From the NCBI GenBank assembly GCA_947503885.1, contig CANNFD010000008.1, forward strand, positions 1 through 64,000: a stretch of DNA of 64,000 nt. Reading direction: 5' to 3'. How positions within the stretch are numbered: the stretch's first letter is position 1; the number at the start of each line of letters is the position of its first letter. A program made the translations under genes and the position numbers. The notes under the pieces were generated by a model that did no database searches, was not told where the DNA came from, and saw only the letters and a program-made list of their open reading frames with translations. Below are positions 1 to 64,000 of the stretch, piece after piece. Origin of the DNA: an uncultured Olleya sp. Lineage in GTDB: Bacteria; Bacteroidota; Bacteroidia; Flavobacteriales; Flavobacteriaceae.

Positions 1-186
1 GTGGATTGCCTTATGATGAAAACTTTGTTTCAAAATTAGCTTAAAATTGCTTGTTTTTTAACTCAGTTCTTTGTTAGCTTTTAGTGCTTTTTTGTCCGCT
101 TAATATTTCATTCCGAATTTTTATTTTTTCGTTAATTTTCGGATTCAGAGTTTCAGTGAATTCGGCAGTTTTCGATTCTGCAATGT

Positions 187-296
187 TTTCAATTCAGATT
201 TGAGTGAACAATTCCGCAACTTGCTAAATTCCGATTGAGTGAGATTCCGAGTTTTTAATTCAGTTTTCGATTCCACAAACGAGTTAAAAAGTCAAG
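187..296. repeat. Repeat family B, copy 1 (~100-110 bp, imperfect)
   Basis: Aligns with 6076-6178: shared 'TTTTCAATTC', 'ATTCCGCAACTTGCTAAA', 'TTCAGTTTTCGATTCC.CA.ACGAG.TAAAA.GTCAA'; both copies directly follow the stop codon of a minus-strand ORF. Confidence 0.75.
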
Positions 297-304
297 AATT
301 TTTT

Positions 305-535
305 CTAAGTTAAACTAGCATTATTTGTCTTTTGTAATTTCTGTTTTCTTCCAATAATAAAATATAACAGAGCACCTAAAAAGTTCCCAAGTAAAACAAC
401 TAAAAGCCATACGATTTTGTTATTTCTAGAAAATTCATTTCTTACAATATCAATGAGCGCAACAATCGTTAGTATTATACCAAGAAATACAGTTATTAAT
501 ATTAGAATTATTTGCCAAGGTTCAATCAAGTTCAT
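305..535 (-). CDS. Small two-TM protein, PLDc_N-like (phospholipase D-nuclease N-terminal type)
   Basis: 76 aa; 'VWLLVVLLGNFLGALLYFIIGRKQ' resembles the PLDc_N signature; lies inside the cassette array. Confidence 0.55.
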   Translation of the reverse strand: MNLIEPWQIILILITVFLGIILTIVALIDIVRNEFSRNNKIVWLLVVLLGNFLGALLYFIIGRKQKLQKTNNASLT

Positions 536-577
536 AATTTGTATTTTAATTTTTATTCGTAATTTTTGTCCAGCATT

Positions 578-713
578 AAAGCTAACGTGTTTGTATATGG
601 TTTGTTGCGTGGTTAAGCAACTAAGTTAACAAATAAAAACCGAATAGAAAATCCGCGAGGATTTTCGTAAGTAGGCTAGAACCAAGCAATAAATTATATA
701 CGGTGTTGTAAGC
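578..713 (-). repeat. attC-like palindromic element 1
   Basis: AAAGCTAAC...GTATATGG..TTGC...GAAAATCC-GCGA-GGATTTTC...GCAA..ATATACGGTGTTGTAAGC; same architecture as five other elements. Confidence 0.85.
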
Positions 714-721
714 AGTTTTTT

Positions 722-1438
722 TTAATTCGTTTGTAAATAACAATTGTCTTTCAGATGGATTTTTTCTCCGTCATAAAAATCAATTTCTTTAATTAAATCT
801 TCAATGTATTTCAATTCATTTATTGGACAAATTTTCAAAAATATTTTGTTTAATAGTAATTTTCCTGTGTCATAATCGTAAATTGAAATTTGAGCATTGT
901 TTTTGTGATTGTGAATAGAGTTGATTAAAAACCAATTCAGTTTATCTTCTTTTCCAGCCAAAAATGCATTTTCTGGAATTCCGCCAACTCTTTTTACTAA
1001 TTTTCCATTTATATTTTCCGCTAAAACATTAGTTCCATTTTCGGTTTTGATGAATTTCGCACTTTCTTTTGATATTAAATTTCTCAAATTTGAAAAATCA
1101 CCAATTCCTCTTGAAACTTCTGAAATCTTAACAGACTTTCCGTTTTTTAAGAAAACTAAAAGATTGATTGAATCATCATATTCTATTCCATTTTCTCTTA
1201 TGTTTTCCAAGTCTAAATTCAATTCTTTTTCTATGTTGTCGACTACAGAATATGGTCCAAGAATTAATAGATTATCCCAATCAAATTCATTAAAATTCTT
1301 TAAGTCTATTATTTCCGATTCCGATTTGAATTCCGTTTCAATTTTTTCAGTCAGCGAATTGTCCGAACTCAATTGGTTTAAGTATTCACAAGAAAATAAA
1401 GTTGAAAATATTATTCCAATTATTATCAGTTTTCTCAT
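722..1438 (-). CDS. Hypothetical lipoprotein, cassette cargo
   Basis: 238 aa, N-terminal lipobox-like 'IFSTLFSC'; 16-nt leader to the upstream element boundary and 14 nt from stop to the next element. Confidence 0.7.
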   Translation of the reverse strand: MRKLIIIGIIFSTLFSCEYLNQLSSDNSLTEKIETEFKSESEIIDLKNFNEFDWDNLLILGPYSVVDNIEKELNLDLENIRENGIEYDDSINLLVFLKNGKSVKISEVSRGIGDFSNLRNLISKESAKFIKTENGTNVLAENINGKLVKRVGGIPENAFLAGKEDKLNWFLINSIHNHKNNAQISIYDYDTGKLLLNKIFLKICPINELKYIEDLIKEIDFYDGEKIHLKDNCYLQTN

Positions 1439-1448
1439 TTCTCAAATT

Positions 1449-1583
1449 GCTTACAACGGTTTTGTATATGATACGTTGCGTGGATTAACACGTAACTTAG
1501 CAAATAAAAACCGAATAGAAAATCCGCGAGGATTTTCGTAAGTAAGCTCTCATTAGCAATGGATTATATACGTTGTTGCCCAC
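1449..1583 (-). repeat. attC-like palindromic element 2
   Basis: GCTTACAACGGTTTTGTATATG...GAAAATCCGCGAGGATTTTC...TATATACGTTGTTGCCCAC. Confidence 0.85.
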
Positions 1584-1599
1584 AGTTATTTTTCTATGA

Positions 1600-2484
1600 T
1601 TATTTGAATAATTCTGTACTATCTCTACGTGCTAACCACAGAGTATGCTCTCTTGAAATAGCTGTTTCTGCATCGTCGACAAAATTTTCAAAATCTGATT
1701 CGTTTTTTATGTGTCTAACTTTTGATTTTATTAAATTCAATTCAGTTGCCGTTATTCCATAAGATTCGGTTAATTCTTGAAACCTTTTTAGTTGTAGCCA
1801 AGCAATAAAAGATGAAGCAAGACAAGCCATCAGAGGTGTTGTTAAAAAATCAATAACTCCGTAAAAGTCAAGAACTAATGAAACTATTGCTAAAACCTGA
1901 AAAGTTATTATTGCACCAAATGACAAATTCTTGTTTTTTCGATTTTCTTTTGATTTATCATAGTACCATTTTCTTTGTTTTTCAAGTCTTTGTGTACTAT
2001 AAAAATCTATTTTTTCATTTAAATCTAATTTTCTCAATTGAACCATTGATTTGGTTATTTGGTCTCCTTCGCCGAATTCCTCTCCAATCAATTGGAAAAA
2101 TTCTTTCTTTTGTCCAATAATTTGTTTTAAATTTTTTATTAATTTTTCTTCAGCATCGCTTGATTTTAGTTTAAAACTAAATGGTTTAGTTCCTGTAATA
2201 AACTTCCAAGTAAGCGATTTTGCACTTTCCGCTATTGCTCTTCCATCATACCAAGTTTTTTCTGGTTGAAAAACCATAATCAAAATCGTGAGAAGTAAGG
2301 AAATAACAAGTAAAATACTTGAGATTAATGTTATCCAACCATTATCTGTTTTTATTGAAGAAACAAAGGTTGATACAACTAAAAGAATTAAAATTCCTCT
2401 ATTTAAATTGATGAAATTCTTTTGTGCAGTAATAGATTTACTGTCTGATTTTTCAAAGATTGTTGGATATTTAAGTTCAGTCAT
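1600..2484 (-). CDS. DUF4231 / SLATT-like 2-TM protein, putative effector
   Basis: ~295 aa; two pairs of hydrophobic segments, 'KTWYDGRAIAESAKSLTWKFITGTKPF' typical of the DUF4231 family; ATG at 2484 overlaps the end of the TIR-like ORF. Confidence 0.7.
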   Translation of the reverse strand: MTELKYPTIFEKSDSKSITAQKNFINLNRGILILLVVSTFVSSIKTDNGWITLISSILLVISLLLTILIMVFQPEKTWYDGRAIAESAKSLTWKFITGTKPFSFKLKSSDAEEKLIKNLKQIIGQKKEFFQLIGEEFGEGDQITKSMVQLRKLDLNEKIDFYSTQRLEKQRKWYYDKSKENRKNKNLSFGAIITFQVLAIVSLVLDFYGVIDFLTTPLMACLASSFIAWLQLKRFQELTESYGITATELNLIKSKVRHIKNESDFENFVDDAETAISREHTLWLARRDSTELFK

Positions 2485-2989
2485 CAAGCCCTAATTTTTT
2501 ATATACTGATGCTGGATAGTGCCAATCATCACTTTTAGTTTTGTCAACACTATTATTGTAATATGTAGGCCAATAATCTAATGCATATTTTATCATTTTC
2601 ATCCTGAATGAAATATGAACTGCATTTTCTCCTTTTAAAATTGGCGGACAAAGTTTATTATCAATACTTCTTGTCTTATTTAAATTTGCAACAACAATTG
2701 GTAAATCAAGATTTTGAGATTGTTCTATTTCCCAACGAACAAATCGATAGAGATTTTTAGTTTTTTCTCCGACTAATACAACAACTTGTTTGGCATTTTT
2801 AATACGTTCTAATAAACGACCTTTTATATAAGCTTCGCTTTTAGCTTGTTTAGTTAAAGGTTTTAAATCGTGAGCATCAATAAAGTTGAAATCAATGTTT
2901 TTCAAAGCTTTCCAGCCTTTCATTCGAGCGTAAGCCCACATATCATTATCTCCATCAAATATTACATATGTTTTATTTCTGTATGCCAT
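2477..2989 (-). CDS. TIR-like (MTH538/DUF1863, ThsB-type) domain protein
   Basis: 170 aa; 'YVIFDGDNDMWAYARMKGWK', 'VVVLVGEKTKNLYRFVRWEIEQSQNLDLPIVVANLN' typical of TIR-like ThsB family folds. Confidence 0.75.
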   Translation of the reverse strand: MAYRNKTYVIFDGDNDMWAYARMKGWKALKNIDFNFIDAHDLKPLTKQAKSEAYIKGRLLERIKNAKQVVVLVGEKTKNLYRFVRWEIEQSQNLDLPIVVANLNKTRSIDNKLCPPILKGENAVHISFRMKMIKYALDYWPTYYNNSVDKTKSDDWHYPASVYKKLGLDD

Positions 2990-3004
2990 AGTTTTGTTTT
3001 AATT

Positions 3005-3140
3005 GTGGGCAACGTGTTTGTGTATGGTTAGTGGCGTGTTTAAGCACCTAATTTAGCAAATAAAAACCGAATAGAAAATCCGCGAGGATTTTCGTAAGTA
3101 GGCGAGGACTAGCCATTAATTATACACGTTGTTGTAGCTA
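3005..3140 (-). repeat. attC-like palindromic element 3
   Basis: GTGGGCAACGTGTTTGTGTATGG..TGGC...GAAAATCCGCGAGGATTTTC...GCCA..ATACACGTTGTTGTAGCTA; compensatory TGGC/GCCA and GTGTAT/ATACAC. Confidence 0.85.
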
Positions 3141-3144
3141 GTTA

Positions 3145-4299
3145 TTATAATTGTTCTATTAGTTTCTTTATTCTTTCAAATTGATTGTCTTTCTCTAAAG
3201 GATTGATTTTGTTAAATGATAACTGTGAAATATTTTGGTTTAAAATTTTTATTTTATTCAACATTGGAATTATATATTTCATAAAATGACTAAAGTGCTG
3301 TTCAATGTCGGAATAGTTTGAAGCTAATTTATAACCTGGTTTTCCAGAATGACTAATAATAAATAATCCTTCATATCTTAAATCTCTAATTAATAATCTA
3401 AGTTTATCTTCCGTTATTGTTTTTGAGAAGTTTTTTAAAAAATTAATTAATTCGTAACTAGGAACAAGTCTTTCCGAATCAATTTTTGAATTTGTATATA
3501 GATATTCCAATAGTCTTCTTTTTAGAGCATCTTCACTCTTTTTAGAATTTTCTAAATAGTTTTTTAATGATTCAAGGTTTAATTGACTTATTTCCTTACT
3601 TAAAGTTTTAGTTTTTTTAATTTCTTTATTGCTAATTTTTAAATATGGATAATAACTAACAGACATTCTTGTGTGTAGAATTTCGTAAATTTTAGAACTT
3701 TCAGAATTGTAATGACTTAAACAAAAAAGTCGACCTAAAGAACCAGCTATTATATCAGCTAGTTGAACTAATTTTTCATCTGTTTTGTCATCTGAGAGCT
3801 CAAAAGTTCTATCAGGATTAAATAAATCTCTTTGAGTTCCATTATTATCTATGAAATTAAGTAACTCAGTTCTGAAATCATCAGAGCCTAATTTGTCTAA
3901 ATAAATGTTATATGAGCTATAAACTTGATTATATTTTCTGATTAGTACTTTTTGAAAATATTTATAGAATGTTTTTTTAAACCTTAAACCACCTTCATCT
4001 TTATCTAATTTATCTTTGTCAATTACTAAAACGTCAATTGAGAAGTCTAAATTTTCTATTAAGTAATTTAGAATATCTAGTCTTTTTTGAAAATATTTTT
4101 TGTCTCCAATATTTTTTGATTTAATATCATTTCCTAATCTGAATTTTTTACATATTTCTTTTCGTAGGATTCTTGCATTGTTTACTTCAGATTCTGGTAT
4201 AATTACAGACGCATATACAAAATGGCTAAATGTTCCTTTTTTAGAAAGGTCTAAATGCGAATTTCCAAATTCATCGATAAATATTTTCGCTTTTTCCAA
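3145..4299 (-). CDS. DUF3800 domain-containing protein
   Basis: 384 aa; N-terminal 'IFIDEFGNSHLD' and 'LVQLADIIAGSLGR' are DUF3800 hallmarks (RNase H-like fold). Confidence 0.8.
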   Translation of the reverse strand: MEKAKIFIDEFGNSHLDLSKKGTFSHFVYASVIIPESEVNNARILRKEICKKFRLGNDIKSKNIGDKKYFQKRLDILNYLIENLDFSIDVLVIDKDKLDKDEGGLRFKKTFYKYFQKVLIRKYNQVYSSYNIYLDKLGSDDFRTELLNFIDNNGTQRDLFNPDRTFELSDDKTDEKLVQLADIIAGSLGRLFCLSHYNSESSKIYEILHTRMSVSYYPYLKISNKEIKKTKTLSKEISQLNLESLKNYLENSKKSEDALKRRLLEYLYTNSKIDSERLVPSYELINFLKNFSKTITEDKLRLLIRDLRYEGLFIISHSGKPGYKLASNYSDIEQHFSHFMKYIIPMLNKIKILNQNISQLSFNKINPLEKDNQFERIKKLIEQL

Positions 4300-4313
4300 G
4301 GTTCGTCTTTAAT

Positions 4314-4451
4314 TAGCTACAACGGTTTTGTGTATGATTTCGTTGCGTGGTTTAAGCATTAAAGTTAGCAAATAAATCACAGATAGAAAGTCCGCGAGGA
4401 CTTTCGTAAGTAGGCTATAACTAGCAATGAATTATACACGGTGTTGGCAAT
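4314..4451 (-). repeat. attC-like palindromic element 4
   Basis: TAGCTACAACGG...GTGTAT...GAAAGTCC-GCGA-GGACTTTC...ATACACGGTGTTGGCAAT; A-T to G-C covariation in the central hairpin. Confidence 0.85.
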
Positions 4452-4457
4452 AGTATT

Positions 4458-4637
4458 TTATATTCCACGATTCATTTGGTTCTGTTCTATGTCTCTTTTT
4501 TGTTTTATTCTTTCTATTTGAGCTTTCTTATTTCCAAACTTTTTATGGTAAGGTAATGGTTTGTCAAATTCCTTATCGACTTCTCCAAGAACGATACCTT
4601 TTATCCATTTGTTCAGTTTTTTAATTAATTTCCTCAA
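4458..4637 (-). CDS. Small hypothetical protein, TTG start (LRKLIKKLNKWIKGIVLGEVDKEFDKPLPYHKKFGNKKAQIERIKQKRDIEQNQMNRGI)
   Basis: Open frame translated by hand between the 4644 stop and element 4; fills the cassette up to 12 nt from the element; too short for the supplied track. Confidence 0.4.
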   Translation of the reverse strand: MRKLIKKLNKWIKGIVLGEVDKEFDKPLPYHKKFGNKKAQIERIKQKRDIEQNQMNRGI

Positions 4638-4643
4638 GTTAAT

Positions 4644-5003
4644 TTAGTTTTTTAAAGATTTTAGAGTGTCAGTTTCCGGCATTTCTGTAATTCCAGATTC
4701 TCCATCTATTGAGTAGAATTCCAATTCAGTTGGCATTTGGTCAGTTCCGAATACAGATATTCCAATTAATTCTCCGTTTTTACCTTTTCCTGTGTAATCA
4801 ATTATTAAATTTCCTTTTTGAATTTCCGAGTCAAATGTTTTTCCAAACATTATAGTCAGACATTTTCCGCAACCACATCTTGCAATAACTTTCAGATTTC
4901 CGATTAAATTAGTCCATTCAGATTTTTCTTTTCCAAACAGATAAGTCAGAAATTCAATTTCCGATTTTGTCAATTCTCTTTTATCTGGAATGCTATATTT
5001 CAT
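4644..5003 (-). CDS. Hypothetical protein, cassette cargo
   Basis: 119 aa, Cys-rich 'RCGCGKC' motif; no family recognised. Confidence 0.65.
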   Translation of the reverse strand: MKYSIPDKRELTKSEIEFLTYLFGKEKSEWTNLIGNLKVIARCGCGKCLTIMFGKTFDSEIQKGNLIIDYTGKGKNGELIGISVFGTDQMPTELEFYSIDGESGITEMPETDTLKSLKN

Positions 5004-5040
5004 TAATCAAATTCTTGGTTTTTGACGTTCCGCTGATATT

Positions 5041-5177
5041 ATTGCCAACGGTTTTGTATAAGATTAGTTGCGGTTTTGTGTGCGAGGAATTTCCGAAGGA
5101 AATTCAGATGTAACAAAATTGCAACGACCTTTGATTAAGCCTAAAATAGCAATTAATTTTATACGTTGTTGTAGCAC
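5041..5177 (-). repeat. attC-like palindromic element 5 (divergent centre)
   Basis: ATTGCCAACGGTTTTGTATAAGATTAGTTGC...GAATTTCC-GAA-GGAAATTC...GCAATTAATTTTATACGTTGTTGTAGCAC. Confidence 0.8.
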
Positions 5178-5187
5178 GTTTTTATTT

Positions 5188-5649
5188 TTAAAATTCAGGG
5201 ATTCCTATATTCAAATAATATTCCTTTATTAATTCAGTTTGTGAAATTTCAAGAGTTTGTTCATCTCTTCCGTCAGCTTTCCATTTCGTTAGAGTATAAA
5301 GTTCAAATTCCTTTGTATTATTCATTCTAAAAGGTGTGATAGCTTTGCTGAAGTCAGTCCAAATTGTTATTTCAAGTTTTTCTAATTTATTCAAATCACA
5401 ATCGTGGTTTTTGAAATGTTCTGGTAACCAATTCAAATAGTCGTTCAGTAATTGTCTGCTTTCATTAGATTCCGCTTCTTTTGGTTTGATTTCCTTTTTT
5501 ATAAAATCAAAAGTCGCTTTGTTTTCTTTTTCGATTTTGTGTAACTCTATAAGTACATTTACAGCAAGTCTTCCACTTTTCATATAATCAATACTCATAA
5601 ATGAATGAGTAAAATTGTGAATTGCTGATTTATAATTTTTGTACTTCAT
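5188..5649 (-). CDS. Hypothetical protein, cassette cargo
   Basis: 153 aa; 22-nt leader to the element boundary; no family recognised. Confidence 0.65.
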   Translation of the reverse strand: MKYKNYKSAIHNFTHSFMSIDYMKSGRLAVNVLIELHKIEKENKATFDFIKKEIKPKEAESNESRQLLNDYLNWLPEHFKNHDCDLNKLEKLEITIWTDFSKAITPFRMNNTKEFELYTLTKWKADGRDEQTLEISQTELIKEYYLNIGIPEF

Positions 5650-5664
5650 AGGTTTTCCGCAAAT

Positions 5665-5802
5665 GTGCTACAACGGTTTTGTATATGGTTTGTTGCGTTG
5701 TTTAAGCAACTAATTTAGCAAATAAAAACCGAATAGAAAATCCGCGAGGATTTTCGGAAGTAGGCAAGAACCAAGCAATAAATTATATACGGTGTTAGCA
5801 TT
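5665..5802 (-). repeat. attC-like palindromic element 6
   Basis: GTGCTACAACGGTTTTGTATATGG...GAAAATCCGCGAGGATTTTC...ATATACGGTGTTAGCATT. Confidence 0.85.
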
Positions 5803-5874
5803 TCGTTGTTTTTATTCAGATTTATATTTTCAATTCAATAATTGTAAAATGTTCAATTCCTTTAAAATCGGTAG

Positions 5875-6063
5875 TTATTTCTTTTTAACAAGAAAAAGAC
5901 CAAATACAGTTAAACCAATGCATACTGAAATAGTTATAGAATTACCAATCATTGGCAGAACGTTAAAGTCTATACAATCTAATTCGCCTTGTCTTTTACC
6001 TCTAAAAAAAGCAAAGACTAAAGATGTTAATATGAATGTATATCCAAAGATTTTTTTTATCAT
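5875..6063 (-). CDS. Small membrane protein
   Basis: 62 aa, two predicted TM segments. Confidence 0.5.
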   Translation of the reverse strand: MIKKIFGYTFILTSLVFAFFRGKRQGELDCIDFNVLPMIGNSITISVCIGLTVFGLFLVKKK

Positions 6064-6075
6064 AAATAATTTGTC

Positions 6076-6178
6076 TTTTCAATTCCGATTGAGTGAGTAA
6101 TTCCGCAACTTGCTAAACTCCGAATTTAGTTTTGTTTTTCAATTCAGTTTCCGATTCCGCAGACGAGCTAAAAGTCAA
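6076..6178. repeat. Repeat family B, copy 2
   Basis: Partner of 187-296; sits between the two ORFs of the last cassette. Confidence 0.75.
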
Positions 6179-6193
6179 TCGTTTTATTTTAAA

Positions 6194-6454
6194 TCACTCT
6201 TTTTTATATTTTTTGTGTTCTATTTTCTTTTTTTCTAAAATCGCATAAAATTTTCGTGGCGAGATTTTTAAGTCTTTTGTTATTTCATTCACTTTTTTCT
6301 TTCCTTTTTTATACAGATTTAAATTCTCGTTTACTTTTTTGTCAAAGTAATGTTTTTCCAGTCTCTCAACGATTTGTAATTCAGTCAGATTTGAGTCATT
6401 CGCATATTTTTCAATTTCCGATTTAATGTCTTTTAAATTACTCATAATTATCAT
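6194..6454 (-). CDS. Small basic hypothetical protein, possibly helix-turn-helix
   Basis: 86 aa; 'VNEITKDLKISPRKFYAILEKKKI' looks HTH-like; alternative start at 6445. Confidence 0.5.
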   Translation of the reverse strand: MIIMSNLKDIKSEIEKYANDSNLTELQIVERLEKHYFDKKVNENLNLYKKGKKKVNEITKDLKISPRKFYAILEKKKIEHKKYKKE

Positions 6455-6475
6455 TTTTAACGGTTCTGCTCAATG

Positions 6476-6500
6476 AATGCTAACTAGTTATATGAGGATA
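6476..6500 (-). other. Array terminus: half-site with boundary arm and CATATA motif, attI-like candidate
   Basis: AATGCTAACTAGTTATATGAGG: arm is the reverse complement of GTTAGCATT (5794-5802); reads CATATAACTAGTTAGC on the minus strand versus CATATACAAAACCGTTG in the full elements. Confidence 0.5.
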
Positions 6501-6639
6501 AATATATAGTATTTTATTCTAATTTATTCCATTTTGGAATGATAAGAGGAACTTTTGTTCCTGTTTACGTGATTTTGATAATAGAGTAAAACAGTTAATT
6601 GTTAACCTAATGTGTCTACTTAAATTATAATTATTAAGT

Positions 6640-6673
6640 GCCTTATATCGTAAATATAATAGAGATATAAGGC
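6640..6673 (-). terminator. Hairpin downstream of the M3 peptidase gene
   Basis: GCCTTATATC...GATATAAGGC, 10-bp inverted repeat directly after the stop; no clear T-run. Confidence 0.4.
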
Positions 6674-6681
6674 GACTTAAA

Positions 6682-8838
6682 TTAGTTTTTTGTTGTTACA
6701 GGAAATCCTCTGTCACGCATTAAAGCTTCGATTTTAGCATCACGACCTCTAAATTTTCTGTAAGCTTCTGCTGGATCCATACTGTTTCTTGGTGCAAATA
6801 GATACTTAACTAATTTGTCTGATAGTGCTTTGTCATAAAAACCGCCTGGAGCATCTTTAAATGCTTCTGAAGCATCACTTGTAAGCACATCTGCCCACAT
6901 GTAACCATAATATGCAGTTGCATACCCTTCGCCAGAAAAAACGTGTCCAAAATGTGGTGTTCTGTGTCGCATTGGTAACTCTTTTGGCATTTTTAGTGCT
7001 GCCAAAGTTTCGCGTTCAAAGGTTTCGATATTTATATTTTCTGGATTTGCTAGATGTAATTTCATATCCATTAATGCAGATGCTAGATACTCGGTTGTAC
7101 CAAATCCTTGATTAAAAGTTGAGGCTTTTTTAATTTTAGCAACTAAACTTGCAGGAATTGGTTGTCCGGTTTTATTATGTACTAAAAATTGATTGATCAC
7201 TTCGTCTGTAGACAACCAACGCTCTAATAACTGACTCTGAAACTCGGTATAATCTCTAACACCACCATTTAAAGTTGGATATTTTACATTGGATGAAAAG
7301 AAGTGTAGTGCGTGCCCAAACTCATGAAAAAAGGTTTCGGCATCGTCCCATGAGATTAATACAGCTTCTCCGGGTGCAGCCTTTACAAAGTTTGAGTTGT
7401 TAGAAGCTAATACTGTTTTTGGGCCATCAAAAGTAGTGTGGCTTCTGTATGTTGTTGCCCAAGCACCTGATCGTTTTCCTGGTCTTGCAAAGGGGTCTAA
7501 ATACCATAGACCAATATGCTTATTAGTGTCTTTGTCTGTAACTTCCCAAACTTTTACATCTTCATGAAATACTGGAACTTTACCTTCCTTAACAGGGGTG
7601 AATTTATAATTAAATAAGCGTCCTGCTGTGTAAAACAAAGCTTGTGTTAATTTGTCTAGCTGCAAGTATTGTTTTACCTCGTCACTATCTAAATCGTATT
7701 TTTTTTGTCGTACTTTTTCTGCATAAAAACGGTAATCCCATGCTGCAATTTCTATAGTATCGCCAGCTGCATCTGCAACCTCCTGCATATCTGCAACTTC
7801 TTCTTTAACTCTTGCTATTGCTGCAGGCCAAACCGCCTCCATTAATCCCATTGCATTTTCTGGTGTTTTAGCCATACGGTCTTGTAAACGCCATTCGGCA
7901 TAATTGTTATAACCTAAAAGCTTTACACGCTCTCTGCGTAGTTTTAAAATGTCTGCGATAAGTGTTTTGTTATCATATTGGTCACCGTTATCTCCTCTAG
8001 AATAATAGTTGGTCCAAACCTGCTTACGTAATTCGCGCTCCGTACTATAAGTTAAAAATGGGTCCATTGACGACCTTGTATTGGTAATAGCGTATAAACC
8101 CTCTTTACCATTATCTGATGCTATTTTTGCTGCAGATTTTATAAAACCATCACTTAAACCTCCTAATTGGTCTTTGGTTAAGTAGGTAATATAGTTTTCC
8201 TCGTCATGTAAAACGTTGTCTCCAAACTTATTATATAGTGTGGATAATTCTTTATTGATTTGTGCATAGCGCTTTTTCTTAGCATCGTCAAGCTCGGCAC
8301 CATTCATTTCAAAACGTTTGTAAATAAGTGCTACAACACGTTGTTGGTCAGCTTCTAGGGGTGTGGTTTGAGAAGCATCATAAACAGCTTTAATACGATT
8401 AAATAATGCTTTGTTTTGATTGATTTTTGAGCTGTACTCTGATAGTTTTGGTGCTAATTTACCTTGTACTTCTCTAAATTCTGGACTACTTAAATTACTA
8501 CTAAAAATACCATAGTAAGTAAAGACATTGTCTAAACTGCTTCCGGCACGCTCCATAGCTTCAATAGTATTTTTAAATGTTGGTGCTTCTGGATTATTGG
8601 CAATTGCTTCAATATCTTTTAAGCCTTGTGCCATACCCTCAATAACAGCAGACTCTATCTGGTCAACCTTCATCTTATCAAAAGCAGGCACACCACCATA
8701 AGGTCCTGTGTAGTCTTGAAGTAATATATTGTCACTCATGGTTTTGGTGTTTTCTGAGGGTTCAGTTTTGTTTTTACAACTTGTACTAAATAGAAGAATC
8801 GTGCAAGTTAGGATGGAAAATAGGTTGTTTTTTTTCAT
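6682..8838 (-). CDS. dcp: M3 family metallopeptidase, peptidyl-dipeptidase Dcp-like lipoprotein
   Basis: 718 aa; 'FFHEFGHALHFF' HEXXH motif; lipoprotein signal 'LLFSTSC'. Confidence 0.9.
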   Translation of the reverse strand: MKKNNLFSILTCTILLFSTSCKNKTEPSENTKTMSDNILLQDYTGPYGGVPAFDKMKVDQIESAVIEGMAQGLKDIEAIANNPEAPTFKNTIEAMERAGSSLDNVFTYYGIFSSNLSSPEFREVQGKLAPKLSEYSSKINQNKALFNRIKAVYDASQTTPLEADQQRVVALIYKRFEMNGAELDDAKKKRYAQINKELSTLYNKFGDNVLHDEENYITYLTKDQLGGLSDGFIKSAAKIASDNGKEGLYAITNTRSSMDPFLTYSTERELRKQVWTNYYSRGDNGDQYDNKTLIADILKLRRERVKLLGYNNYAEWRLQDRMAKTPENAMGLMEAVWPAAIARVKEEVADMQEVADAAGDTIEIAAWDYRFYAEKVRQKKYDLDSDEVKQYLQLDKLTQALFYTAGRLFNYKFTPVKEGKVPVFHEDVKVWEVTDKDTNKHIGLWYLDPFARPGKRSGAWATTYRSHTTFDGPKTVLASNNSNFVKAAPGEAVLISWDDAETFFHEFGHALHFFSSNVKYPTLNGGVRDYTEFQSQLLERWLSTDEVINQFLVHNKTGQPIPASLVAKIKKASTFNQGFGTTEYLASALMDMKLHLANPENINIETFERETLAALKMPKELPMRHRTPHFGHVFSGEGYATAYYGYMWADVLTSDASEAFKDAPGGFYDKALSDKLVKYLFAPRNSMDPAEAYRKFRGRDAKIEALMRDRGFPVTTKN

Positions 8839-8880
8839 AAATAAGATAATTTCAGCTTAAAAATACTTAAAAGTAAAGTG

Positions 8881-9567
8881 TTAGTCTATAATTTTTACTG
8901 TTTTAATATAGATATTGGTTAGTGGCCAGTCGGACTCGTCAACATCGACCGCATTAATTTTATCGACAATGTCCATGCCTTTAATAACTTTGCCAAAAAT
9001 AGTAAAATCACCATCTAAATGGTAGGCGTCTTGTTGGGTTATAAAAAACTCGTAAGGCGATGCTAATTTGTGTGGATTTTCTATCTCGCTGCTAGGCATA
9101 GATATTACCCCTCTTTTATGTGTGTAACCACGTTTTGTATCTGTTGGTAGCAAGTAATGCCCAATTTTTCTGCGCTTTGCAGCTACTTTAATATTGTCTG
9201 TATTACCACCTTGAATAATAAAGTTTTTTACCACTCGATGAAACTGTGTATTGTCAAAAGCACCTTGTTTAGTTAAAAATATAAAATTAGCACGATGAAA
9301 CTTAGTTTTGTCATATAACAGTAGGTCAATGTCCCCAACGGATGTGACAATACGCACTTTGTTTTCTTTATTTTTGGGTTCGTACTCTAAGAAAAACTCC
9401 ATTGCATTATCTTCTGTTAGATAAGGGAATTCCCGCTTTGGAGTGGTGTCTTTAGTGCTAGTTTTTACCACTGTTTTGGAAGTGTTTTTTGTAGTTTTAG
9501 CTTTGGATTGTTTATCTTCACAATTAAGAAATAAAAAACATAAACCAACCAATAGTAATCCGCGCAT
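8881..9567 (-). CDS. Cyclophilin-type peptidylprolyl isomerase lipoprotein
   Basis: 'FHRVVKNFIIQGGNTD', 'FTIFGKVIKGMDIVDKI'; start moved to MRGLLLVGLCFLFLNC (lipobox). Confidence 0.85.
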   Translation of the reverse strand: MRGLLLVGLCFLFLNCEDKQSKAKTTKNTSKTVVKTSTKDTTPKREFPYLTEDNAMEFFLEYEPKNKENKVRIVTSVGDIDLLLYDKTKFHRANFIFLTKQGAFDNTQFHRVVKNFIIQGGNTDNIKVAAKRRKIGHYLLPTDTKRGYTHKRGVISMPSSEIENPHKLASPYEFFITQQDAYHLDGDFTIFGKVIKGMDIVDKINAVDVDESDWPLTNIYIKTVKIID

Positions 9568-9574
9568 TTTTAAA

Positions 9575-10216
9575 ATGAATTTTAATGAATTTATCATAGC
9601 GTTACCAAAAATAAAAAATATACCGTTGCCAGCCGAAGCTTCGCAGTTTAAAATGATCCCGCCTTACAGACGTGAGTTGATAAGGCAACAATCAACTACT
9701 GTTAAAAATGCAAAGCAAAGCGCAGTTTTAGCATTGTTTTATCCTGATTTAGAGGCACAAACCAAATTGGTTTTAATTTTAAGAAAAACCTATAAAGGGG
9801 TACATTCTGGACAAGTTGGATTTCCGGGAGGTAAAGTAGAACAACAGGACGCTACATTAATGCATACTGCTTTGCGCGAAACACATGAAGAGGTTGGGGT
9901 GTCTCCGGATTTGGTGACTGTTTATAAAAAAATGACACAAGTTTACATCCATCCAAGTAATTTTTATGTGCAACCTTTTATAGGCGCAGCAACAAAAACC
10001 CCAATTTTTATTAAACAAGAAGAAGAAGTCGAAGATGTGTTAGAAGTACATTTGTCCGATTTGTTAAATGAAAACAATTTGACTAATACCATTGTAAAAA
10101 CTAGCTATGGTGTTGATGTTGAGGTGCCTGCCTTTAATTTGAATAATCATTTGGTTTGGGGTGCAACCGCAATGATGTTAAGTGAAGTCAAAGACTTGTT
10201 AAAAGCAAGCCTTTAA
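9575..10216 (+). CDS. NUDIX hydrolase, CoA pyrophosphatase-like
   Basis: NUDIX box 'GFPGGKVEQQDATLMHTALRETHEEVGV'; ATG at 9575 gives a divergent gene pair. Confidence 0.88.
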   Translation: MNFNEFIIALPKIKNIPLPAEASQFKMIPPYRRELIRQQSTTVKNAKQSAVLALFYPDLEAQTKLVLILRKTYKGVHSGQVGFPGGKVEQQDATLMHTALRETHEEVGVSPDLVTVYKKMTQVYIHPSNFYVQPFIGAATKTPIFIKQEEEVEDVLEVHLSDLLNENNLTNTIVKTSYGVDVEVPAFNLNNHLVWGATAMMLSEVKDLLKASL

Positions 10217-10263
10217 CCTAAAGGTTTTTTTATATTTGTACTAACTAAATATCTAAACTAATT

Positions 10264-11067
10264 ATGGGGTTATTTAAAAAAAATCCTTTTGGACATATAC
10301 TTTTTGTAAAAAAATGGTTAATCAGAATTTTAGGTCTGTTAACACATAGACGCTTTAGAGGGTTTAATGATTTGCAAATTGAAGGGTCCGAAATTATAAA
10401 AAACTTACCGGATACTAATGTGCTTTTTATATCTAATCACCAAACTTATTTTGCAGATGTGATTGCGATGTTTCATGTATTTAATGCTAGTCTAAGTAAT
10501 AGAAAAGACAATATTAAAAATGTGGGGTATTTATGGAATCCAAAATTAAACATGTATTATGTTGCTGCTAAAGAAACCATGAAATCTGGTTTGTTGCCAA
10601 AAATATTTGCTTATACCGGATCTATTAGTATTGAGCGTACTTGGCGTAGCGAAGGTAAAGATGTTAATAGACAAGTAAAAATGTCTGATATATCTGCCAT
10701 AAAAACAGCTTTGGACGATGGTTGGGTAGTAACGTTTCCGCAAGGGACAACAACACCTTTTAAGCCAATCCGTAAAGGAACTGCACACATTATAAAACGT
10801 TATAAGCCTGTTGTAGTGCCTATAGTAATTGATGGTTTTAGACGTAGTTTTGATAAAAAAGGATTACGTATTAAAAAGAAAAACGTATACCAATCTTTTG
10901 AAATTAAAGAACCACTACAAATTGATTATGATAATGAAACTATTGCAGAAATTGTAGAAAAAATAGAGTATGCTATAGAGCAGCATCCTTCATTTTTAAA
11001 GGTTATACCTCAAGAAGAATTATTAGCTCAAGAAGAGCTTAATAAACAACGTGAGTTTTTAACTTAA
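10264..11067 (+). CDS. 1-acyl-sn-glycerol-3-phosphate acyltransferase family protein
   Basis: 'NHQTYFAD' and 'FPQGTTTP' PlsC-type blocks. Confidence 0.85.
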   Translation: MGLFKKNPFGHILFVKKWLIRILGLLTHRRFRGFNDLQIEGSEIIKNLPDTNVLFISNHQTYFADVIAMFHVFNASLSNRKDNIKNVGYLWNPKLNMYYVAAKETMKSGLLPKIFAYTGSISIERTWRSEGKDVNRQVKMSDISAIKTALDDGWVVTFPQGTTTPFKPIRKGTAHIIKRYKPVVVPIVIDGFRRSFDKKGLRIKKKNVYQSFEIKEPLQIDYDNETIAEIVEKIEYAIEQHPSFLKVIPQEELLAQEELNKQREFLT

Positions 11068-11097
11068 TTTGCAATTACTAATAGTAATTAAACACTA

Positions 11098-11138
11098 AAA
11101 AAAAAGCATCAAAATAAATTTATTTTGATGCTTTTTTT
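11098..11138. terminator. Bidirectional intrinsic terminator
   Basis: AAAAGCATCAAAATAAATTTATTTTGATGCTTTTTTT between convergent genes. Confidence 0.9.
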
Positions 11139-11156
11139 ATTGGTAGTACTCTAAAA

Positions 11157-11789
11157 CTAGACTTCAATTTTCTTTAGTTCTTTGTAGTTTTTGTTTAAAC
11201 GTTTTAATAAAATACCATATATTAATTTGTAGAATAGCCATATTATAGTGACAAAAACTATTGTAAACAAAGCAAATATCCCAATCATGGTTAAAAACTG
11301 AGCGTTGTTAAAATGTTCAATTTTTTCAATTAAAATAGGATCGTGTTTACTAGTATAATAAAATGCAAAAATCATTGATACCGATGCCATAATTAGATTA
11401 TATAGTACATAGTATTTGATGATTTTTCTGGTTTTTAAAATGTTTTTCATTAAACGTCTAGCGTTGTCCGTAACAGAAATTGATTTATGGGATTTGTATA
11501 ATAAATACACAAAAACCATAATAATAGCATAAGACAATACGCTTAAAATAATAAACGTGTTACTGGTGTACATCTCATCATGTTTGGCTCTGTAAGTGTC
11601 CGACATAAAAAAGGGTAAGGTGTTAATTATAATCCAAAACACCAGTTCTGCAACACTAATATAAAACAACGTCTTAACAATAGACGATGATTTTTTTAAT
11701 AGCATTGGATATATTTGGTTAGCAGATTTTTTTTCAAATTTATCTTCGCTTTTAACCCAATCTTTTTTCAATAATTCTAATTCATCCAT
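11157..11789 (-). CDS. Membrane protein co-transcribed with ECF sigma, putative anti-sigma partner
   Basis: 210 aa, four TM segments; 3 nt after the sigma gene. Confidence 0.6.
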   Translation of the reverse strand: MDELELLKKDWVKSEDKFEKKSANQIYPMLLKKSSSIVKTLFYISVAELVFWIIINTLPFFMSDTYRAKHDEMYTSNTFIILSVLSYAIIMVFVYLLYKSHKSISVTDNARRLMKNILKTRKIIKYYVLYNLIMASVSMIFAFYYTSKHDPILIEKIEHFNNAQFLTMIGIFALFTIVFVTIIWLFYKLIYGILLKRLNKNYKELKKIEV

Positions 11790-11792
11790 AGG

Positions 11793-12287
11793 TTAAGGAT
11801 TTAGTATGGTTCTTAATTTAGTTTTCACTCTATTCATTTTCACTCTTGCATTCACTTCTGTGATACCCATTGTTTCACTTATTTCTCTGTAATTTTTGTC
11901 TTCTAAATATAAAAAGACTAACGCTTTTTCGATATCATTTAATTGGTGGACCGCGTTATATAATAACTTTAATTGTTCTTCCTCTGTATTATCATATTCT
12001 TCAGCACTAATTTTAAACTGTACAGTATCAAATTGCTGTGTATTAATTGTACGTTTAGACTTGCGGTATAATGTAATTGCGGTATTTAACCCAACACGAT
12101 ACATCCAGGTGCTAAACTTACTATCTCCTCTAAACTTCGGGAAGGCCTTCCATAATTGGATGGTTATTTCCTGAAACAAATCGTTGTGCGCATCATAGTT
12201 ATTGGTATAAAGTCTACAAACTTTATGCACAATATTCTGGTTTTGCTCAAGCAATTCGACAAAATCTTGTTCTAGTGGTTTACTCAA
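11793..12287 (-). CDS. ECF-type RNA polymerase sigma factor
   Basis: 'DLFQEITIQLWKAFPKFRGDSKFSTWMYRVGLNTAI', 'YREISETMGITEVNARVKMNRVKTKLR'. Confidence 0.93.
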   Translation of the reverse strand: MSKPLEQDFVELLEQNQNIVHKVCRLYTNNYDAHNDLFQEITIQLWKAFPKFRGDSKFSTWMYRVGLNTAITLYRKSKRTINTQQFDTVQFKISAEEYDNTEEEQLKLLYNAVHQLNDIEKALVFLYLEDKNYREISETMGITEVNARVKMNRVKTKLRTILNP

Positions 12288-12380
12288 TGGTTATTTAGTT
12301 TAATTATTAGTAGCTAAAGTTATTAAGGTGTTACATAATAAATGATTTTTTTTAATAAAATAAATTGGATTCTTAATTTA

Positions 12381-13043
12381 CTACTGTTTATGTTTTAATA
12401 AACCAATGACTATTAAAAACTGAGATAAAGCATAAGTAAACATAATACTAAAGTCTGCAAATGGTAATGGGGTATAAAACTTGTTTAATGCTAAAAGGCT
12501 ATCCGAAACCATAAAACAAATAGCGCCAATAAATACTAAATTATAACTTTTGTCCTTTTGACGTAAATAAGCAAAAGTTGACATTAATAAAATAACAAAC
12601 ATATATAATATTACAGGGATTAAAAGTTGGTCTAATCCGGGGTTTAATAACCAAAATAGCCCACATGCATAAACTAATAATAGTAATATAAAACCATATG
12701 GTTTTTTATTAGAATCTTGATGCTTAAAAAACACTAAGCAATACATAATATGAGCCATTAAAAAAGCTAATAAACCTAATATGAAAAATATTGGGTTTTT
12801 ATACACAAAAAGTAGAAGTACATCTCCTAAAAGCGAAAAAAATAATGCTAATGTTGTAAAGGTTTTTGTATGTTTTGAAAGGGTGTTGTTGTGTTTTGTA
12901 AAAAAGAAAATAAGGCTAATAACAACAAGCGGTTTTGATATATAATGGAGGTTTTCTAATCCATTTAAATTAGCTATTACCGTTTCGGTAAAAACAATGA
13001 TGGTAAAAATAATATAGAAAATAGATGTTGAGGTAAGCTTCAT
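12381..13043 (-). CDS. Lysoplasmalogenase (YhhN/TMEM86-like)
   Basis: 220 aa, 8 TM; 'FSLLGDVLLL', 'GAICFMVSDSLLALNKF' family motifs. Confidence 0.8.
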   Translation of the reverse strand: MKLTSTSIFYIIFTIIVFTETVIANLNGLENLHYISKPLVVISLIFFFTKHNNTLSKHTKTFTTLALFFSLLGDVLLLFVYKNPIFFILGLLAFLMAHIMYCLVFFKHQDSNKKPYGFILLLLVYACGLFWLLNPGLDQLLIPVILYMFVILLMSTFAYLRQKDKSYNLVFIGAICFMVSDSLLALNKFYTPLPFADFSIMFTYALSQFLIVIGLLKHKQ

Positions 13044-13146
13044 TTATGATTGGTGTTTTAGCAAAAGTATACATTTCTTATTACTAAAAATCTTCATAAA
13101 CCACTAGAATAACTATTTATGAATATAGCGTAAGATCACTAATTTA

Positions 13147-13653
13147 CTAAAATAACGGAAGCTGTTCATATTGTGCAATTACATACAATTTACCACAAGC
13201 TCTAGCATCAGACAACGCATCGTGATGTTTTAAAGCAATGCTATGCACTTTGCAACAGGCGTCCAATTTTGCAGGTTTATAACCCTTTTTACGATACATT
13301 TTAAGTGTACACTCCCAACGTGGACCCATGACTAAATCTGTATGCGGTATGTTATAATCGCTCATTGTTTTTAGTAAAACCGTTCTGTCAAAAGCTTCGT
13401 TATGTGCAACAGTTACTATTCCTGAAATTCGTTTTTTAATCTCAGGATATACAGCTCTAAAATTAGGGGCAAATCTAGTATCATCTTCTGTAATACCATG
13501 GACTTGTTGGTTATGCCAATTATAGTCATTGTTTGGTGGTTGTATTAAGGCATGAAACTCGTCAATAATAACCCCATCTTTAAAGGTCACAATTCCAACC
13601 GAGCATATGTGGTGGCTTTTTGCAGTTTCAAAATCTATAGCAGCAAATGTCAT
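13147..13653 (-). CDS. DEDDh 3'-5' exonuclease (DNA pol III epsilon-like)
   Basis: 'FAAIDFETA', 'VAHNEAFD', 'HDALSDARACG'. Confidence 0.9.
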   Translation of the reverse strand: MTFAAIDFETAKSHHICSVGIVTFKDGVIIDEFHALIQPPNNDYNWHNQQVHGITEDDTRFAPNFRAVYPEIKKRISGIVTVAHNEAFDRTVLLKTMSDYNIPHTDLVMGPRWECTLKMYRKKGYKPAKLDACCKVHSIALKHHDALSDARACGKLYVIAQYEQLPLF

Positions 13654-13693
13654 GGATAGGGTTTGAGTTTAGGAAGTAAAGTTAGGGAATTTA

Positions 13694-14116
13694 TTATTTA
13701 GGTTGTCTCCACAATAAAAAGGCCAATAAAAAACCAATTATCATGTAAATTCCATGTGCTATACGTATGTCATTTTCGGTTTGACCAATCAGGTTTTTAA
13801 CCATTGTACCCAGACTTAACCAGTAAATAAAAAAGGCAATTACAACCAAAATTATACTACCTACCGTACCGCTAACTAATAAAGGTTGCTTGGTGGTAAA
13901 GAAAAAATTTGCAGTTAATGCACCCCAAAAAAAGGTAAGCAAATAACCATTATCGGTGTAGTTTTTTAAAATTCGGCTAATAGTGTCTTCGTCTGAAGTA
14001 TTATCTATAGCTAGATAAATGTCAAATGCTATTAATAGTATAAATAAAGTAATTATTAAGTATTGGACCCTTTTAACAAAAGCATCGTTGTCTAATAGTT
14101 TGTTTAGTGATAGCAT
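13694..14116 (-). CDS. Four-TM hypothetical membrane protein (paralogue A)
   Basis: 'LTFFWGALTANFFFTTKQPLL' shared with the next ORF. Confidence 0.65.
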   Translation of the reverse strand: MLSLNKLLDNDAFVKRVQYLIITLFILLIAFDIYLAIDNTSDEDTISRILKNYTDNGYLLTFFWGALTANFFFTTKQPLLVSGTVGSIILVVIAFFIYWLSLGTMVKNLIGQTENDIRIAHGIYMIIGFLLAFLLWRQPK

Positions 14117-14121
14117 ACTTT

Positions 14122-14535
14122 TTAGTTGTTTAGTGTAAAATCTATTAGTTGCTCATGTCGTTGTGACCAGATAAAATGACCAAATAATAAGCCTGTAACC
14201 AATAGTAAAATTTGATATTCTGTTTTTATAATAAAGTCTTTAGCAAGTTTTCTGCCATATAGTATCATTAGTATTACGATAATGGCTAATAGTATTGGTG
14301 GGATTTCCCAATGGGTTATAAAAATATCAAGAATTGGTTTTTTGCTACCTAAAAAAAAGTGACCTCCAAAAACACCCCATAAAAAAGTGATAAAAAAGTA
14401 CTTATTATAACTCCAATTTTTAATCACAACGTTAATTGTATCGTTTTTATATCTATTAATATTTAAGATAGCATTTAATATAATTAATAAACCTATGGTG
14501 CTAAATACAATGATTTCGACAGTTTTAATAGACAT
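14122..14535 (-). CDS. Four-TM hypothetical membrane protein (paralogue B)
   Basis: 'ITFLWGVFGGHFFLGSKKPIL'. Confidence 0.65.
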   Translation of the reverse strand: MSIKTVEIIVFSTIGLLIILNAILNINRYKNDTINVVIKNWSYNKYFFITFLWGVFGGHFFLGSKKPILDIFITHWEIPPILLAIIVILMILYGRKLAKDFIIKTEYQILLLVTGLLFGHFIWSQRHEQLIDFTLNN

Positions 14536-14713
14536 AAACAGTTGGCTTTAAGTACTTAAAGTTATGGTTTTTGTGCTATAATACCAATAGGTTTGATTAC
14601 ATAATTATAATTACATACAATTCAGCTTAAAAAAAATACAGTTGAGTCATCTCTTTTTTATAAAACAGGAGTTGTGATGGATATTTGTGGTATTAACTTA
14701 TAAACCAATAATT

Positions 14714-14881
14714 ATGTTTAAAATTGCTATCACAGTCGCCTTGTTTGTAAGTAGTTTGCTACAAATGCCAAATGTTAATCAAACGGAAACAATAAAGACA
14801 TTAAGTTTGGGAGAGCAGCATAAAATCCAAACTTGTTTAAGTATTTTGCAACCTCAAATAAAAAGCACTAAATCTGGATGA
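14714..14881 (+). CDS. Small exported hypothetical protein
   Basis: 55 aa from MFKIAITVALFVSSLLQM; signal-like N terminus; weak support. Confidence 0.35.
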   Translation: MFKIAITVALFVSSLLQMPNVNQTETIKTLSLGEQHKIQTCLSILQPQIKSTKSG

Positions 14882-15037
14882 TGTTACAAACTAATTTAAA
14901 TTGCTTGACAAACACATCAATCCAATAACTACATTAAATCAAATAAAACTCTGTAACTTTTTACTAAATTTAAACCAAATACAGAGTCTGATTTTAATGA
15001 CCCTAACCTAATAATTAACTAAAGCCAATAAATAATA

Positions 15038-16387
15038 ATGTTGAATTTTTTAAAAGAATTAGCCAAAGCATTTGTAGTCGGTATATTGGTGTTTTTAGTT
15101 AGGTTATTAATCATGTATATATATGATTACCAAATTAAAACTAGTCAAGACTTACTATTAGATTTTGTTTATAATCAAATGTACGCTGTCGTACTATACT
15201 TATCTAACGCTTATTTTCTGTCTTACTTAATGGACAGGTTTAAGGACAACCTATTTAAGATTAAAAACCTGTTGATAGCTGCTGCATTATCCATTGCAAT
15301 TTCAATGATTGCTATTTTCTTTTTAAGGTTTAGTATTAAAGTATTGATATATAATACGCCTTATTCTGAGTTTTTAGTGTCAGAACGTTTAGCTTATTAT
15401 TGGTTTTCGTTAACCATTGCTATAACAGTAACAACAGGCTATTATATTTATTATTATCAAAAATATAAGCAAGACCGTAAAGTAAAAGAACAAAAAGTTA
15501 TTGCCGGTACAGCAAGTGCTAAGTTTGATGCTTTAAAAAACCAGTTAGACCCTCATTTTTTATTTAATAGCTTAAATGTGTTAACTAGTTTAATTGAAGA
15601 AAATCCAGATAACGCACAAAAGTTTACCACTAGCTTGTCAAAAGTTTACCGTTACGTTTTAGAACAAAAAAATAAAGAATTAGTAACAGTTGACGAAGAG
15701 TTAAAGTTTGCTAAAACCTATATGTCGTTATTAAAAACGCGATTTGAAGACAGTATTATTTTTGATATACCAGAGCAAGCTAAAAACCCAGACAGCAAAG
15801 TTATACCCTTAGCCTTACAGTTGTTGTTAGAAAATGCAGTAAAGCATAACATTGTAACTAGTAATAAACCGTTACACATTAAAATTTACGAATTAGACGG
15901 TAACCTAGTGGTTCAAAACAATTTACAAACTAAAGAAATAGTCAAAAAAAGTAGTGGTGTTGGGTTAGAAAACATCAAGCAACGCTACCAATTATTAACA
16001 AATAGACGCGTAAGTATTAACCAAAACAGCACACATTTTTTAGTGTCAATACCTATGCTAACCAAAGAAATAAAAATCATGAAACAATTACCACAAAAAC
16101 AGTTTGACGACACTTATGTAAGAGCACGCAAACACGTTGAAGAATTAAAAGAATTTTATTATAACCTAATATCATATTGTATTGTAATCCCATTTTTAAT
16201 ATTTATCAATTATTACACCTTTTGGGGGTATAAATGGTTTGTATGGCCATTATTAGGTTGGGGGATAGGACTTGCTTTCCATGCCTATAAAGTTTTTGTA
16301 AACGATGGCGTGCTAGGACGTGATTGGGAAGATAAAAAAATCCAACAGTTTATGAAGGAGGAAGAAGAAAAACAAAATTGGAATTAA
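15038..16387 (+). CDS. LytS-family histidine kinase with C-terminal 2TM domain
   Basis: 'LDPHFLFNSLNVLTSLI', 'ALQLLLENAVKHNI', C-terminal 'ARKHVEELKEFYYNLISYCIVIPFLIFINY...WGIGLAFHAYKVF'. Confidence 0.88.
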   Translation: MLNFLKELAKAFVVGILVFLVRLLIMYIYDYQIKTSQDLLLDFVYNQMYAVVLYLSNAYFLSYLMDRFKDNLFKIKNLLIAAALSIAISMIAIFFLRFSIKVLIYNTPYSEFLVSERLAYYWFSLTIAITVTTGYYIYYYQKYKQDRKVKEQKVIAGTASAKFDALKNQLDPHFLFNSLNVLTSLIEENPDNAQKFTTSLSKVYRYVLEQKNKELVTVDEELKFAKTYMSLLKTRFEDSIIFDIPEQAKNPDSKVIPLALQLLLENAVKHNIVTSNKPLHIKIYELDGNLVVQNNLQTKEIVKKSSGVGLENIKQRYQLLTNRRVSINQNSTHFLVSIPMLTKEIKIMKQLPQKQFDDTYVRARKHVEELKEFYYNLISYCIVIPFLIFINYYTFWGYKWFVWPLLGWGIGLAFHAYKVFVNDGVLGRDWEDKKIQQFMKEEEEKQNWN

Positions 16388-16397
16388 CCCAGAAACT

Positions 16398-16760
16398 ATG
16401 AGAAATAATAGAGATAATAAAGAATTATTTAATGTGTCTGAAACAGAACTACAATCTAGGTTTGAAAAAGAAGAAGCCTATATTAGAGCACAGAAAAAGG
16501 TGAAAAAAATTAAAGGTTTTTATATACATCTACTAATTTATATACTTGTAAATATATTTTTAATTAGCACAATTAAGTCTAGAACAGATCTGCTATTTTG
16601 GAGTTTTGGAACTTTTTCTACAGCTATTTTTTGGGGTATTGGAATAGCTTTTCATTTTATGGGCACTTTTGGGGTTGATAAAATATTTGGTCATAACTGG
16701 GAACAACGTCAAATTGAAAAGTATATGGAAGACGATAAAAACAGAAAACGTTGGGAATAA
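16398..16760 (+). CDS. 2TM domain protein
   Basis: 'AYIRAQKKVKKIKGFYIHLLIYILVNIFLI...FWGIGIAFHFMGTFG' repeats the C-terminal domain of the kinase. Confidence 0.85.
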   Translation: MRNNRDNKELFNVSETELQSRFEKEEAYIRAQKKVKKIKGFYIHLLIYILVNIFLISTIKSRTDLLFWSFGTFSTAIFWGIGIAFHFMGTFGVDKIFGHNWEQRQIEKYMEDDKNRKRWE

Positions 16761-16815
16761 CAATTAGAAGTATAAAGTGAAAAATAAAAGGATACCAACT
16801 AAATTAAGCCCACCA

Positions 16816-17571
16816 ATGAAAGTACTAATTATAGAAGACGAAAAACCATCTGCAAGACGCTTAAAACGTATGTTGGAAGCAATTGGTGTCACTGCACAAA
16901 CAATGTTACATTCCGTTGAAGAATCTATAGATTGGTTTAATAATAACCAACATCCAGATTTAATCTTTTTAGATATTCAGCTTAGTGATGGATTGTCTTT
17001 TGAAATCTTTGAACAAGTAGAAGTTAAATCGGCAATTATCTTTACTACTGCTTATGACGAATATGCGCTGCAAGCCTTTAAATTAAACAGTATTGATTAT
17101 TTATTAAAACCTATTGATGATCAAGATTTAGAAACTGCTGTTACAAAATATAAGGCAAGGCTTCCGCAAAAAACAAACATAGCATTAGATTTTGACGATA
17201 TTAAAAAACTATTAGTTAACCCGATTGATAGGGTTTATAAAAAACGCTTTTCTGTTAAAGTAGGACAACATATAAAATTAGTAAATATTGATGATGTCGA
17301 GTGTTTTTATAGCGAAAATAAAGGCACGTATCTATATACTACAGAAGGCAGAAACTACTTAATAGATACTAGTCTAGAAGCTTTAGAAATCGAACTAGAA
17401 CCTGAAACCTTTTTTAGGATTAACAGAAAGTTTTTTATCAATATAAATGCCATTAAAGACATTATAAGTTATACTAACTCGCGATTACAAATAAAGTTAA
17501 ACCACTATAAAGAGGCTGAGGTTATTGTTGCGCGCGAAAGGGTAAGAGATTTTAAAGATTGGTTAGAGTAG
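16816..17571 (+). CDS. LytTR-family response regulator
   Basis: 'MKVLIIEDEKPSARRL' receiver domain plus LytTR region 'FFRINRKFFININAIKDI'. Confidence 0.92.
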   Translation: MKVLIIEDEKPSARRLKRMLEAIGVTAQTMLHSVEESIDWFNNNQHPDLIFLDIQLSDGLSFEIFEQVEVKSAIIFTTAYDEYALQAFKLNSIDYLLKPIDDQDLETAVTKYKARLPQKTNIALDFDDIKKLLVNPIDRVYKKRFSVKVGQHIKLVNIDDVECFYSENKGTYLYTTEGRNYLIDTSLEALEIELEPETFFRINRKFFININAIKDIISYTNSRLQIKLNHYKEAEVIVARERVRDFKDWLE

Positions 17572-17574
17572 GTG

Positions 17575-18756
17575 TTACTCTTCTTCGTCCTCAATCCTGT
17601 TATCATCAAAAGCGCTTGGTAATAATTTAGGTATAAATTTTACTACCAAAGGTAATAACAACGCACCACCTGGTAATAAAAAGATAGCCAAACTTGGTAC
17701 CGATTTAAAGATGTCTAATAACTGATCTTGAACTTTTTTTTGTTCGTCTTTACTTAAATCTCTAACCGTAGATTTTGATAATAAAATAAGCAACTCTTTA
17801 CTTTCTAGTAACTCTTTAGTAAGACGTTTACTGTTTCGTTTTATTAATTTTAAAACCATATTACTGGAATTATCATAAAACGTTTTTACAATGTTTTTAG
17901 AGCCTAATAAAGGGACTTTGTCTCTGTAAGTTTCATAAAAAATAGCAATGGTATTAGAAGCTTCATCAGTTTGATGCTGTGTTAAATTAAGTTTTTGGCC
18001 TAAGGTATTTAAAAACACTTCTTCAATAGTATCTATTTTTGCATCAGTCCAAGTCGCCATAGCTGCCAAGTCTAAACAATAACGTGCAAATAAATTACTA
18101 TCTACGCTATTAATAGCTTCGTCATACAACAATACAGTATCACGCTGGTAACGTAAAGATTGTTCAAAAAGATTAATTAGGCTTTTGTCGTATTCGGACT
18201 TTTCTTTTTTACTATTTAATGTATTTAAAACAATACTTTCTATAATAGCTTCGTGCTTATTAATATCATCTTCACAAACCTTCCCAGTTTTTAAAAAATC
18301 TTTAAATGCAATTACATCTACAAATAATAAGGCATTGGTAATAAAGTAGTTAAAGCTTTTGTCTATAAGGTTGTCGTCTATTTGTATGCGTTTAGTAATA
18401 ATACGTTCTACTTGGTCTTTTACGTTTTTAGAGCCTATTAAAGCCTGTAAAAAGGATGTTTTTTCCTTATTTACAGAATTGTAAAAATTAGCAACCGCTG
18501 TGTAAAAATCGTCTTCTGTATTATGGTTGTTGTAAGCAATAAGTAAGGCTATGACTAAATTTATTTTACAAATTTCGTCAGATTCTAAATCTTCATCCTT
18601 AATCCAATCATTTACAACAGTTACATTACTACCATATATAAAACCACAATCCCTAAAGTTGTTGTAATATACTTCTAAGTCCTTGTCTTTAAAGAGTTCT
18701 GTAGGTTTTAACTCTTTAATTAATTTTTTAATCCAGCCTGAAGCAGATGGGTTCAT
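17575..18756 (-). CDS. LETM1-like domain protein
   Basis: C terminus 'PSLAIFLLPGGALLLPLVVKFIPKLLPSAF' resembles LETM1-like proteins. Confidence 0.65.
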   Translation of the reverse strand: MNPSASGWIKKLIKELKPTELFKDKDLEVYYNNFRDCGFIYGSNVTVVNDWIKDEDLESDEICKINLVIALLIAYNNHNTEDDFYTAVANFYNSVNKEKTSFLQALIGSKNVKDQVERIITKRIQIDDNLIDKSFNYFITNALLFVDVIAFKDFLKTGKVCEDDINKHEAIIESIVLNTLNSKKEKSEYDKSLINLFEQSLRYQRDTVLLYDEAINSVDSNLFARYCLDLAAMATWTDAKIDTIEEVFLNTLGQKLNLTQHQTDEASNTIAIFYETYRDKVPLLGSKNIVKTFYDNSSNMVLKLIKRNSKRLTKELLESKELLILLSKSTVRDLSKDEQKKVQDQLLDIFKSVPSLAIFLLPGGALLLPLVVKFIPKLLPSAFDDNRIEDEEE

Positions 18757-18909
18757 TTATTCAATTTAATTAGGTGATAAAGATACTTCAATAAAATTAT
18801 TATTTGAATTTTTTTAAAAATAACCAAACTTTTATAAAACCGCTATTTTAATTGTTGCGTAAGTGTATTGAGAACCAAAAATATTAATTAACAAAAAATC
18901 TCAAACATT

Positions 18910-19557
18910 ATGAAAAATTTCAAATTTATTTTAGGAGTAGGCGTATTTGCAGCAGCAAGTTTCTTCTTCTTATCAGCGGATCACATTGATGCTCCAGCTG
19001 TACAAGGTGGTACAAGTGATATCACAGATTTTTATGCTTTTCAAGGACAAGACACAGACAACTTAGTATTTGTTGCCAATGTGCAAGGACTTTTAAGTCC
19101 TGGTGCTACAGGTAGTGCTAGTTTTGACGAGAATGTTATGATCGAGTTTAACATTGACAACACAGGAGACAATGTAGAAGACTTAGTTATTCAAGCCTTA
19201 CCTAGAGATGGTAAAATGTACTTTTTTGGACCAGTTGCTCCAGGAACTACCGGTTTAAGTAGTACTGTAATTGGATCAGGACCACAAACAGTGGTAGATA
19301 TTACAACTTATGGATCTGCACCAATGGTACAAACAACTGCAGGTATTTCTGCTTTTGCAGGACCAAGAGACGATCCATTTTTCTTTGACTTTAATCAGTA
19401 TTCTGCAATTATAGGTGGTACTGCTTCAGGATTTAATAATCCAGGAACAGACACATTTGCAGGAACTAATGTAATGTCAATTGTTGTTGAGGTACCAAAA
19501 TCTATGATTGGTGGAACAGGGACAATCAATACTTGGGTAGAATCTAAGTCTAAATAA
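18910..19557 (+). CDS. DUF4331 family exported protein (N-terminal-type half)
   Basis: 'SADHIDAPAVQGGTSDITDFYAFQGQDTDNLVFVANVQGL'. Confidence 0.85.
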   Translation: MKNFKFILGVGVFAAASFFFLSADHIDAPAVQGGTSDITDFYAFQGQDTDNLVFVANVQGLLSPGATGSASFDENVMIEFNIDNTGDNVEDLVIQALPRDGKMYFFGPVAPGTTGLSSTVIGSGPQTVVDITTYGSAPMVQTTAGISAFAGPRDDPFFFDFNQYSAIIGGTASGFNNPGTDTFAGTNVMSIVVEVPKSMIGGTGTINTWVESKSK

Positions 19558-19583
19558 TAACAAACTTTAAAAACTTACATATT

Positions 19584-20144
19584 ATGAAAAATTTAAAAAA
19601 TATATTTACCGTTCTACTAGTAACTTTAGTAGCATTTAATTGCTCTAATGACGATGACGCTGCAGGACCAACAGGACCAACAGGTCCAGATTTTACTGGG
19701 ACTTACACACAACAAGATCAAATGGGGAGACCTGCTGTAAATACAGTATTTGTGTCTTCTGGATCTAAGGATATGTTTAATACAACTGCACCAAGTAATC
19801 AAAATGCAGCGTTTCAAAGCATGTTTGAAACTAATTTAACGGGATTAAGCCCTGCTTTTGCTAACCCTGGAGATACTAATGCTTTAGGTCAAGATGCTGC
19901 AGCTTTTACAGGATTGTTAGCAACAGATGTGCTTAATGTGTCTTTAGACGGTACAACAACTTTTTACGATGGTACAAATGTTTTAACAGGACGTACTTTA
20001 GCAGACGATGTTATAACAGTAGAATTATTATTAATATTTGGTGGTGAGGACTTTAGCGAAAACCCAACACTATCTAATGATAATGTTGATGCAAATGATA
20101 AATCATTTTTAGCTTCATTCCCTTATTTAGCTTCTCCTTGGTAG
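19584..20144 (+). CDS. DUF4331 family lipoprotein (C-terminal-type half)
   Basis: Lipobox 'VAFNC'; 'DQMGRPAVNTVF' and C-terminal 'NDVDANDKSFLASFPYLASPW'-type ending. Confidence 0.75.
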   Translation: MKNLKNIFTVLLVTLVAFNCSNDDDAAGPTGPTGPDFTGTYTQQDQMGRPAVNTVFVSSGSKDMFNTTAPSNQNAAFQSMFETNLTGLSPAFANPGDTNALGQDAAAFTGLLATDVLNVSLDGTTTFYDGTNVLTGRTLADDVITVELLLIFGGEDFSENPTLSNDNVDANDKSFLASFPYLASPW

Positions 20145-20201
20145 ACTAAAATTTAACTTAGAGTAGTGTCAAAACTACTCTAGGTTTTATATTTTTACCA
20201 C

Positions 20202-21524
20202 TTGCTTTTTTTTAAACAAACTACAAAAAAACAAACAATCATGAACACTAAACTATCCATGCTACTACTTGTTATAATTATGGCAACTAGTTGTTCAGAA
20301 AAAACAAAAACAATTACTAATCCTGAGGATTATAATCAATATTTAACATTAAAAACAAATACAGAAACCTTAAGCGCTACTACAGAGTTTGATTTCTGGA
20401 ATAATAAATTAGAAGAAACCCCTAATCAAGTTTCTTATTTATCTAAAATTGCTAGTGCAGAGTCAAGATTATTTAAATCCACTGGACAAATAAAGCACCT
20501 TAAAAATGCTGAAAACGCTTTAACAACTTTAAATGCAGAAACACAATATAATTCGGCAGGACACCTAAGGGCTTTAGCTCGTAATTATATTTCGCAACAT
20601 AGATTTAAAGACGCTTTATTAATGCTTGAAAAGGCAGAGGTAAACGGACAAAACCTAGACGGTACACAAAAAATGATGTTTGATGTGCATATGGAATTAG
20701 GAAACTTTAAACTTGCAAAAAGTTATCTAGAAAAGGTTAAAGATTTAAACGATTTTGGATATTTGATTAGAGTTTCAAAATGGAGCGATTATAAAGGGGA
20801 TTTAGCCTCAGCAATTAAATACCTAGAAAAAGCAACTTTAAAAGCCGAGTCTTCAAAATTAGAAGACTTAATGGAGTGGTCGTATACTAATCTTGCAGAT
20901 TTTTATGGTCATGATGGACAGATTCAAAAATCTTATAATTACTATTTAAAGTCTTTAGCTTTAAACCCAAATGATGATTATGCTAAAAAAGGTATCGCTT
21001 GGATTGTGTACTCTTTTGAGAAAAATCCAACCGAAGCTAACCGTATTTTAGAAGCCATTACACAATTACATAAAGCACCAGATTATTTATTATTTAAAGC
21101 TGAAATTGCTGAATTTGAAAATAATCAGGAAGCAAAAAACAACTATTTGAAGTCATACTTTGAAGCAGTAAAAGATGAAAATTATGGAGATATGTATAAT
21201 GTGTATTCTTCAAAAATATTAGCAGATATTAATAGTGAAAAAGCGATAACATTAGCAAAAACAGAAGTAGAAAATAGACCAACACCTTTGTCTTACGACT
21301 TATTAGCATGGAGCTATTTTAATAATGGAAACACAACTGAAGCTTTAAAAATAATAGAACAACACGTCGTTGGAAAAACGTTTGAACCAGAAGCACAATA
21401 CCATATAGCAGCAATCTATAAAGCAAATGGTAAGTTAAAAGAAGTTGCAGCGCTTAAAAAACAACTACAGGAAAGTAGTTATGAGTTAGGACCTATTACA
21501 GCAAGAATCGTTAACCAATTATAA
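20202..21524 (+). CDS. TPR-repeat lipoprotein
   Basis: Repeated helical hairpins; lipobox 'IMATSC'; probable start at MNTKLS (ATG 20241). Confidence 0.8.
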   Translation: MLFFKQTTKKQTIMNTKLSMLLLVIIMATSCSEKTKTITNPEDYNQYLTLKTNTETLSATTEFDFWNNKLEETPNQVSYLSKIASAESRLFKSTGQIKHLKNAENALTTLNAETQYNSAGHLRALARNYISQHRFKDALLMLEKAEVNGQNLDGTQKMMFDVHMELGNFKLAKSYLEKVKDLNDFGYLIRVSKWSDYKGDLASAIKYLEKATLKAESSKLEDLMEWSYTNLADFYGHDGQIQKSYNYYLKSLALNPNDDYAKKGIAWIVYSFEKNPTEANRILEAITQLHKAPDYLLFKAEIAEFENNQEAKNNYLKSYFEAVKDENYGDMYNVYSSKILADINSEKAITLAKTEVENRPTPLSYDLLAWSYFNNGNTTEALKIIEQHVVGKTFEPEAQYHIAAIYKANGKLKEVAALKKQLQESSYELGPITARIVNQL

Positions 21525-21535
21525 TTTTAGATTTA

Positions 21536-23764
21536 ATGAAAAGGATAGTATCTTTTATGACATTTTTATGTCTTGTTTTTACAACAAATGCACAAACCGT
21601 AAAAGGGTATGTTATGGATAATAACCAACCCCTAGAAGCCGCTTACGTTTATAATCAAACGTCTAAAGAGCATGCGCACACCAATCAATTAGGACAATTT
21701 ATTATTAATAATACTAAGGCAGGTGACAGCTTAGTAATTGGTTTGTTAGGTTATAAAAAAAGCGAATTACTTTTAACTGAAACGCTTTTAAAAAATCAAC
21801 TTATTATTAGCCTAGAAGCTAAAGCTTTTGTCTTAGACGAACTTGTATTGTCAGAACCATTAGATGTTTTAAATAGTATTGTAAAGATAGATGTGGCGAC
21901 AAACCCTATAAATTCTTCACAAGAAATTTTAAGAAAAGTACCGGGGTTAATTATTGGACAACACGCAGGAGGTGGTAAAGCAGAGCAAATATTTTTAAGA
22001 GGTTTTGATGTCGACCATGGTACGGATGTAAGCCTGTCTGTAGACGGTATGCCTGTAAACATGGTGTCTCATGCACATGGACAAGGGTATAGTGATTTAC
22101 ACTTTTTAATCCCGGAAACCATAAATACTATAAATTTTGGTAAAGGACCTTATTTTGCAGATCATGGTGATTTTAATACCGCTGGATTTGTTGACTTTAA
22201 GACTAAAGATAGATTAGAAGAAAACTTGATAAGTTTTTCGGCAGGACAATTTAACTCACTTAGGACCTTAGGGATGTTTAATTTATTAGATACTAAAAAT
22301 TCGCAAAATGCGTATGTTGCGGTTGAGTATATTGAAACTGATGGACCGTTTGAGTCGCCACAAAATTTTGATAGATTAAATATAATAGGAAAATATAATG
22401 CGTTTTTAAGTAACGATTCTAAAATAGGATTAACCTTAAGTCATTTTACAAGTCAATGGGACGCCTCAGGACAAATTCCGCAACGTTTAGTAGATAACGG
22501 GACGCTTACTAATTTTGGGGCAGTAGACGATACAGAAGGTGGCAACACCAGTCGTACCAATTTTAACGTACAATACAGTACAATTTTGGATAACGACGTG
22601 GCAATGCAATCCAATATGTTTTATTCGAATTATAATTTTGAATTATACTCAAACTTTACCTTCTTTTTGGAAGACCCAATAAATGGCGATCAAATAAAAC
22701 AAAAGGAAGAAAGAAATGTATTTGGTTTTAATACACAATTCAAAAAAAATATAGACTACACAGGTTTTGATGTAACCTACACTTCTGGTTTAGGTTTACG
22801 TTATGATGATGTAAATGATATTGAGTTATCACACACTTTAAACCGAAAAGAAACTCTTGAAAACATCCAATTAGGAGATGTAAACCAAAGAAATTTATAT
22901 GGTTTTTTTAATGCAGAAATTGATTTAGGTAAAGTGTCTATACTTCCTGCATTACGTTTGGAGTATATCAAGTTTCAGTACCAAAACCAATTAAGCCCTA
23001 CTTACAGCAATTTAACGCAAAGTGAAGTGGCTTTACTACCTAAATTAAGCATTCAATACAATCAGAATAATAATTTACAATGGTTTATTAAATCAGGAAT
23101 TGGATTTCATTCAAACGATTCTAGGGTAGTTTTAAATCAAGAGATTGACAATGCATTACCAAAAGCTTATGGTGTAGATTTAGGAAACATATGGAAACCA
23201 ACTAATAAGTTGGTCTTAAATACTGCATTATGGTATTTGTTATCTGAAGAAGAATTTGTTTATGTCGGTGACGCAGGAATTATTGAACCTAGCGGAAAAT
23301 CGGAACGTTACGGTATTGACTTAGGGGTTAGATATCAACTTACAGATAATATTTATTTTAATACTGATGCTACAATAACTAGAGCAAGAAGTTTAGAGGA
23401 AGCAGACGGTAATGATTATATCCCATTAGCACCAGATTTTACATTAGTGGGAGGATTGTCGTTTAAAGATATTAATAATTTTTCAGGAGGAATACATTAC
23501 AGATATGTTGATGATAGACCAGCAAATGAAGATAATAGTATAGAAGCAGAAGGGTATTTTATAACAGATCTTAATATTAATTATGCGTTTAACAACAATT
23601 GGAAACTTGGTGTTAGCATAGAAAATGTTTTAGATACAGATTGGAAAGAAACTCAGTTTTTAACCGAGTCAAGATTACAAAACGAGGCACAACCAGTAGA
23701 AGAAATTCATTTTACTCCAGGTACGCCATTTAGCTTTAAAACAACATTAAGTTATACGTTTTAA
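21536..23764 (+). CDS. TonB-dependent outer membrane receptor with carboxypeptidase-regulatory-like N-domain
   Basis: 742 aa; plug 'LRKVPGLIIGQHAGGGKAEQIFLRGFDVDHGTDVSLSVDGMPVN', C-terminal beta-barrel ending in 'F'. Confidence 0.92.
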   Translation: MKRIVSFMTFLCLVFTTNAQTVKGYVMDNNQPLEAAYVYNQTSKEHAHTNQLGQFIINNTKAGDSLVIGLLGYKKSELLLTETLLKNQLIISLEAKAFVLDELVLSEPLDVLNSIVKIDVATNPINSSQEILRKVPGLIIGQHAGGGKAEQIFLRGFDVDHGTDVSLSVDGMPVNMVSHAHGQGYSDLHFLIPETINTINFGKGPYFADHGDFNTAGFVDFKTKDRLEENLISFSAGQFNSLRTLGMFNLLDTKNSQNAYVAVEYIETDGPFESPQNFDRLNIIGKYNAFLSNDSKIGLTLSHFTSQWDASGQIPQRLVDNGTLTNFGAVDDTEGGNTSRTNFNVQYSTILDNDVAMQSNMFYSNYNFELYSNFTFFLEDPINGDQIKQKEERNVFGFNTQFKKNIDYTGFDVTYTSGLGLRYDDVNDIELSHTLNRKETLENIQLGDVNQRNLYGFFNAEIDLGKVSILPALRLEYIKFQYQNQLSPTYSNLTQSEVALLPKLSIQYNQNNNLQWFIKSGIGFHSNDSRVVLNQEIDNALPKAYGVDLGNIWKPTNKLVLNTALWYLLSEEEFVYVGDAGIIEPSGKSERYGIDLGVRYQLTDNIYFNTDATITRARSLEEADGNDYIPLAPDFTLVGGLSFKDINNFSGGIHYRYVDDRPANEDNSIEAEGYFITDLNINYAFNNNWKLGVSIENVLDTDWKETQFLTESRLQNEAQPVEEIHFTPGTPFSFKTTLSYTF

Positions 23765-23773
23765 AAATAAATA

Positions 23774-23881
23774 AAACCTTACTCATAAAAATTACGTAAG
23801 TATGGTGCAATCAGTTTAAGGGAAACAATTAATTGCACAGCTAACATACTATACGTTAAATGCTATGAAAAGGTAAGGTTT
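23774..23881. other. 108-bp nested imperfect palindrome, structured RNA or mobile-repeat candidate
   Basis: Nested pairs AAACCTTAC/GTAAGGTTT, ACGTAAGTAT/ATACTATACGT, GTGCAAT/ATTGCAC, GTTT/AAAC. Confidence 0.5.
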
Positions 23882-23903
23882 GGTTTTTGTTAGTTTGTTT
23901 TTT

Positions 23904-23938
23904 GAAAGTGTTTGATAATTTTATTATCAAACACTTTC
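23904..23938 (+). terminator. Strong hairpin terminator of the TonB operon
   Basis: GAAAGTGTTTGATAA-TTTTA-TTATCAAACACTTTC, 15-bp perfect stem. Confidence 0.8.
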
Positions 23939-24082
23939 TTATTTTATATACTACTTAACCTTTAATAAATAGGCTTGCAGGCTTTTTTTAATGCGTTGTT
24001 GAGGTAGTTTAAAGCCTAAACGATAACCAGCTTACATATTATAACCCGCTAATTAGTTTACATTTAGCCTTTAGTTTAAAAC

Positions 24083-24118
24083 AAAAAAAAGAGCTTCCTT
24101 ATAGTGAAGCTCTTTTTT
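24083..24118. terminator. Intrinsic terminator
   Basis: AAAAAAAGAGCTTC...GAAGCTCTTTTTT. Confidence 0.85.
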
Positions 24119-24138
24119 AAAGGTTCTATTTTTTTAAG

Positions 24139-24939
24139 TTATAATGAAGCTAAAGCTCCTAATGTATAAAGTTGTTCTAATGTTGGAGACTCGCTTCCAC
24201 CAGCTGGTTCTAATGTAATACCAAATGCTTGCGACTGATTAGCATTTTCAAGCTTAAAAATCTTATTATCATCTTGTATAAAATCATCAATAGTCCCTAA
24301 ATTAGTAGGTGTTAACGGGTTTAAGGTCAATGACCATACTTGGTACACTTTGCCTTCTGGAGGTTCTGGTAGACCTTTTAAATCTAAGTACACTGTATCC
24401 TCCTTTTTGTCCCAATAGACCGTAGCATAAGCTCCCGGAGCTGCAGCTTGACCTTCTAATGGAATATTAATAATGCTCTTATCTCTAATAATATTAAGTA
24501 AATTTTTAGTTTCAGCTAGATCCGATTTTGAAGTTTCCATCTGGATTTCTAAAAAGTCTTTTTCAGTACTTACGGTTTGTATTTGATTTTCAAGTTCAGA
24601 TTTTTGGTTAATAGTCCAAATTAAACCTCCAGCTAAAACAACAGCTGCAGCCCAACCAGAATAATTAATCCATTTTGTTTTTGGCCTATTTAAACTAATA
24701 ACTTTACCATCTGTCGGACTGTTATCTAATCGTCCTTTAATAGTATTAAATTGAATGTCTTTTTTAGGAGCAACACTAGCAGTTAATTTTACAATTGCAG
24801 CTTCAATCTCTAAAACTTCTTTTAATAGTTCTGGGTGCTTTAACATTAAGTCATACACTTCTTTACTTTCTGTTTCAGAAAGTTGACCAGCAACGTAAAG
24901 TTCTAGTATACCTGAGTTTATGTAGTCGTTAATATTCAT
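24139..24939 (-). CDS. RskA-type anti-sigma factor
   Basis: One central TM; 'PEGKVYQVWSL' and 'AFGITLEPAGGSESPTL' RskA signatures. Confidence 0.88.
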   Translation of the reverse strand: MNINDYINSGILELYVAGQLSETESKEVYDLMLKHPELLKEVLEIEAAIVKLTASVAPKKDIQFNTIKGRLDNSPTDGKVISLNRPKTKWINYSGWAAAVVLAGGLIWTINQKSELENQIQTVSTEKDFLEIQMETSKSDLAETKNLLNIIRDKSIINIPLEGQAAAPGAYATVYWDKKEDTVYLDLKGLPEPPEGKVYQVWSLTLNPLTPTNLGTIDDFIQDDNKIFKLENANQSQAFGITLEPAGGSESPTLEQLYTLGALASL

Positions 24940-24940
24940 A

Positions 24941-25468
24941 TTATAATACTGCTTCTCTTAATTCTTTAATACAATTTCTATTTCTAGTCTTTATTGTGCC
25001 TATTGGCATATTTAACTCTTCCGAAGCTTCTTTTTGTGTAAACCCTTTAAAGTATAATAACTCAATAACTTCAATACATTTTTTAGCCAGCTTATCTACA
25101 AATTTTTTGATGCCAATAGCATCAGTACTGTCGTCTAAACTATCTTGTGATTGTATGATATCTACGAAGTAATCAGAGTTAAGGTTTTTTCCTTCATTTT
25201 TAAAAGATTTAGATCTAGTTTTATCTATTGCAGCGTTTCTTGCAATATTGATAAGCCAAGTAAAAAAACGCCCTTTTTTTACGTCATAACTATCAGATTT
25301 ATGCCAAGCTTTAACAAAAACATCCTGCATAACCTCCTCAGCAATAGCATGATCTCTAACAATATTATAAATAACACCATGCATGCTGTCTCTATACATA
25401 TTGTATAGTTTTTCAAACGCTTTTACGTCTTTGTTTTTAAACTGAATTACTAAATTATCTAAATCCAT
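24941..25468 (-). CDS. ECF sigma factor (SigK-like)
   Basis: 'AEEVMQDVFVKAWHKSDSYDVKKGRFFTWLINIARNAAID', 'TQKEASEELNMPIGTIKTR'. Confidence 0.93.
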   Translation of the reverse strand: MDLDNLVIQFKNKDVKAFEKLYNMYRDSMHGVIYNIVRDHAIAEEVMQDVFVKAWHKSDSYDVKKGRFFTWLINIARNAAIDKTRSKSFKNEGKNLNSDYFVDIIQSQDSLDDSTDAIGIKKFVDKLAKKCIEVIELLYFKGFTQKEASEELNMPIGTIKTRNRNCIKELREAVL

Positions 25469-25506
25469 ATAAAAATTAATGTACTTGTAATGTATAACTT
25501 AATTGC

Positions 25507-25538
25507 AAAAAAAATCGCCCAAGAGCGATTTTTTTTTA
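25507..25538. terminator. Intrinsic terminator
   Basis: AAAAAAATCGCCCAAGAGCGATTTTTTTT. Confidence 0.8.
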
Positions 25539-25554
25539 TAAATAGATAATTTTA

Positions 25555-26112
25555 TTATTCAATAATTCCACCACAACTTATTCTTCCACCAGCATCACCT
25601 GTTGGTTGTGTTGTAAAATCGTCAGTTCCAGAATGTACAATAATAGCTTTTCCTAAAACGTCTTTGTTTTTATCACCACATCCAATACACCACTCGTCAG
25701 TGATTAACATAATTGTAGCGTGTCCATTAGCATCGGCTTCTAAGTTACCAATGTCTCCTTTATGAAAACCTTCTTTGCTTCCCCATTTTCCGTGAGGTTG
25801 ACCAGTTGGGTTCCAGTGTCCACCTGTAGATTTTCCATCGTCAGAAGAGCAATCTGCTTTCTCATGGATATGTATAGCGTGTTTTCCTGGCTCTAAACCA
25901 CTGATCATTGCAGTAAATTTAACCTTACCATCCTCTTCTGTAAATACAGCATTTCCAGTAGTGTTACTTCCACTTTTTGATTCTAATTTTAGTTTAACTT
26001 TTTTAGCAGTTTCAGCAACAGTTTTAGTTGTTTCTGGTTGTGTTTTATCTTCTTTACAGCTTATAAATAAGCCAAAGGTTAATACTAGTACTAATAAAGA
26101 TATTTTTTTCAT
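25555..26112 (-). CDS. Cu/Zn superoxide dismutase family lipoprotein
   Basis: 'GKHAIHIHEKADC', 'GHWNPTGQPHGKWG', 'AIIVHSGTDDF'; start reassigned to MKKISLLVLVL. Confidence 0.92.
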   Translation of the reverse strand: MKKISLLVLVLTFGLFISCKEDKTQPETTKTVAETAKKVKLKLESKSGSNTTGNAVFTEEDGKVKFTAMISGLEPGKHAIHIHEKADCSSDDGKSTGGHWNPTGQPHGKWGSKEGFHKGDIGNLEADANGHATIMLITDEWCIGCGDKNKDVLGKAIIVHSGTDDFTTQPTGDAGGRISCGGIIE

Positions 26113-26177
26113 TTTATGTTTTTTTAGTGATTTTTTAAAGTTAAGCAGATAATTATGTATTTGCAAATTACTAACTA

Positions 26178-29100
26178 TTATTCTAAAGTAAATGTTTTAA
26201 TTTTATCTATGCCTTTAGTCATATTTATTTTTATAATAGACTGGTAATAAGGTTTAAAAGTGTCGTTAAAAAAGGTGTTTGTTTTTTCTAATGCTGTTTT
26301 TAAATCTGTTTTAGCATGTTCTAATAGTGTATTTTCAGTTATTGTCAAACCATTTTGTCTTGATCTAATATACCAATAAGCAGCGCCTAACCTGTCATTA
26401 ACACTAATGTCTAAAGTTTTTGTTATCCCTTGTCTTTTATCTTGTTTACCAACATAGCTATCAATAATTTCATCTATCTGTTTAATAATAGCTTTAGATG
26501 TTTTTATTTGATCCTTATACTTTTCTTTATCTAAATCGGTTAACTCTTTTTTATATTTTTCTGCCAACTTTTTATTTTCAACTAATTGTTTTGTGGCATC
26601 TGCAGCAATTTGACGCATATTTTCAACTTCTTTTAAAGCTGCATAAACAGCGTCAGTATTTTTAGTAGATAAGTCTAATCTTGGGTCTGGTGCTACTGTA
26701 ATCGTAGTTGTTGAGGTCTGATCGCCATACTCTAAAACAGCTTTGTAAATACCTGGTTTAACTTTAACACCACCAGTTTCTCGTTTTCTTTTTCTAATAG
26801 TTCTTGATGGTCTATCGCCTCCTTTTTCGTCCATATACCAAGTCCACTTATGTAAACCTTTGTCATCTGGCACTTTACGTTTTAAAGTCCTAATTAGCTT
26901 ATCGTCGTTATATAGTTTAAGAGAAATAGAATCCCAACCTGTTTTAGTTTGTTCCAAGTTGTCATTTATGTCGTCTGTAGTGTTGTCGGTTTCCTTTTTA
27001 TCTTCTTTCAAAACTTTTACAGGTGCAACATAGTAAGTAAATTGTGCCCCACGACCTCTGTTGTCTCCATGATACATCGCATCTGCACCAAATCTGCTTC
27101 CAGTTGGTTGTTGGTAAGCTGCTTGATAAGCAGTTGGAGGTGAGAAGAGTTGGATTTTATTATTTAGTAGTTGTTTGTTTTTAGCAATAGCACGTAACGG
27201 TCTAATGTCATCCAATATCCAAGCAGCACGTCCAAAGGTACCTATTACTAAATCATGTTCTCTAGGGTGAATCACTAAATCTTTTACAGATACAGTCGGG
27301 AATCCTTCTGTCCATTTTGTCCATTTGTCACCTGCATCAATCGAAACATATAACCCATCATCGGTCCCTAAAAACATTAGATTTGGTTCTTCTAAATCTT
27401 CAATAATCGCTAATGTGTAACTTTTTACATCATTTTGATCTACAATACGTTCCCATGTTTTTCCGTAATTGGAAGTTCGGTAAGCATACGGAGTGTAATT
27501 AAATCGTCGATAGTCATTTGCAATCAGCAAAGCTTCACCTTTATTTTTATTACTCGCTTTTATTTGGGCAATCCAACTACCTTTAGGTAATCCTTTTAAA
27601 TTATTAGAAACATCATCATAGGTTTGCCCACCGTTTTTAGTAATATGGACACGTCCATCATCAGTTCCAACCCAAAAGACTTCTTTTTCAATAAGTGACG
27701 GTTCGATAACCAAAATGGTACAATGGTTTTCTGCTCCGGTTGCATCCATTGTTAATCCACCACTTTCATGTTGTTTTAATTTTTCAGGATTGTTAGTGGT
27801 TAAATCTGGCGATATTATTGTCCAAGTTAATCCTTTGTCTGTCGATTTATGTACAAATTGACTACCAAAGTACACTGTGTTATTATCAAAAGGATCTATG
27901 TTAATGGCTGCATTCCAATTAAATCTTAATGATACATCTTTATCTGGGTGCGTTGGTTTTACAGTAAAATTATTTCCAGTTTGCCAGTCGTAATAGCTAA
28001 CAGAGCCTTGCTGACTCATAGTCCAACCGTATCGCGAATTATCTTTATCCGGTATTACATCAAAACCATCTCCAAAACTAATTTCTTGCCAATAACTATT
28101 ACGGATACCTTGCGCGCGCCAAACGTAAGCAGGACCTCTCCAAGAGCCATTATCTTGCATACCACCATAGACATTATATGGGTACTCATTATCCACATTA
28201 ATATGATAAAATTGTGCAACAGGTAAGTTGCCGACAAAACGCCAATTTTTACCACCATCTTTTGTAATATTTAATCCACCATCGTTTCCATCAATCATAA
28301 AATTACCATTTGTTGGATGGATCCACCAGGCATGATGGTCAGGATGGACACCATTATTGGCACCATAAGCAGGCATTAATTGTTTAAAATTTTTACCGCC
28401 ATCTTCACTAACATTTACATAGGTGTAGACAGTATAGACTCTGTTTTCATTTTCTGGGTCTACATATATTTCTGAGTAATAAAAAGGTCTATTTCCAATA
28501 TCACTTTTATCGTTTACTTTATGCCATTTAAACCCACCATCTTCACTTTTGTAAAGTGCATTTTTTTTAGCTTCGACTAGTGCGTAAATAATATTTGGTT
28601 TGTTGGCAGCAATTGCAACACCAATACGACCTAATTCTCCTTTAGGAAAACCTTCTTTTTCTGTGATTTTAGTCCAATTTTCACCACCATCATGTGTAAT
28701 ATGTAATCCAGAGCCTGTCCCTCCAGATTTAAAAAACCAAGGCTCACGCTTATGCTCCCAAAGGGTTGCTATTAGTTTATTAGGGTTTTTTGGATCCATA
28801 ACTAAATCTGCAGCACCAGTTTTATTATTAGCAAATAATATTTTATCCCAGGTTTTACCACCATCCATCGTTTTATAAATACCGCGTTCTGGATGTTCTC
28901 CCCATGGACTACCAATAGCAGCCACGTAAACAATATTTGGATTTGTTGGGTCAATTACCACACGATGGATATGTCTAGTTTTTTCTAAGCCCATAGATTT
29001 CCAGGTTTTTCCAGCATCTAAAGATTTATAGATTCCGTAACCGCCATTTAAACTATTTCTTGGGTTTCCTTCACCTGTACCAACCCAAATAACGCTTGGA

Positions 29101-29387
29101 TTGGATTGTTGTATTGCAACAGCACCAACAGATGCAGTCACTTCTTTATCAAAAATAGGGTCCCATTTTATGCCACCCGAAGTCGATTTCCATAAACCAC
29201 CAGAAGCTGTACCGACATACATAATATCAGGATTGCTTTGCACGACATCTATCGCGGTTACACGACCAGACATTCCGCCAGGTCCAATATTTCTAGGTTT
29301 CATGTTTTTGACTAATTCCATAGAAAATTCTTGCGAAAATGCTGTGAAACAGAAGAGTAGTAATAGGGTAAAAGGTAGTTTTTTCAT
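26178..29387 (-). CDS. Sortilin/VPS10-like BNR-repeat exported protein
   Basis: 1069 aa; many 'S.DGG..W' repeats. Confidence 0.88.
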   Translation of the reverse strand: MKKLPFTLLLLFCFTAFSQEFSMELVKNMKPRNIGPGGMSGRVTAIDVVQSNPDIMYVGTASGGLWKSTSGGIKWDPIFDKEVTASVGAVAIQQSNPSVIWVGTGEGNPRNSLNGGYGIYKSLDAGKTWKSMGLEKTRHIHRVVIDPTNPNIVYVAAIGSPWGEHPERGIYKTMDGGKTWDKILFANNKTGAADLVMDPKNPNKLIATLWEHKREPWFFKSGGTGSGLHITHDGGENWTKITEKEGFPKGELGRIGVAIAANKPNIIYALVEAKKNALYKSEDGGFKWHKVNDKSDIGNRPFYYSEIYVDPENENRVYTVYTYVNVSEDGGKNFKQLMPAYGANNGVHPDHHAWWIHPTNGNFMIDGNDGGLNITKDGGKNWRFVGNLPVAQFYHINVDNEYPYNVYGGMQDNGSWRGPAYVWRAQGIRNSYWQEISFGDGFDVIPDKDNSRYGWTMSQQGSVSYYDWQTGNNFTVKPTHPDKDVSLRFNWNAAINIDPFDNNTVYFGSQFVHKSTDKGLTWTIISPDLTTNNPEKLKQHESGGLTMDATGAENHCTILVIEPSLIEKEVFWVGTDDGRVHITKNGGQTYDDVSNNLKGLPKGSWIAQIKASNKNKGEALLIANDYRRFNYTPYAYRTSNYGKTWERIVDQNDVKSYTLAIIEDLEEPNLMFLGTDDGLYVSIDAGDKWTKWTEGFPTVSVKDLVIHPREHDLVIGTFGRAAWILDDIRPLRAIAKNKQLLNNKIQLFSPPTAYQAAYQQPTGSRFGADAMYHGDNRGRGAQFTYYVAPVKVLKEDKKETDNTTDDINDNLEQTKTGWDSISLKLYNDDKLIRTLKRKVPDDKGLHKWTWYMDEKGGDRPSRTIRKRKRETGGVKVKPGIYKAVLEYGDQTSTTTITVAPDPRLDLSTKNTDAVYAALKEVENMRQIAADATKQLVENKKLAEKYKKELTDLDKEKYKDQIKTSKAIIKQIDEIIDSYVGKQDKRQGITKTLDISVNDRLGAAYWYIRSRQNGLTITENTLLEHAKTDLKTALEKTNTFFNDTFKPYYQSIIKINMTKGIDKIKTFTLE

Positions 29388-29482
29388 TTATGATAAATAT
29401 GTTTGCCTAAAGTTAATAAACAAATCTTAAATACATGTTAAGTCCAATAATTACAGTTAAAATTATCGTATTTTTATAGGGC

Positions 29483-30610
29483 ATGAAAAATAAAAAGAAC
29501 AACAGAAAAGGCTTCGTTTTTAAGCCCTATGAAGCACCTTCGCAATCACCTTTTGAAGCTCTTTTTGATATTTTTAAAGAGTTAATAACCCATACTTCAG
29601 GAGATTTTGACGAGGCTATAGATTGGCTTCGCGAATTAGATAAGGAATACAAATTAACGACTCCAGATTATACTATTGACGACTTTATAGAAGACTTAAA
29701 AGCTAAAGGTTATATACGTGAAGAAATTAAACCAGACGGAGAAAAAGGTGCTGCGATTACTGCAAAAACGGAACGTGCGATCAGACAATCTGCATTAGAC
29801 CAAATTTTTGGAAATATTAAGCGAAGCGGTTCAGGTAACCATAAAAGTAAAGGTATTGGAATAGGAGATGAGCATACAGGCGATTTTAGAAACTACCAAT
29901 TTGGAGACAATTTGGATAAAGTGTCCATGACAGAAAGCTTACGTAACGCTCAAATTAATCATGGAATTGGCGATTTTAATTTAACTGAAGACGATTTAGT
30001 GGTCGAGGAAACCACACATAAATCACAAATGAGTACCGTGTTAATGATTGATATTAGTCACAGTATGATTTTATATGGCGAAGATAGGATTACACCTGCC
30101 AAAAAAGTAGCTATGGCTTTAGCCGAATTAATTACAACTCGATATCCAAAAGACACTTTAGATATTTTGGTTTTTGGTAATGATGCTTGGCCTATAAAAA
30201 TTAAAGATTTACCCTATTTAAATGTTGGCCCATACCATACAAACACAGTTGCAGGATTACAATTAGCAATGGATTTGTTAAGACGAAAACGTAATACCAA
30301 CAAACAAATTTTTATGATAACGGATGGTAAACCAAGTTGCCTAAGATTGCCCGATGGGACCTATTATAAAGACAGTAATGGATTAAACCCTTACATCACT
30401 AATAAATGTTATGCACAAGCACAACAAGCCAGAAAATTACACATACCCATTACTACGTTTATGATTGCGCAAGACCCTTATTTGATGCAATTTGTAGAAG
30501 AATTTACGCATGCCAATCAAGGAAAAGCCTTTTACACAGGTTTGAAAGGATTGGGCGAAATGATTTTTGAAGATTACGAAACCAATAGAAAAAAGAGAAT
30601 TAAAGGATAA
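29483..30610 (+). CDS. VWA domain protein
   Basis: MIDAS-like 'MIDISHSMILYGEDRITPAKKVAMALAELI'. Confidence 0.85.
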   Translation: MKNKKNNRKGFVFKPYEAPSQSPFEALFDIFKELITHTSGDFDEAIDWLRELDKEYKLTTPDYTIDDFIEDLKAKGYIREEIKPDGEKGAAITAKTERAIRQSALDQIFGNIKRSGSGNHKSKGIGIGDEHTGDFRNYQFGDNLDKVSMTESLRNAQINHGIGDFNLTEDDLVVEETTHKSQMSTVLMIDISHSMILYGEDRITPAKKVAMALAELITTRYPKDTLDILVFGNDAWPIKIKDLPYLNVGPYHTNTVAGLQLAMDLLRRKRNTNKQIFMITDGKPSCLRLPDGTYYKDSNGLNPYITNKCYAQAQQARKLHIPITTFMIAQDPYLMQFVEEFTHANQGKAFYTGLKGLGEMIFEDYETNRKKRIKG

Positions 30611-30635
30611 TTAATAACTGTTCGCCATTAGGTAT

Positions 30636-30692
30636 TAGCTTTTAGCTCCATAATGAGTTAGCTAAAAACCAAGAGCAAACAGCTAAAAGCTA
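30636..30692 (+). other. Perfect 12-bp inverted repeat abutting a start codon
   Basis: TAGCTTTTAGCT (30636-30647) / AGCTAAAAGCTA (30681-30692), ATG at 30697. Confidence 0.6.
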
Positions 30693-30696
30693 TAAA

Positions 30697-32163
30697 ATGA
30701 AAATAAAAAATATAAAGACTTTAGGCGAATTAAAAAAAGCCGGATATAAAAGTAAATCTATTAAAGACGAGTTAAGAGATAATTTAATAGTGAAAATAAA
30801 AAGTAAAACTACTGCTTTTGAAGGTGTGCACGGTTACGAAAACACGGTAATTCCAGAATTGGAACGTGCTATTTTATCTAGACATAATATTAATTTTTTA
30901 GGATTACGTGGACAAGCAAAAACCCGTTTAGCACGATTAATGCTAAATTTGTTAGATGAATATATACCAGTGGTGGAAGGGTCAGAGATTAATGACGATC
31001 CACTACTACCAATCTCACGTTTTGCAACGGAATTGATTGCAGAAAAAGGAAATGATACACCAATTATTTGGCTTCATAGAAGCGATCGTTTTGCAGAGAA
31101 GTTAGCAACACCTGATGTAACTGTTGCAGATATTATTGGTGACGTAGACCCAATTAAAGCAGCTAATTTAAAACTAAGTTATGCAGATGATCGTGTGATA
31201 CATTACGGAATGATACCTCGAGCTAACCGTTGCATATTTGTAATTAACGAGTTGCCAGATTTACAAGCCAGAATACAAGTCGCATTATTTAATATTTTAC
31301 AAGAAGGCGATATCCAAATTAGAGGATTTAAATTACGCTTACCATTAGATATACAGTTTGTGTTTACAGCAAACCCTGAAGATTATACAAATAGAGGAAG
31401 CATAGTAACACCTTTAAAAGACAGAATTGGCTCACAGATCTTAACGCATTATCCAACAGATATTGAAACAGCTAAAACAATAACACAACAAGAAGCTAAG
31501 TCAGATATAAGACAAAAACAAAATATACATGTGCCTGAATTAGCAAAAGATTTGTTGGAACAAATAGTGTTTGAAGCTAGAGAAAGTGATTTTATTGACG
31601 AGAAAAGTGGTGTAAGTGCACGTTTAAGTATTACAGCTTTTGAAAACTTATTAAGCACAGCCGAGCTTAGAACTTTAAAAAACGATGAGGAAACCACAAC
31701 TGTTAGACTATCTGACTTTTTAGGTATTATTCCTGCAATTACAGGTAAAGTAGAATTGGTTTATGAAGGCGAACAGGAAGGCGCAGCACAAGTCGCTTAT
31801 AATTTAATTGGAGAAGCTGTCAAGACTTTGTTTCCTGAATTTTTTCCTAAGATAGAAAAACTTAAAAAGCAAGAGGAAGAAAGCCCTTATGATGATATTG
31901 TCTCTTGGTTTTTTAACTACTCTGAAGGTTTTGAGTTATTAGATAGTTTACGTGATAAAGAATACAAAGCCTTATTAGATGCAGTGTCCCCTTTAGATGA
32001 TTTATTAGGTAAACATCAACCAAAATTAACAAAGCAAGAAAGCTATTTTGTAAAGGAGTTTGTGCTATGGGCTTTGGTAGAGTATAAGCAATTAAGTAAA
32101 TATAGATTTACAGAAGGGATTCAGTTTAAAGACCCGTATGGTAGTTTTATTAGTGGATTATAA
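30697..32163 (+). CDS. MoxR/Mg-chelatase-type AAA ATPase
   Basis: 'NFLGLRGQAKTRLARLML' P-loop-like, 'FVINELPDLQARIQVALFNILQEGDIQIRG'. Confidence 0.88.
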   Translation: MKIKNIKTLGELKKAGYKSKSIKDELRDNLIVKIKSKTTAFEGVHGYENTVIPELERAILSRHNINFLGLRGQAKTRLARLMLNLLDEYIPVVEGSEINDDPLLPISRFATELIAEKGNDTPIIWLHRSDRFAEKLATPDVTVADIIGDVDPIKAANLKLSYADDRVIHYGMIPRANRCIFVINELPDLQARIQVALFNILQEGDIQIRGFKLRLPLDIQFVFTANPEDYTNRGSIVTPLKDRIGSQILTHYPTDIETAKTITQQEAKSDIRQKQNIHVPELAKDLLEQIVFEARESDFIDEKSGVSARLSITAFENLLSTAELRTLKNDEETTTVRLSDFLGIIPAITGKVELVYEGEQEGAAQVAYNLIGEAVKTLFPEFFPKIEKLKKQEEESPYDDIVSWFFNYSEGFELLDSLRDKEYKALLDAVSPLDDLLGKHQPKLTKQESYFVKEFVLWALVEYKQLSKYRFTEGIQFKDPYGSFISGL

Positions 32164-32180
32164 AACAGTTAAATCATATA

Positions 32181-32215
32181 AAAAAAGCAACTTCAATTTG
32201 AAGTTGCTTTTTTTT
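32181..32215. terminator. Bidirectional terminator
   Basis: AAAAAAGCAACTTCAATTTGAAGTTGCTTTTTTTT. Confidence 0.9.
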
Positions 32216-32225
32216 AGTATTTAGC

Positions 32226-32789
32226 TTAACTATTAGACATTCTTTTTTTATTCTTTTTAATTTGTTTTGGTTTTAACCATAATATAAATCCACTAAACGA
32301 AATAAATAATAAACCAAGTCCAATTACTGTAGAATAAAATAATTTTAAAGGTTTAATTTCTAAATTAAGTAAATAATCTACAATAGAACCATCGTGAATC
32401 ATTTCAATAAAATCGGCTGTTCTTGTTTTTTCAGACACCACTTTACCTGTGTAACAATCTATTTGTAACTCGGTAAAATGATTTTCAAATCTAACTTTAG
32501 CTATTCCTTTTCCTGGTCTATAATCAATTCTGTTTATTTGATTAGAAAGTTGAAGGCTGTCTATATATTTGATGGCGTTTTGTTCAATTTCATTTAAAGA
32601 AATTAAAGCCCTATTGTTTGATACGACTCGTTCTGTAGAAGGTTTAAAACCTAATTGGTCCTTCCATGCTAACAATAGACCAGTAGCACTCATTACAACT
32701 ATAAATAGTAATAAGGATGTTGCGACCACGCTGTGTGTTTTCCGATACCAACGTGCAGATTTTGCAAGGTTTTTATTCTTCTTTTTCAT
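32226..32789 (-). CDS. PepSY-associated TM helix protein
   Basis: 'WYRKTHSVVATSLLLFIVVMSATGLLLAWKDQLG'. Confidence 0.85.
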   Translation of the reverse strand: MKKKNKNLAKSARWYRKTHSVVATSLLLFIVVMSATGLLLAWKDQLGFKPSTERVVSNNRALISLNEIEQNAIKYIDSLQLSNQINRIDYRPGKGIAKVRFENHFTELQIDCYTGKVVSEKTRTADFIEMIHDGSIVDYLLNLEIKPLKLFYSTVIGLGLLFISFSGFILWLKPKQIKKNKKRMSNS

Positions 32790-32906
32790 GGTAAATAATA
32801 AACACACAATCTAAAGATTTCATTAACTAACAAATCTTAAAAGTTAGTTAATTTTAAACTGGAGTATTTAATAAAAAAATAAGTGTGTTATAATTAAATG
32901 TAAGTT

Positions 32907-34118
32907 TTAAACCAGTTTAGTGACCACCTGAACGTCACTGTGCAAAGTTCTGTGGACAGGACATTTGTTTGCAATTGTAAGTATGCGTTCTTTTTGCTTA
33001 TCGTCTAAATTACCTATAAGTTTAATTTCTCTGTTAAAGGTATCCGTTTTGACTGTTTTATTTTCTCCATTTTCTACAATTTGGCTGTCAACTTTAGTAT
33101 GTGAGGTATGTACTTCAACATTTTCAAGATACCATTTTTTTCTTTTAGCATACATTTGAATAGTCATTGCGGTACATGCCGATAATCCTGCTGAAACAAG
33201 CTCATATGGTGATGGGCCAAAATTATTTCCTCCAAAACTTACAGGCTCGTCAGCCAACATGTTATGACTCCCAATTTTCATTTGTGTAGTAAAACCATCC
33301 TCAGCATCTAAACTAGCAACAGCTTGATGAGATGTAGAGATTGCTTCCGTTTTAGGAATAGAAATATAGCGTTTTGCCCAATTAGCAATCACATTACCAA
33401 CATAAAGTGAGTCTTCGGGTTTTGATAATAAATGGTCTGCGCCATCAATGGATACAAAACTTTTTGGATGTCTTGCTGCAACGTAAATTTCTTCTGCATT
33501 AACAATTCCTACAATTCTATCTTGTGGAGAGTGCATTACTAATAGTGCTTTTCGTAAATTTTGTGCAACTTCAGGTAAGGACTTAGTCTCTATATCATCT
33601 AAAAACTGTTTTTTAATAGTAAATGGTCTTCCGCCAATATTAACGTTGGCTTTTCCAGTAGTTTTAATTTCGTCAATACTATTGTTTATTAAATGTTTGA
33701 CATGTTTTGGACTAGAAGGAGAGCCAATAGTTGCTATTGCATTTACAGACTCTATTAATGAAGCTGCAAATATAGACGCAGCACCACCTAAGGAATGTCC
33801 AACTAATAAGGTTGGAGCAGCATAGTTTTGTTTTAAATACTCTGAAGCGCTTATTAAATCTTCAACATTTCCAGAAAAGTTAGTGTTTTCAAATTCTCCA
33901 TCACTTTCACCAAGACCTGTAAAATCAAAACGTAATACACCAAACCCATTTGAGGTTAGCTCACGACTAATATTTTTAACTGCAGATAAATTTTTACTAC
34001 AAGTAAAGCAATGTGCGAATATGGCAAAATTATGAGGGTGTTGATTAATAGGAAGCTCTAAACGTCCAACTAATTGTTGACCTTTAGAATTTGTAAAATT
34101 TATTTTTTGAATATTCAT
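32907..34118 (-). CDS. Alpha/beta hydrolase-OsmC fusion protein
   Basis: N-terminal 'LLVGHSLGGAAS' hydrolase; C-terminal 'GLSACTAMTIQMYAKRKKW..CPVHRTL' OsmC. Confidence 0.92.
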   Translation of the reverse strand: MNIQKINFTNSKGQQLVGRLELPINQHPHNFAIFAHCFTCSKNLSAVKNISRELTSNGFGVLRFDFTGLGESDGEFENTNFSGNVEDLISASEYLKQNYAAPTLLVGHSLGGAASIFAASLIESVNAIATIGSPSSPKHVKHLINNSIDEIKTTGKANVNIGGRPFTIKKQFLDDIETKSLPEVAQNLRKALLVMHSPQDRIVGIVNAEEIYVAARHPKSFVSIDGADHLLSKPEDSLYVGNVIANWAKRYISIPKTEAISTSHQAVASLDAEDGFTTQMKIGSHNMLADEPVSFGGNNFGPSPYELVSAGLSACTAMTIQMYAKRKKWYLENVEVHTSHTKVDSQIVENGENKTVKTDTFNREIKLIGNLDDKQKERILTIANKCPVHRTLHSDVQVVTKLV

Positions 34119-34194
34119 GTTATAAAATTTATTATTCAGTCGAAAAAAAGAATCAAACCTTTTATTCGAAAAACTAAATTGTTACTAGTATTGT

Positions 34195-35844
34195 TTATAG
34201 TGTTTTAACTTCAATATAATAATCTCTATCTACTTTTACTTCAGCATCTTTAGATTTTAAATTTAAAACTTGATTGCCTTCCGTAGGTGTTAACCATTGA
34301 CTATTTCCATTAATTTCAATTTGAATAGGCATTTTAAAACCTGCAACTGTATTTGTCCATTTATAGTTTAGTTTTTTATCTTCAATTTTATATTCTAAAA
34401 CTGGGATTTTTGTAGTTCTTAAATACTGATCAAAAAAGCCTTTTAAATCTAAACCAGATTCTTCCGCTAAACAATCTTCTATTTGTTGCGTTGTTACCGT
34501 TTGATGATAAAATTTGCTATTTAAAGTTCTAAGCATTTGACGCCATTTATTGTCGTCGTTAACTAGTTGACGTAAAGTGTGAAGCATGTTTGCACCTTTA
34601 TAATACATATCTCCAGAACCTTCGTTATTAACATTGTATTGGCCAATTAACGGTCTGTCGTTTTGAATATTTCTACGGGTTCCAATAACATAATCCGCAG
34701 AAGCTTCCTTACCATAGTAATAATCAAGAAAAAGATTTTCAGAATAGGAGGTAAATGCTTCATGAATCCACATGTCTGCAATGTCTATGCTTGTGATATT
34801 ATTAGCAAACCACTCGTGACCCGCTTCGTGAATAATAATAAAATCAAATTTTAGCCCCCATCCAGTACCTGATAAATCGTTTCCTAAATAGCCTTTTGTA
34901 TATTTATTTCCGTAGGTAACAGAGCTTTGGTGCTCCATGCCTAAATACGGTACTTCTACAAGTTTAAATCCATCTTCATAAAATGGATAAGGTCCAAACC
35001 AATGCTCAAATGCTTTCATCATTTTTGTAGCATCTTTAAAATGTACTTTAGCTTTTTCAAGGTTATCCTTTAATACATAATAACTCATGTCTAAATCCCC
35101 TTTTTCACCTTTATAAATTTCTGAAAAAGAAGCATAATCACCTATGTTAATATTTACACCATAGTTGTTTATTGGGTTTGAAACAAACCAGTGTGAAGTT
35201 ACAGTGTTGTCTTCGTTCTCTTTTATTTTACGTAGTTTTCCGTTAGAAATATTTGATAACCCTTTAGGAATTGTCACACTAATTAGCATGCTGTCCACCT
35301 CGTCATACATGTGGTCTTTGTTTGGCCACCAAACGCTTGCGCCTAATCCTTGACAAGATGAGGCTACAAAATGGTTACCATTACTATCTTTTTTCCAAGA
35401 GATTCCGCCATCCCAAGGTGCTCTAACAGCTTCACGTGGTTTACCATGGTAATAGGCAGTCACGTTATTTACATCACCAATGTTTTGTTGTTCTTTTAGT
35501 GTTACAAAATGTGCGTTACCATCGTGTTTAATATTTAATTCGTTATTGTTTTGTGTCACCTTAGTTAATACCAAAGGGGCTTGTAAATCGATTTGTAATA
35601 CTTGATTTGGTTTTAAAACGGTATACTGTATGGTATTTTGTCCAGAAATTGTTTTTTTATCAGGATTTACCTCAATATCTAAATGATAATAGGTTAAGTC
35701 CCACCATTCGCGTTCTGGTGTAATACTTCCGCGAAGTGTATCTTGTCTTGTAAAGTTATTTTTTTCTTGTAACAGTCCTTGAGATTGAATTTTTATAAAT
35801 GGAGCAAGAATGAATATAAGTAGTATAAATACTGTGTTTTTCAT
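34195..35844 (-). CDS. M1 family metallopeptidase
   Basis: 'IIHEAGHEWFANNITSIDIADMWIHEAF'. Confidence 0.93.
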   Translation of the reverse strand: MKNTVFILLIFILAPFIKIQSQGLLQEKNNFTRQDTLRGSITPEREWWDLTYYHLDIEVNPDKKTISGQNTIQYTVLKPNQVLQIDLQAPLVLTKVTQNNNELNIKHDGNAHFVTLKEQQNIGDVNNVTAYYHGKPREAVRAPWDGGISWKKDSNGNHFVASSCQGLGASVWWPNKDHMYDEVDSMLISVTIPKGLSNISNGKLRKIKENEDNTVTSHWFVSNPINNYGVNINIGDYASFSEIYKGEKGDLDMSYYVLKDNLEKAKVHFKDATKMMKAFEHWFGPYPFYEDGFKLVEVPYLGMEHQSSVTYGNKYTKGYLGNDLSGTGWGLKFDFIIIHEAGHEWFANNITSIDIADMWIHEAFTSYSENLFLDYYYGKEASADYVIGTRRNIQNDRPLIGQYNVNNEGSGDMYYKGANMLHTLRQLVNDDNKWRQMLRTLNSKFYHQTVTTQQIEDCLAEESGLDLKGFFDQYLRTTKIPVLEYKIEDKKLNYKWTNTVAGFKMPIQIEINGNSQWLTPTEGNQVLNLKSKDAEVKVDRDYYIEVKTL

Positions 35845-35878
35845 TAGTTTTCTAATTTTTTACTAAATTAATGAAAAT

Positions 35879-35909
35879 AAAAAAACCGCTTCATACAGAA
35901 GCGGTTTTT
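35879..35909 (-). terminator. Intrinsic terminator
   Basis: AAAAAACCGCTTCATACAGAAGCGGTTTTT. Confidence 0.85.
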
Positions 35910-35931
35910 AACTATTTAAACTTAAAAAATA

Positions 35932-37740
35932 TTAGAAACAATATTTGTTTTCAGCTTTTACTTTTTCTGCAATCTCATTACGTAAATCTACGATATCTGG
36001 ATAGTTAGCATATTTAGTAAAACGCTTAAGTCCCATTAACATCATACGTTGTTCATCACCTTCAGCAAAAGAAATAATACTTTCTTTTCCTTTTTTCTCA
36101 ATGATATCTACAGCGTTGTATAAGTATAATTTAGACATTGCAATTTGAACTTTTTGAGCATCTTCACCAAAACGTTTAGCGTTTTTCTCAGTTCTTAAAA
36201 TTGCTGATTCTGCCATATATATTTCAATTAATATATCTGCAGCTGCAATTAATAACTGTTGGTGCTGCTCTAAGTCTGGTCCAAATTTTTGAACTGCTGC
36301 TCCAGCAACCATTAAGAAGGTCTTTTTAAGTTTCTTAATCATTTCTTTTTCTTCTGAAAATAATTCAGAGTAATCTGGAGTGTCAAAAGAAGGAATACCC
36401 ATTAATTCACCTTGAACTGCTTGTGCAGGACCTAATAAATCGACATGACCTTTCATTGCTTTTTTAACTAACATACCTACAGAAAGCATTCTGTTGATTT
36501 CGTTTGTACCTTCGTAAATACGAGCAATACGTGCATCTCTCCAAGCAGCTTCCATAGGAGTCTCTTCCGAGAATCCCATTCCACCAAAAATTTGGATTCC
36601 TTCGTCTGCACAACTTTGTACATCTTCAGATACAGCAACTTTTAAGATAGAACATTCAATAGCATACTCTTCAACACCTTTTAATTCTGCTTCTTGATGA
36701 GAGTTTCCTGCAGCTTCACGCATTGCGATTCTATCTTCAATATTTTTAGCAGCTCTATAAGTTGCAGATTCACCAGCATATGCATTAGTAGCCATTTCAG
36801 CTAATTTAATTTTTATAGCTCCAAAATCTGCGATAGGCGTTTTAAATTGTTTACGCTCGTTAGCATAATTTACTGCTGTTGTTAAAATTCTTCTTTGAGA
36901 ATCTAAACAAGCTGCAGCTAATTTAATACGTCCAACGTTAAGCGCATTCATGGCGATTTTAAAACCTTCACCACGACCAGCTAACATATTTTCAGCAGGT
37001 ACAACAGTGTCGTTAAAAAATACTTGACGGGTAGAAGAGGCACGAATACCTAATTTATGTTCTTCTTCACCTAAAGTAATTCCGTTTGGATTTTCACCAT
37101 CATATTCTACAATAAAACCAGTAATATTTTTATCGTCTTCAATACGAGCAAAAACGATCATCACACTACAGAAACCTGCATTAGAGATCCACATTTTTTG
37201 TCCGTTAATTTTATATGACTTACCATCAGCTGTAAGCTCAGCAGTTGTTTTACCAGAGTTAGCATCTGATCCAGCACCTGGTTCTGTTAAACAGTAAGCA
37301 CCAAACCATTCACCTGAAGCTAATTTTGGTACATATTTTTGTTTTTGCTCTTCAGTACCATATAATGTAATTGGCATAGTACCAATACCTGTATGTGCAC
37401 CAAAAGCAGTACTAAAAGATCCGGTTCCACTTGAAATATAATCACAAGTTAATACTGTAGAAACAAATCCCATTCCCATTCCGCCATAAGCTTCAGGAAC
37501 TGCTACGCTTAAAAATCCCATGTCTCCAGCTTTACGCATAACGTCTTCAGTTAATGCATAATCTTTAGCTTCAAAACGAGTTTTATGAGGAATAATTTCA
37601 CGGTCATTAAACTCCATTACTGACTCCTTCATCATTGTTTGCTCTTCTGAAAAATCTTCAGGAGTAAACACATCTTCACAATTTGTTTCTTTTACTAAGA
37701 ATTGACCTCCACGAAGGATATCTTTTTCTAAATCTGCCAT
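35932..37740 (-). CDS. Acyl-CoA dehydrogenase
   Basis: 'GAYCLTEPGAGSDANSGKTTAE', 'QIFGGMGFSEETPMEAAWRDARIARIYEGTNEI'. Confidence 0.96.
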   Translation of the reverse strand: MADLEKDILRGGQFLVKETNCEDVFTPEDFSEEQTMMKESVMEFNDREIIPHKTRFEAKDYALTEDVMRKAGDMGFLSVAVPEAYGGMGMGFVSTVLTCDYISSGTGSFSTAFGAHTGIGTMPITLYGTEEQKQKYVPKLASGEWFGAYCLTEPGAGSDANSGKTTAELTADGKSYKINGQKMWISNAGFCSVMIVFARIEDDKNITGFIVEYDGENPNGITLGEEEHKLGIRASSTRQVFFNDTVVPAENMLAGRGEGFKIAMNALNVGRIKLAAACLDSQRRILTTAVNYANERKQFKTPIADFGAIKIKLAEMATNAYAGESATYRAAKNIEDRIAMREAAGNSHQEAELKGVEEYAIECSILKVAVSEDVQSCADEGIQIFGGMGFSEETPMEAAWRDARIARIYEGTNEINRMLSVGMLVKKAMKGHVDLLGPAQAVQGELMGIPSFDTPDYSELFSEEKEMIKKLKKTFLMVAGAAVQKFGPDLEQHQQLLIAAADILIEIYMAESAILRTEKNAKRFGEDAQKVQIAMSKLYLYNAVDIIEKKGKESIISFAEGDEQRMMLMGLKRFTKYANYPDIVDLRNEIAEKVKAENKYCF

Positions 37741-37767
37741 TTTATAGTATTGTATTAAGTTCTTTAA

Positions 37768-38961
37768 TTAGTTTAAAAATTCGAATATTCCACAAGCCCC
37801 TTGACCTGTACCAACACACATGGTAACTGCACCATATTTACCTTTCATGTCTTGCTTACGCATTTCATCAAAAAGTTGTACAGATAATTTTGCTCCAGTA
37901 CATCCTAATGGGTGACCCAATGCAATTGCACCACCATTTACGTTAATAATATCAGGATTAAGATCTAACTCTCTAATTACAGCTAAAGATTGCGAAGCAA
38001 AAGCTTCGTTTAACTCGATTAAAGCTAAATCGTCTTGTTTTAATCCTGCTTGTTTTAATGCTTTTGGAATTGCTTTTACTGGTCCAATCCCCATGATACG
38101 AGGCTCAACACCTGCAGCAGCATAGTTTACCATTCTTGCAATAGGTTCTAAACCTAACTCTTTAACCATGTCTTCACTCATAACCATTACAAATGCAGCA
38201 CCGTCACTCATTTGCGAAGAGTTTCCAGCTGTTACGCTTCCTCCTGCAGCAAATACTGCTCTTAGTTTTGCTAAGGCTTCTTTGCTAGTTCCTGCACGAG
38301 GTCCCTCATCTTTAGTTACTGTGTAAGATTTTGTTGCTCTTTTTCCGTTAGCATCAATATAAGTTTGTTCTACTTCTATTGGTACAATTTGATCTTGAAA
38401 ACGATTTTCAGCTTGCGCTCTTAATGCTTTCATATGTGAGTTGTATGCAAACTCATCTTGGTCTTCACGAGATACTTTAAACTGTTTTGCTACCGCTTCT
38501 GCAGTATTCCCCATTCCCCAATAATAATCTTCGTGACCATTTTTTACAATTGCATCGTAATTTAATTCTGGTTTAAAACCAGTCATTGGTACGCTACTCA
38601 TGCTTTCTGCTCCACCAGCAATAATACAATCTGCCATTCCGGCTTGTATTTTTGCAGTTGCCATACCAATAGTCTCTACTCCAGAAGAGCAAAAACGATT
38701 TACAGTTACACCAGGAACATCTACAATTTCTAATCCCATTAAAGAGATTAAACGTGCCATATTTAATCCTTGAGAACCTTCAGGCATTGCGTTACCAACA
38801 ATAACATCGTCGATACGCTTTGGGTCTAAACCTGGCAATTCCTTCATCATATACTTGATGGTTTCTGCTGCCAATTCATCTGTTCTTTTAAAACGAAACA
38901 CGCCTTTTGGTGCTTTACCAACTGCGGTTCTATATGCTTTTACTATATATGCTGTTTTCAT
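37768..38961 (-). CDS. Acetyl-CoA C-acyltransferase (thiolase)
   Basis: 'NRFCSSGVETIGMA', 'NVNGGAIALGHPLGCTGAKL'. Confidence 0.96.
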   Translation of the reverse strand: MKTAYIVKAYRTAVGKAPKGVFRFKRTDELAAETIKYMMKELPGLDPKRIDDVIVGNAMPEGSQGLNMARLISLMGLEIVDVPGVTVNRFCSSGVETIGMATAKIQAGMADCIIAGGAESMSSVPMTGFKPELNYDAIVKNGHEDYYWGMGNTAEAVAKQFKVSREDQDEFAYNSHMKALRAQAENRFQDQIVPIEVEQTYIDANGKRATKSYTVTKDEGPRAGTSKEALAKLRAVFAAGGSVTAGNSSQMSDGAAFVMVMSEDMVKELGLEPIARMVNYAAAGVEPRIMGIGPVKAIPKALKQAGLKQDDLALIELNEAFASQSLAVIRELDLNPDIINVNGGAIALGHPLGCTGAKLSVQLFDEMRKQDMKGKYGAVTMCVGTGQGACGIFEFLN

Positions 38962-39046
38962 CTTTTATTTTAGTATTTAGTTTTTAGTAATTTGTAGTTA
39001 GTGATTCACTAATCCCTAATTACTTTTCCCTTTTTACTTTTCGCAA

Positions 39047-41455
39047 CTAGTTACGAAGAGGTTTCCCTTTGGTTAACATATGCTGAATACGTTCTAAAGT
39101 TTTACGTTCTGTACATAAACTTAAGAATGCTTCACGCTCTAAATCCAATAAATATTGTTCTGTTACTCTTGTTGGTTCAGATAAATCTCCACCAGCCATA
39201 ACGTAAGCTAATTTATTAGCAATTTTCATATCATGCTCTGAAATGTAGTTAGAATCTTGCATAGAGTCTGTTCCTACTAAAAACATTCCTAATGCTTGTT
39301 TACCAAGTACTAATACATCACTACGTTTTACAGGTTGCGTGTAACCAGAGTTAGCCATTAACATTGCGTGTTGTTTAGCAACTGCTATTTGACGGTCTTT
39401 GTTTACAACAACTACATCTTTTCCTTTTTGAAGCAGGTTTAAGTCGAAAGCTTCATAAGCAGAAGTTGATACTTTTGCCATACCAATTGTTAAGAAATGC
39501 TCTTGTAGAATGTTTAATTGTACATCACCTTTTTCAAAAAGATCTTGTGCTCTTAAAGCCATTTCTTTAGAACCTCCACCACCAGGAATCACACCAACAC
39601 CAAACTCTACAAGTCCCATGTAAGTTTCAGCTGCTGCAACAACTTTATCTGCGTGTAATGATAACTCACAACCACCACCTAAAGCCATTCCGTGAGGAGC
39701 GGAGATAGTCGGAATTGCAGAATAACGCATACGCATCATCGAGTCTTGGAAGTATTTAATAGCCATGTTAAGCTCATCATACTCTTGTTCTGCAGCCATC
39801 ATAAAAATCATTCCGATGTTTGCACCAACAGAGAAGTTTGCAGCTTGGTTACCGACAACTAAACCAGCAAAATCTTTTTCGGCTATATCAATAGCTTTAT
39901 TTAATCCAGCTAAAACGTCTCCACCAATAGTGTTCATTTTAGATTGGAATTCTAGGTTAAGGATTCCGTCACCTAAATCTTCAACAACAACTCCAGAGTT
40001 TTTAAACACTTCTTTTGTTTTTCTGATGTTATCAAGGATAATGAAACTGTCTTGTCCAGGTATTTTAGTTTGTTTTTTAGTTGGGATATCATAAAAATAT
40101 GAAGCACCATCTTTTACTGTATAAAAAGACGTGTTACCAGAAGCAACCATGTCGTTAACCCAAGCAGCAGGCTCTAAACCTTCGGCTTTCATTAATTCAA
40201 TTCCTTTTTCTACACCAATAGCATCCCAAATTTGGAAAGGTCCATGTTCCCATCCAAAACCAGCTTTCATTGCATCGTCAATCTTGTAAAGCTCGTCTGA
40301 GATTTCTGGAATACGGTTTGAAACGTAAGCAAATAAAGCAGTGAAACTTTTTCTGTAAAACTCACCAGCTTTATCTTTTCCTTTTACTAATACTTTAAAA
40401 CGGTCTACTACTTTATCAATAGTTTTAGTTAATTCTAAAGTTGCAAATTTTGCGCGTTTTGCAGAACGATATTCTAATGTGTTTAAGTCAAGCGATAAAA
40501 TTTCTTTTTTACCATCTGCAGATACATTTTTTTTATAAAAACCTTGTCCTGTTTTGCTTCCTAACCATTTGTTTTCCATCATAGTGTTGATGAAATCTGG
40601 CAATTCAAAAAGCTCTAAACGTTCGTCATTAGGACAGTTTTCTCTAATTCCGTTTGCAACGTGAACTAAAGTGTCTAAACCTACAACATCTACCGTACGG
40701 AAGGTTGCTGATTTAGGACGACCAATAACTGGTCCAGATAATTTATCTACCTCCTCGATAGTTAAATCTAAATCTTTAACTGCATGAAATAAACTTTGGA
40801 TGCTAAAAATACCAACTCTGTTTCCTATAAAAGCAGGAGTGTCTTTAGCAACAACAGATGTTTTTCCTAAGAATTTTTCACCATATTCATTTAAAAACTC
40901 AAGAACAGAAGCGTCTGTTTTTGGTCCAGGAATGATTTCGAATAATTTTAAGTAACGTGCAGGATTAAAGAAGTGCGTTCCGCAGAAATGCTTCTGGAAA
41001 TCTTCACTACGACCTTCACTCATGAATTTTATTGGAATACCAGAAGTATTAGATGTAATTAATGTTCCTGGAGTTCTGTATTTTTCTAGTTTTTCAAAAA
41101 CTACTTTTTTGATATCTAGTCTTTCAACTACAACTTCCATAATCCAATCTACGTCTGCAACTTTAGCAATATCGTCTTCTAAGTTTCCTGTAGTGATACG
41201 ACTTGCAAAAGATTGACTGTAAATAGGAGAGGGTTTAGATTTTAAAGATGCTGTTAAGGCATCGTTTACTAATCTGTTTCTTACGACTTTGTCTTCTAAA
41301 GTTAAACCTTTAGCTTTTTCTTTGTCGGTTAGCTCTCTAGGAACTATGTCTAATAGTAATACATCTACACCAATATTGGCGAAGTGACAAGCGATACCGC
41401 TTCCCATAATTCCGGAACCAATAATCGCTACTTTTTTAATTCTACGTGTGCTCAT
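39047..41455 (-). CDS. 3-hydroxyacyl-CoA dehydrogenase / enoyl-CoA hydratase
   Basis: N-terminal 'VAIIGSGIMGSGIACHFANIGVDV'; C-terminal hydratase 'APHGMALGGGCELSLHAD'. Confidence 0.95.
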   Translation of the reverse strand: MSTRRIKKVAIIGSGIMGSGIACHFANIGVDVLLLDIVPRELTDKEKAKGLTLEDKVVRNRLVNDALTASLKSKPSPIYSQSFASRITTGNLEDDIAKVADVDWIMEVVVERLDIKKVVFEKLEKYRTPGTLITSNTSGIPIKFMSEGRSEDFQKHFCGTHFFNPARYLKLFEIIPGPKTDASVLEFLNEYGEKFLGKTSVVAKDTPAFIGNRVGIFSIQSLFHAVKDLDLTIEEVDKLSGPVIGRPKSATFRTVDVVGLDTLVHVANGIRENCPNDERLELFELPDFINTMMENKWLGSKTGQGFYKKNVSADGKKEILSLDLNTLEYRSAKRAKFATLELTKTIDKVVDRFKVLVKGKDKAGEFYRKSFTALFAYVSNRIPEISDELYKIDDAMKAGFGWEHGPFQIWDAIGVEKGIELMKAEGLEPAAWVNDMVASGNTSFYTVKDGASYFYDIPTKKQTKIPGQDSFIILDNIRKTKEVFKNSGVVVEDLGDGILNLEFQSKMNTIGGDVLAGLNKAIDIAEKDFAGLVVGNQAANFSVGANIGMIFMMAAEQEYDELNMAIKYFQDSMMRMRYSAIPTISAPHGMALGGGCELSLHADKVVAAAETYMGLVEFGVGVIPGGGGSKEMALRAQDLFEKGDVQLNILQEHFLTIGMAKVSTSAYEAFDLNLLQKGKDVVVVNKDRQIAVAKQHAMLMANSGYTQPVKRSDVLVLGKQALGMFLVGTDSMQDSNYISEHDMKIANKLAYVMAGGDLSEPTRVTEQYLLDLEREAFLSLCTERKTLERIQHMLTKGKPLRN

Positions 41456-41456
41456 A

Positions 41457-41912
41457 TTATTTTAAAATGTGTTCTTTTTGGTTATATATTTTTTTATTTG
41501 AAATCAATTCGTTGATTGTATCTGAAACTTCGTAAAAATGTTTCAGTTTTTCTTCAGAGATATGACTTTTAATAGCGTCGTTAAAAACTAAGACACGCTC
41601 TTTTGCGTCCTTACGTTTTTGTTTTCCAAACTCAGTTAAGTGGATTAATACTCCACGTCCATCTGTTGGATTAGGTCGACGTACTATTAAGTCTAATTCT
41701 TCCATCCTTTTTAATATCCTAGAAAGACTTGTTGCTTCCATGCCCATAATTGGTCCAAGAGAGGTCGAAGGTGTGCCTTCTTCTTGGTCAATACTTAATA
41801 AAGTAAAGCCTGTAGCCATAGTCGTCCCGAATTTTGCAGCTTCTTCGTTATACATTTTATTTACTGCTAACCATGTGGTTCTTAGGATGTAATCTATGGT
41901 TCTATCATTCAT
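41457..41912 (-). CDS. MarR-family transcriptional regulator
   Basis: 'MEATSLSRILKRMEELDLIVRRPNPTDGRGVLIHLTEFG' winged helix. Confidence 0.93.
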   Translation of the reverse strand: MNDRTIDYILRTTWLAVNKMYNEEAAKFGTTMATGFTLLSIDQEEGTPSTSLGPIMGMEATSLSRILKRMEELDLIVRRPNPTDGRGVLIHLTEFGKQKRKDAKERVLVFNDAIKSHISEEKLKHFYEVSDTINELISNKKIYNQKEHILK

Positions 41913-41954
41913 ATTTAAAAACGTAATAAGGCGTTATATTTTCAAAGATAGTAA

Positions 41955-41982
41955 AAATTTATTATGCATGCATAATAAATTT
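41955..41982. promoter_or_regulatory. Perfect 28-bp palindrome, candidate MarR operator
   Basis: AAATTTATTATGCA|TGCATAATAAATTT, 42 bp upstream of the MarR start. Confidence 0.75.
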
Positions 41983-41995
41983 AAAATTAGTGTAT

Positions 41996-42027
41996 AAAAA
42001 AAGCTATCTTAATTAAGATAGCTTTTA
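41996..42027. terminator. Terminator downstream of the acyl-CoA ligase
   Basis: AAAAAAAGCTATCTTAATTAAGATAGCTTTT. Confidence 0.85.
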
Positions 42028-42032
42028 AAATT

Positions 42033-43805
42033 TTAGTTTCGATATATTTTATCATAAAGGTCTTGATATATGCCTTTTATAATTGCTCGTTTCATTTTCA
42101 TGGTTGGAGTAAGGTGTCCTCCTTCAATAGACCAAACGTCTGGTGTTAATTCAAAACGTTTAATTTGTTCCCATTTTCCAAAATGTTTATTATACTTATC
42201 TATTTCTTCTTGGATACGACTAATAACTTGTTCTGAATTTGCAATTTCAACATCAGTTTTACCAATGTTATGTTTTTTAAGGTCTATCCAATCACGAATA
42301 AAATCAAAGTTAGGTTGTATTAATGCAGCTGGCATTTTCTCGCCTTCACCAACGACCATAATTTGTTCGATAAAAAGGGATTGTTTCATATCGTTTTCTA
42401 ACAATGGTGGGATTACATACTTTCCTCCAGAAGTTTTAAACATTTCTTTTTTACGACCAGTAATTTTTAAAAACCCATCAGCATCCACTTCTCCTTTATC
42501 TCCGGTATGGAAATAGCCATTAGACATTACTTCTGCAGTTTTTTCAGGATCTTTATAGTATCCTAACATTACGTTTGGTCCTTTGACTAGGATTTCTCCG
42601 TCTTCTTCAATTTTTATTTTGACGTTACCAATAGCTTTACCAACAGTACCTACTTTATAATGGTTGTCTTTATACATACCGACAGAGACTACTGGAGATG
42701 TTTCAGTAAGTCCATACCCTTCCATTACTTTCATGTCAGCAGCTCCAAACATACGTGCTAATCTTGGTTGCAATGCTGCACTACCAGAAACCATAGTTTT
42801 TAATTCTCCTCCAAGAGCTTCACGCCATTTGCTAAATATAAGTTTACTAGCTATTTTAAGTTGAAACTCATACCACCAACCATTGGCTCCATAAGGTTCC
42901 CAACGCTCTCCTAATCTTACTGCCCAGAAAAATAACCCTTTTTTAATTCCAGATAACTCTTCTCCTTTAAGCATGATTTTATCAAATACTTTTTCAAGCA
43001 ATCTAGGTACAACACTCATAAGATGAGGTTTGATTTCTTTGGCATTATCACCAATCTTATCTATTGCTTCTGCAAAGTAAATAGAAGCACCTTCATGTTG
43101 ATATACATAAATTAGTACGCGTTCAAAAATATGACAAATAGGTAAAAAACTTAATACACGATTATCTCCTTCTACTAATGGTACTCTTGGTGAGCTGTCT
43201 AAAGCATTACTAGTAATATTCCAATGTGATAGCATGACACCTTTAGGCTTTCCTGTGGTTCCAGAAGTGTAAATTATAGTTGCTAAATCAGTAGGTTTAA
43301 CGGCATCTTTACGCGCCTCAACTTCAGGTTGGTTACTTGTGTCTTTTCCTAATTCGAATAATTCCGAGTAATGTTTACAGCCTTCTATATGATCAAAAGA
43401 ATATATTTCTTTAATTTTAGTATTAGCTTGAACTTTTCTAACTTTTTCTAATACTGCTTCGTCTGAAACAAAACAATAAATAGATTCACTATGATTTAAT
43501 ACATATTCATAGTCTTCTGCACTAATAGTAGGATAAATAGGTATGTTTTGTGCTCCAAGTTGAAGGATACCAATATCCATTATATTCCATTCCGTCCTGT
43601 TAGTTGTAGAAATAACAGCAATTTTATCATCCTTTTGGATGCCTAAACGTAACAAAGCTCTACTGATTGTATTTGATTTGTCTACATATTCTTGTGTAGA
43701 TATACTTTTCCATTCACCATTATACTTAGTAACTAAGGCTTTTGCGTTAGGTTTATTTTCTAGTTGGTAATAAGGAAAATCAAAAAGTCTTGTAATTTTT
43801 ATCAT
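42033..43805 (-). CDS. Long-chain fatty acid--CoA ligase (AMP-dependent synthetase)
   Basis: 'TIIYTSGTTGKPKGVMLSH', 'GYGLTETSPVVSV', 'GYFHTGDKGEVDADGFLKITGRKKEMF'. Confidence 0.95.
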   Translation of the reverse strand: MIKITRLFDFPYYQLENKPNAKALVTKYNGEWKSISTQEYVDKSNTISRALLRLGIQKDDKIAVISTTNRTEWNIMDIGILQLGAQNIPIYPTISAEDYEYVLNHSESIYCFVSDEAVLEKVRKVQANTKIKEIYSFDHIEGCKHYSELFELGKDTSNQPEVEARKDAVKPTDLATIIYTSGTTGKPKGVMLSHWNITSNALDSSPRVPLVEGDNRVLSFLPICHIFERVLIYVYQHEGASIYFAEAIDKIGDNAKEIKPHLMSVVPRLLEKVFDKIMLKGEELSGIKKGLFFWAVRLGERWEPYGANGWWYEFQLKIASKLIFSKWREALGGELKTMVSGSAALQPRLARMFGAADMKVMEGYGLTETSPVVSVGMYKDNHYKVGTVGKAIGNVKIKIEEDGEILVKGPNVMLGYYKDPEKTAEVMSNGYFHTGDKGEVDADGFLKITGRKKEMFKTSGGKYVIPPLLENDMKQSLFIEQIMVVGEGEKMPAALIQPNFDFIRDWIDLKKHNIGKTDVEIANSEQVISRIQEEIDKYNKHFGKWEQIKRFELTPDVWSIEGGHLTPTMKMKRAIIKGIYQDLYDKIYRN

Positions 43806-43879
43806 TATTTCTTTTGCAAAGTGATTAAGTATTGCAAAGTATGAAATTTTAAGGGTAATTCAAATAGAAGTCAAAAAAA

Positions 43880-43901
43880 GGAGCTGTAATTAAACAGCTC
43901 C
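43880..43901 (-). terminator. Terminator downstream of the AraC-like gene
   Basis: GGAGCTGT/ACAGCTCC; T-run on the minus strand. Confidence 0.75.
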
Positions 43902-44067
43902 TAAGCTAACTGATTGATAGCGTGAATATATGCGTGAATATTATTATTTAATAACTAACTATTTTTAAATGAATCCCTTAACTTTCATTTAAATTAAATA
44001 AAGCACATATAATCATAGCTAAAGTATATAATATGTTTTACGTAATAGGTGTAAATAATCGTAAAAA

Positions 44068-44874
44068 TTAGGGTTTTAAGTAATTATTTAAGTAAATATT
44101 ATCACATTTAAAAAATTCTGAAGGTTTTTGATTCATAAATAACTTAAAGTCTTTAGTAAAATGTGATAAATCATAATAACCATAATAGTCTATTAACTGT
44201 GAAATAGATTCTTTATTTGATTGGTATTTTTTCATCAAATTTAAAAACTTATAAAGTTTAATAAATTTTAAAGGAGTCAGCCCTATGATTTTTTTAAATT
44301 GATTTTCTAGATGTTTTTGCGAAACTGGAAAAATTTTTAATAGTTCTTCAACATTTATTTTACCTTCTTTTTTATAAACTACTTTAATTGCATCATCTAC
44401 TAATTTTGTGTTTTTACTTTCGTGTAATTCTAAATTTAACAGTTGATTTTCAATTTTTATTGCAAGTGCTTCACCTTTTAGATTTTCTTTAAAAACAGGA
44501 TTTAATAAATTGTATAAACCGTTATCAACCTTTGATAAGTTTAAATGTTTATCGGTTAATTTTGATAGATCCGTTTTTAATATTTTATAAAGCGCAGTAG
44601 GGTGGAAGTTGATTCCAAAACTAGAATAGGCATTGTATGCTTTAAAAGTGTAGGATTTATAGGATTGGCCAAGAATGACCAATCCTGTATTTTTATAAGT
44701 TTTATTTTTAAAATCTGATATTAAATTTTTTTCAGAATTGTAGTATACAATATGTGATTGGGCAGTAGGTATAATTTTAGAACTTAATGGAATAATAGAA
44801 TCATTTACATTTATCTCGAAAAAGTCCTGTATTAAATGATTTGTATTAACACATTTGATATATCTAAAATCCAT
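44068..44874 (-). CDS. AraC-type HTH regulator
   Basis: 'IGLTPLKFIKLYKFLNLM...ISQLIDYYGYYDLSHFTKDFKLFMNQKPSEF'. Confidence 0.9.
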   Translation of the reverse strand: MDFRYIKCVNTNHLIQDFFEINVNDSIIPLSSKIIPTAQSHIVYYNSEKNLISDFKNKTYKNTGLVILGQSYKSYTFKAYNAYSSFGINFHPTALYKILKTDLSKLTDKHLNLSKVDNGLYNLLNPVFKENLKGEALAIKIENQLLNLELHESKNTKLVDDAIKVVYKKEGKINVEELLKIFPVSQKHLENQFKKIIGLTPLKFIKLYKFLNLMKKYQSNKESISQLIDYYGYYDLSHFTKDFKLFMNQKPSEFFKCDNIYLNNYLKP

Positions 44875-44942
44875 TACCCAATAACATTCAGAGTTAGTAT
44901 ACTATAAACGTATGAAAATAAATATCAAAACGATGTATATTC

Positions 44943-47900
44943 TTACTTTTTATTTTCGATCCATTGTCTAGCATTTACAAATGCTTCTATCCAAGGTGAC
45001 ACTTCGTCTTTTCTTCCTACTGGGTAATTAGCCCAATTCCATTGAAAAGTAGAACGCTCGATATGTGGCATCATTACTAAATGACGTCCTGTTTTATCAC
45101 ATAACATTGCAGTGTTATAATCAGAGCCATTAGGGTTAGCAGGGTAACTATCATAACCATATTTAGCGACAATATTATATTCTTTTTCAGATTTAGGAAG
45201 ATTAAACTTTCCTTCGCCATGACTTATCCAAACACCAAGTGTCGTGTCTTTAAGACTAGATAGCATTACCGAATTATTGTCTTGTACAGTTACAGATGTA
45301 AAGGCACTTTCATGCTTTTTAGAATTGTTGTGCAGCATTTTACCATGTACTTCATGGTCAGGATTAATCAGTTCAAGCTCCATAAATAACTGACATCCGT
45401 TGCAAATACCGACAGATAAAGTGTCTTCTCTTTTAAAAAAGTTATTTATAACCTTATTAGCGTTATCGTTATATTTTATTGCTCCAGCCCAACCTTTTGC
45501 AGAGCCTAACACATCACTATTAGAGAATCCTCCTACAGCACCTAAAAACTGAATGTCTTCCAATGTTTCGCGACCCGAAATTAAATCTGTCATATGTACA
45601 TCTTTAACATCAAAACCTGCTAAATACATGGCATTTGCCATTTCGCGTTCAGAATTACTTCCTTTTTCACGTAAAATTGCAGCTTTAGGTCTAGCTTTGT
45701 TTGTATCTATAGTTGGTAATTTCCCTGTGAAATGTTTAGGGAATTTGTACTGTAAAGGTTGTTTTTTATAATTGTCAAATCTAGCTTTAGCTAAACCGTT
45801 TGCAGTTTGTTTTTGATCTAATAAAAATGAAGTTTTGTACCAAATGTCTCTTAATCTTGAAACTGTCATAGTGAAGACTTCAGTGCCATTTATTACACTT
45901 AAAACATCACTGTTAGTAACTTTACCAATATTATGAAACTCAATATTAGCCGATTTTAAAACCGTTTCTATTGATTTGTCTTTAGACTGAAATACAATAC
46001 CAGAATTTTCAGAAAATAATACTTTACAAGAATCTTTTTGGTTTAAAGCTGTAATATTTAATTCTGCTCCAAGATTAACATCTGCAAAACATAATTCTAA
46101 TAAAGTTGTTATTAATCCTCCAGATGCCACGTCATGACCAGCAATAATTTGCTCGTCTTTTATTAATTGTTGGATGGTATTAAATACCGTTTTTACATAC
46201 TTAGCATTTTTGGTGTTTGGCGTGCTGTTTCCTACTTTGTTAAGTATTTGTGCAAAGCTACTACCACCTAATTTAAACTCGTCTTGAGATAAGTTTATAT
46301 AATAAATGTCGCCTCCATTTTTTTGTAAAACAGGCTCGACAATTTTTTTAATATTATTACAATTTGCTGCTGCAGAAATAATAACAGTACCAGGAGAAAT
46401 GACTTCCTCGTTAGGGTATTTTTGCTTCATTGAAAGCGAGTCCTTTCCTGTCGGCACATTGATCCCTAGGTCTATTGCATATTCCGAAATTGCTTTAACA
46501 GCCTCATACAATCGTGCATCTTCGCCTTCGTTTTTACAAGGCCACATCCAGTTTGCAGACAGTGATACACTTTGTAATCCATCTTTTAAAGGCGCCCAAA
46601 TAATATTGGTTAAAGCTTCAGTAATACTGTTTTTGCTTCCAGCAATTGGATTAATTAATCCAGAAATAGGAGAGTGTCCAATAGAGGTTGCAATACCTTC
46701 TTTACCATTATAATCTAAAGCCATTACACCTACATTGTTTAATGGTATTTGTAATGGTCCAACGCATTGTTGTTTGGCTACTTTACCACCAACGCAGCGG
46801 TCAACTTTATTTGTTAGCCAGTCTTTACAAGCAACTGCTTCTAATTGTAAAACTTGATCTAAATAGTTATAAAAATCATCAGGATTATAAGAGATACCAC
46901 CATAATTTCTGTCAATAGTTGTATCCGTCATAATTGTTTTTGGAGAACTACCAAACATGTCTTCTAAAGCTAAATCCATTGGTGTATCACCTTTAGTTTT
47001 AGATTTAAAAGTAAATCTATTGTTATCCGTTACATCTCCAACAGTATACATAGGAGAACGTTCACGTTCTGCGATTCGGTTTAAAATGTCTAAATGCTTT
47101 TCTGCTATAACTAGTCCCATACGTTCTTGGGACTCATTACCAATAATTTCTTTAGCAGATAATGTTGGGTCACCAACTGGTAAAGCATCTAAATCAATAG
47201 TTCCTCCAGTGTCTTCCACTAATTCTGATAAACAATTTAAATGACCACCTGCACCATGGTCATGTATAGATACTATGTGGTTTTCTTCACTTTCTACCAT
47301 TCCACGAACTGCATTAGCAGCACGTTTTTGCATTTCTGGGTTAGAACGTTGTACAGCATTAAGCTCGATGCCAGAAGCAAACTCTCCTGTGTCTGCTGAT
47401 GATACAGCAGCTCCTCCCATTCCAATACGGTAGTTTTCTCCACCTAAAATTACTATTTTATCACCTTTTTTTGGCGTGTCTTTTATTGCTTGGTCAGCTT
47501 TACCATAACCAATACCACCAGCTTGCATGATTACTTTATCGTAACCAATTTTTCTGTTAGTTGTTTTTTCTCCATTTATTATTGTGCTTTTACTTTCGTC
47601 ATGTTCAAAAGTTAATATAGAACCACAAATTAAAGGTTGTCCAAATTTGTTTCCAAAGTCAGAAGCACCATTACTAGCTTTTATTAAAATATCCATTGGT
47701 GTTTGGTATAACCATGGACGTGCAGCCATAGTTTGCTCCCAAGGTCTGTTCTCTTCTAATCTAGAGTAAGATGTCATGTAAACAGCAGTTCCTGCTAGAG
47801 GTAAAGAGCCTTTACCACCAGCTAATCGATCTCTGATTTCTCCGCCAGATCCTGTTGCTGCACCATTAAAAGGCTCTACAGTTGTTGGAAAGTTATGTGT

Positions 47901-48641
47901 TTCCGCTTTAAGCGAAATAACAGAGTCATAATCTGATGTTGTGTAGTAATCTGGAATATCTGCACGTTTAGGCGCAAACTGCTCCACTTTTGGTCCTTTT
48001 ATAAAAGCAACATTATCTTTATAAGCAGATACTATAGTGTTTGGATGTTGTTTTGAAGTCTCTTTAATTAATTTAAAAAGCGAAGTTGGTTTTTCTTCTC
48101 CATCAATTATAAAAGTACCATTAAATATTTTATGTCTACAATGTTCTGAGTTTACTTGAGAGAATCCAAATACTTCAGAATCTGTTAATGGTCTACCTAT
48201 TTTTTTAGAAACCCCTTCTAAATATTCAATTTCTTCATCGTTTAAAGCAAGTCCCTCTTGTTGGTTATAAGCAGAAATGTCTTCAATATTTAATATAGGG
48301 TCAGGTTTTATGTTTATTGTAAATGACTTTTGTGTTATGCCATTATATTTTTCAGAAATCATAGGATCAAACTCTTTGAAATCTTCAGGACAGGCTTCAA
48401 ATTCTTCAATTCTAATAATGCCTTCAATACCCATGTTTTGAGTAATTTCAACTGCGTTTGTACTCCAAGGTGTAATCATAGCAGCTCTTGGACCAACAAA
48501 AAAAGCATCTAAAGATGCTTGTTCTATTTTTGGTTGGTTGCCAAATAACCATGTCAATTTTGAGATGGTTTGAGTTGATAATTCTTTTGTTGCTTGAACA
48601 GCAAATACTTTACTGTTTTGGTTTCCGAAGAAATGAATCAT
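44943..48641 (-). CDS. purL: Phosphoribosylformylglycinamidine synthase
   Basis: 1232 aa single-chain enzyme; 'VNSEHCRHKIFNG', C-terminal glutaminase 'GICNGCQLFMEL'. Confidence 0.97.
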   Translation of the reverse strand: MIHFFGNQNSKVFAVQATKELSTQTISKLTWLFGNQPKIEQASLDAFFVGPRAAMITPWSTNAVEITQNMGIEGIIRIEEFEACPEDFKEFDPMISEKYNGITQKSFTINIKPDPILNIEDISAYNQQEGLALNDEEIEYLEGVSKKIGRPLTDSEVFGFSQVNSEHCRHKIFNGTFIIDGEEKPTSLFKLIKETSKQHPNTIVSAYKDNVAFIKGPKVEQFAPKRADIPDYYTTSDYDSVISLKAETHNFPTTVEPFNGAATGSGGEIRDRLAGGKGSLPLAGTAVYMTSYSRLEENRPWEQTMAARPWLYQTPMDILIKASNGASDFGNKFGQPLICGSILTFEHDESKSTIINGEKTTNRKIGYDKVIMQAGGIGYGKADQAIKDTPKKGDKIVILGGENYRIGMGGAAVSSADTGEFASGIELNAVQRSNPEMQKRAANAVRGMVESEENHIVSIHDHGAGGHLNCLSELVEDTGGTIDLDALPVGDPTLSAKEIIGNESQERMGLVIAEKHLDILNRIAERERSPMYTVGDVTDNNRFTFKSKTKGDTPMDLALEDMFGSSPKTIMTDTTIDRNYGGISYNPDDFYNYLDQVLQLEAVACKDWLTNKVDRCVGGKVAKQQCVGPLQIPLNNVGVMALDYNGKEGIATSIGHSPISGLINPIAGSKNSITEALTNIIWAPLKDGLQSVSLSANWMWPCKNEGEDARLYEAVKAISEYAIDLGINVPTGKDSLSMKQKYPNEEVISPGTVIISAAANCNNIKKIVEPVLQKNGGDIYYINLSQDEFKLGGSSFAQILNKVGNSTPNTKNAKYVKTVFNTIQQLIKDEQIIAGHDVASGGLITTLLELCFADVNLGAELNITALNQKDSCKVLFSENSGIVFQSKDKSIETVLKSANIEFHNIGKVTNSDVLSVINGTEVFTMTVSRLRDIWYKTSFLLDQKQTANGLAKARFDNYKKQPLQYKFPKHFTGKLPTIDTNKARPKAAILREKGSNSEREMANAMYLAGFDVKDVHMTDLISGRETLEDIQFLGAVGGFSNSDVLGSAKGWAGAIKYNDNANKVINNFFKREDTLSVGICNGCQLFMELELINPDHEVHGKMLHNNSKKHESAFTSVTVQDNNSVMLSSLKDTTLGVWISHGEGKFNLPKSEKEYNIVAKYGYDSYPANPNGSDYNTAMLCDKTGRHLVMMPHIERSTFQWNWANYPVGRKDEVSPWIEAFVNARQWIENKK

Positions 48642-48751
48642 TATGTTTTAGTTTGAGTGTTGTTTTATAAAGACACAAATTTAAGTTTTTTACTATTAAA
48701 TAGTATTAATTTTTTCAGCTAAATTTAAGAGTTATTCACTAGGTTTTAAAC

Positions 48752-48782
48752 AAAAAAAAGCGACTTGGTTAAAGTCGCTTAT
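48752..48782 (-). terminator. Terminator downstream of the endonuclease gene
   Basis: AAGCGACT/AGTCGCTT, T-run on the minus strand. Confidence 0.8.
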
Positions 48783-48804
48783 AAATTTTAAAGATAAATT
48801 AATA

Positions 48805-50613
48805 TTATTCTTTAATTAGTTTTTTAGTAATACTACCATTTTTTGTTTGAAGTCTTAATATATATACTCCTTTACTTAAGCTTGACAAATTAACTTTATT
48901 GTTGCTTGAAGTGATATTACCTTTTAATATTTTTTTACCTAGTATATCATAGATTTCAAAACTTGTATTATGATCCACGTTTACTGTTAATAAACCTGAT
49001 TTAATTGGATTTGGATATATTTTGATTTCTTTTTTATTAAACTCTTCATTGTTTAAAGTAAAGCATGTCCAGGATAAATCATCAATTCTAACTCTGTTAC
49101 TAGTTGATTGATTGTCTAAAACTATTGTCACATTGTCAACAATGTCAATATTCGAGATTGTAGTTGTTGTTGAAGTGGTATTGTCTCCAGAATAAGGTAT
49201 TGTACCGACTGAAGTACCATTAACTAAAAGATCAAAACTACCAGCTGATCCTCCAAATGTTAATTGCGTTGTAACTGTTAAATTACCTATACCGCCACTA
49301 ATTAATGGAGATGTTAATGTACCGTTTCTAATACAAATTGCTCTTGAATTTAATGTTTGGTCGGTTCTAGCATCTGTTGCAATCCAACCATCAACAACAC
49401 CATCATCACCTGTCCAAGTTCTAGTAGCATAAGATCCTGCATTTGATGGGATGTTTTCAAAAGTTTCATTTACACAACCGCTTCCTGTTGGAGGTCCTGC
49501 TAAAGTAGTAGCAGAGTCTGATGTGCTTAATGCAGAAACATTGTTTGCAGCATCTCTTGCTCTTACTGAAAAATTATATGTTGTTTCAGGTGTTAACCCC
49601 GAAATTGTATATGTTGTTGCGTTTGAAGCTGTATTTACAAAATTACTACCATCATAAACATCATAACTAGTCACACCAGTATTATCTGTAGACGCAGTCC
49701 AAGATAAATCTACTGTACTAGAAGTAGGGTTTGAAGCTACTAAGTTTGTAGGTACACTAGGATTTTCAGTATCGGTAGGTGGTTGGCTTCCCCATCTGTT
49801 TTCTGCAGGAGTACCTCCCCATATTACAGTAGCTAAATAAGGATTGTCAATAAATGGATTACGGTTACCTTGTGCATACGTGTTAGACGTATTAGCATGA
49901 TAAGTGTTTCTGTTGTCTTCTATTAAAGACACAGGGTCCTGTGCATTCCATTCTAACAATAAATTAATCATATTTGGATCAATACTATTAGTTGTTCCGT
50001 TTACAGCAAAACTAGGATGACATTGACTACCGTATCTTGTATACATATACATAATTATTCTAGCAGCATCACCTTTCCATTCGTCACCAGGATACCAATT
50101 ACCAGAAACATTTCCAGCAAAACCTGAGCCAGAAGCAAATTGTTTGTTACCTCGATTAGAATTCATTTGTACATCTGATGGTCTAAGATTGTGTGCGTCT
50201 GCATAAGGAGGTCCTGAAGTACCAGAGCTATTTAAGCTAGGGCTTGCTAACGAGTTTGGAAATACGTGTTCTCTATTCCATTCTGTTCCATTGTTTCCAC
50301 CATTAAGGGTTTTACTTCTGGTTCTATCTGTAACAAAATTTCCGTCTGTGTCATTATATCCATAAAATAATAAAACGTTGTTAGAGTTGACTATGTCTTC
50401 ATCTGTTTGTTTGCTAGCTTCCCAAATTCCTGGTGTGTAACTTAAACTGGTGGTGTGTTTTGAAGCAGTAGTTACTGCTAAGTCGTTAAATAAGTCTAAT
50501 CCTGTTTTTGAAAAATCAACACCGCTATAGTAGGCTTGTAAATCTGTAGGTGGTGTTAATTGAGCATAACTAAATGCTGAAATTAGAAGTGCTAATAAGT
50601 AAAATTGTTTCAT
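48805..50613 (-). CDS. Secreted endonuclease I-like protein with FN3 and T9SS sorting domain
   Basis: 'EWNREHVFPNSL', 'ADAHNLRPSDVQMNSNRGNKQF'; FN3 'PSVPTNLVASNPTSSTVDLSWTAS'; C-terminal 'IYPNPIKSGLLTVN...KKLIKE'. Confidence 0.93.
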   Translation of the reverse strand: MKQFYLLALLISAFSYAQLTPPTDLQAYYSGVDFSKTGLDLFNDLAVTTASKHTTSLSYTPGIWEASKQTDEDIVNSNNVLLFYGYNDTDGNFVTDRTRSKTLNGGNNGTEWNREHVFPNSLASPSLNSSGTSGPPYADAHNLRPSDVQMNSNRGNKQFASGSGFAGNVSGNWYPGDEWKGDAARIIMYMYTRYGSQCHPSFAVNGTTNSIDPNMINLLLEWNAQDPVSLIEDNRNTYHANTSNTYAQGNRNPFIDNPYLATVIWGGTPAENRWGSQPPTDTENPSVPTNLVASNPTSSTVDLSWTASTDNTGVTSYDVYDGSNFVNTASNATTYTISGLTPETTYNFSVRARDAANNVSALSTSDSATTLAGPPTGSGCVNETFENIPSNAGSYATRTWTGDDGVVDGWIATDARTDQTLNSRAICIRNGTLTSPLISGGIGNLTVTTQLTFGGSAGSFDLLVNGTSVGTIPYSGDNTTSTTTTISNIDIVDNVTIVLDNQSTSNRVRIDDLSWTCFTLNNEEFNKKEIKIYPNPIKSGLLTVNVDHNTSFEIYDILGKKILKGNITSSNNKVNLSSLSKGVYILRLQTKNGSITKKLIKE

Positions 50614-50738
50614 AGGGTAAATTTGTAGTGATAAAACAAATGGAAAACTGAAGTTTAACCTTGTTTTGAAATTTAAAGGTTGTAAATGTAAGTTATTTAT
50701 CCGATAAAATACTATTAATCAAGATGAAATGCAATTAA

Positions 50739-51950
50739 TTATTTTCTTTCTAATAATGCCATGTAAAAACCATCAAATCCAGATTCATGCGATAAAATTT
50801 TCTTGTCTTTAACTAATGAAAATTCTTTACCATTTTCTGAAGCTAAAAAGGTTTTAACTTGTTCTTGATTTTCAGACGGTAAAATAGAACATGTAGCATA
50901 TACTAATTTTCCGCCAGATTTAACCATTCTAGAGTAGGTGCTTAAAATTTCTGCTTGAGTTTTTTTTATTTTTTCAATAAATTCTGGTTGCATTTTCCAT
51001 TTAGCATCCGGATTTCGTCTTAAAACGCCAAGTCCAGAACAAGGAGCATCAATTAATACGCGATCAGCTTTATCGTAAAGTTTTTTGATAACCTTAGTTG
51101 TATCAATGTGACGAGGCTCAATATTATGTGCGCCAGCTCTTTTAGCACGACGTTTTAATTCTTTTAATTTATTGTCATAAATATCTAAAGCTATTATCTG
51201 ACCTTTGTTTTCCATTAATGCAGCCAAGTGTAAAGCTTTACCACCAGCTCCAGCACAAGTATCTACAACTCGCATTCCAGGTTCTACTTGCAAGTATTCT
51301 GCTACTAATTGTGATGAGGCATCTTGTACTTCAAAATGACCGTTTTTAAAAGCCTCAGTAGTAAAAACATTACCACGTTCTGCTAATTTTAAAGCAGTCG
51401 GATGTTTTGCTACTTCTTCAGTTTCAATGTCTATATCAAATAAATCAGCTTTTAGTTTTTCTTTAGTTGTTTTAAGTGTGTTTACTCTTAAAATAACATC
51501 TGCTTGTTGGTTTAGTGCAGTCGCCTCTTTAGACCATATATCTTCACCTAGCTCTTTAGCAGCTAACTCATCCATCCAATCCGGAAAAGATTCTTTTATT
51601 TTTCTAGTTTTAGATAATTCGTCAAAGCGCCCTTTAATTTTTCTAGTAGGTGTATTTTCAAAATATTTCCAATCTGGAAGAGTAATACCTTTTAGTGTTG
51701 CCCATACAGCAAACATACGCCAGATTTCGTCTCTGTTAAAAGGTTCTTTAACTTCAGCAATTTCTGCATAAAGACGTTTCCATCGTACTATGTCGTAAGT
51801 CGTTTCGGCAACAAACCCTCTGTCACGACTTCCCCAACGTTTGTCACGTTTTAGTAATTGTTGTACAACTTTATCTGCATAATGCCCTTCGTTAAAGATT
51901 AAAAGTAAACCATCAACGGTTGCAAAGCATAAATTTTTGTGTAAGCGCAT
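50739..51950 (-). CDS. RsmB/NOP-family rRNA cytosine methyltransferase
   Basis: 'VVDTCAGAGGKALHLAALM', 'RVLIDAPCSGLGVLRRNPDAKW', 'VYATCSILPSENQEQV'. Confidence 0.92.
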   Translation of the reverse strand: MRLHKNLCFATVDGLLLIFNEGHYADKVVQQLLKRDKRWGSRDRGFVAETTYDIVRWKRLYAEIAEVKEPFNRDEIWRMFAVWATLKGITLPDWKYFENTPTRKIKGRFDELSKTRKIKESFPDWMDELAAKELGEDIWSKEATALNQQADVILRVNTLKTTKEKLKADLFDIDIETEEVAKHPTALKLAERGNVFTTEAFKNGHFEVQDASSQLVAEYLQVEPGMRVVDTCAGAGGKALHLAALMENKGQIIALDIYDNKLKELKRRAKRAGAHNIEPRHIDTTKVIKKLYDKADRVLIDAPCSGLGVLRRNPDAKWKMQPEFIEKIKKTQAEILSTYSRMVKSGGKLVYATCSILPSENQEQVKTFLASENGKEFSLVKDKKILSHESGFDGFYMALLERK

Positions 51951-52063
51951 TTTTTTGTATTTAATAACGTGCAAAGTTACGTTAAATAACACGAATTTGT
52001 ATTATTTTTTAGCATTAAGATAGTATAGATTTGCCTTTTAAAAGATAATTTTAAATAAATGCG

Positions 52064-52091
52064 CAAGTTTTTTAAAATAATTGCATCTAAA
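52064..52091 (+). promoter_or_regulatory. ECF-type promoter motif, copy 1
   Basis: CAAGTT-N14-CATCTAAA upstream of the sigma gene. Confidence 0.75.
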
Positions 52092-52118
52092 CTATTATAA
52101 TTGGAATAAATAGCATTT

Positions 52119-52697
52119 TTGACAGAAACAGATTTTATACACCAACTTAAGGCCCAAAGTAGAGCGTCTTACAGTAAACTTTTGGAAGATTTCCAGCATA
52201 AAGTATTTGGGACTTGTCTGTCATTTGTGCCAAATAGGGAGGATGCAGAGGATATTGCACAAGAGGTTTTTGTTGAAGTTTTTAATTCTATTAATAAATT
52301 TAAGCAAGAGTCTAAGTTATCCACATGGATTTATAGGATTACAACCAATAAATGTTTAGAGTTTATTAGAAAAAAAAATGCCAAAAAACGCTTTGCTTTC
52401 TTACAATCTTTATCCGGAGCTGGTTATAATTTAGATAAAGCTAGTTATTTTACAGAGATTAATCATCCAGGATTAGTACTAGAGCAAAAGGAAACTAGTG
52501 AAGTTTTATTTTTAGCTATTAATAAATTACCTGAAGCACAACGTGTAGTTTTTACATTAAATAAGATTGATGATAAAAGTTATAAAGAAATTAGTGAAAT
52601 CACTAATAAAAGTATTGGGTCAATTGAGTCTTTATTGTTTAGAGCCAAAAAGAATTTACAAAAAACACTAGAAAATTTTTATAAAAATCAAGAGTAA
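52119..52697 (+). CDS. ECF sigma factor (TTG start)
   Basis: 'AEDIAQEVFVEVFNSINKFKQESKLSTWIYRITTNKCLEFIR', 'YKEISEITNKSIGSIESLLFRAKKNL'. Confidence 0.93.
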   Translation: MTETDFIHQLKAQSRASYSKLLEDFQHKVFGTCLSFVPNREDAEDIAQEVFVEVFNSINKFKQESKLSTWIYRITTNKCLEFIRKKNAKKRFAFLQSLSGAGYNLDKASYFTEINHPGLVLEQKETSEVLFLAINKLPEAQRVVFTLNKIDDKSYKEISEITNKSIGSIESLLFRAKKNLQKTLENFYKNQE

Positions 52698-52699
52698 CA

Positions 52700-52727
52700 C
52701 AAGTTTTTAAAAACTATTACATCTAAA
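52700..52727 (+). promoter_or_regulatory. ECF-type promoter motif, copy 2
   Basis: CAAGTT-N14-CATCTAAA, 5 nt before ATG 52733. Confidence 0.65.
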
Positions 52728-52732
52728 TTAAT

Positions 52733-53047
52733 ATGAACACAAATAAAAATATTCAAGATAAAATAGATAGCACATTACAAGCTTTAGATACTTTAAATAG
52801 TGTCCAAGTTTCTCCTTTTTTTAAGGATAAAACAATGCAAAAAATGTTTGCAGAAAAACAAACGACTGCTAAATCTTGGAGTTGGTTTACACCACAATTA
52901 CAATTAGCAACGTTAGTCTGTGTGGTAATTGTAAACGTATATGCCATCCGTCAAATTAATAGTGCAAAATACAATGAAGCTATTTCTAGTTTTGCCTCAG
53001 ATTATGGGCTGAGCTCAGATTCAGAACCTTCATTTTTTAATTTATAG
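52733..53047 (+). CDS. Single-TM protein, putative anti-sigma factor
   Basis: 104 aa with one TM; directly after the sigma gene. Confidence 0.6.
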   Translation: MNTNKNIQDKIDSTLQALDTLNSVQVSPFFKDKTMQKMFAEKQTTAKSWSWFTPQLQLATLVCVVIVNVYAIRQINSAKYNEAISSFASDYGLSSDSEPSFFNL

Positions 53048-53049
53048 TT

Positions 53050-53511
53050 ATGAGAAAAAATACAATTTTATATCTGTTGCTTATTGTTTTAATTATAATG
53101 AATGGATTTTTTCTATTCAATTATATTGGAAGTCCAAGTCAGAAAGGACCTAAAGAGTCAGGAAATTTTATAGCCACAGAGTTAAAGTTTAATGCCTCGC
53201 AATTAGCTCAGTTTAAAAGTTTAGAAGTTAAACACCACGATGTTATGCGTGCAGTAGGTGATGATATTAAGTCTTTAAAAGATCAATTATTTAGTAATAT
53301 TACAGCAAACTCTGTTAATCAAAAAGGCATTGACAATATAATAGCAAACATAGCAGACAAAACAATAATCAAAGAAAATGAATTGTTTAAAAGGCTAAGA
53401 GGCATTTATAAGTTGTGTGATGATAAACAGAAAGAACAATTTAAATCGATTATAAAAAAAGCACGAAGATTTGATAATCAAGGACCAGAACATCCTAGAA
53501 GACCAGAGTAA
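53050..53511 (+). CDS. Spy/CpxP-like periplasmic protein
   Basis: N-terminal TM, then helical Spy-like 'F..SQLAQFKSLEVKHHDVMRAV...DKQKEQFKSIIKKA'. Confidence 0.7.
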   Translation: MRKNTILYLLLIVLIIMNGFFLFNYIGSPSQKGPKESGNFIATELKFNASQLAQFKSLEVKHHDVMRAVGDDIKSLKDQLFSNITANSVNQKGIDNIIANIADKTIIKENELFKRLRGIYKLCDDKQKEQFKSIIKKARRFDNQGPEHPRRPE

Positions 53512-53530
53512 AATGCTTTTGTAAAATTTA

Positions 53531-53565
53531 AAAAGACCTTCAGTTAAATGAGGGTCTTTTTTTTG
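53531..53565 (+). terminator. Intrinsic terminator
   Basis: AAAAAGACCTTCAGTTAAATGAGGGTCTTTTTTTT. Confidence 0.75.
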
Positions 53566-53589
53566 TGTTTTGTTTAACACATCTACCCA

Positions 53590-53617
53590 CAAGTTATTTA
53601 ATAAATAGACATCTAAA
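53590..53617 (+). promoter_or_regulatory. ECF-type promoter motif, copy 3
   Basis: CAAGTT-N14-CATCTAAA, 27 nt before ATG 53645. Confidence 0.75.
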
Positions 53618-53644
53618 CCTTTATAACAAATAAATTATTAAGAT

Positions 53645-53941
53645 ATGAAAAGTAACTTATTAAGTACAGCAGTTTTAATTTTTGGATTAGCAGTGTTAAA
53701 TGTAAACAGTGCTAATGCACAATCTAACGACAGAGAAAGAAAAGAGCCACCTACTTTTGGTCAATTACTAAAACAAATGGATAAAGATGAAGATGGTAAA
53801 TTATCTAAAATAGAAATTAAAGGACCCTTAATAGACAATTTTGATAAAATTGATACAGATGAAGATGGATTTATTACTGAGACAGAATTTAAAAAAGCTC
53901 CAAAACCAAATCGTAACAAACCACAAGGCAAAATAAATTAA
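53645..53941 (+). CDS. EF-hand domain exported protein
   Basis: Two EF loops 'DKDEDGKLSKIE' and 'DTDEDGFITETE'. Confidence 0.9.
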   Translation: MKSNLLSTAVLIFGLAVLNVNSANAQSNDRERKEPPTFGQLLKQMDKDEDGKLSKIEIKGPLIDNFDKIDTDEDGFITETEFKKAPKPNRNKPQGKIN

Positions 53942-53956
53942 TATTGATTTCTAGCG

Positions 53957-53984
53957 CAAGTTTTTTTTATAACGTGCATCTAAA
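53957..53984 (+). promoter_or_regulatory. ECF-type promoter motif, copy 4
   Basis: CAAGTT-N14-CATCTAAA, 26 nt before ATG 54011. Confidence 0.75.
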
Positions 53985-54010
53985 CCATATAACAACAAAA
54001 ATATTATAAG

Positions 54011-54841
54011 ATGAAAAACCTATTTAAATTAACCTTAATTCTACTAGCAACGGTGTTTGTTGCTTGCAGTGATGACGATACTACAGCTGATGCACCAGAT
54101 ATAGGAGATGGCACAACAACAGCAACATTACATGCTGCTTTTGCAGATTTTGATGAGGATAACCTAACAATAGCATTAAATAATAGCAATGTGGTAATCC
54201 AATCTAATGGTTTACCAAACCATACATCACCTTATTGGTCTAATACTACAGAAAGAACTGCAATAGATCCAATGGGAAATACTTTAGTAACTCCAGCTTC
54301 TGCAGAAAATCATCCGTTATGGGTAGAGCCAACAACAACATCTTACATGATGATGGCGCCAGGAAATATAGATGATTTTAATGGTTCCTACTCATTAACC
54401 GTTTCTGCAAATCCGCAATTAGCATCCAATTCTACAGCAACAGGATTAGGACCAATTGGTATTGCTGTAAGTGGATCAATGATTTATAATGATGAAGAAG
54501 GACCAAATGTACCTTTAGATAATGCAGTAAGCTCTTTAGATTACACAGCAGCACATACAGGACCACAAAGTTACCATTACCATTTAGAGACTAAAGCATG
54601 GTCTAATGATGACAACAAACTTATTGGTATTATAGCAGATGGTTTTTTTATTTATGGACGTAAATGTAACTCGACAGGCACATACCCAACAGATTTAGAT
54701 GCCTCTGGAGGGCACACAAGTACAACGCAACATGCAACAACTGCAGAGTATCATTACCACATTCAAAACGAGTTATATCTAAATCAATATTATATTTTAT
54801 TCCCAGGTGACTATCAAGGTACTCCAAGTAATATCAATTAA
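54011..54841 (+). CDS. YHYH domain lipoprotein
   Basis: 'SYHYHLE' and 'EYHYHIQ'; lipobox 'VFVAC'. Confidence 0.88.
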   Translation: MKNLFKLTLILLATVFVACSDDDTTADAPDIGDGTTTATLHAAFADFDEDNLTIALNNSNVVIQSNGLPNHTSPYWSNTTERTAIDPMGNTLVTPASAENHPLWVEPTTTSYMMMAPGNIDDFNGSYSLTVSANPQLASNSTATGLGPIGIAVSGSMIYNDEEGPNVPLDNAVSSLDYTAAHTGPQSYHYHLETKAWSNDDNKLIGIIADGFFIYGRKCNSTGTYPTDLDASGGHTSTTQHATTAEYHYHIQNELYLNQYYILFPGDYQGTPSNIN

Positions 54842-55439
54842 AAACTGTATTGTTTTCAGTTTTATAATCTTTTTTAATTGTCAAAATAAGATGATTAATA
54901 AGGCACAATTAAATAATGCTCAAACGGAAATTGTTTTAAAAGAAGTTTTAAAATCAGAATTAGTTTTAAATCCTAATATTGGGCTTGTTTATCATAACGA
55001 CAAGCCTTTTACAGGAGTTTCTATCCAGAAGTATACAAATGGAAATACAGCAGAATTTGTAACCTATTTAAATGGTAAAAAAAATGGAGTATTTAAAAAA
55101 TGGTTTGAAAAAGGAACCTTAAGTTTTGAATCCTATTATATTAATGGAAAATTAGAAAACACCTCTAAATCTTGGTGGTATAACGGAAACCTCCGTTCTG
55201 AATCGCATTACGAAAATGGTATTGCAAACGGAATCCAAAAGCAATGGTATAAAACGGGCGAACTATTTAAGGAAATGACCATTGTTAATGGTAAAGAAGA
55301 AGGCATGCAAAAAGCATGGAGGCTTAACGGTAAAATATACAATAATTACGAAGCTAAAAATGGACGCATTTTTGGATTAAAACGCGCCAATTTATGCTTT
55401 CAATTAGAAGAAGAAATTGTACAAGATGAAAAAATATAG
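54837..55439 (+). CDS. MORN-repeat variant (YwqK-like) lipoprotein
   Basis: 'NGKKNGVFKKWFEKGTLSFESYYINGKLENTSKSWWYNGNLRSESHYENG'; start codon uncertain (GTG 54807 or non-canonical ATT 54837). Confidence 0.8.
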   Translation: MKNCIVFSFIIFFNCQNKMINKAQLNNAQTEIVLKEVLKSELVLNPNIGLVYHNDKPFTGVSIQKYTNGNTAEFVTYLNGKKNGVFKKWFEKGTLSFESYYINGKLENTSKSWWYNGNLRSESHYENGIANGIQKQWYKTGELFKEMTIVNGKEEGMQKAWRLNGKIYNNYEAKNGRIFGLKRANLCFQLEEEIVQDEKI

Positions 55440-56079
55440 CTTATTACTTATAGCAATTATACTATTTAATTGTAAAGGCAAAACAGAAGAAAAAAACAGC
55501 AGGGTACCAGCTTTACCTTACTATAACGATGCTAGTTTTACACCACATTGGTTAGATAACAATAGTGAAGTGTTAAGTAGCTTCCATAAAATTCCTGAAT
55601 TTTCATTAATAGATCAAGAAGGTCAGGTTATTACACAGCAAAGTTTTGAAGATAAAATTTATATCACAGACTTTTTTTTTACTTCATGCCCAGGAATTTG
55701 CCCAAAAATGACTGCTAATATGTCTGTTTTACAAGACGTTTTTTTAGAAGATGAAGAGGTTTTGTTATTATCACACTCTGTAACCCCCGACAAAGACACT
55801 GTTTCAGTATTAAAGGATTATGCAGAAGCTAAAGGTGTATTAGCTAAAAAGTGGCATTTAGTAACTGGGGATAGAAAAGAGATTTACAATTTAGGAAGAC
55901 AAGCCTATTTTGTGGAAGAAGATTTAGGTGAAACTAAAACAGATGAAGATTTTTTACATACCGAAAATTTTGTCTTAATAGACAAAAACAAACACATACG
56001 TGGTATTTATAATGGATTAAACAAAACAGCAATCCAGCAACTTATTACAGATTTAAAAACACTAAAAAACGAAGGTTAG
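55426..56079 (+). CDS. SCO1/SenC family protein
   Basis: 'ITDFFFTSCPGICPKMTANM' Cu-binding CxxxC, 'DFLHTENFVLIDKNKHIRGIY'. Confidence 0.93.
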   Translation: MKKYSLLLIAIILFNCKGKTEEKNSRVPALPYYNDASFTPHWLDNNSEVLSSFHKIPEFSLIDQEGQVITQQSFEDKIYITDFFFTSCPGICPKMTANMSVLQDVFLEDEEVLLLSHSVTPDKDTVSVLKDYAEAKGVLAKKWHLVTGDRKEIYNLGRQAYFVEEDLGETKTDEDFLHTENFVLIDKNKHIRGIYNGLNKTAIQQLITDLKTLKNEG

Positions 56080-56102
56080 TAATTTTAAAGTGATTATTTA
56101 TT

Positions 56103-56133
56103 TAAAGGCTTCGCTGTAATAGCGAAGCTTTTT
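56103..56133 (+). terminator. Terminator ending the ECF/YHYH/SCO cluster
   Basis: AAAGGCTTCGCTGTAATAGCGAAGCTTTTT. Confidence 0.85.
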
Positions 56134-56157
56134 CTATTTTTATAAAAATTTAAGATT

Positions 56158-57249
56158 ATGAAAAAATATATATATCTGTTTTTAAGTGTTGTTTTTATCT
56201 TTGGTATAGAAAGTTGTAGTGTTGGTAAGTATAAAACTACACCAGAAAAAAAGAGTTTTTCTAAAGTTGAGATTGAAACTCTGATTAAAAATGATGACTT
56301 AAATGTTAGGGCTTTGGAGCTTCTTGATACAATTGGTATTACTTATTTAACGTCAAAAGGAGAGTTAGGAGTTTATTTTAAAGAAAATTTAGGTCTTCCA
56401 AAGCATATGACAGAGGCTTTTCCTATAGCGATAAAACACGATACAATAACTCCAAATTTTAGAGCTTTAGCAATTACTAAAAAAAACGCATTCGGAATTA
56501 GTATTGGAGCTCCTGCTTTGCTGTTTAAACTTGATGTGGATGCGTATAAAACTAACGTTGTTTACCAAGAAAACCATATAAAAGCATTCTACGACTCTAT
56601 GGAATTTTGGAATGAAAATGAAGGCATCGCGATTGGAGATCCAACAGAGGATTGTATGAGTGTGATTATTACCAGAGATGGAGGTGATACTTGGAACAAG
56701 TTGTCTTGTGATGTGTTACCAAAAGCTAAGGAAGGTGAAGCAGCTTTTGCAGCAAGTGATACTAATATTGCAATTATTGGAGATAAGACTTGGGTAGCAA
56801 CAGGAGGGAAGTCCAGTCGTATATTGTTTTCGCCAGACAAAGGATTGACATGGCAAGTTTACGATACACCAATAATACAAGGTCTTGAAACAACAGGAAT
56901 GTATAGTGTAGATTTTTATGATGAAAAAAATGGTTTTGCTATTGGTGGTGATTACACAAAGCCGGATGCTAATTTAGCAAACAAAATTAGAACTGCTGAT
57001 GGTGGTAAAACATGGCATGTCGTGTCTGATGGTGTTGGTCCTGGTTATAGAAGTTGTGTGCAATATGTGCCAAATAGTAATGCACAACAATTAGTGGCTA
57101 TAGGGTTTAAAGGTATTGACTACAGTAATGATGCAGGAAACACTTGGACCCATTTAAGTGATGAAGGTTTTTATACGTTACGTTTTGTAAATGATAGTAC
57201 AGCTTATGCTGCAGGAAATAGAAGGATTAGTAAATTATCTTTTAAATAG
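56158..57249 (+). CDS. YCF48/BNR-repeat lipoprotein
   Basis: 'TRDGGDTWNKLSC', 'TADGGKTWHVVSDG', 'SNDAGNTWTHL'. Confidence 0.8.
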   Translation: MKKYIYLFLSVVFIFGIESCSVGKYKTTPEKKSFSKVEIETLIKNDDLNVRALELLDTIGITYLTSKGELGVYFKENLGLPKHMTEAFPIAIKHDTITPNFRALAITKKNAFGISIGAPALLFKLDVDAYKTNVVYQENHIKAFYDSMEFWNENEGIAIGDPTEDCMSVIITRDGGDTWNKLSCDVLPKAKEGEAAFAASDTNIAIIGDKTWVATGGKSSRILFSPDKGLTWQVYDTPIIQGLETTGMYSVDFYDEKNGFAIGGDYTKPDANLANKIRTADGGKTWHVVSDGVGPGYRSCVQYVPNSNAQQLVAIGFKGIDYSNDAGNTWTHLSDEGFYTLRFVNDSTAYAAGNRRISKLSFK

Positions 57250-57369
57250 GACATAGCATAACTTTGTTCTTGACTTGTTTTTAAAATTTATAATATAATA
57301 GTAATATACTGTCTAATAGTGCTACACTGAAACAAGTTTAGCTTGACGGTAAGAGGGTTAAACGATATA

Positions 57370-57400
57370 AAAAAAAAGAAGCCATTTGGCTTCTTTTTTT
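57370..57400. terminator. Bidirectional terminator
   Basis: AAAAAAAAGAAGCCATTTGGCTTCTTTTTTT. Confidence 0.9.
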
Positions 57401-57401
57401 A

Positions 57402-57851
57402 TTAGTGTTGTTCTTTAGGTTTTCCGTGTCTGTTTTTATATTCTTCAAACATTTTTCGTTTAAAATCTTCCTCAACTTTTTTGAGTAAAATAACTTTTTT
57501 TGCGGGTAAGACTTTTTGTAAATCTTTCATATACTTCTGAAAAGCTTGATATCTTTTCTCATAAAGTAGTTCTATTTCTTTAATCAAATTTTTAGCTTCA
57601 CTTTCAGTAAGTTTATCCACATCAATGTTTTTTCTGGTATTAGAAACTTGATTGCGTAACTTATTGTAGTCATTATTAAATGTATTAAAAATAGGCCAAA
57701 AGTTTTGCGCTTCTGTTTGCGTTAGATTTAATTTTTCAGTGATATAAGCAATTTTTAAAGTCTTAATTTTTTCATGATGTGCATCACGATTTTGTGAAAA
57801 ACCAATAGAGCTTAATAAAATGGTAACTATAATTATAAATGTCTTTTTCAT
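57402..57851 (-). CDS. Spy/CpxP-like periplasmic protein
   Basis: 149 aa; 'ITEKLNLTQTEAQNFWPIFNTFNNDY'. Confidence 0.75.
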   Translation of the reverse strand: MKKTFIIIVTILLSSIGFSQNRDAHHEKIKTLKIAYITEKLNLTQTEAQNFWPIFNTFNNDYNKLRNQVSNTRKNIDVDKLTESEAKNLIKEIELLYEKRYQAFQKYMKDLQKVLPAKKVILLKKVEEDFKRKMFEEYKNRHGKPKEQH

Positions 57852-57861
57852 AGGGTATGTA

Positions 57862-58341
57862 TTAATCCAAATTAAGATCTTCTAATTCGAAGTTATTAAA
57901 TAAATAGCTTTCTAAGGACACATCGCTTAATGTATTATCTAAAAAGTGAGATTCACTTAATTCGCTATTTTGAAACAGTGGGATTAAATCACCAACTTCT
58001 GTTTCATCTAAAATATAATTGTCTACTGTTGTTGTATCTAAATCTTTAATGGTTAATTGAGTGTTATCAAAAACATTTAAGCTAAAAAACAAAATTAATG
58101 CTGCAGCAATACTTGATACAAATAGTATGTTTTTTTTAGAAAAAATGGAAATGATTTTAGAGTCTTTTTTGATTACGACCTCAAAATTTTCTAAATAATT
58201 TTCTGGGGTTTTAAATCCAGAATCACTAATTAAACTTTTAAGCTTAGCTTGCTTTAGGGTAGCGTCTTCAAGCCCATCAAAATAATTTTGAGGCACTTTA
58301 AATCCAGAGTTTTTAATTTTATGTTTATGTTTGTTTTTCAT
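57862..58341 (-). CDS. Single-TM protein, putative anti-sigma factor
   Basis: Repeated 'FKVPQNYFDGLE/FKTPENYLENFE', one TM; follows the ECF gene. Confidence 0.6.
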   Translation of the reverse strand: MKNKHKHKIKNSGFKVPQNYFDGLEDATLKQAKLKSLISDSGFKTPENYLENFEVVIKKDSKIISIFSKKNILFVSSIAAALILFFSLNVFDNTQLTIKDLDTTTVDNYILDETEVGDLIPLFQNSELSESHFLDNTLSDVSLESYLFNNFELEDLNLD

Positions 58342-58374
58342 TGTAATAATAAGACTCTTAAAAGGTTAAATGGT

Positions 58375-58920
58375 TTAATTGTCTTTTAAATAGGTTTCAA
58401 TTTTTTTTGAAGCTAAGTGATAAGAAGCCTTAAGTGCTCCTTCACTAGTATCAAGAATTTGTGATAAGTCGCTATATTTTATATCTTGAAAATATCTCAT
58501 GTTAAATACCAATTGTTGTTTTTCTGGAAGCGTAGCAATTGCTTTTTGTAATTTTAGTTGAATTGTATCTCCTTCAAAATAAACATCAGATTGTAAATTG
58601 TTAATTGCTAAATCTTGTGCTTCAAGATCAGTAATGTTTTTAAGCTTTGCATTTTTTTTTAAATGTGTTAAAGCTTCATTTGTAGCAATTCTGTACAACC
58701 ACGAGTATAATTTGCTTTCACCTTTAAATTTATCAATATTTTTAAATACTTTGATAAAGGTGTTTTGTAGCACGTCATCTGCATCGTCATGAGATTTTAC
58801 AATATGTCTTATATGCCAATATAAGCGCTCTTTATAAAGCGATATTAATGTTTTAAAAGCAGCATCTTTGTTTGAACCAGATTGTAATTGCTGCACTAAA
58901 TTAGTTTCGGTTTCTGACAT
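58375..58920 (-). CDS. ECF sigma factor
   Basis: 'DADDVLQNTFIKVFKNIDKFKGESKLYSWLYRIATNEAL', 'YSDLSQILDTSEGALKASYHLASKKI'. Confidence 0.93.
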   Translation of the reverse strand: MSETETNLVQQLQSGSNKDAAFKTLISLYKERLYWHIRHIVKSHDDADDVLQNTFIKVFKNIDKFKGESKLYSWLYRIATNEALTHLKKNAKLKNITDLEAQDLAINNLQSDVYFEGDTIQLKLQKAIATLPEKQQLVFNMRYFQDIKYSDLSQILDTSEGALKASYHLASKKIETYLKDN

Positions 58921-58927
58921 ATTAATT

Positions 58928-58955
58928 GTTAGACACTAATTTAGGACAAAAGTTT
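58928..58955 (-). promoter_or_regulatory. ECF-type promoter-like motif with the same 28-bp geometry
   Basis: AAACTT-N14-TGTCTAAC on the minus strand, 7 nt before ATG 58920. Confidence 0.5.
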
Positions 58956-59142
58956 AATAATAAAGTGGTTATTTATTTTGTTTTTTAAACACCTGAATAA
59001 CAATGTGTTGCGATTAAATAATCGATTAAACGTTGTGTTTTTACGATTAAATGCGTTTTTTTCTTGTTTAGTATTATTATTTGTTTTATGTTTACATTAT
59101 AATACTTATTTATGTGGTTAGCCCCAAATCTAACTTATGAAT

Positions 59143-59178
59143 AAAAAAAGGATAAACATATGTTTATCCTTTTTTTTG
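59143..59178 (-). terminator. Terminator downstream of the ABC exporter
   Basis: AAAAAAAGGATAAACATATGTTTATCCTTTTTTTT. Confidence 0.9.
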
Positions 59179-59195
59179 TTTTAGTGTTTTTGTAT

Positions 59196-61025
59196 TTATT
59201 CAAAGCTCTGCATTTCTACAAGTCTTTTATACATACCGTCTTTATTAAGTAGTTCTGTGTGTGTGCCTTGTTCTACGATTTCACCCTTTTGCATAACAAT
59301 AATTTGATCTGCATTTTGGATGGTGGATAGTCTGTGTGCAATGACGATAGATGTTCTGTTTTTCATCATATTCTCCAAAGCTATTTGTACTAAACGCTCA
59401 CTTTCTGTATCTAATGCTGAGGTTGCCTCGTCCAATATCATAATTGGCGGATTTTTTAGCACAGCTCTAGCGATACTTAATCGTTGTTTTTGCCCTCCGG
59501 AAAAATTGTTACCAGCATCACCCACGTTAGTTTCTATCCCGTTTGGTAAATCTTTGACAAACTCCCATGCATTTGCAATTTTTAAGGCGTCCATTAATTG
59601 CTCTTCTGTGGCATCTGGTTTACCTATTAAAATGTTATTTTTAATGGTGTCATTAAATAAGATTGAGTCTTGTGTTACTAAGCCCATAAGGCTTCTTAAA
59701 GATTTTTTAGTAACGTCTTTTATGTTATTGCCATCTATATTAATGCTACCCTGGTTAATGTCATAAAATCGTGTTACAAGGTTTGCAATGGTGCTTTTAC
59801 CACTTCCGGATTGCCCTACTAATGCAACTGTTTTTCCTTTTGGCACTTTTATACTAAAGTTTTTTAATACATAATCGTCGTCATATTTAAAAGATATGTT
59901 ATCAACAGATAGCTCTTTATTAAAACCTTCTAATATTGTTGCGTTAGGTGCATCTGCTAGATTATCGTTTTCATGTAAAATTTCAAACACACGGTCTGCA
60001 GCTGCCATACCGTTTTTAACCTTGTATGATGCTTTACTAATGGCTTTTGCTGGTGTTAAAATAGCGTAAGCTAATCCCATAAAAGCTAAAAAATCTGTTC
60101 CTTTTATAACTTTTTCAACAAGTACAAGTTGTCCACCATACCATAATAATACGGCAATTGTAGCAATTCCTAAAACTTCACTAACTGGACCAGCAAGGTT
60201 ATTTTTTAGACCTATTTTATTAGATAATTTAAGAATTCGGTTAGATGAATTTTTAAAATTTGTAGTAAATATATTTTCGGCATTATAGCCTTTAACAATT
60301 TTTAAACCTGTTAAGGATTCTTCTACTATCGAAATTAATTTACCAGATTCTTGTTGTGCTTTTAATGAATTACTTTTTAGACTTTTGCCCAGTCTTGAGA
60401 TTAAAAATCCTGCAAATGGTATAAATAACAATACAAACAGCGTTAGTTTCCAACTGAAAGAAAACATGAAAATTAAAGAAAATATTATGGTTGCTGGTTC
60501 TCTAACAATAAGCTCTAAAATGATGAAAAACGAGTTTTGCATTTCGTTGATATCACCTAAAATTCTTGCCATAACATCACCTTTTTGTCTTTTAGAATAA
60601 AAACTTAAGGGTAGATTTATTATTTTTCCAAACATCTCTTTTCTTAGGTCGTTTAATACCCCGTTTTTGAGATACATCATATGTTGCATAGAAAAATAGC
60701 CAAAAACATTTTTAAGTAAAAAGGTAGAAATTACCAAAGCGATAACAATTACCAAAGCCATTTGAGCATTACCGGCTTCTAGATAGGTACTAACTTTATA
60801 GTTTAAAAACTGTTCTCCATAGGTTTTAAAACCACTTATGCCTTCCCATACTGGAGCTTTTGTTACTACAGAAGTTTTATCGAATAATACGTTAAGCATT
60901 GGTATTAACGAGATAAATGCTAATGCGCTAAATAGTGCGTATAATAAATTAAAAATCACATTTAAAACAACGTGTTTTTTAAACTTTTTTATAAACGGTA
61001 AAAGTTGTTTTATTATTTTTTTCAT
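59196..61025 (-). CDS. ABC exporter, MsbA-like fused permease/ATPase
   Basis: Walker A 'VGQSGSGKST', signature 'FSGGQKQRLSIARA', Walker B 'IMILDEATSALD'. Confidence 0.95.
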   Translation of the reverse strand: MKKIIKQLLPFIKKFKKHVVLNVIFNLLYALFSALAFISLIPMLNVLFDKTSVVTKAPVWEGISGFKTYGEQFLNYKVSTYLEAGNAQMALVIVIALVISTFLLKNVFGYFSMQHMMYLKNGVLNDLRKEMFGKIINLPLSFYSKRQKGDVMARILGDINEMQNSFFIILELIVREPATIIFSLIFMFSFSWKLTLFVLLFIPFAGFLISRLGKSLKSNSLKAQQESGKLISIVEESLTGLKIVKGYNAENIFTTNFKNSSNRILKLSNKIGLKNNLAGPVSEVLGIATIAVLLWYGGQLVLVEKVIKGTDFLAFMGLAYAILTPAKAISKASYKVKNGMAAADRVFEILHENDNLADAPNATILEGFNKELSVDNISFKYDDDYVLKNFSIKVPKGKTVALVGQSGSGKSTIANLVTRFYDINQGSINIDGNNIKDVTKKSLRSLMGLVTQDSILFNDTIKNNILIGKPDATEEQLMDALKIANAWEFVKDLPNGIETNVGDAGNNFSGGQKQRLSIARAVLKNPPIMILDEATSALDTESERLVQIALENMMKNRTSIVIAHRLSTIQNADQIIVMQKGEIVEQGTHTELLNKDGMYKRLVEMQSFE

Positions 61026-62756
61026 CTAGTTTAGTTGCATATCTTTTATAATAGCATCAATCTTTGTTTCCAATAGTTGTTCCGTAGCTTCAAACTCTGA
61101 CACATTGTCTAGAGTGGTGTTTACGCTAATATAAAATTTTATTTTAGGTTCTGTGCCACTTGGTCTTAATGCTATTTTACTATCATCTTCTGTATAATAA
61201 ATTAACACATTAGACTTTGGTACATTTATAGTTGTAATAGTATTATTTATAGTGTTTTTGGATTGCGATAGTTGGTAATCTTCAATTCTGATTACTTTAG
61301 ATCCGTTAACAGTTTTTAAAGGGTTTTGTCTTGCATCAAACATCATTTGTTTGATTTCTTGTGCACCTTCAATTCCTTTTTTAGTCATTGATATTAAGCG
61401 CTCTTTATAAAGACCAAATGTTTTATATAGTTGGATTAATTCGTTATAAAACGAACTGCCTTTAGCTTTTGCTTGTGCAGCAATCTCGCATGCTAATAGT
61501 GAAGCGGTTACCGCGTCTTTATCACGTACAAAGTCACCAACCATAAAGCCAAAACTTTCTTCTCCGCCACCAATAAACTCCTGGTCAGGAAAATCTTTTA
61601 TCATTTTAGCGATCCATTTAAAGCCTGTTAACCCAATTTTGCATTCAACGTTGTAAGCGTCTGCTAAAACAGACATCATCGGCGTAGATACAATTGTGCT
61701 TCCTATAAATTGATTGTTGTTAATTTTGTTGTTATTTTTCCATTGTTGTAATAAAAAGGCGGTCATCATGACCATGGTCTGATTTCCGTTAAGCAATAAC
61801 ATTTTATTATCTAGACCTCTAACCGCTATACCAACTCTGTCACTGTCTGGGTCTGTACCTATAACAATGTCGCCATCAACTTTTTCTGCTAAATCTAAAG
61901 CCATTTTAAGTGCTTCAGGCTCTTCAGGGTTAGGTGATTTTACTGTTGGAAAATCTCCATTAGGCTCGCGCTGCTCTTCAACAATATTTACATTGTTGTA
62001 GCCTGCGCGTTTAAAGGTTTCTGGGATAGTTGTAATAGATGTCCCGTGTAAAGATGTAAAGACTATATTTAAATTGTCTTTAGCTTCTTGTGGTGTATTA
62101 AAGCTTCCGTTTTTTACTGCAGCATTGATAAATACATCATCTACGTCCTTACCTATATATTCTATTAATTCTGGCTTAGCTTCAAATTTAATTTCAGCAT
62201 AGTCCAGATCATTAATTATATCAATTATTTGGTGGTCTTGGGGTGGTACTAATTGTCCGCCATCTTGCCAATACACTTTGTATCCATTATATTCTGGTGG
62301 ATTATGTGATGCAGTTAATACAATCCCACAATGACAGTTTAGGTGTTTTAAAGCAAAAGACAACTCTGGAGTAGGGCGTAAGTCTTCAAATAAATAGACT
62401 TTAATATTGTTTGCAGAAAAAACGTCTGCGACTATTTTAGCTAAGCTTTTACTATTGTGTCTACAATCAAAAGCAATTGCTACCTTAAGTGATTTGTCAG
62501 GGAAAACAGTGTGCATATAATTGCTAATGCCTTGTGTGTTTTTTCCTAGAGTATATTTATTAATTCTATTTGTTCCAATACCCATCACGCCACGCATACC
62601 TCCGGTACCAAACTCTAAGTTTTTGTAAAAACTCTCTTTAAGTTCGGTTGGATTTAAAGCGATTAGATTTTTTATATAATCCTGTGTGTCTTTATCAAAA
62701 GCAGGTGTTAGCCAAGTATTGACTCTTTTTAAAAGTTCTGGTTCAATATGTCTCAT
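61026..62756 (-). CDS. Phospho-sugar mutase (phosphoglucomutase/phosphomannomutase)
   Basis: '[18 protein letters not shown]', '[14 protein letters not shown]', '[13 protein letters not shown]'. Confidence 0.95.
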
Positions 62757-62811
62757 AGGTATTAGTATTACGTGTAAAAATAGGTAATTGCTAAAAAGGT
62801 ATTAATAATTT

Positions 62812-63765
62812 TTAGTCTTTAATGTTTAGCGATTCATTAATTAAATATCGCTTTTTGTCTGTTTTTTGACGTAAAATTATTTCGCCTAAAAAACCTGCAA
62901 CAAAAAACTGAGATCCTAAAATCATTGTTGCAAGCGCTAAATAAAACTCAGGTCTTTGTGTAATTAACCTTCCAATTTTATTAAAAAATAACTTATCTAC
63001 ACCAATATATAGTGCAAATAGAAATCCTAAACCAAACATTATTACACCAAGTGCGCCAAATAAGTGCATTGGACGTTTGCCAAAACGTGATAAAAACCAA
63101 ATTGTAATAAGGTCTAAAAAGCCATTTACAAAGCGATCCATACCAAATTTAGTTTGGCCATATTTTCTGGCTTGGTGTTGTACGACCTTTTCGCCAATTT
63201 TAGAAAACCCAGCGTTTTTAGCTAGAACGGGTATATATCTATGCATTTCGCCATTAACATCAATGTTTTTTACAACATTTTTATGGTAGGCTTTTAGTCC
63301 ACAATTAAAATCATTTAATTGCACGCCAGATGTTTTACGGGCAGCCCAATTAAATAATTTTGAGGGTAAATTTTTAGTTAATTTATTATCAAAACGTTTC
63401 TTTTTCCAACCTGAGACCAAATCAAAATTTTGTTTGGTAATCATATTATAAAGGTCTGGAATTTCTTCTGGATTATCTTGTAAATCTGCATCCATAGTGA
63501 TGATAACATCACCTTTAGCTTTAGCAAAACCAGCATGAAGTGCTTGAGATTTACCAAAGTTTTTTAAAAATCTTATACCTTTAACGTTAGGATCAGTTTT
63601 ATGAAGTTTTTGAATGATATCCCATGACTGATCTGTGCTACCGTCGTCTATAAACAATAACTCATAAGAAAAACCATTGGATTGCATGACATTTGCAATC
63701 CAATGGTGTAACTCTGTTAATGATTCTTCTTCGTTAAGTAGTGGTATGACTACAGATATGTTCAT
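62812..63765 (-). CDS. Glycosyltransferase family 2 (DPM1/ArnC-like, two C-terminal TM)
   Basis: 'VVIPLLNEEESL', 'FIDDGSTDQSW', 'MDADLQDNPEEIPDL'. Confidence 0.93.
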   Translation of the reverse strand: MNISVVIPLLNEEESLTELHHWIANVMQSNGFSYELLFIDDGSTDQSWDIIQKLHKTDPNVKGIRFLKNFGKSQALHAGFAKAKGDVIITMDADLQDNPEEIPDLYNMITKQNFDLVSGWKKKRFDNKLTKNLPSKLFNWAARKTSGVQLNDFNCGLKAYHKNVVKNIDVNGEMHRYIPVLAKNAGFSKIGEKVVQHQARKYGQTKFGMDRFVNGFLDLITIWFLSRFGKRPMHLFGALGVIMFGLGFLFALYIGVDKLFFNKIGRLITQRPEFYLALATMILGSQFFVAGFLGEIILRQKTDKKRYLINESLNIKD

Positions 63766-63801
63766 AATTTAATTTGAAATATATTTTCAAATATAAAACT
63801 A

Positions 63802-64000
63802 TTATAGGTCTTCGTTGTTTTTTTTCATTATTAATGAAGCAATAAGACCAATAACACTATATATTACTAACTGAATAAATAGAGATTGCACTAAACTACC
63901 AACAGCAAATTGGCTTGGCGCTTCTTCCATTTGTGTTACAGCTTCGGCAATAGCGTCTTCTGGAGCGTTAAACCCTTTCATCATTTCGATAGAAGTTTCA
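63802..64000 (-). CDS. DUF4199-like membrane protein, C-terminal part, truncated by the window
   Basis: 'FIQLVIYSVIGLIASLIMKKNN' C-terminal TM helix; reading frame likely continues past 64000. Confidence 0.6.
   Translation of the reverse strand, partial: ETSIEMMKGFNAPEDAIAEAVTQMEEAPSQFAVGSLVQSLFIQLVIYSVIGLIASLIMKKNNEDL

Follow-up and report, generated by a model that had tools for sequence, protein, structure and literature searches.

The window, that is, the whole stretch of 64,000 nucleotides analysed here, covers contig C8 from its start (C8:1-64000). At its left end lies an array of seven minus-strand cassettes that are separated by six elements of 123-125 bp, each starting with AAC and finishing with GTT. 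All six cores lie exactly where an earlier sequence-only reading had placed them. That reading had the array run from 73 to 6485. The GTT at 73-75 is in fact the end of a seventh element, and the right edge near 6485 is an attI-like site and not merely the end of a module. The parts of the array are as follows:

1-75, + strand: e0, seventh attC-like element, of which only the right end is present because the contig begins within it
76-583, - strand: cassette A, 76-aa PLDc_N-type membrane protein (ORF 305-535)
584-707, + strand: e1, attC-like element, folded strand +
708-1454, - strand: cassette B, 238-aa putative lipoprotein (ORF 722-1438)
1455-1577, + strand: e2, attC-like element
1578-3010, - strand: cassette C, two overlapping genes for a ThsB-type TIR protein (2477-2989) and a SLATT_1/SLATT_3 2TM protein (1600-2487)
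3011-3133, + strand: e3, attC-like element
3134-4320, - strand: cassette D, DUF3800 protein (ORF 3145-4299)
4321-4445, + strand: e4, attC-like element whose left L-stem arm carries one additional base
4446-5046, - strand: cassette E, 119-aa and 59-aa ORFs, function not assigned
5047-5170, + strand: e5, attC-like element whose terminal structure differs (VTS type B)
5171-5671, - strand: cassette F, 153-aa ORF
5672-5796, + strand: e6, attC-like element
5797-6481, - strand: cassette G, first after attI, 86-aa (6194-6454) and 62-aa (5875-6063) ORFs
6481-6584, - strand: attI-like unit of 104 bp, 93% identical to C6:247766-247869, where the integrase gene ends (3' side), and 95% to C1:494283-494400

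A distinctive characteristic of these cassettes is that their two ends are complementary to each other. For example, in cassette A AGCTTTTAGTGC (76-87) is complementary, with a 1-nt bulge, to AGCATTAAAGCT just before 584, and cassette G has the complementary ends GTTAGCATT. The complementarity proposed from the window alone extends well beyond it: own-end pairing of at least 6 bases occurs in 187 of 235 cassettes, as against about 3.5% when ends of different cassettes are combined. Module ends pair over 10 nt, next comes a conserved G.T wobble, and 2-3 further pairs follow. The 9-10 bp of complementarity had been counted as a departure from known integrons; it is not one, since canonical attC ends have 9-11 nt (PMC2727003). 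The departure at the boundaries stands: none of those in the window matches GTTRRRY, the canonical R box, and only 16 of the 235 cassettes do so overall.

Elements were detected by a structural finder (AAC, 6 nt and a 6-bp stem, then the returning stem, 3 nt and GTT, with inner pairing required), which returns exactly the six elements in the window and 0 in the reversed window. Its yield over array loci totalling 607 kb is 253-256 matches, versus 0-1 in the reversed control. The finder initially under-counted the arrays of genome G114 and of Flavobacterium, in which the spacer is bulged or shifted; the cassette statistics include covariance-model matches. The sites are mostly 121-128 bp long, and the strand opposite to that of the genes is predicted to give the better fold; the longest ORF lies opposite the folded strand in 239 of 240 cassettes. 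The predicted bottom-strand hairpin consists of an R stem, an unpaired spacer, an L stem and a VTS. The R stem, 7-10 bp long and specific to each module, contains a wobble at position 8, the spacer is 6/3 nt, and the L stem has 16 bp. Of 292 unique elements, 288 retain the L stem, and its wobbles are almost exclusively of the G(left).T(right) kind. The best fit has no bulge in 199 of the 288; in about 87 a single base bulges from the left arm, usually at position 8 or 9 of the stem. Most sites have polarised G.T wobbles instead of the two or three extrahelical L-stem bases of canonical sites. The VTS varies freely and the recombination arms are conserved. On the + strand, there are an apical GCGA tetraloop and G.U-type pairs.

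Comparison of arrays shows what moves. Modules move as units, as the sequence-only reading had expected: the 3' element is retained (at least 90% identity) in 527 of 533 near-identical cassette-body pairs. In 365 body pairs the 3' element is at least 90% identical and the 5' neighbour element less than 80%, and the reverse pattern occurs 0 times. The mobile unit in these genomes is the gene with its own 3' element, as in integrons. The breakpoints, predicted at the GTT boundary, are located at AAC/GTT; in 195 pairs of dispersed near-identical cassettes they fall exactly at AAC on both sides. Relatives of the window cassettes are found both within and outside the genus: cassette B with e1 has a 71% copy in one congener (G441), part of cassette E with e5 is present at 82% identity in another (G440), and cassette F is about 89.5% identical to two cassettes in a different genus (G069). 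Bodies common to different genera retain their ends and have different 3' elements, therefore simple body-plus-element mobility does not explain them. The spacer at +4 to +8 was considered as an Xer-like overlap region, with two alleles beside identical cassettes in G114, and was rejected: in G014 the spacer stays with the element in 61 of 61 cases.

At the right end of the array, the attI core ATATAACTAGTT lies at 6493-6482, and the cassette joint is at GTT 6484-6482. The unit carries the inverted repeat ACAGGAACAAAAGTTCCTCT as well as TATATTTA, which is possibly a -7 box; a promoter is probably present in attI, with the cassettes behind it. At 62 homologous integrase genes a conserved attI sequence, ATATAACNAGTT, follows on the 3' side, cassettes are joined there, and position +8 of the first cassette is an invariant A. 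Further attI copies are present at loci without an integrase.

The reported lack of a tyrosine recombinase holds for the window contig, on which the Phage_integrase profile has no match, but the same genome encodes one on contig C6 (246641-247831), followed by an attI-like site and by two elements that start about 530 and 1230 bp downstream. For 44 loci of homologous integrases the 3' flank spans at least 1.5 kb; 35 of these have downstream elements, with all cassette genes co-directional with the integrase, and at 3 others the array lies upstream and is divergent. The distance from the integrase to the closest elements downstream is mostly 350-1700 bp in named genomes. Elements scattered among ordinary core genes would have spoken against cassettes; the elements lie in arrays beside a tyrosine recombinase. 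The catalytic residues R, K, H, R, H and Y are all invariant. The integrase scores 203.4 bits with the IntI-family model TIGR02249, below the cut-off of 265, and 174.6 and 173.2 bits with the XerC and XerD models TIGR02224 and TIGR02225, below their cut-offs of 335 and 330. The catalytic K and HxxR are 65-66 aa apart, compared with 106-107 in IntI1 and in IntI of the Bacteroidota phylum; therefore the I2-bearing region (about 41 residues) is missing, and the alignment is gapped against residues 183-243 of 2A3V. An extra N-terminal domain is present. In a tree, the clade lies outside IntI and is also separate from XerC/XerD. Among solved structures, 2A3V, an integron integrase, has the best TM-score (0.72 by target length), whereas by Foldseek E-value XerA and Xer relatives rank on top.

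The source genome has about 40 elements in several arrays. Elements are found in 129 of 151 family genomes (sampled genera), and in complete genomes of other genera arrays of 50-100 or more cassettes, up to about 80 kb long, adjoin the same integrase; two arrays each in G014 and G114 account for 104 and 119 matches. Several arrays, including that of the window, are far from the integrase. With integrase presence taken as a match at E<=1e-30, the 151 genomes comprise 101 with both integrase and element, 10 with the integrase only, 28 with the element only and 12 with neither, a positive association in which kinship and weak integrase matches are confounders; the sampled genomes are related, therefore the counts are not independent. 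A Persicobacter plasmid has a 39% homologue with no element found nearby, and a scan of viral contigs with the common-core pattern found none. Among 297 genomes of the phylum, 84 encode integrases positive for TIGR02249. Canonical IntI of sister classes was considered as the driver and set aside, the neighbourhoods examined being free of such elements except for one degenerate copy.

The window array is very probably part of an integron-like system located in the chromosome, with its integrase encoded on C6 and its sites acting in folded form. The sequences themselves establish the elements, the pairing of cassette ends, the movement of units with AAC breakpoints, the conservation of attI and of the integrase next to it, and the single gene orientation; folding as single strands in the cell, the point of cleavage, the activity of the promoter and the identity of the enzyme with this integrase are inferred. 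The elements would be the recombination sites of a divergent gene-cassette system. The two alternatives first offered, a divergent Bacteroidota integron and a distinct folded-site cassette system, merge in this reading: it is a widespread integron variant, previously unrecognised in Flavobacteriaceae. The integrase from C6 would bind the hairpin of the strand opposite the cassette genes, this strand would be cut at AAC, and the single-stranded cassette would be joined to the double-stranded attI. Alternatively, recombination between two elements would excise a cassette. Incoming genes would be promoter-proximal and in a single orientation, behind the probable attI promoter. As there is no I2 region and there are mostly no extrahelical bases, the choice of strand probably depends on the polarity of the G.T wobbles together with the asymmetry of the spacer.

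Another mechanism, which we consider unlikely, is double-stranded Xer-like recombination at AAC/GTT with two strand exchanges, the hairpin being a vestige or a binding scaffold. The lack of I2, the Xer-like spacing and the Foldseek ranking agree with it, and CTX-phi integrates via a folded site by XerCD, which has no I2 (PMC4792948). However, the near-universal L stem with its one-sided wobble polarity and the better folding opposite the genes argue against it, and a spacer that stays with its element is expected of a single exchange at AAC and not of an overlap region. More improbable still is an ordinary integron, with an IntI-family integrase and canonical attC, that surveys have overlooked. 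The plan is the same (integrase, attI, oriented cassettes, the bottom-strand hairpin and the AAC/GTT junction), TIGR02249 scores above the XerC/D models, and the C-end SPLD is common to both integrases. Yet that score is under its cut-off, the clade is outside IntI, the I2-bearing region is missing, GTTRRRY is rare, and no intact elements were detected beside those canonical IntI loci of sister classes that were inspected. It is very unlikely that ordinary homologous recombination shuffles modules between near-identical repeats without a site-specific enzyme: the elements are long and mutually similar within a genome, but the breakpoints are exact, strongly different elements stand beside shared bodies, attI and integrase are conserved next to the arrays, and own-end complementarity would serve no purpose. 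Equally hard to sustain is a structured non-coding RNA or intergenic terminator, which the tetraloop and G.U-type pairs would suit, as a search of Rfam up to E=1 gives no match, it is the antisense strand of the genes that folds, the VTS varies freely while the arms are conserved, and modules move as units.

The integron-like system resembles superintegrons of the Vibrio cholerae type (IntI, attI, attC) in its large oriented arrays, its attI adjoining the integrase gene, its hairpin sites opposite the genes with AAC/GTT junctions, and its cassettes of a gene plus a 3' site. It differs from them in the integrase, the R boxes, the few extrahelical bases, the site length, the attI core and the extra attI copies. 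In contrast to Treponema integrons, which have a recognised IntI, the integrase here is outside that clade. The earlier label CALIN-like is only half right: the array lies on a contig without an integrase, the cognate one being elsewhere in the genome, but it holds its own attI copy. With XerCD-dependent modules and phages such as CTX-phi, the system shares a folded single-stranded site and a Y-recombinase that lacks I2, but not its dedicated array-adjacent recombinase and its long sites with R, L and VTS parts.

The surveys consulted list almost no integrons for Bacteroidetes, which were earlier represented, per IntegronFinder 2.0, only by integrase-only In0 and one complete Salinibacter integron (PMC9024848). 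Such surveys have apparently overlooked a large mobile-gene reservoir of marine and environmental bacteria, because current models recognise neither the integrase nor the sites. Extrahelical bases and the I2 domain are regarded as hallmarks of integrons that co-evolved, and how they arose has been described as a chicken-and-egg paradox (PMC4792948). A system that apparently does the job of an integron with neither makes this paradox directly testable. We regard it as possible, though not quite probable, that the lineage split before IntI gained I2, or that folded-site recombination evolved independently, with wobbles and asymmetric spacer selecting the strand; if so, it would be a living example of the state behind the paradox. 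As in superintegrons, the cargo is mostly of unassigned function or defence-like, and the TIR/SLATT pair of cassette C is probably anti-phage defence cargo.

The array in the window belongs to what we call a widespread Bacteroidota integron-like system, with putative recombination, single-strandedness and promoter function. The six attC-like elements proposed by the sequence-only reading were all recovered exactly where it had placed them, each running from AAC to GTT over 123-125 bp, and the ORF map bore out its minus-strand genes. The complementarity it saw between module ends is also real: 10 nt at the right end (GTTGTAAGCA-G-TT, GTTGCCCACA-G-TT, and so on) pair with the left end, followed by a single conserved mismatch and then further pairs. 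At this mismatch the + strand has a G.T wobble and the minus strand an A.C clash, and every element in the window folds better on the + strand, opposite the genes, than on the minus strand. The L stem of the folded element carries compensatory changes among the six copies. A structure-only finder matched these six cores and nothing else within the 64 kb; over 607 kb of array loci it gave about 255 matches, versus 0-1 in reversed sequence. As to cargo, one cassette (1600-2989) combines a ThsB-type TIR gene with an overlapping SLATT_1/SLATT_3 gene, and this compact pair resembles a module for anti-phage defence. Two cassettes have in common a pair of repeats of 35-38 nt (AATTCCGCAACTTGCTAAA ... 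GATTCCACAAACGAGTTAAAA; 200-289 and 6089-6173).

The 16-bp L stem is kept in 288 of 292 unique elements; it is bulge-free in 199 of the 288, and nearly all the remainder have a single left-arm bulge. Its wobbles fall mainly at stem positions 7, 8, 12 and 13, almost always with G on the left and T on the right. The R stem has 7 variable pairs and, at position 8, a wobble (137 instances among cassettes with at least 8 pairs). Several types of terminal structure occur on the same arms within one genome, and attC sites are likewise variable in this part (PMC2727003).

Cassette mobility was examined in 351 cassettes from array loci, which yielded 533 pairs of near-identical bodies, almost all of them dispersed inside a single genome. 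Modules move as units, since the 3' element is co-inherited with the gene in 527 of the 533 pairs. In 365 pairs the 3' element is conserved while the element on the opposite side differs, and the reverse pattern occurs in 0 of 533. Breakpoints lie at the boundary, where aligned identity is 1.0 inside and 0.2-0.5 directly outside AAC, with the exception of the invariant wobble base at -8. Thus delimited on sequence grounds, the cassette (gene plus 3' element) fits the integron definition of a cassette. Median cassette length is 765 bp, and the longest ORF lies opposite the folded strand in 239/240. Two cross-genus bodies (window 5171-5671 and G069; contig C21 and G114) differ in their 3' element, against the within-genome rule, and the former pair keeps identical cassette ends; such bodies bear on how cassettes get their sites. 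In G114 (L085-L090), a cassette of roughly 430-460 bp that has a site type of its own recurs in many copies, spread over two arrays 1.6 Mb apart.

A covariance model (R1) detected about 40 elements across the genome, which totals 3.04 Mb. Contigs break inside arrays, as expected because the elements are repeats. The window spans C8:1-64000, and contig C8 encodes none of the seven Phage_integrase-domain proteins of the genome, in keeping with the earlier remark that no integrase was in view; the integrase gene is on C6.

Elements and integrase gene in the Olleya sp. genome
C1, last 11 kb: element cluster
C8, both ends: element clusters
C13, end: element cluster
C18 and C21, entire: element clusters
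C6: element cluster
C6:246641-247831: integrase gene, then elements at 248360 and 249059

Against NCBIfam models, this integrase reaches 203 bits with the integron integrase model (cut-off 265), 175 with XerC and 173 with XerD (cut-offs about 335 and about 330). With NF040815, a loosely named model, it reaches 221 (cut-off 220). All 22 orthologues retain the catalytic R, K, H, R, H and Y. The K motif and HxxR are 65-66 aa apart in this family, compared with 106-107 aa in IntI1 and sister-class IntIs and 69-71 aa in XerC, so the family lacks the region that contains the I2 helix. Ahead of the XerD-aligned part there is an N-terminal stretch of about 95 residues with a WS...WY motif. For the Hanstruepera orthologue modelled with AlphaFold (mean pLDDT 84.7), the highest TM-score is to 2A3V, an integron integrase of Vibrio (0.72, by target length), and the top match by E-value is XerA. 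In a tree, the IntI clade is fully supported and the family (support 95/85) branches next to it rather than within it, Xer falling outside the two, although this order is tentative because the Xer branches are long and the outgroup small.

The anatomy is that of an integron, and the system is predicted to work like one. It does not pass three tests that define canonical integrons, namely the I2 region, GTTRRRY and the IntI cut-off, and for the most part does not pass a fourth, on extrahelical bases. The misfit to GTTRRRY, already noted in the window, holds in an extended sample, where only 16 of 235 boundaries match. Surveys define IntI by its additional domain, and would hence exclude this family by design. 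For Bacteroidetes, IntegronFinder 2.0 reports a single Salinibacter integron, previous studies having yielded In0 only. A search of open-access papers found no account of arrays of this kind.

At 62 integrase loci, ...TATATTTG...ATATAACNAGTT comes after the stop codon and the cassette start NNNNNNNA comes next, always with A at +8. The Bacteroidota -7 promoter box is TAnnTTTG. TATATTTG resembles it, so this attI-like site may carry the array promoter. Copies also occur at integrase-free loci, some of which are occupied in one species but stand empty in its congeners.

attI copies at integrase-free loci
C8:6481-6584: gene-proximal end of the window array, 93% identity to the integrase 3' end
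C1:494283-494400: gene-proximal end of the C1 array, 95% identity to the window copy
C13, about 22.6 kb: more divergent, at the gene-proximal end of a site with a single element
G443, contig C32: copy in another sampled genome

The locus after the M3 peptidase gene is occupied in G443 and has no element in the 7 congeners with long flank; in G447 it ends with an attI-like repeat where the contig stops. All 10 species of the window's genus have many elements, and only 2 of the 10 have a cassette body and element in common with the window array.

Elements are present in 129 of 151 sampled genera of the family. Among integrase homologue loci with sufficient flank, 35 of 44 have downstream elements, with cassette genes all co-directional with the integrase; an upstream divergent array, the arrangement typical of canonical integrons, occurs at 3/44 (L108, L150, L153).

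Large arrays in complete genomes
G114: about 76 kb, adjoining integrase 242044-243192
G014: about 68 kb, adjoining integrase 2793655-2794794, and a second of 46 kb
G069: about 60 kb, adjoining integrase 531368-532501

Integrase relatives were found in Hanstruepera flava, Algibacter mikhailovii, Psychroserpens, Polaribacter, Gillisia, Maribacter, Algoriphagus, Cyclobacterium, Kaistella, Flavobacterium and one Ignavibacteria genome. The more distant ones (Flavobacterium, others) go with elements of about 124 bp that have a 7/3 instead of a 6/3 spacer. Canonical IntI above the TIGR02249 cut-off is present in 84/297 sampled genomes of the phylum (e.g. G191, G178, G185), mostly outside the window's class. 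Two elements, about 240 bp from each other, are present in Winogradskyella phage Peternella_1 (L288:2982-3469; NC_062754.1, about 11081-11568), and phages may therefore ferry cassettes.
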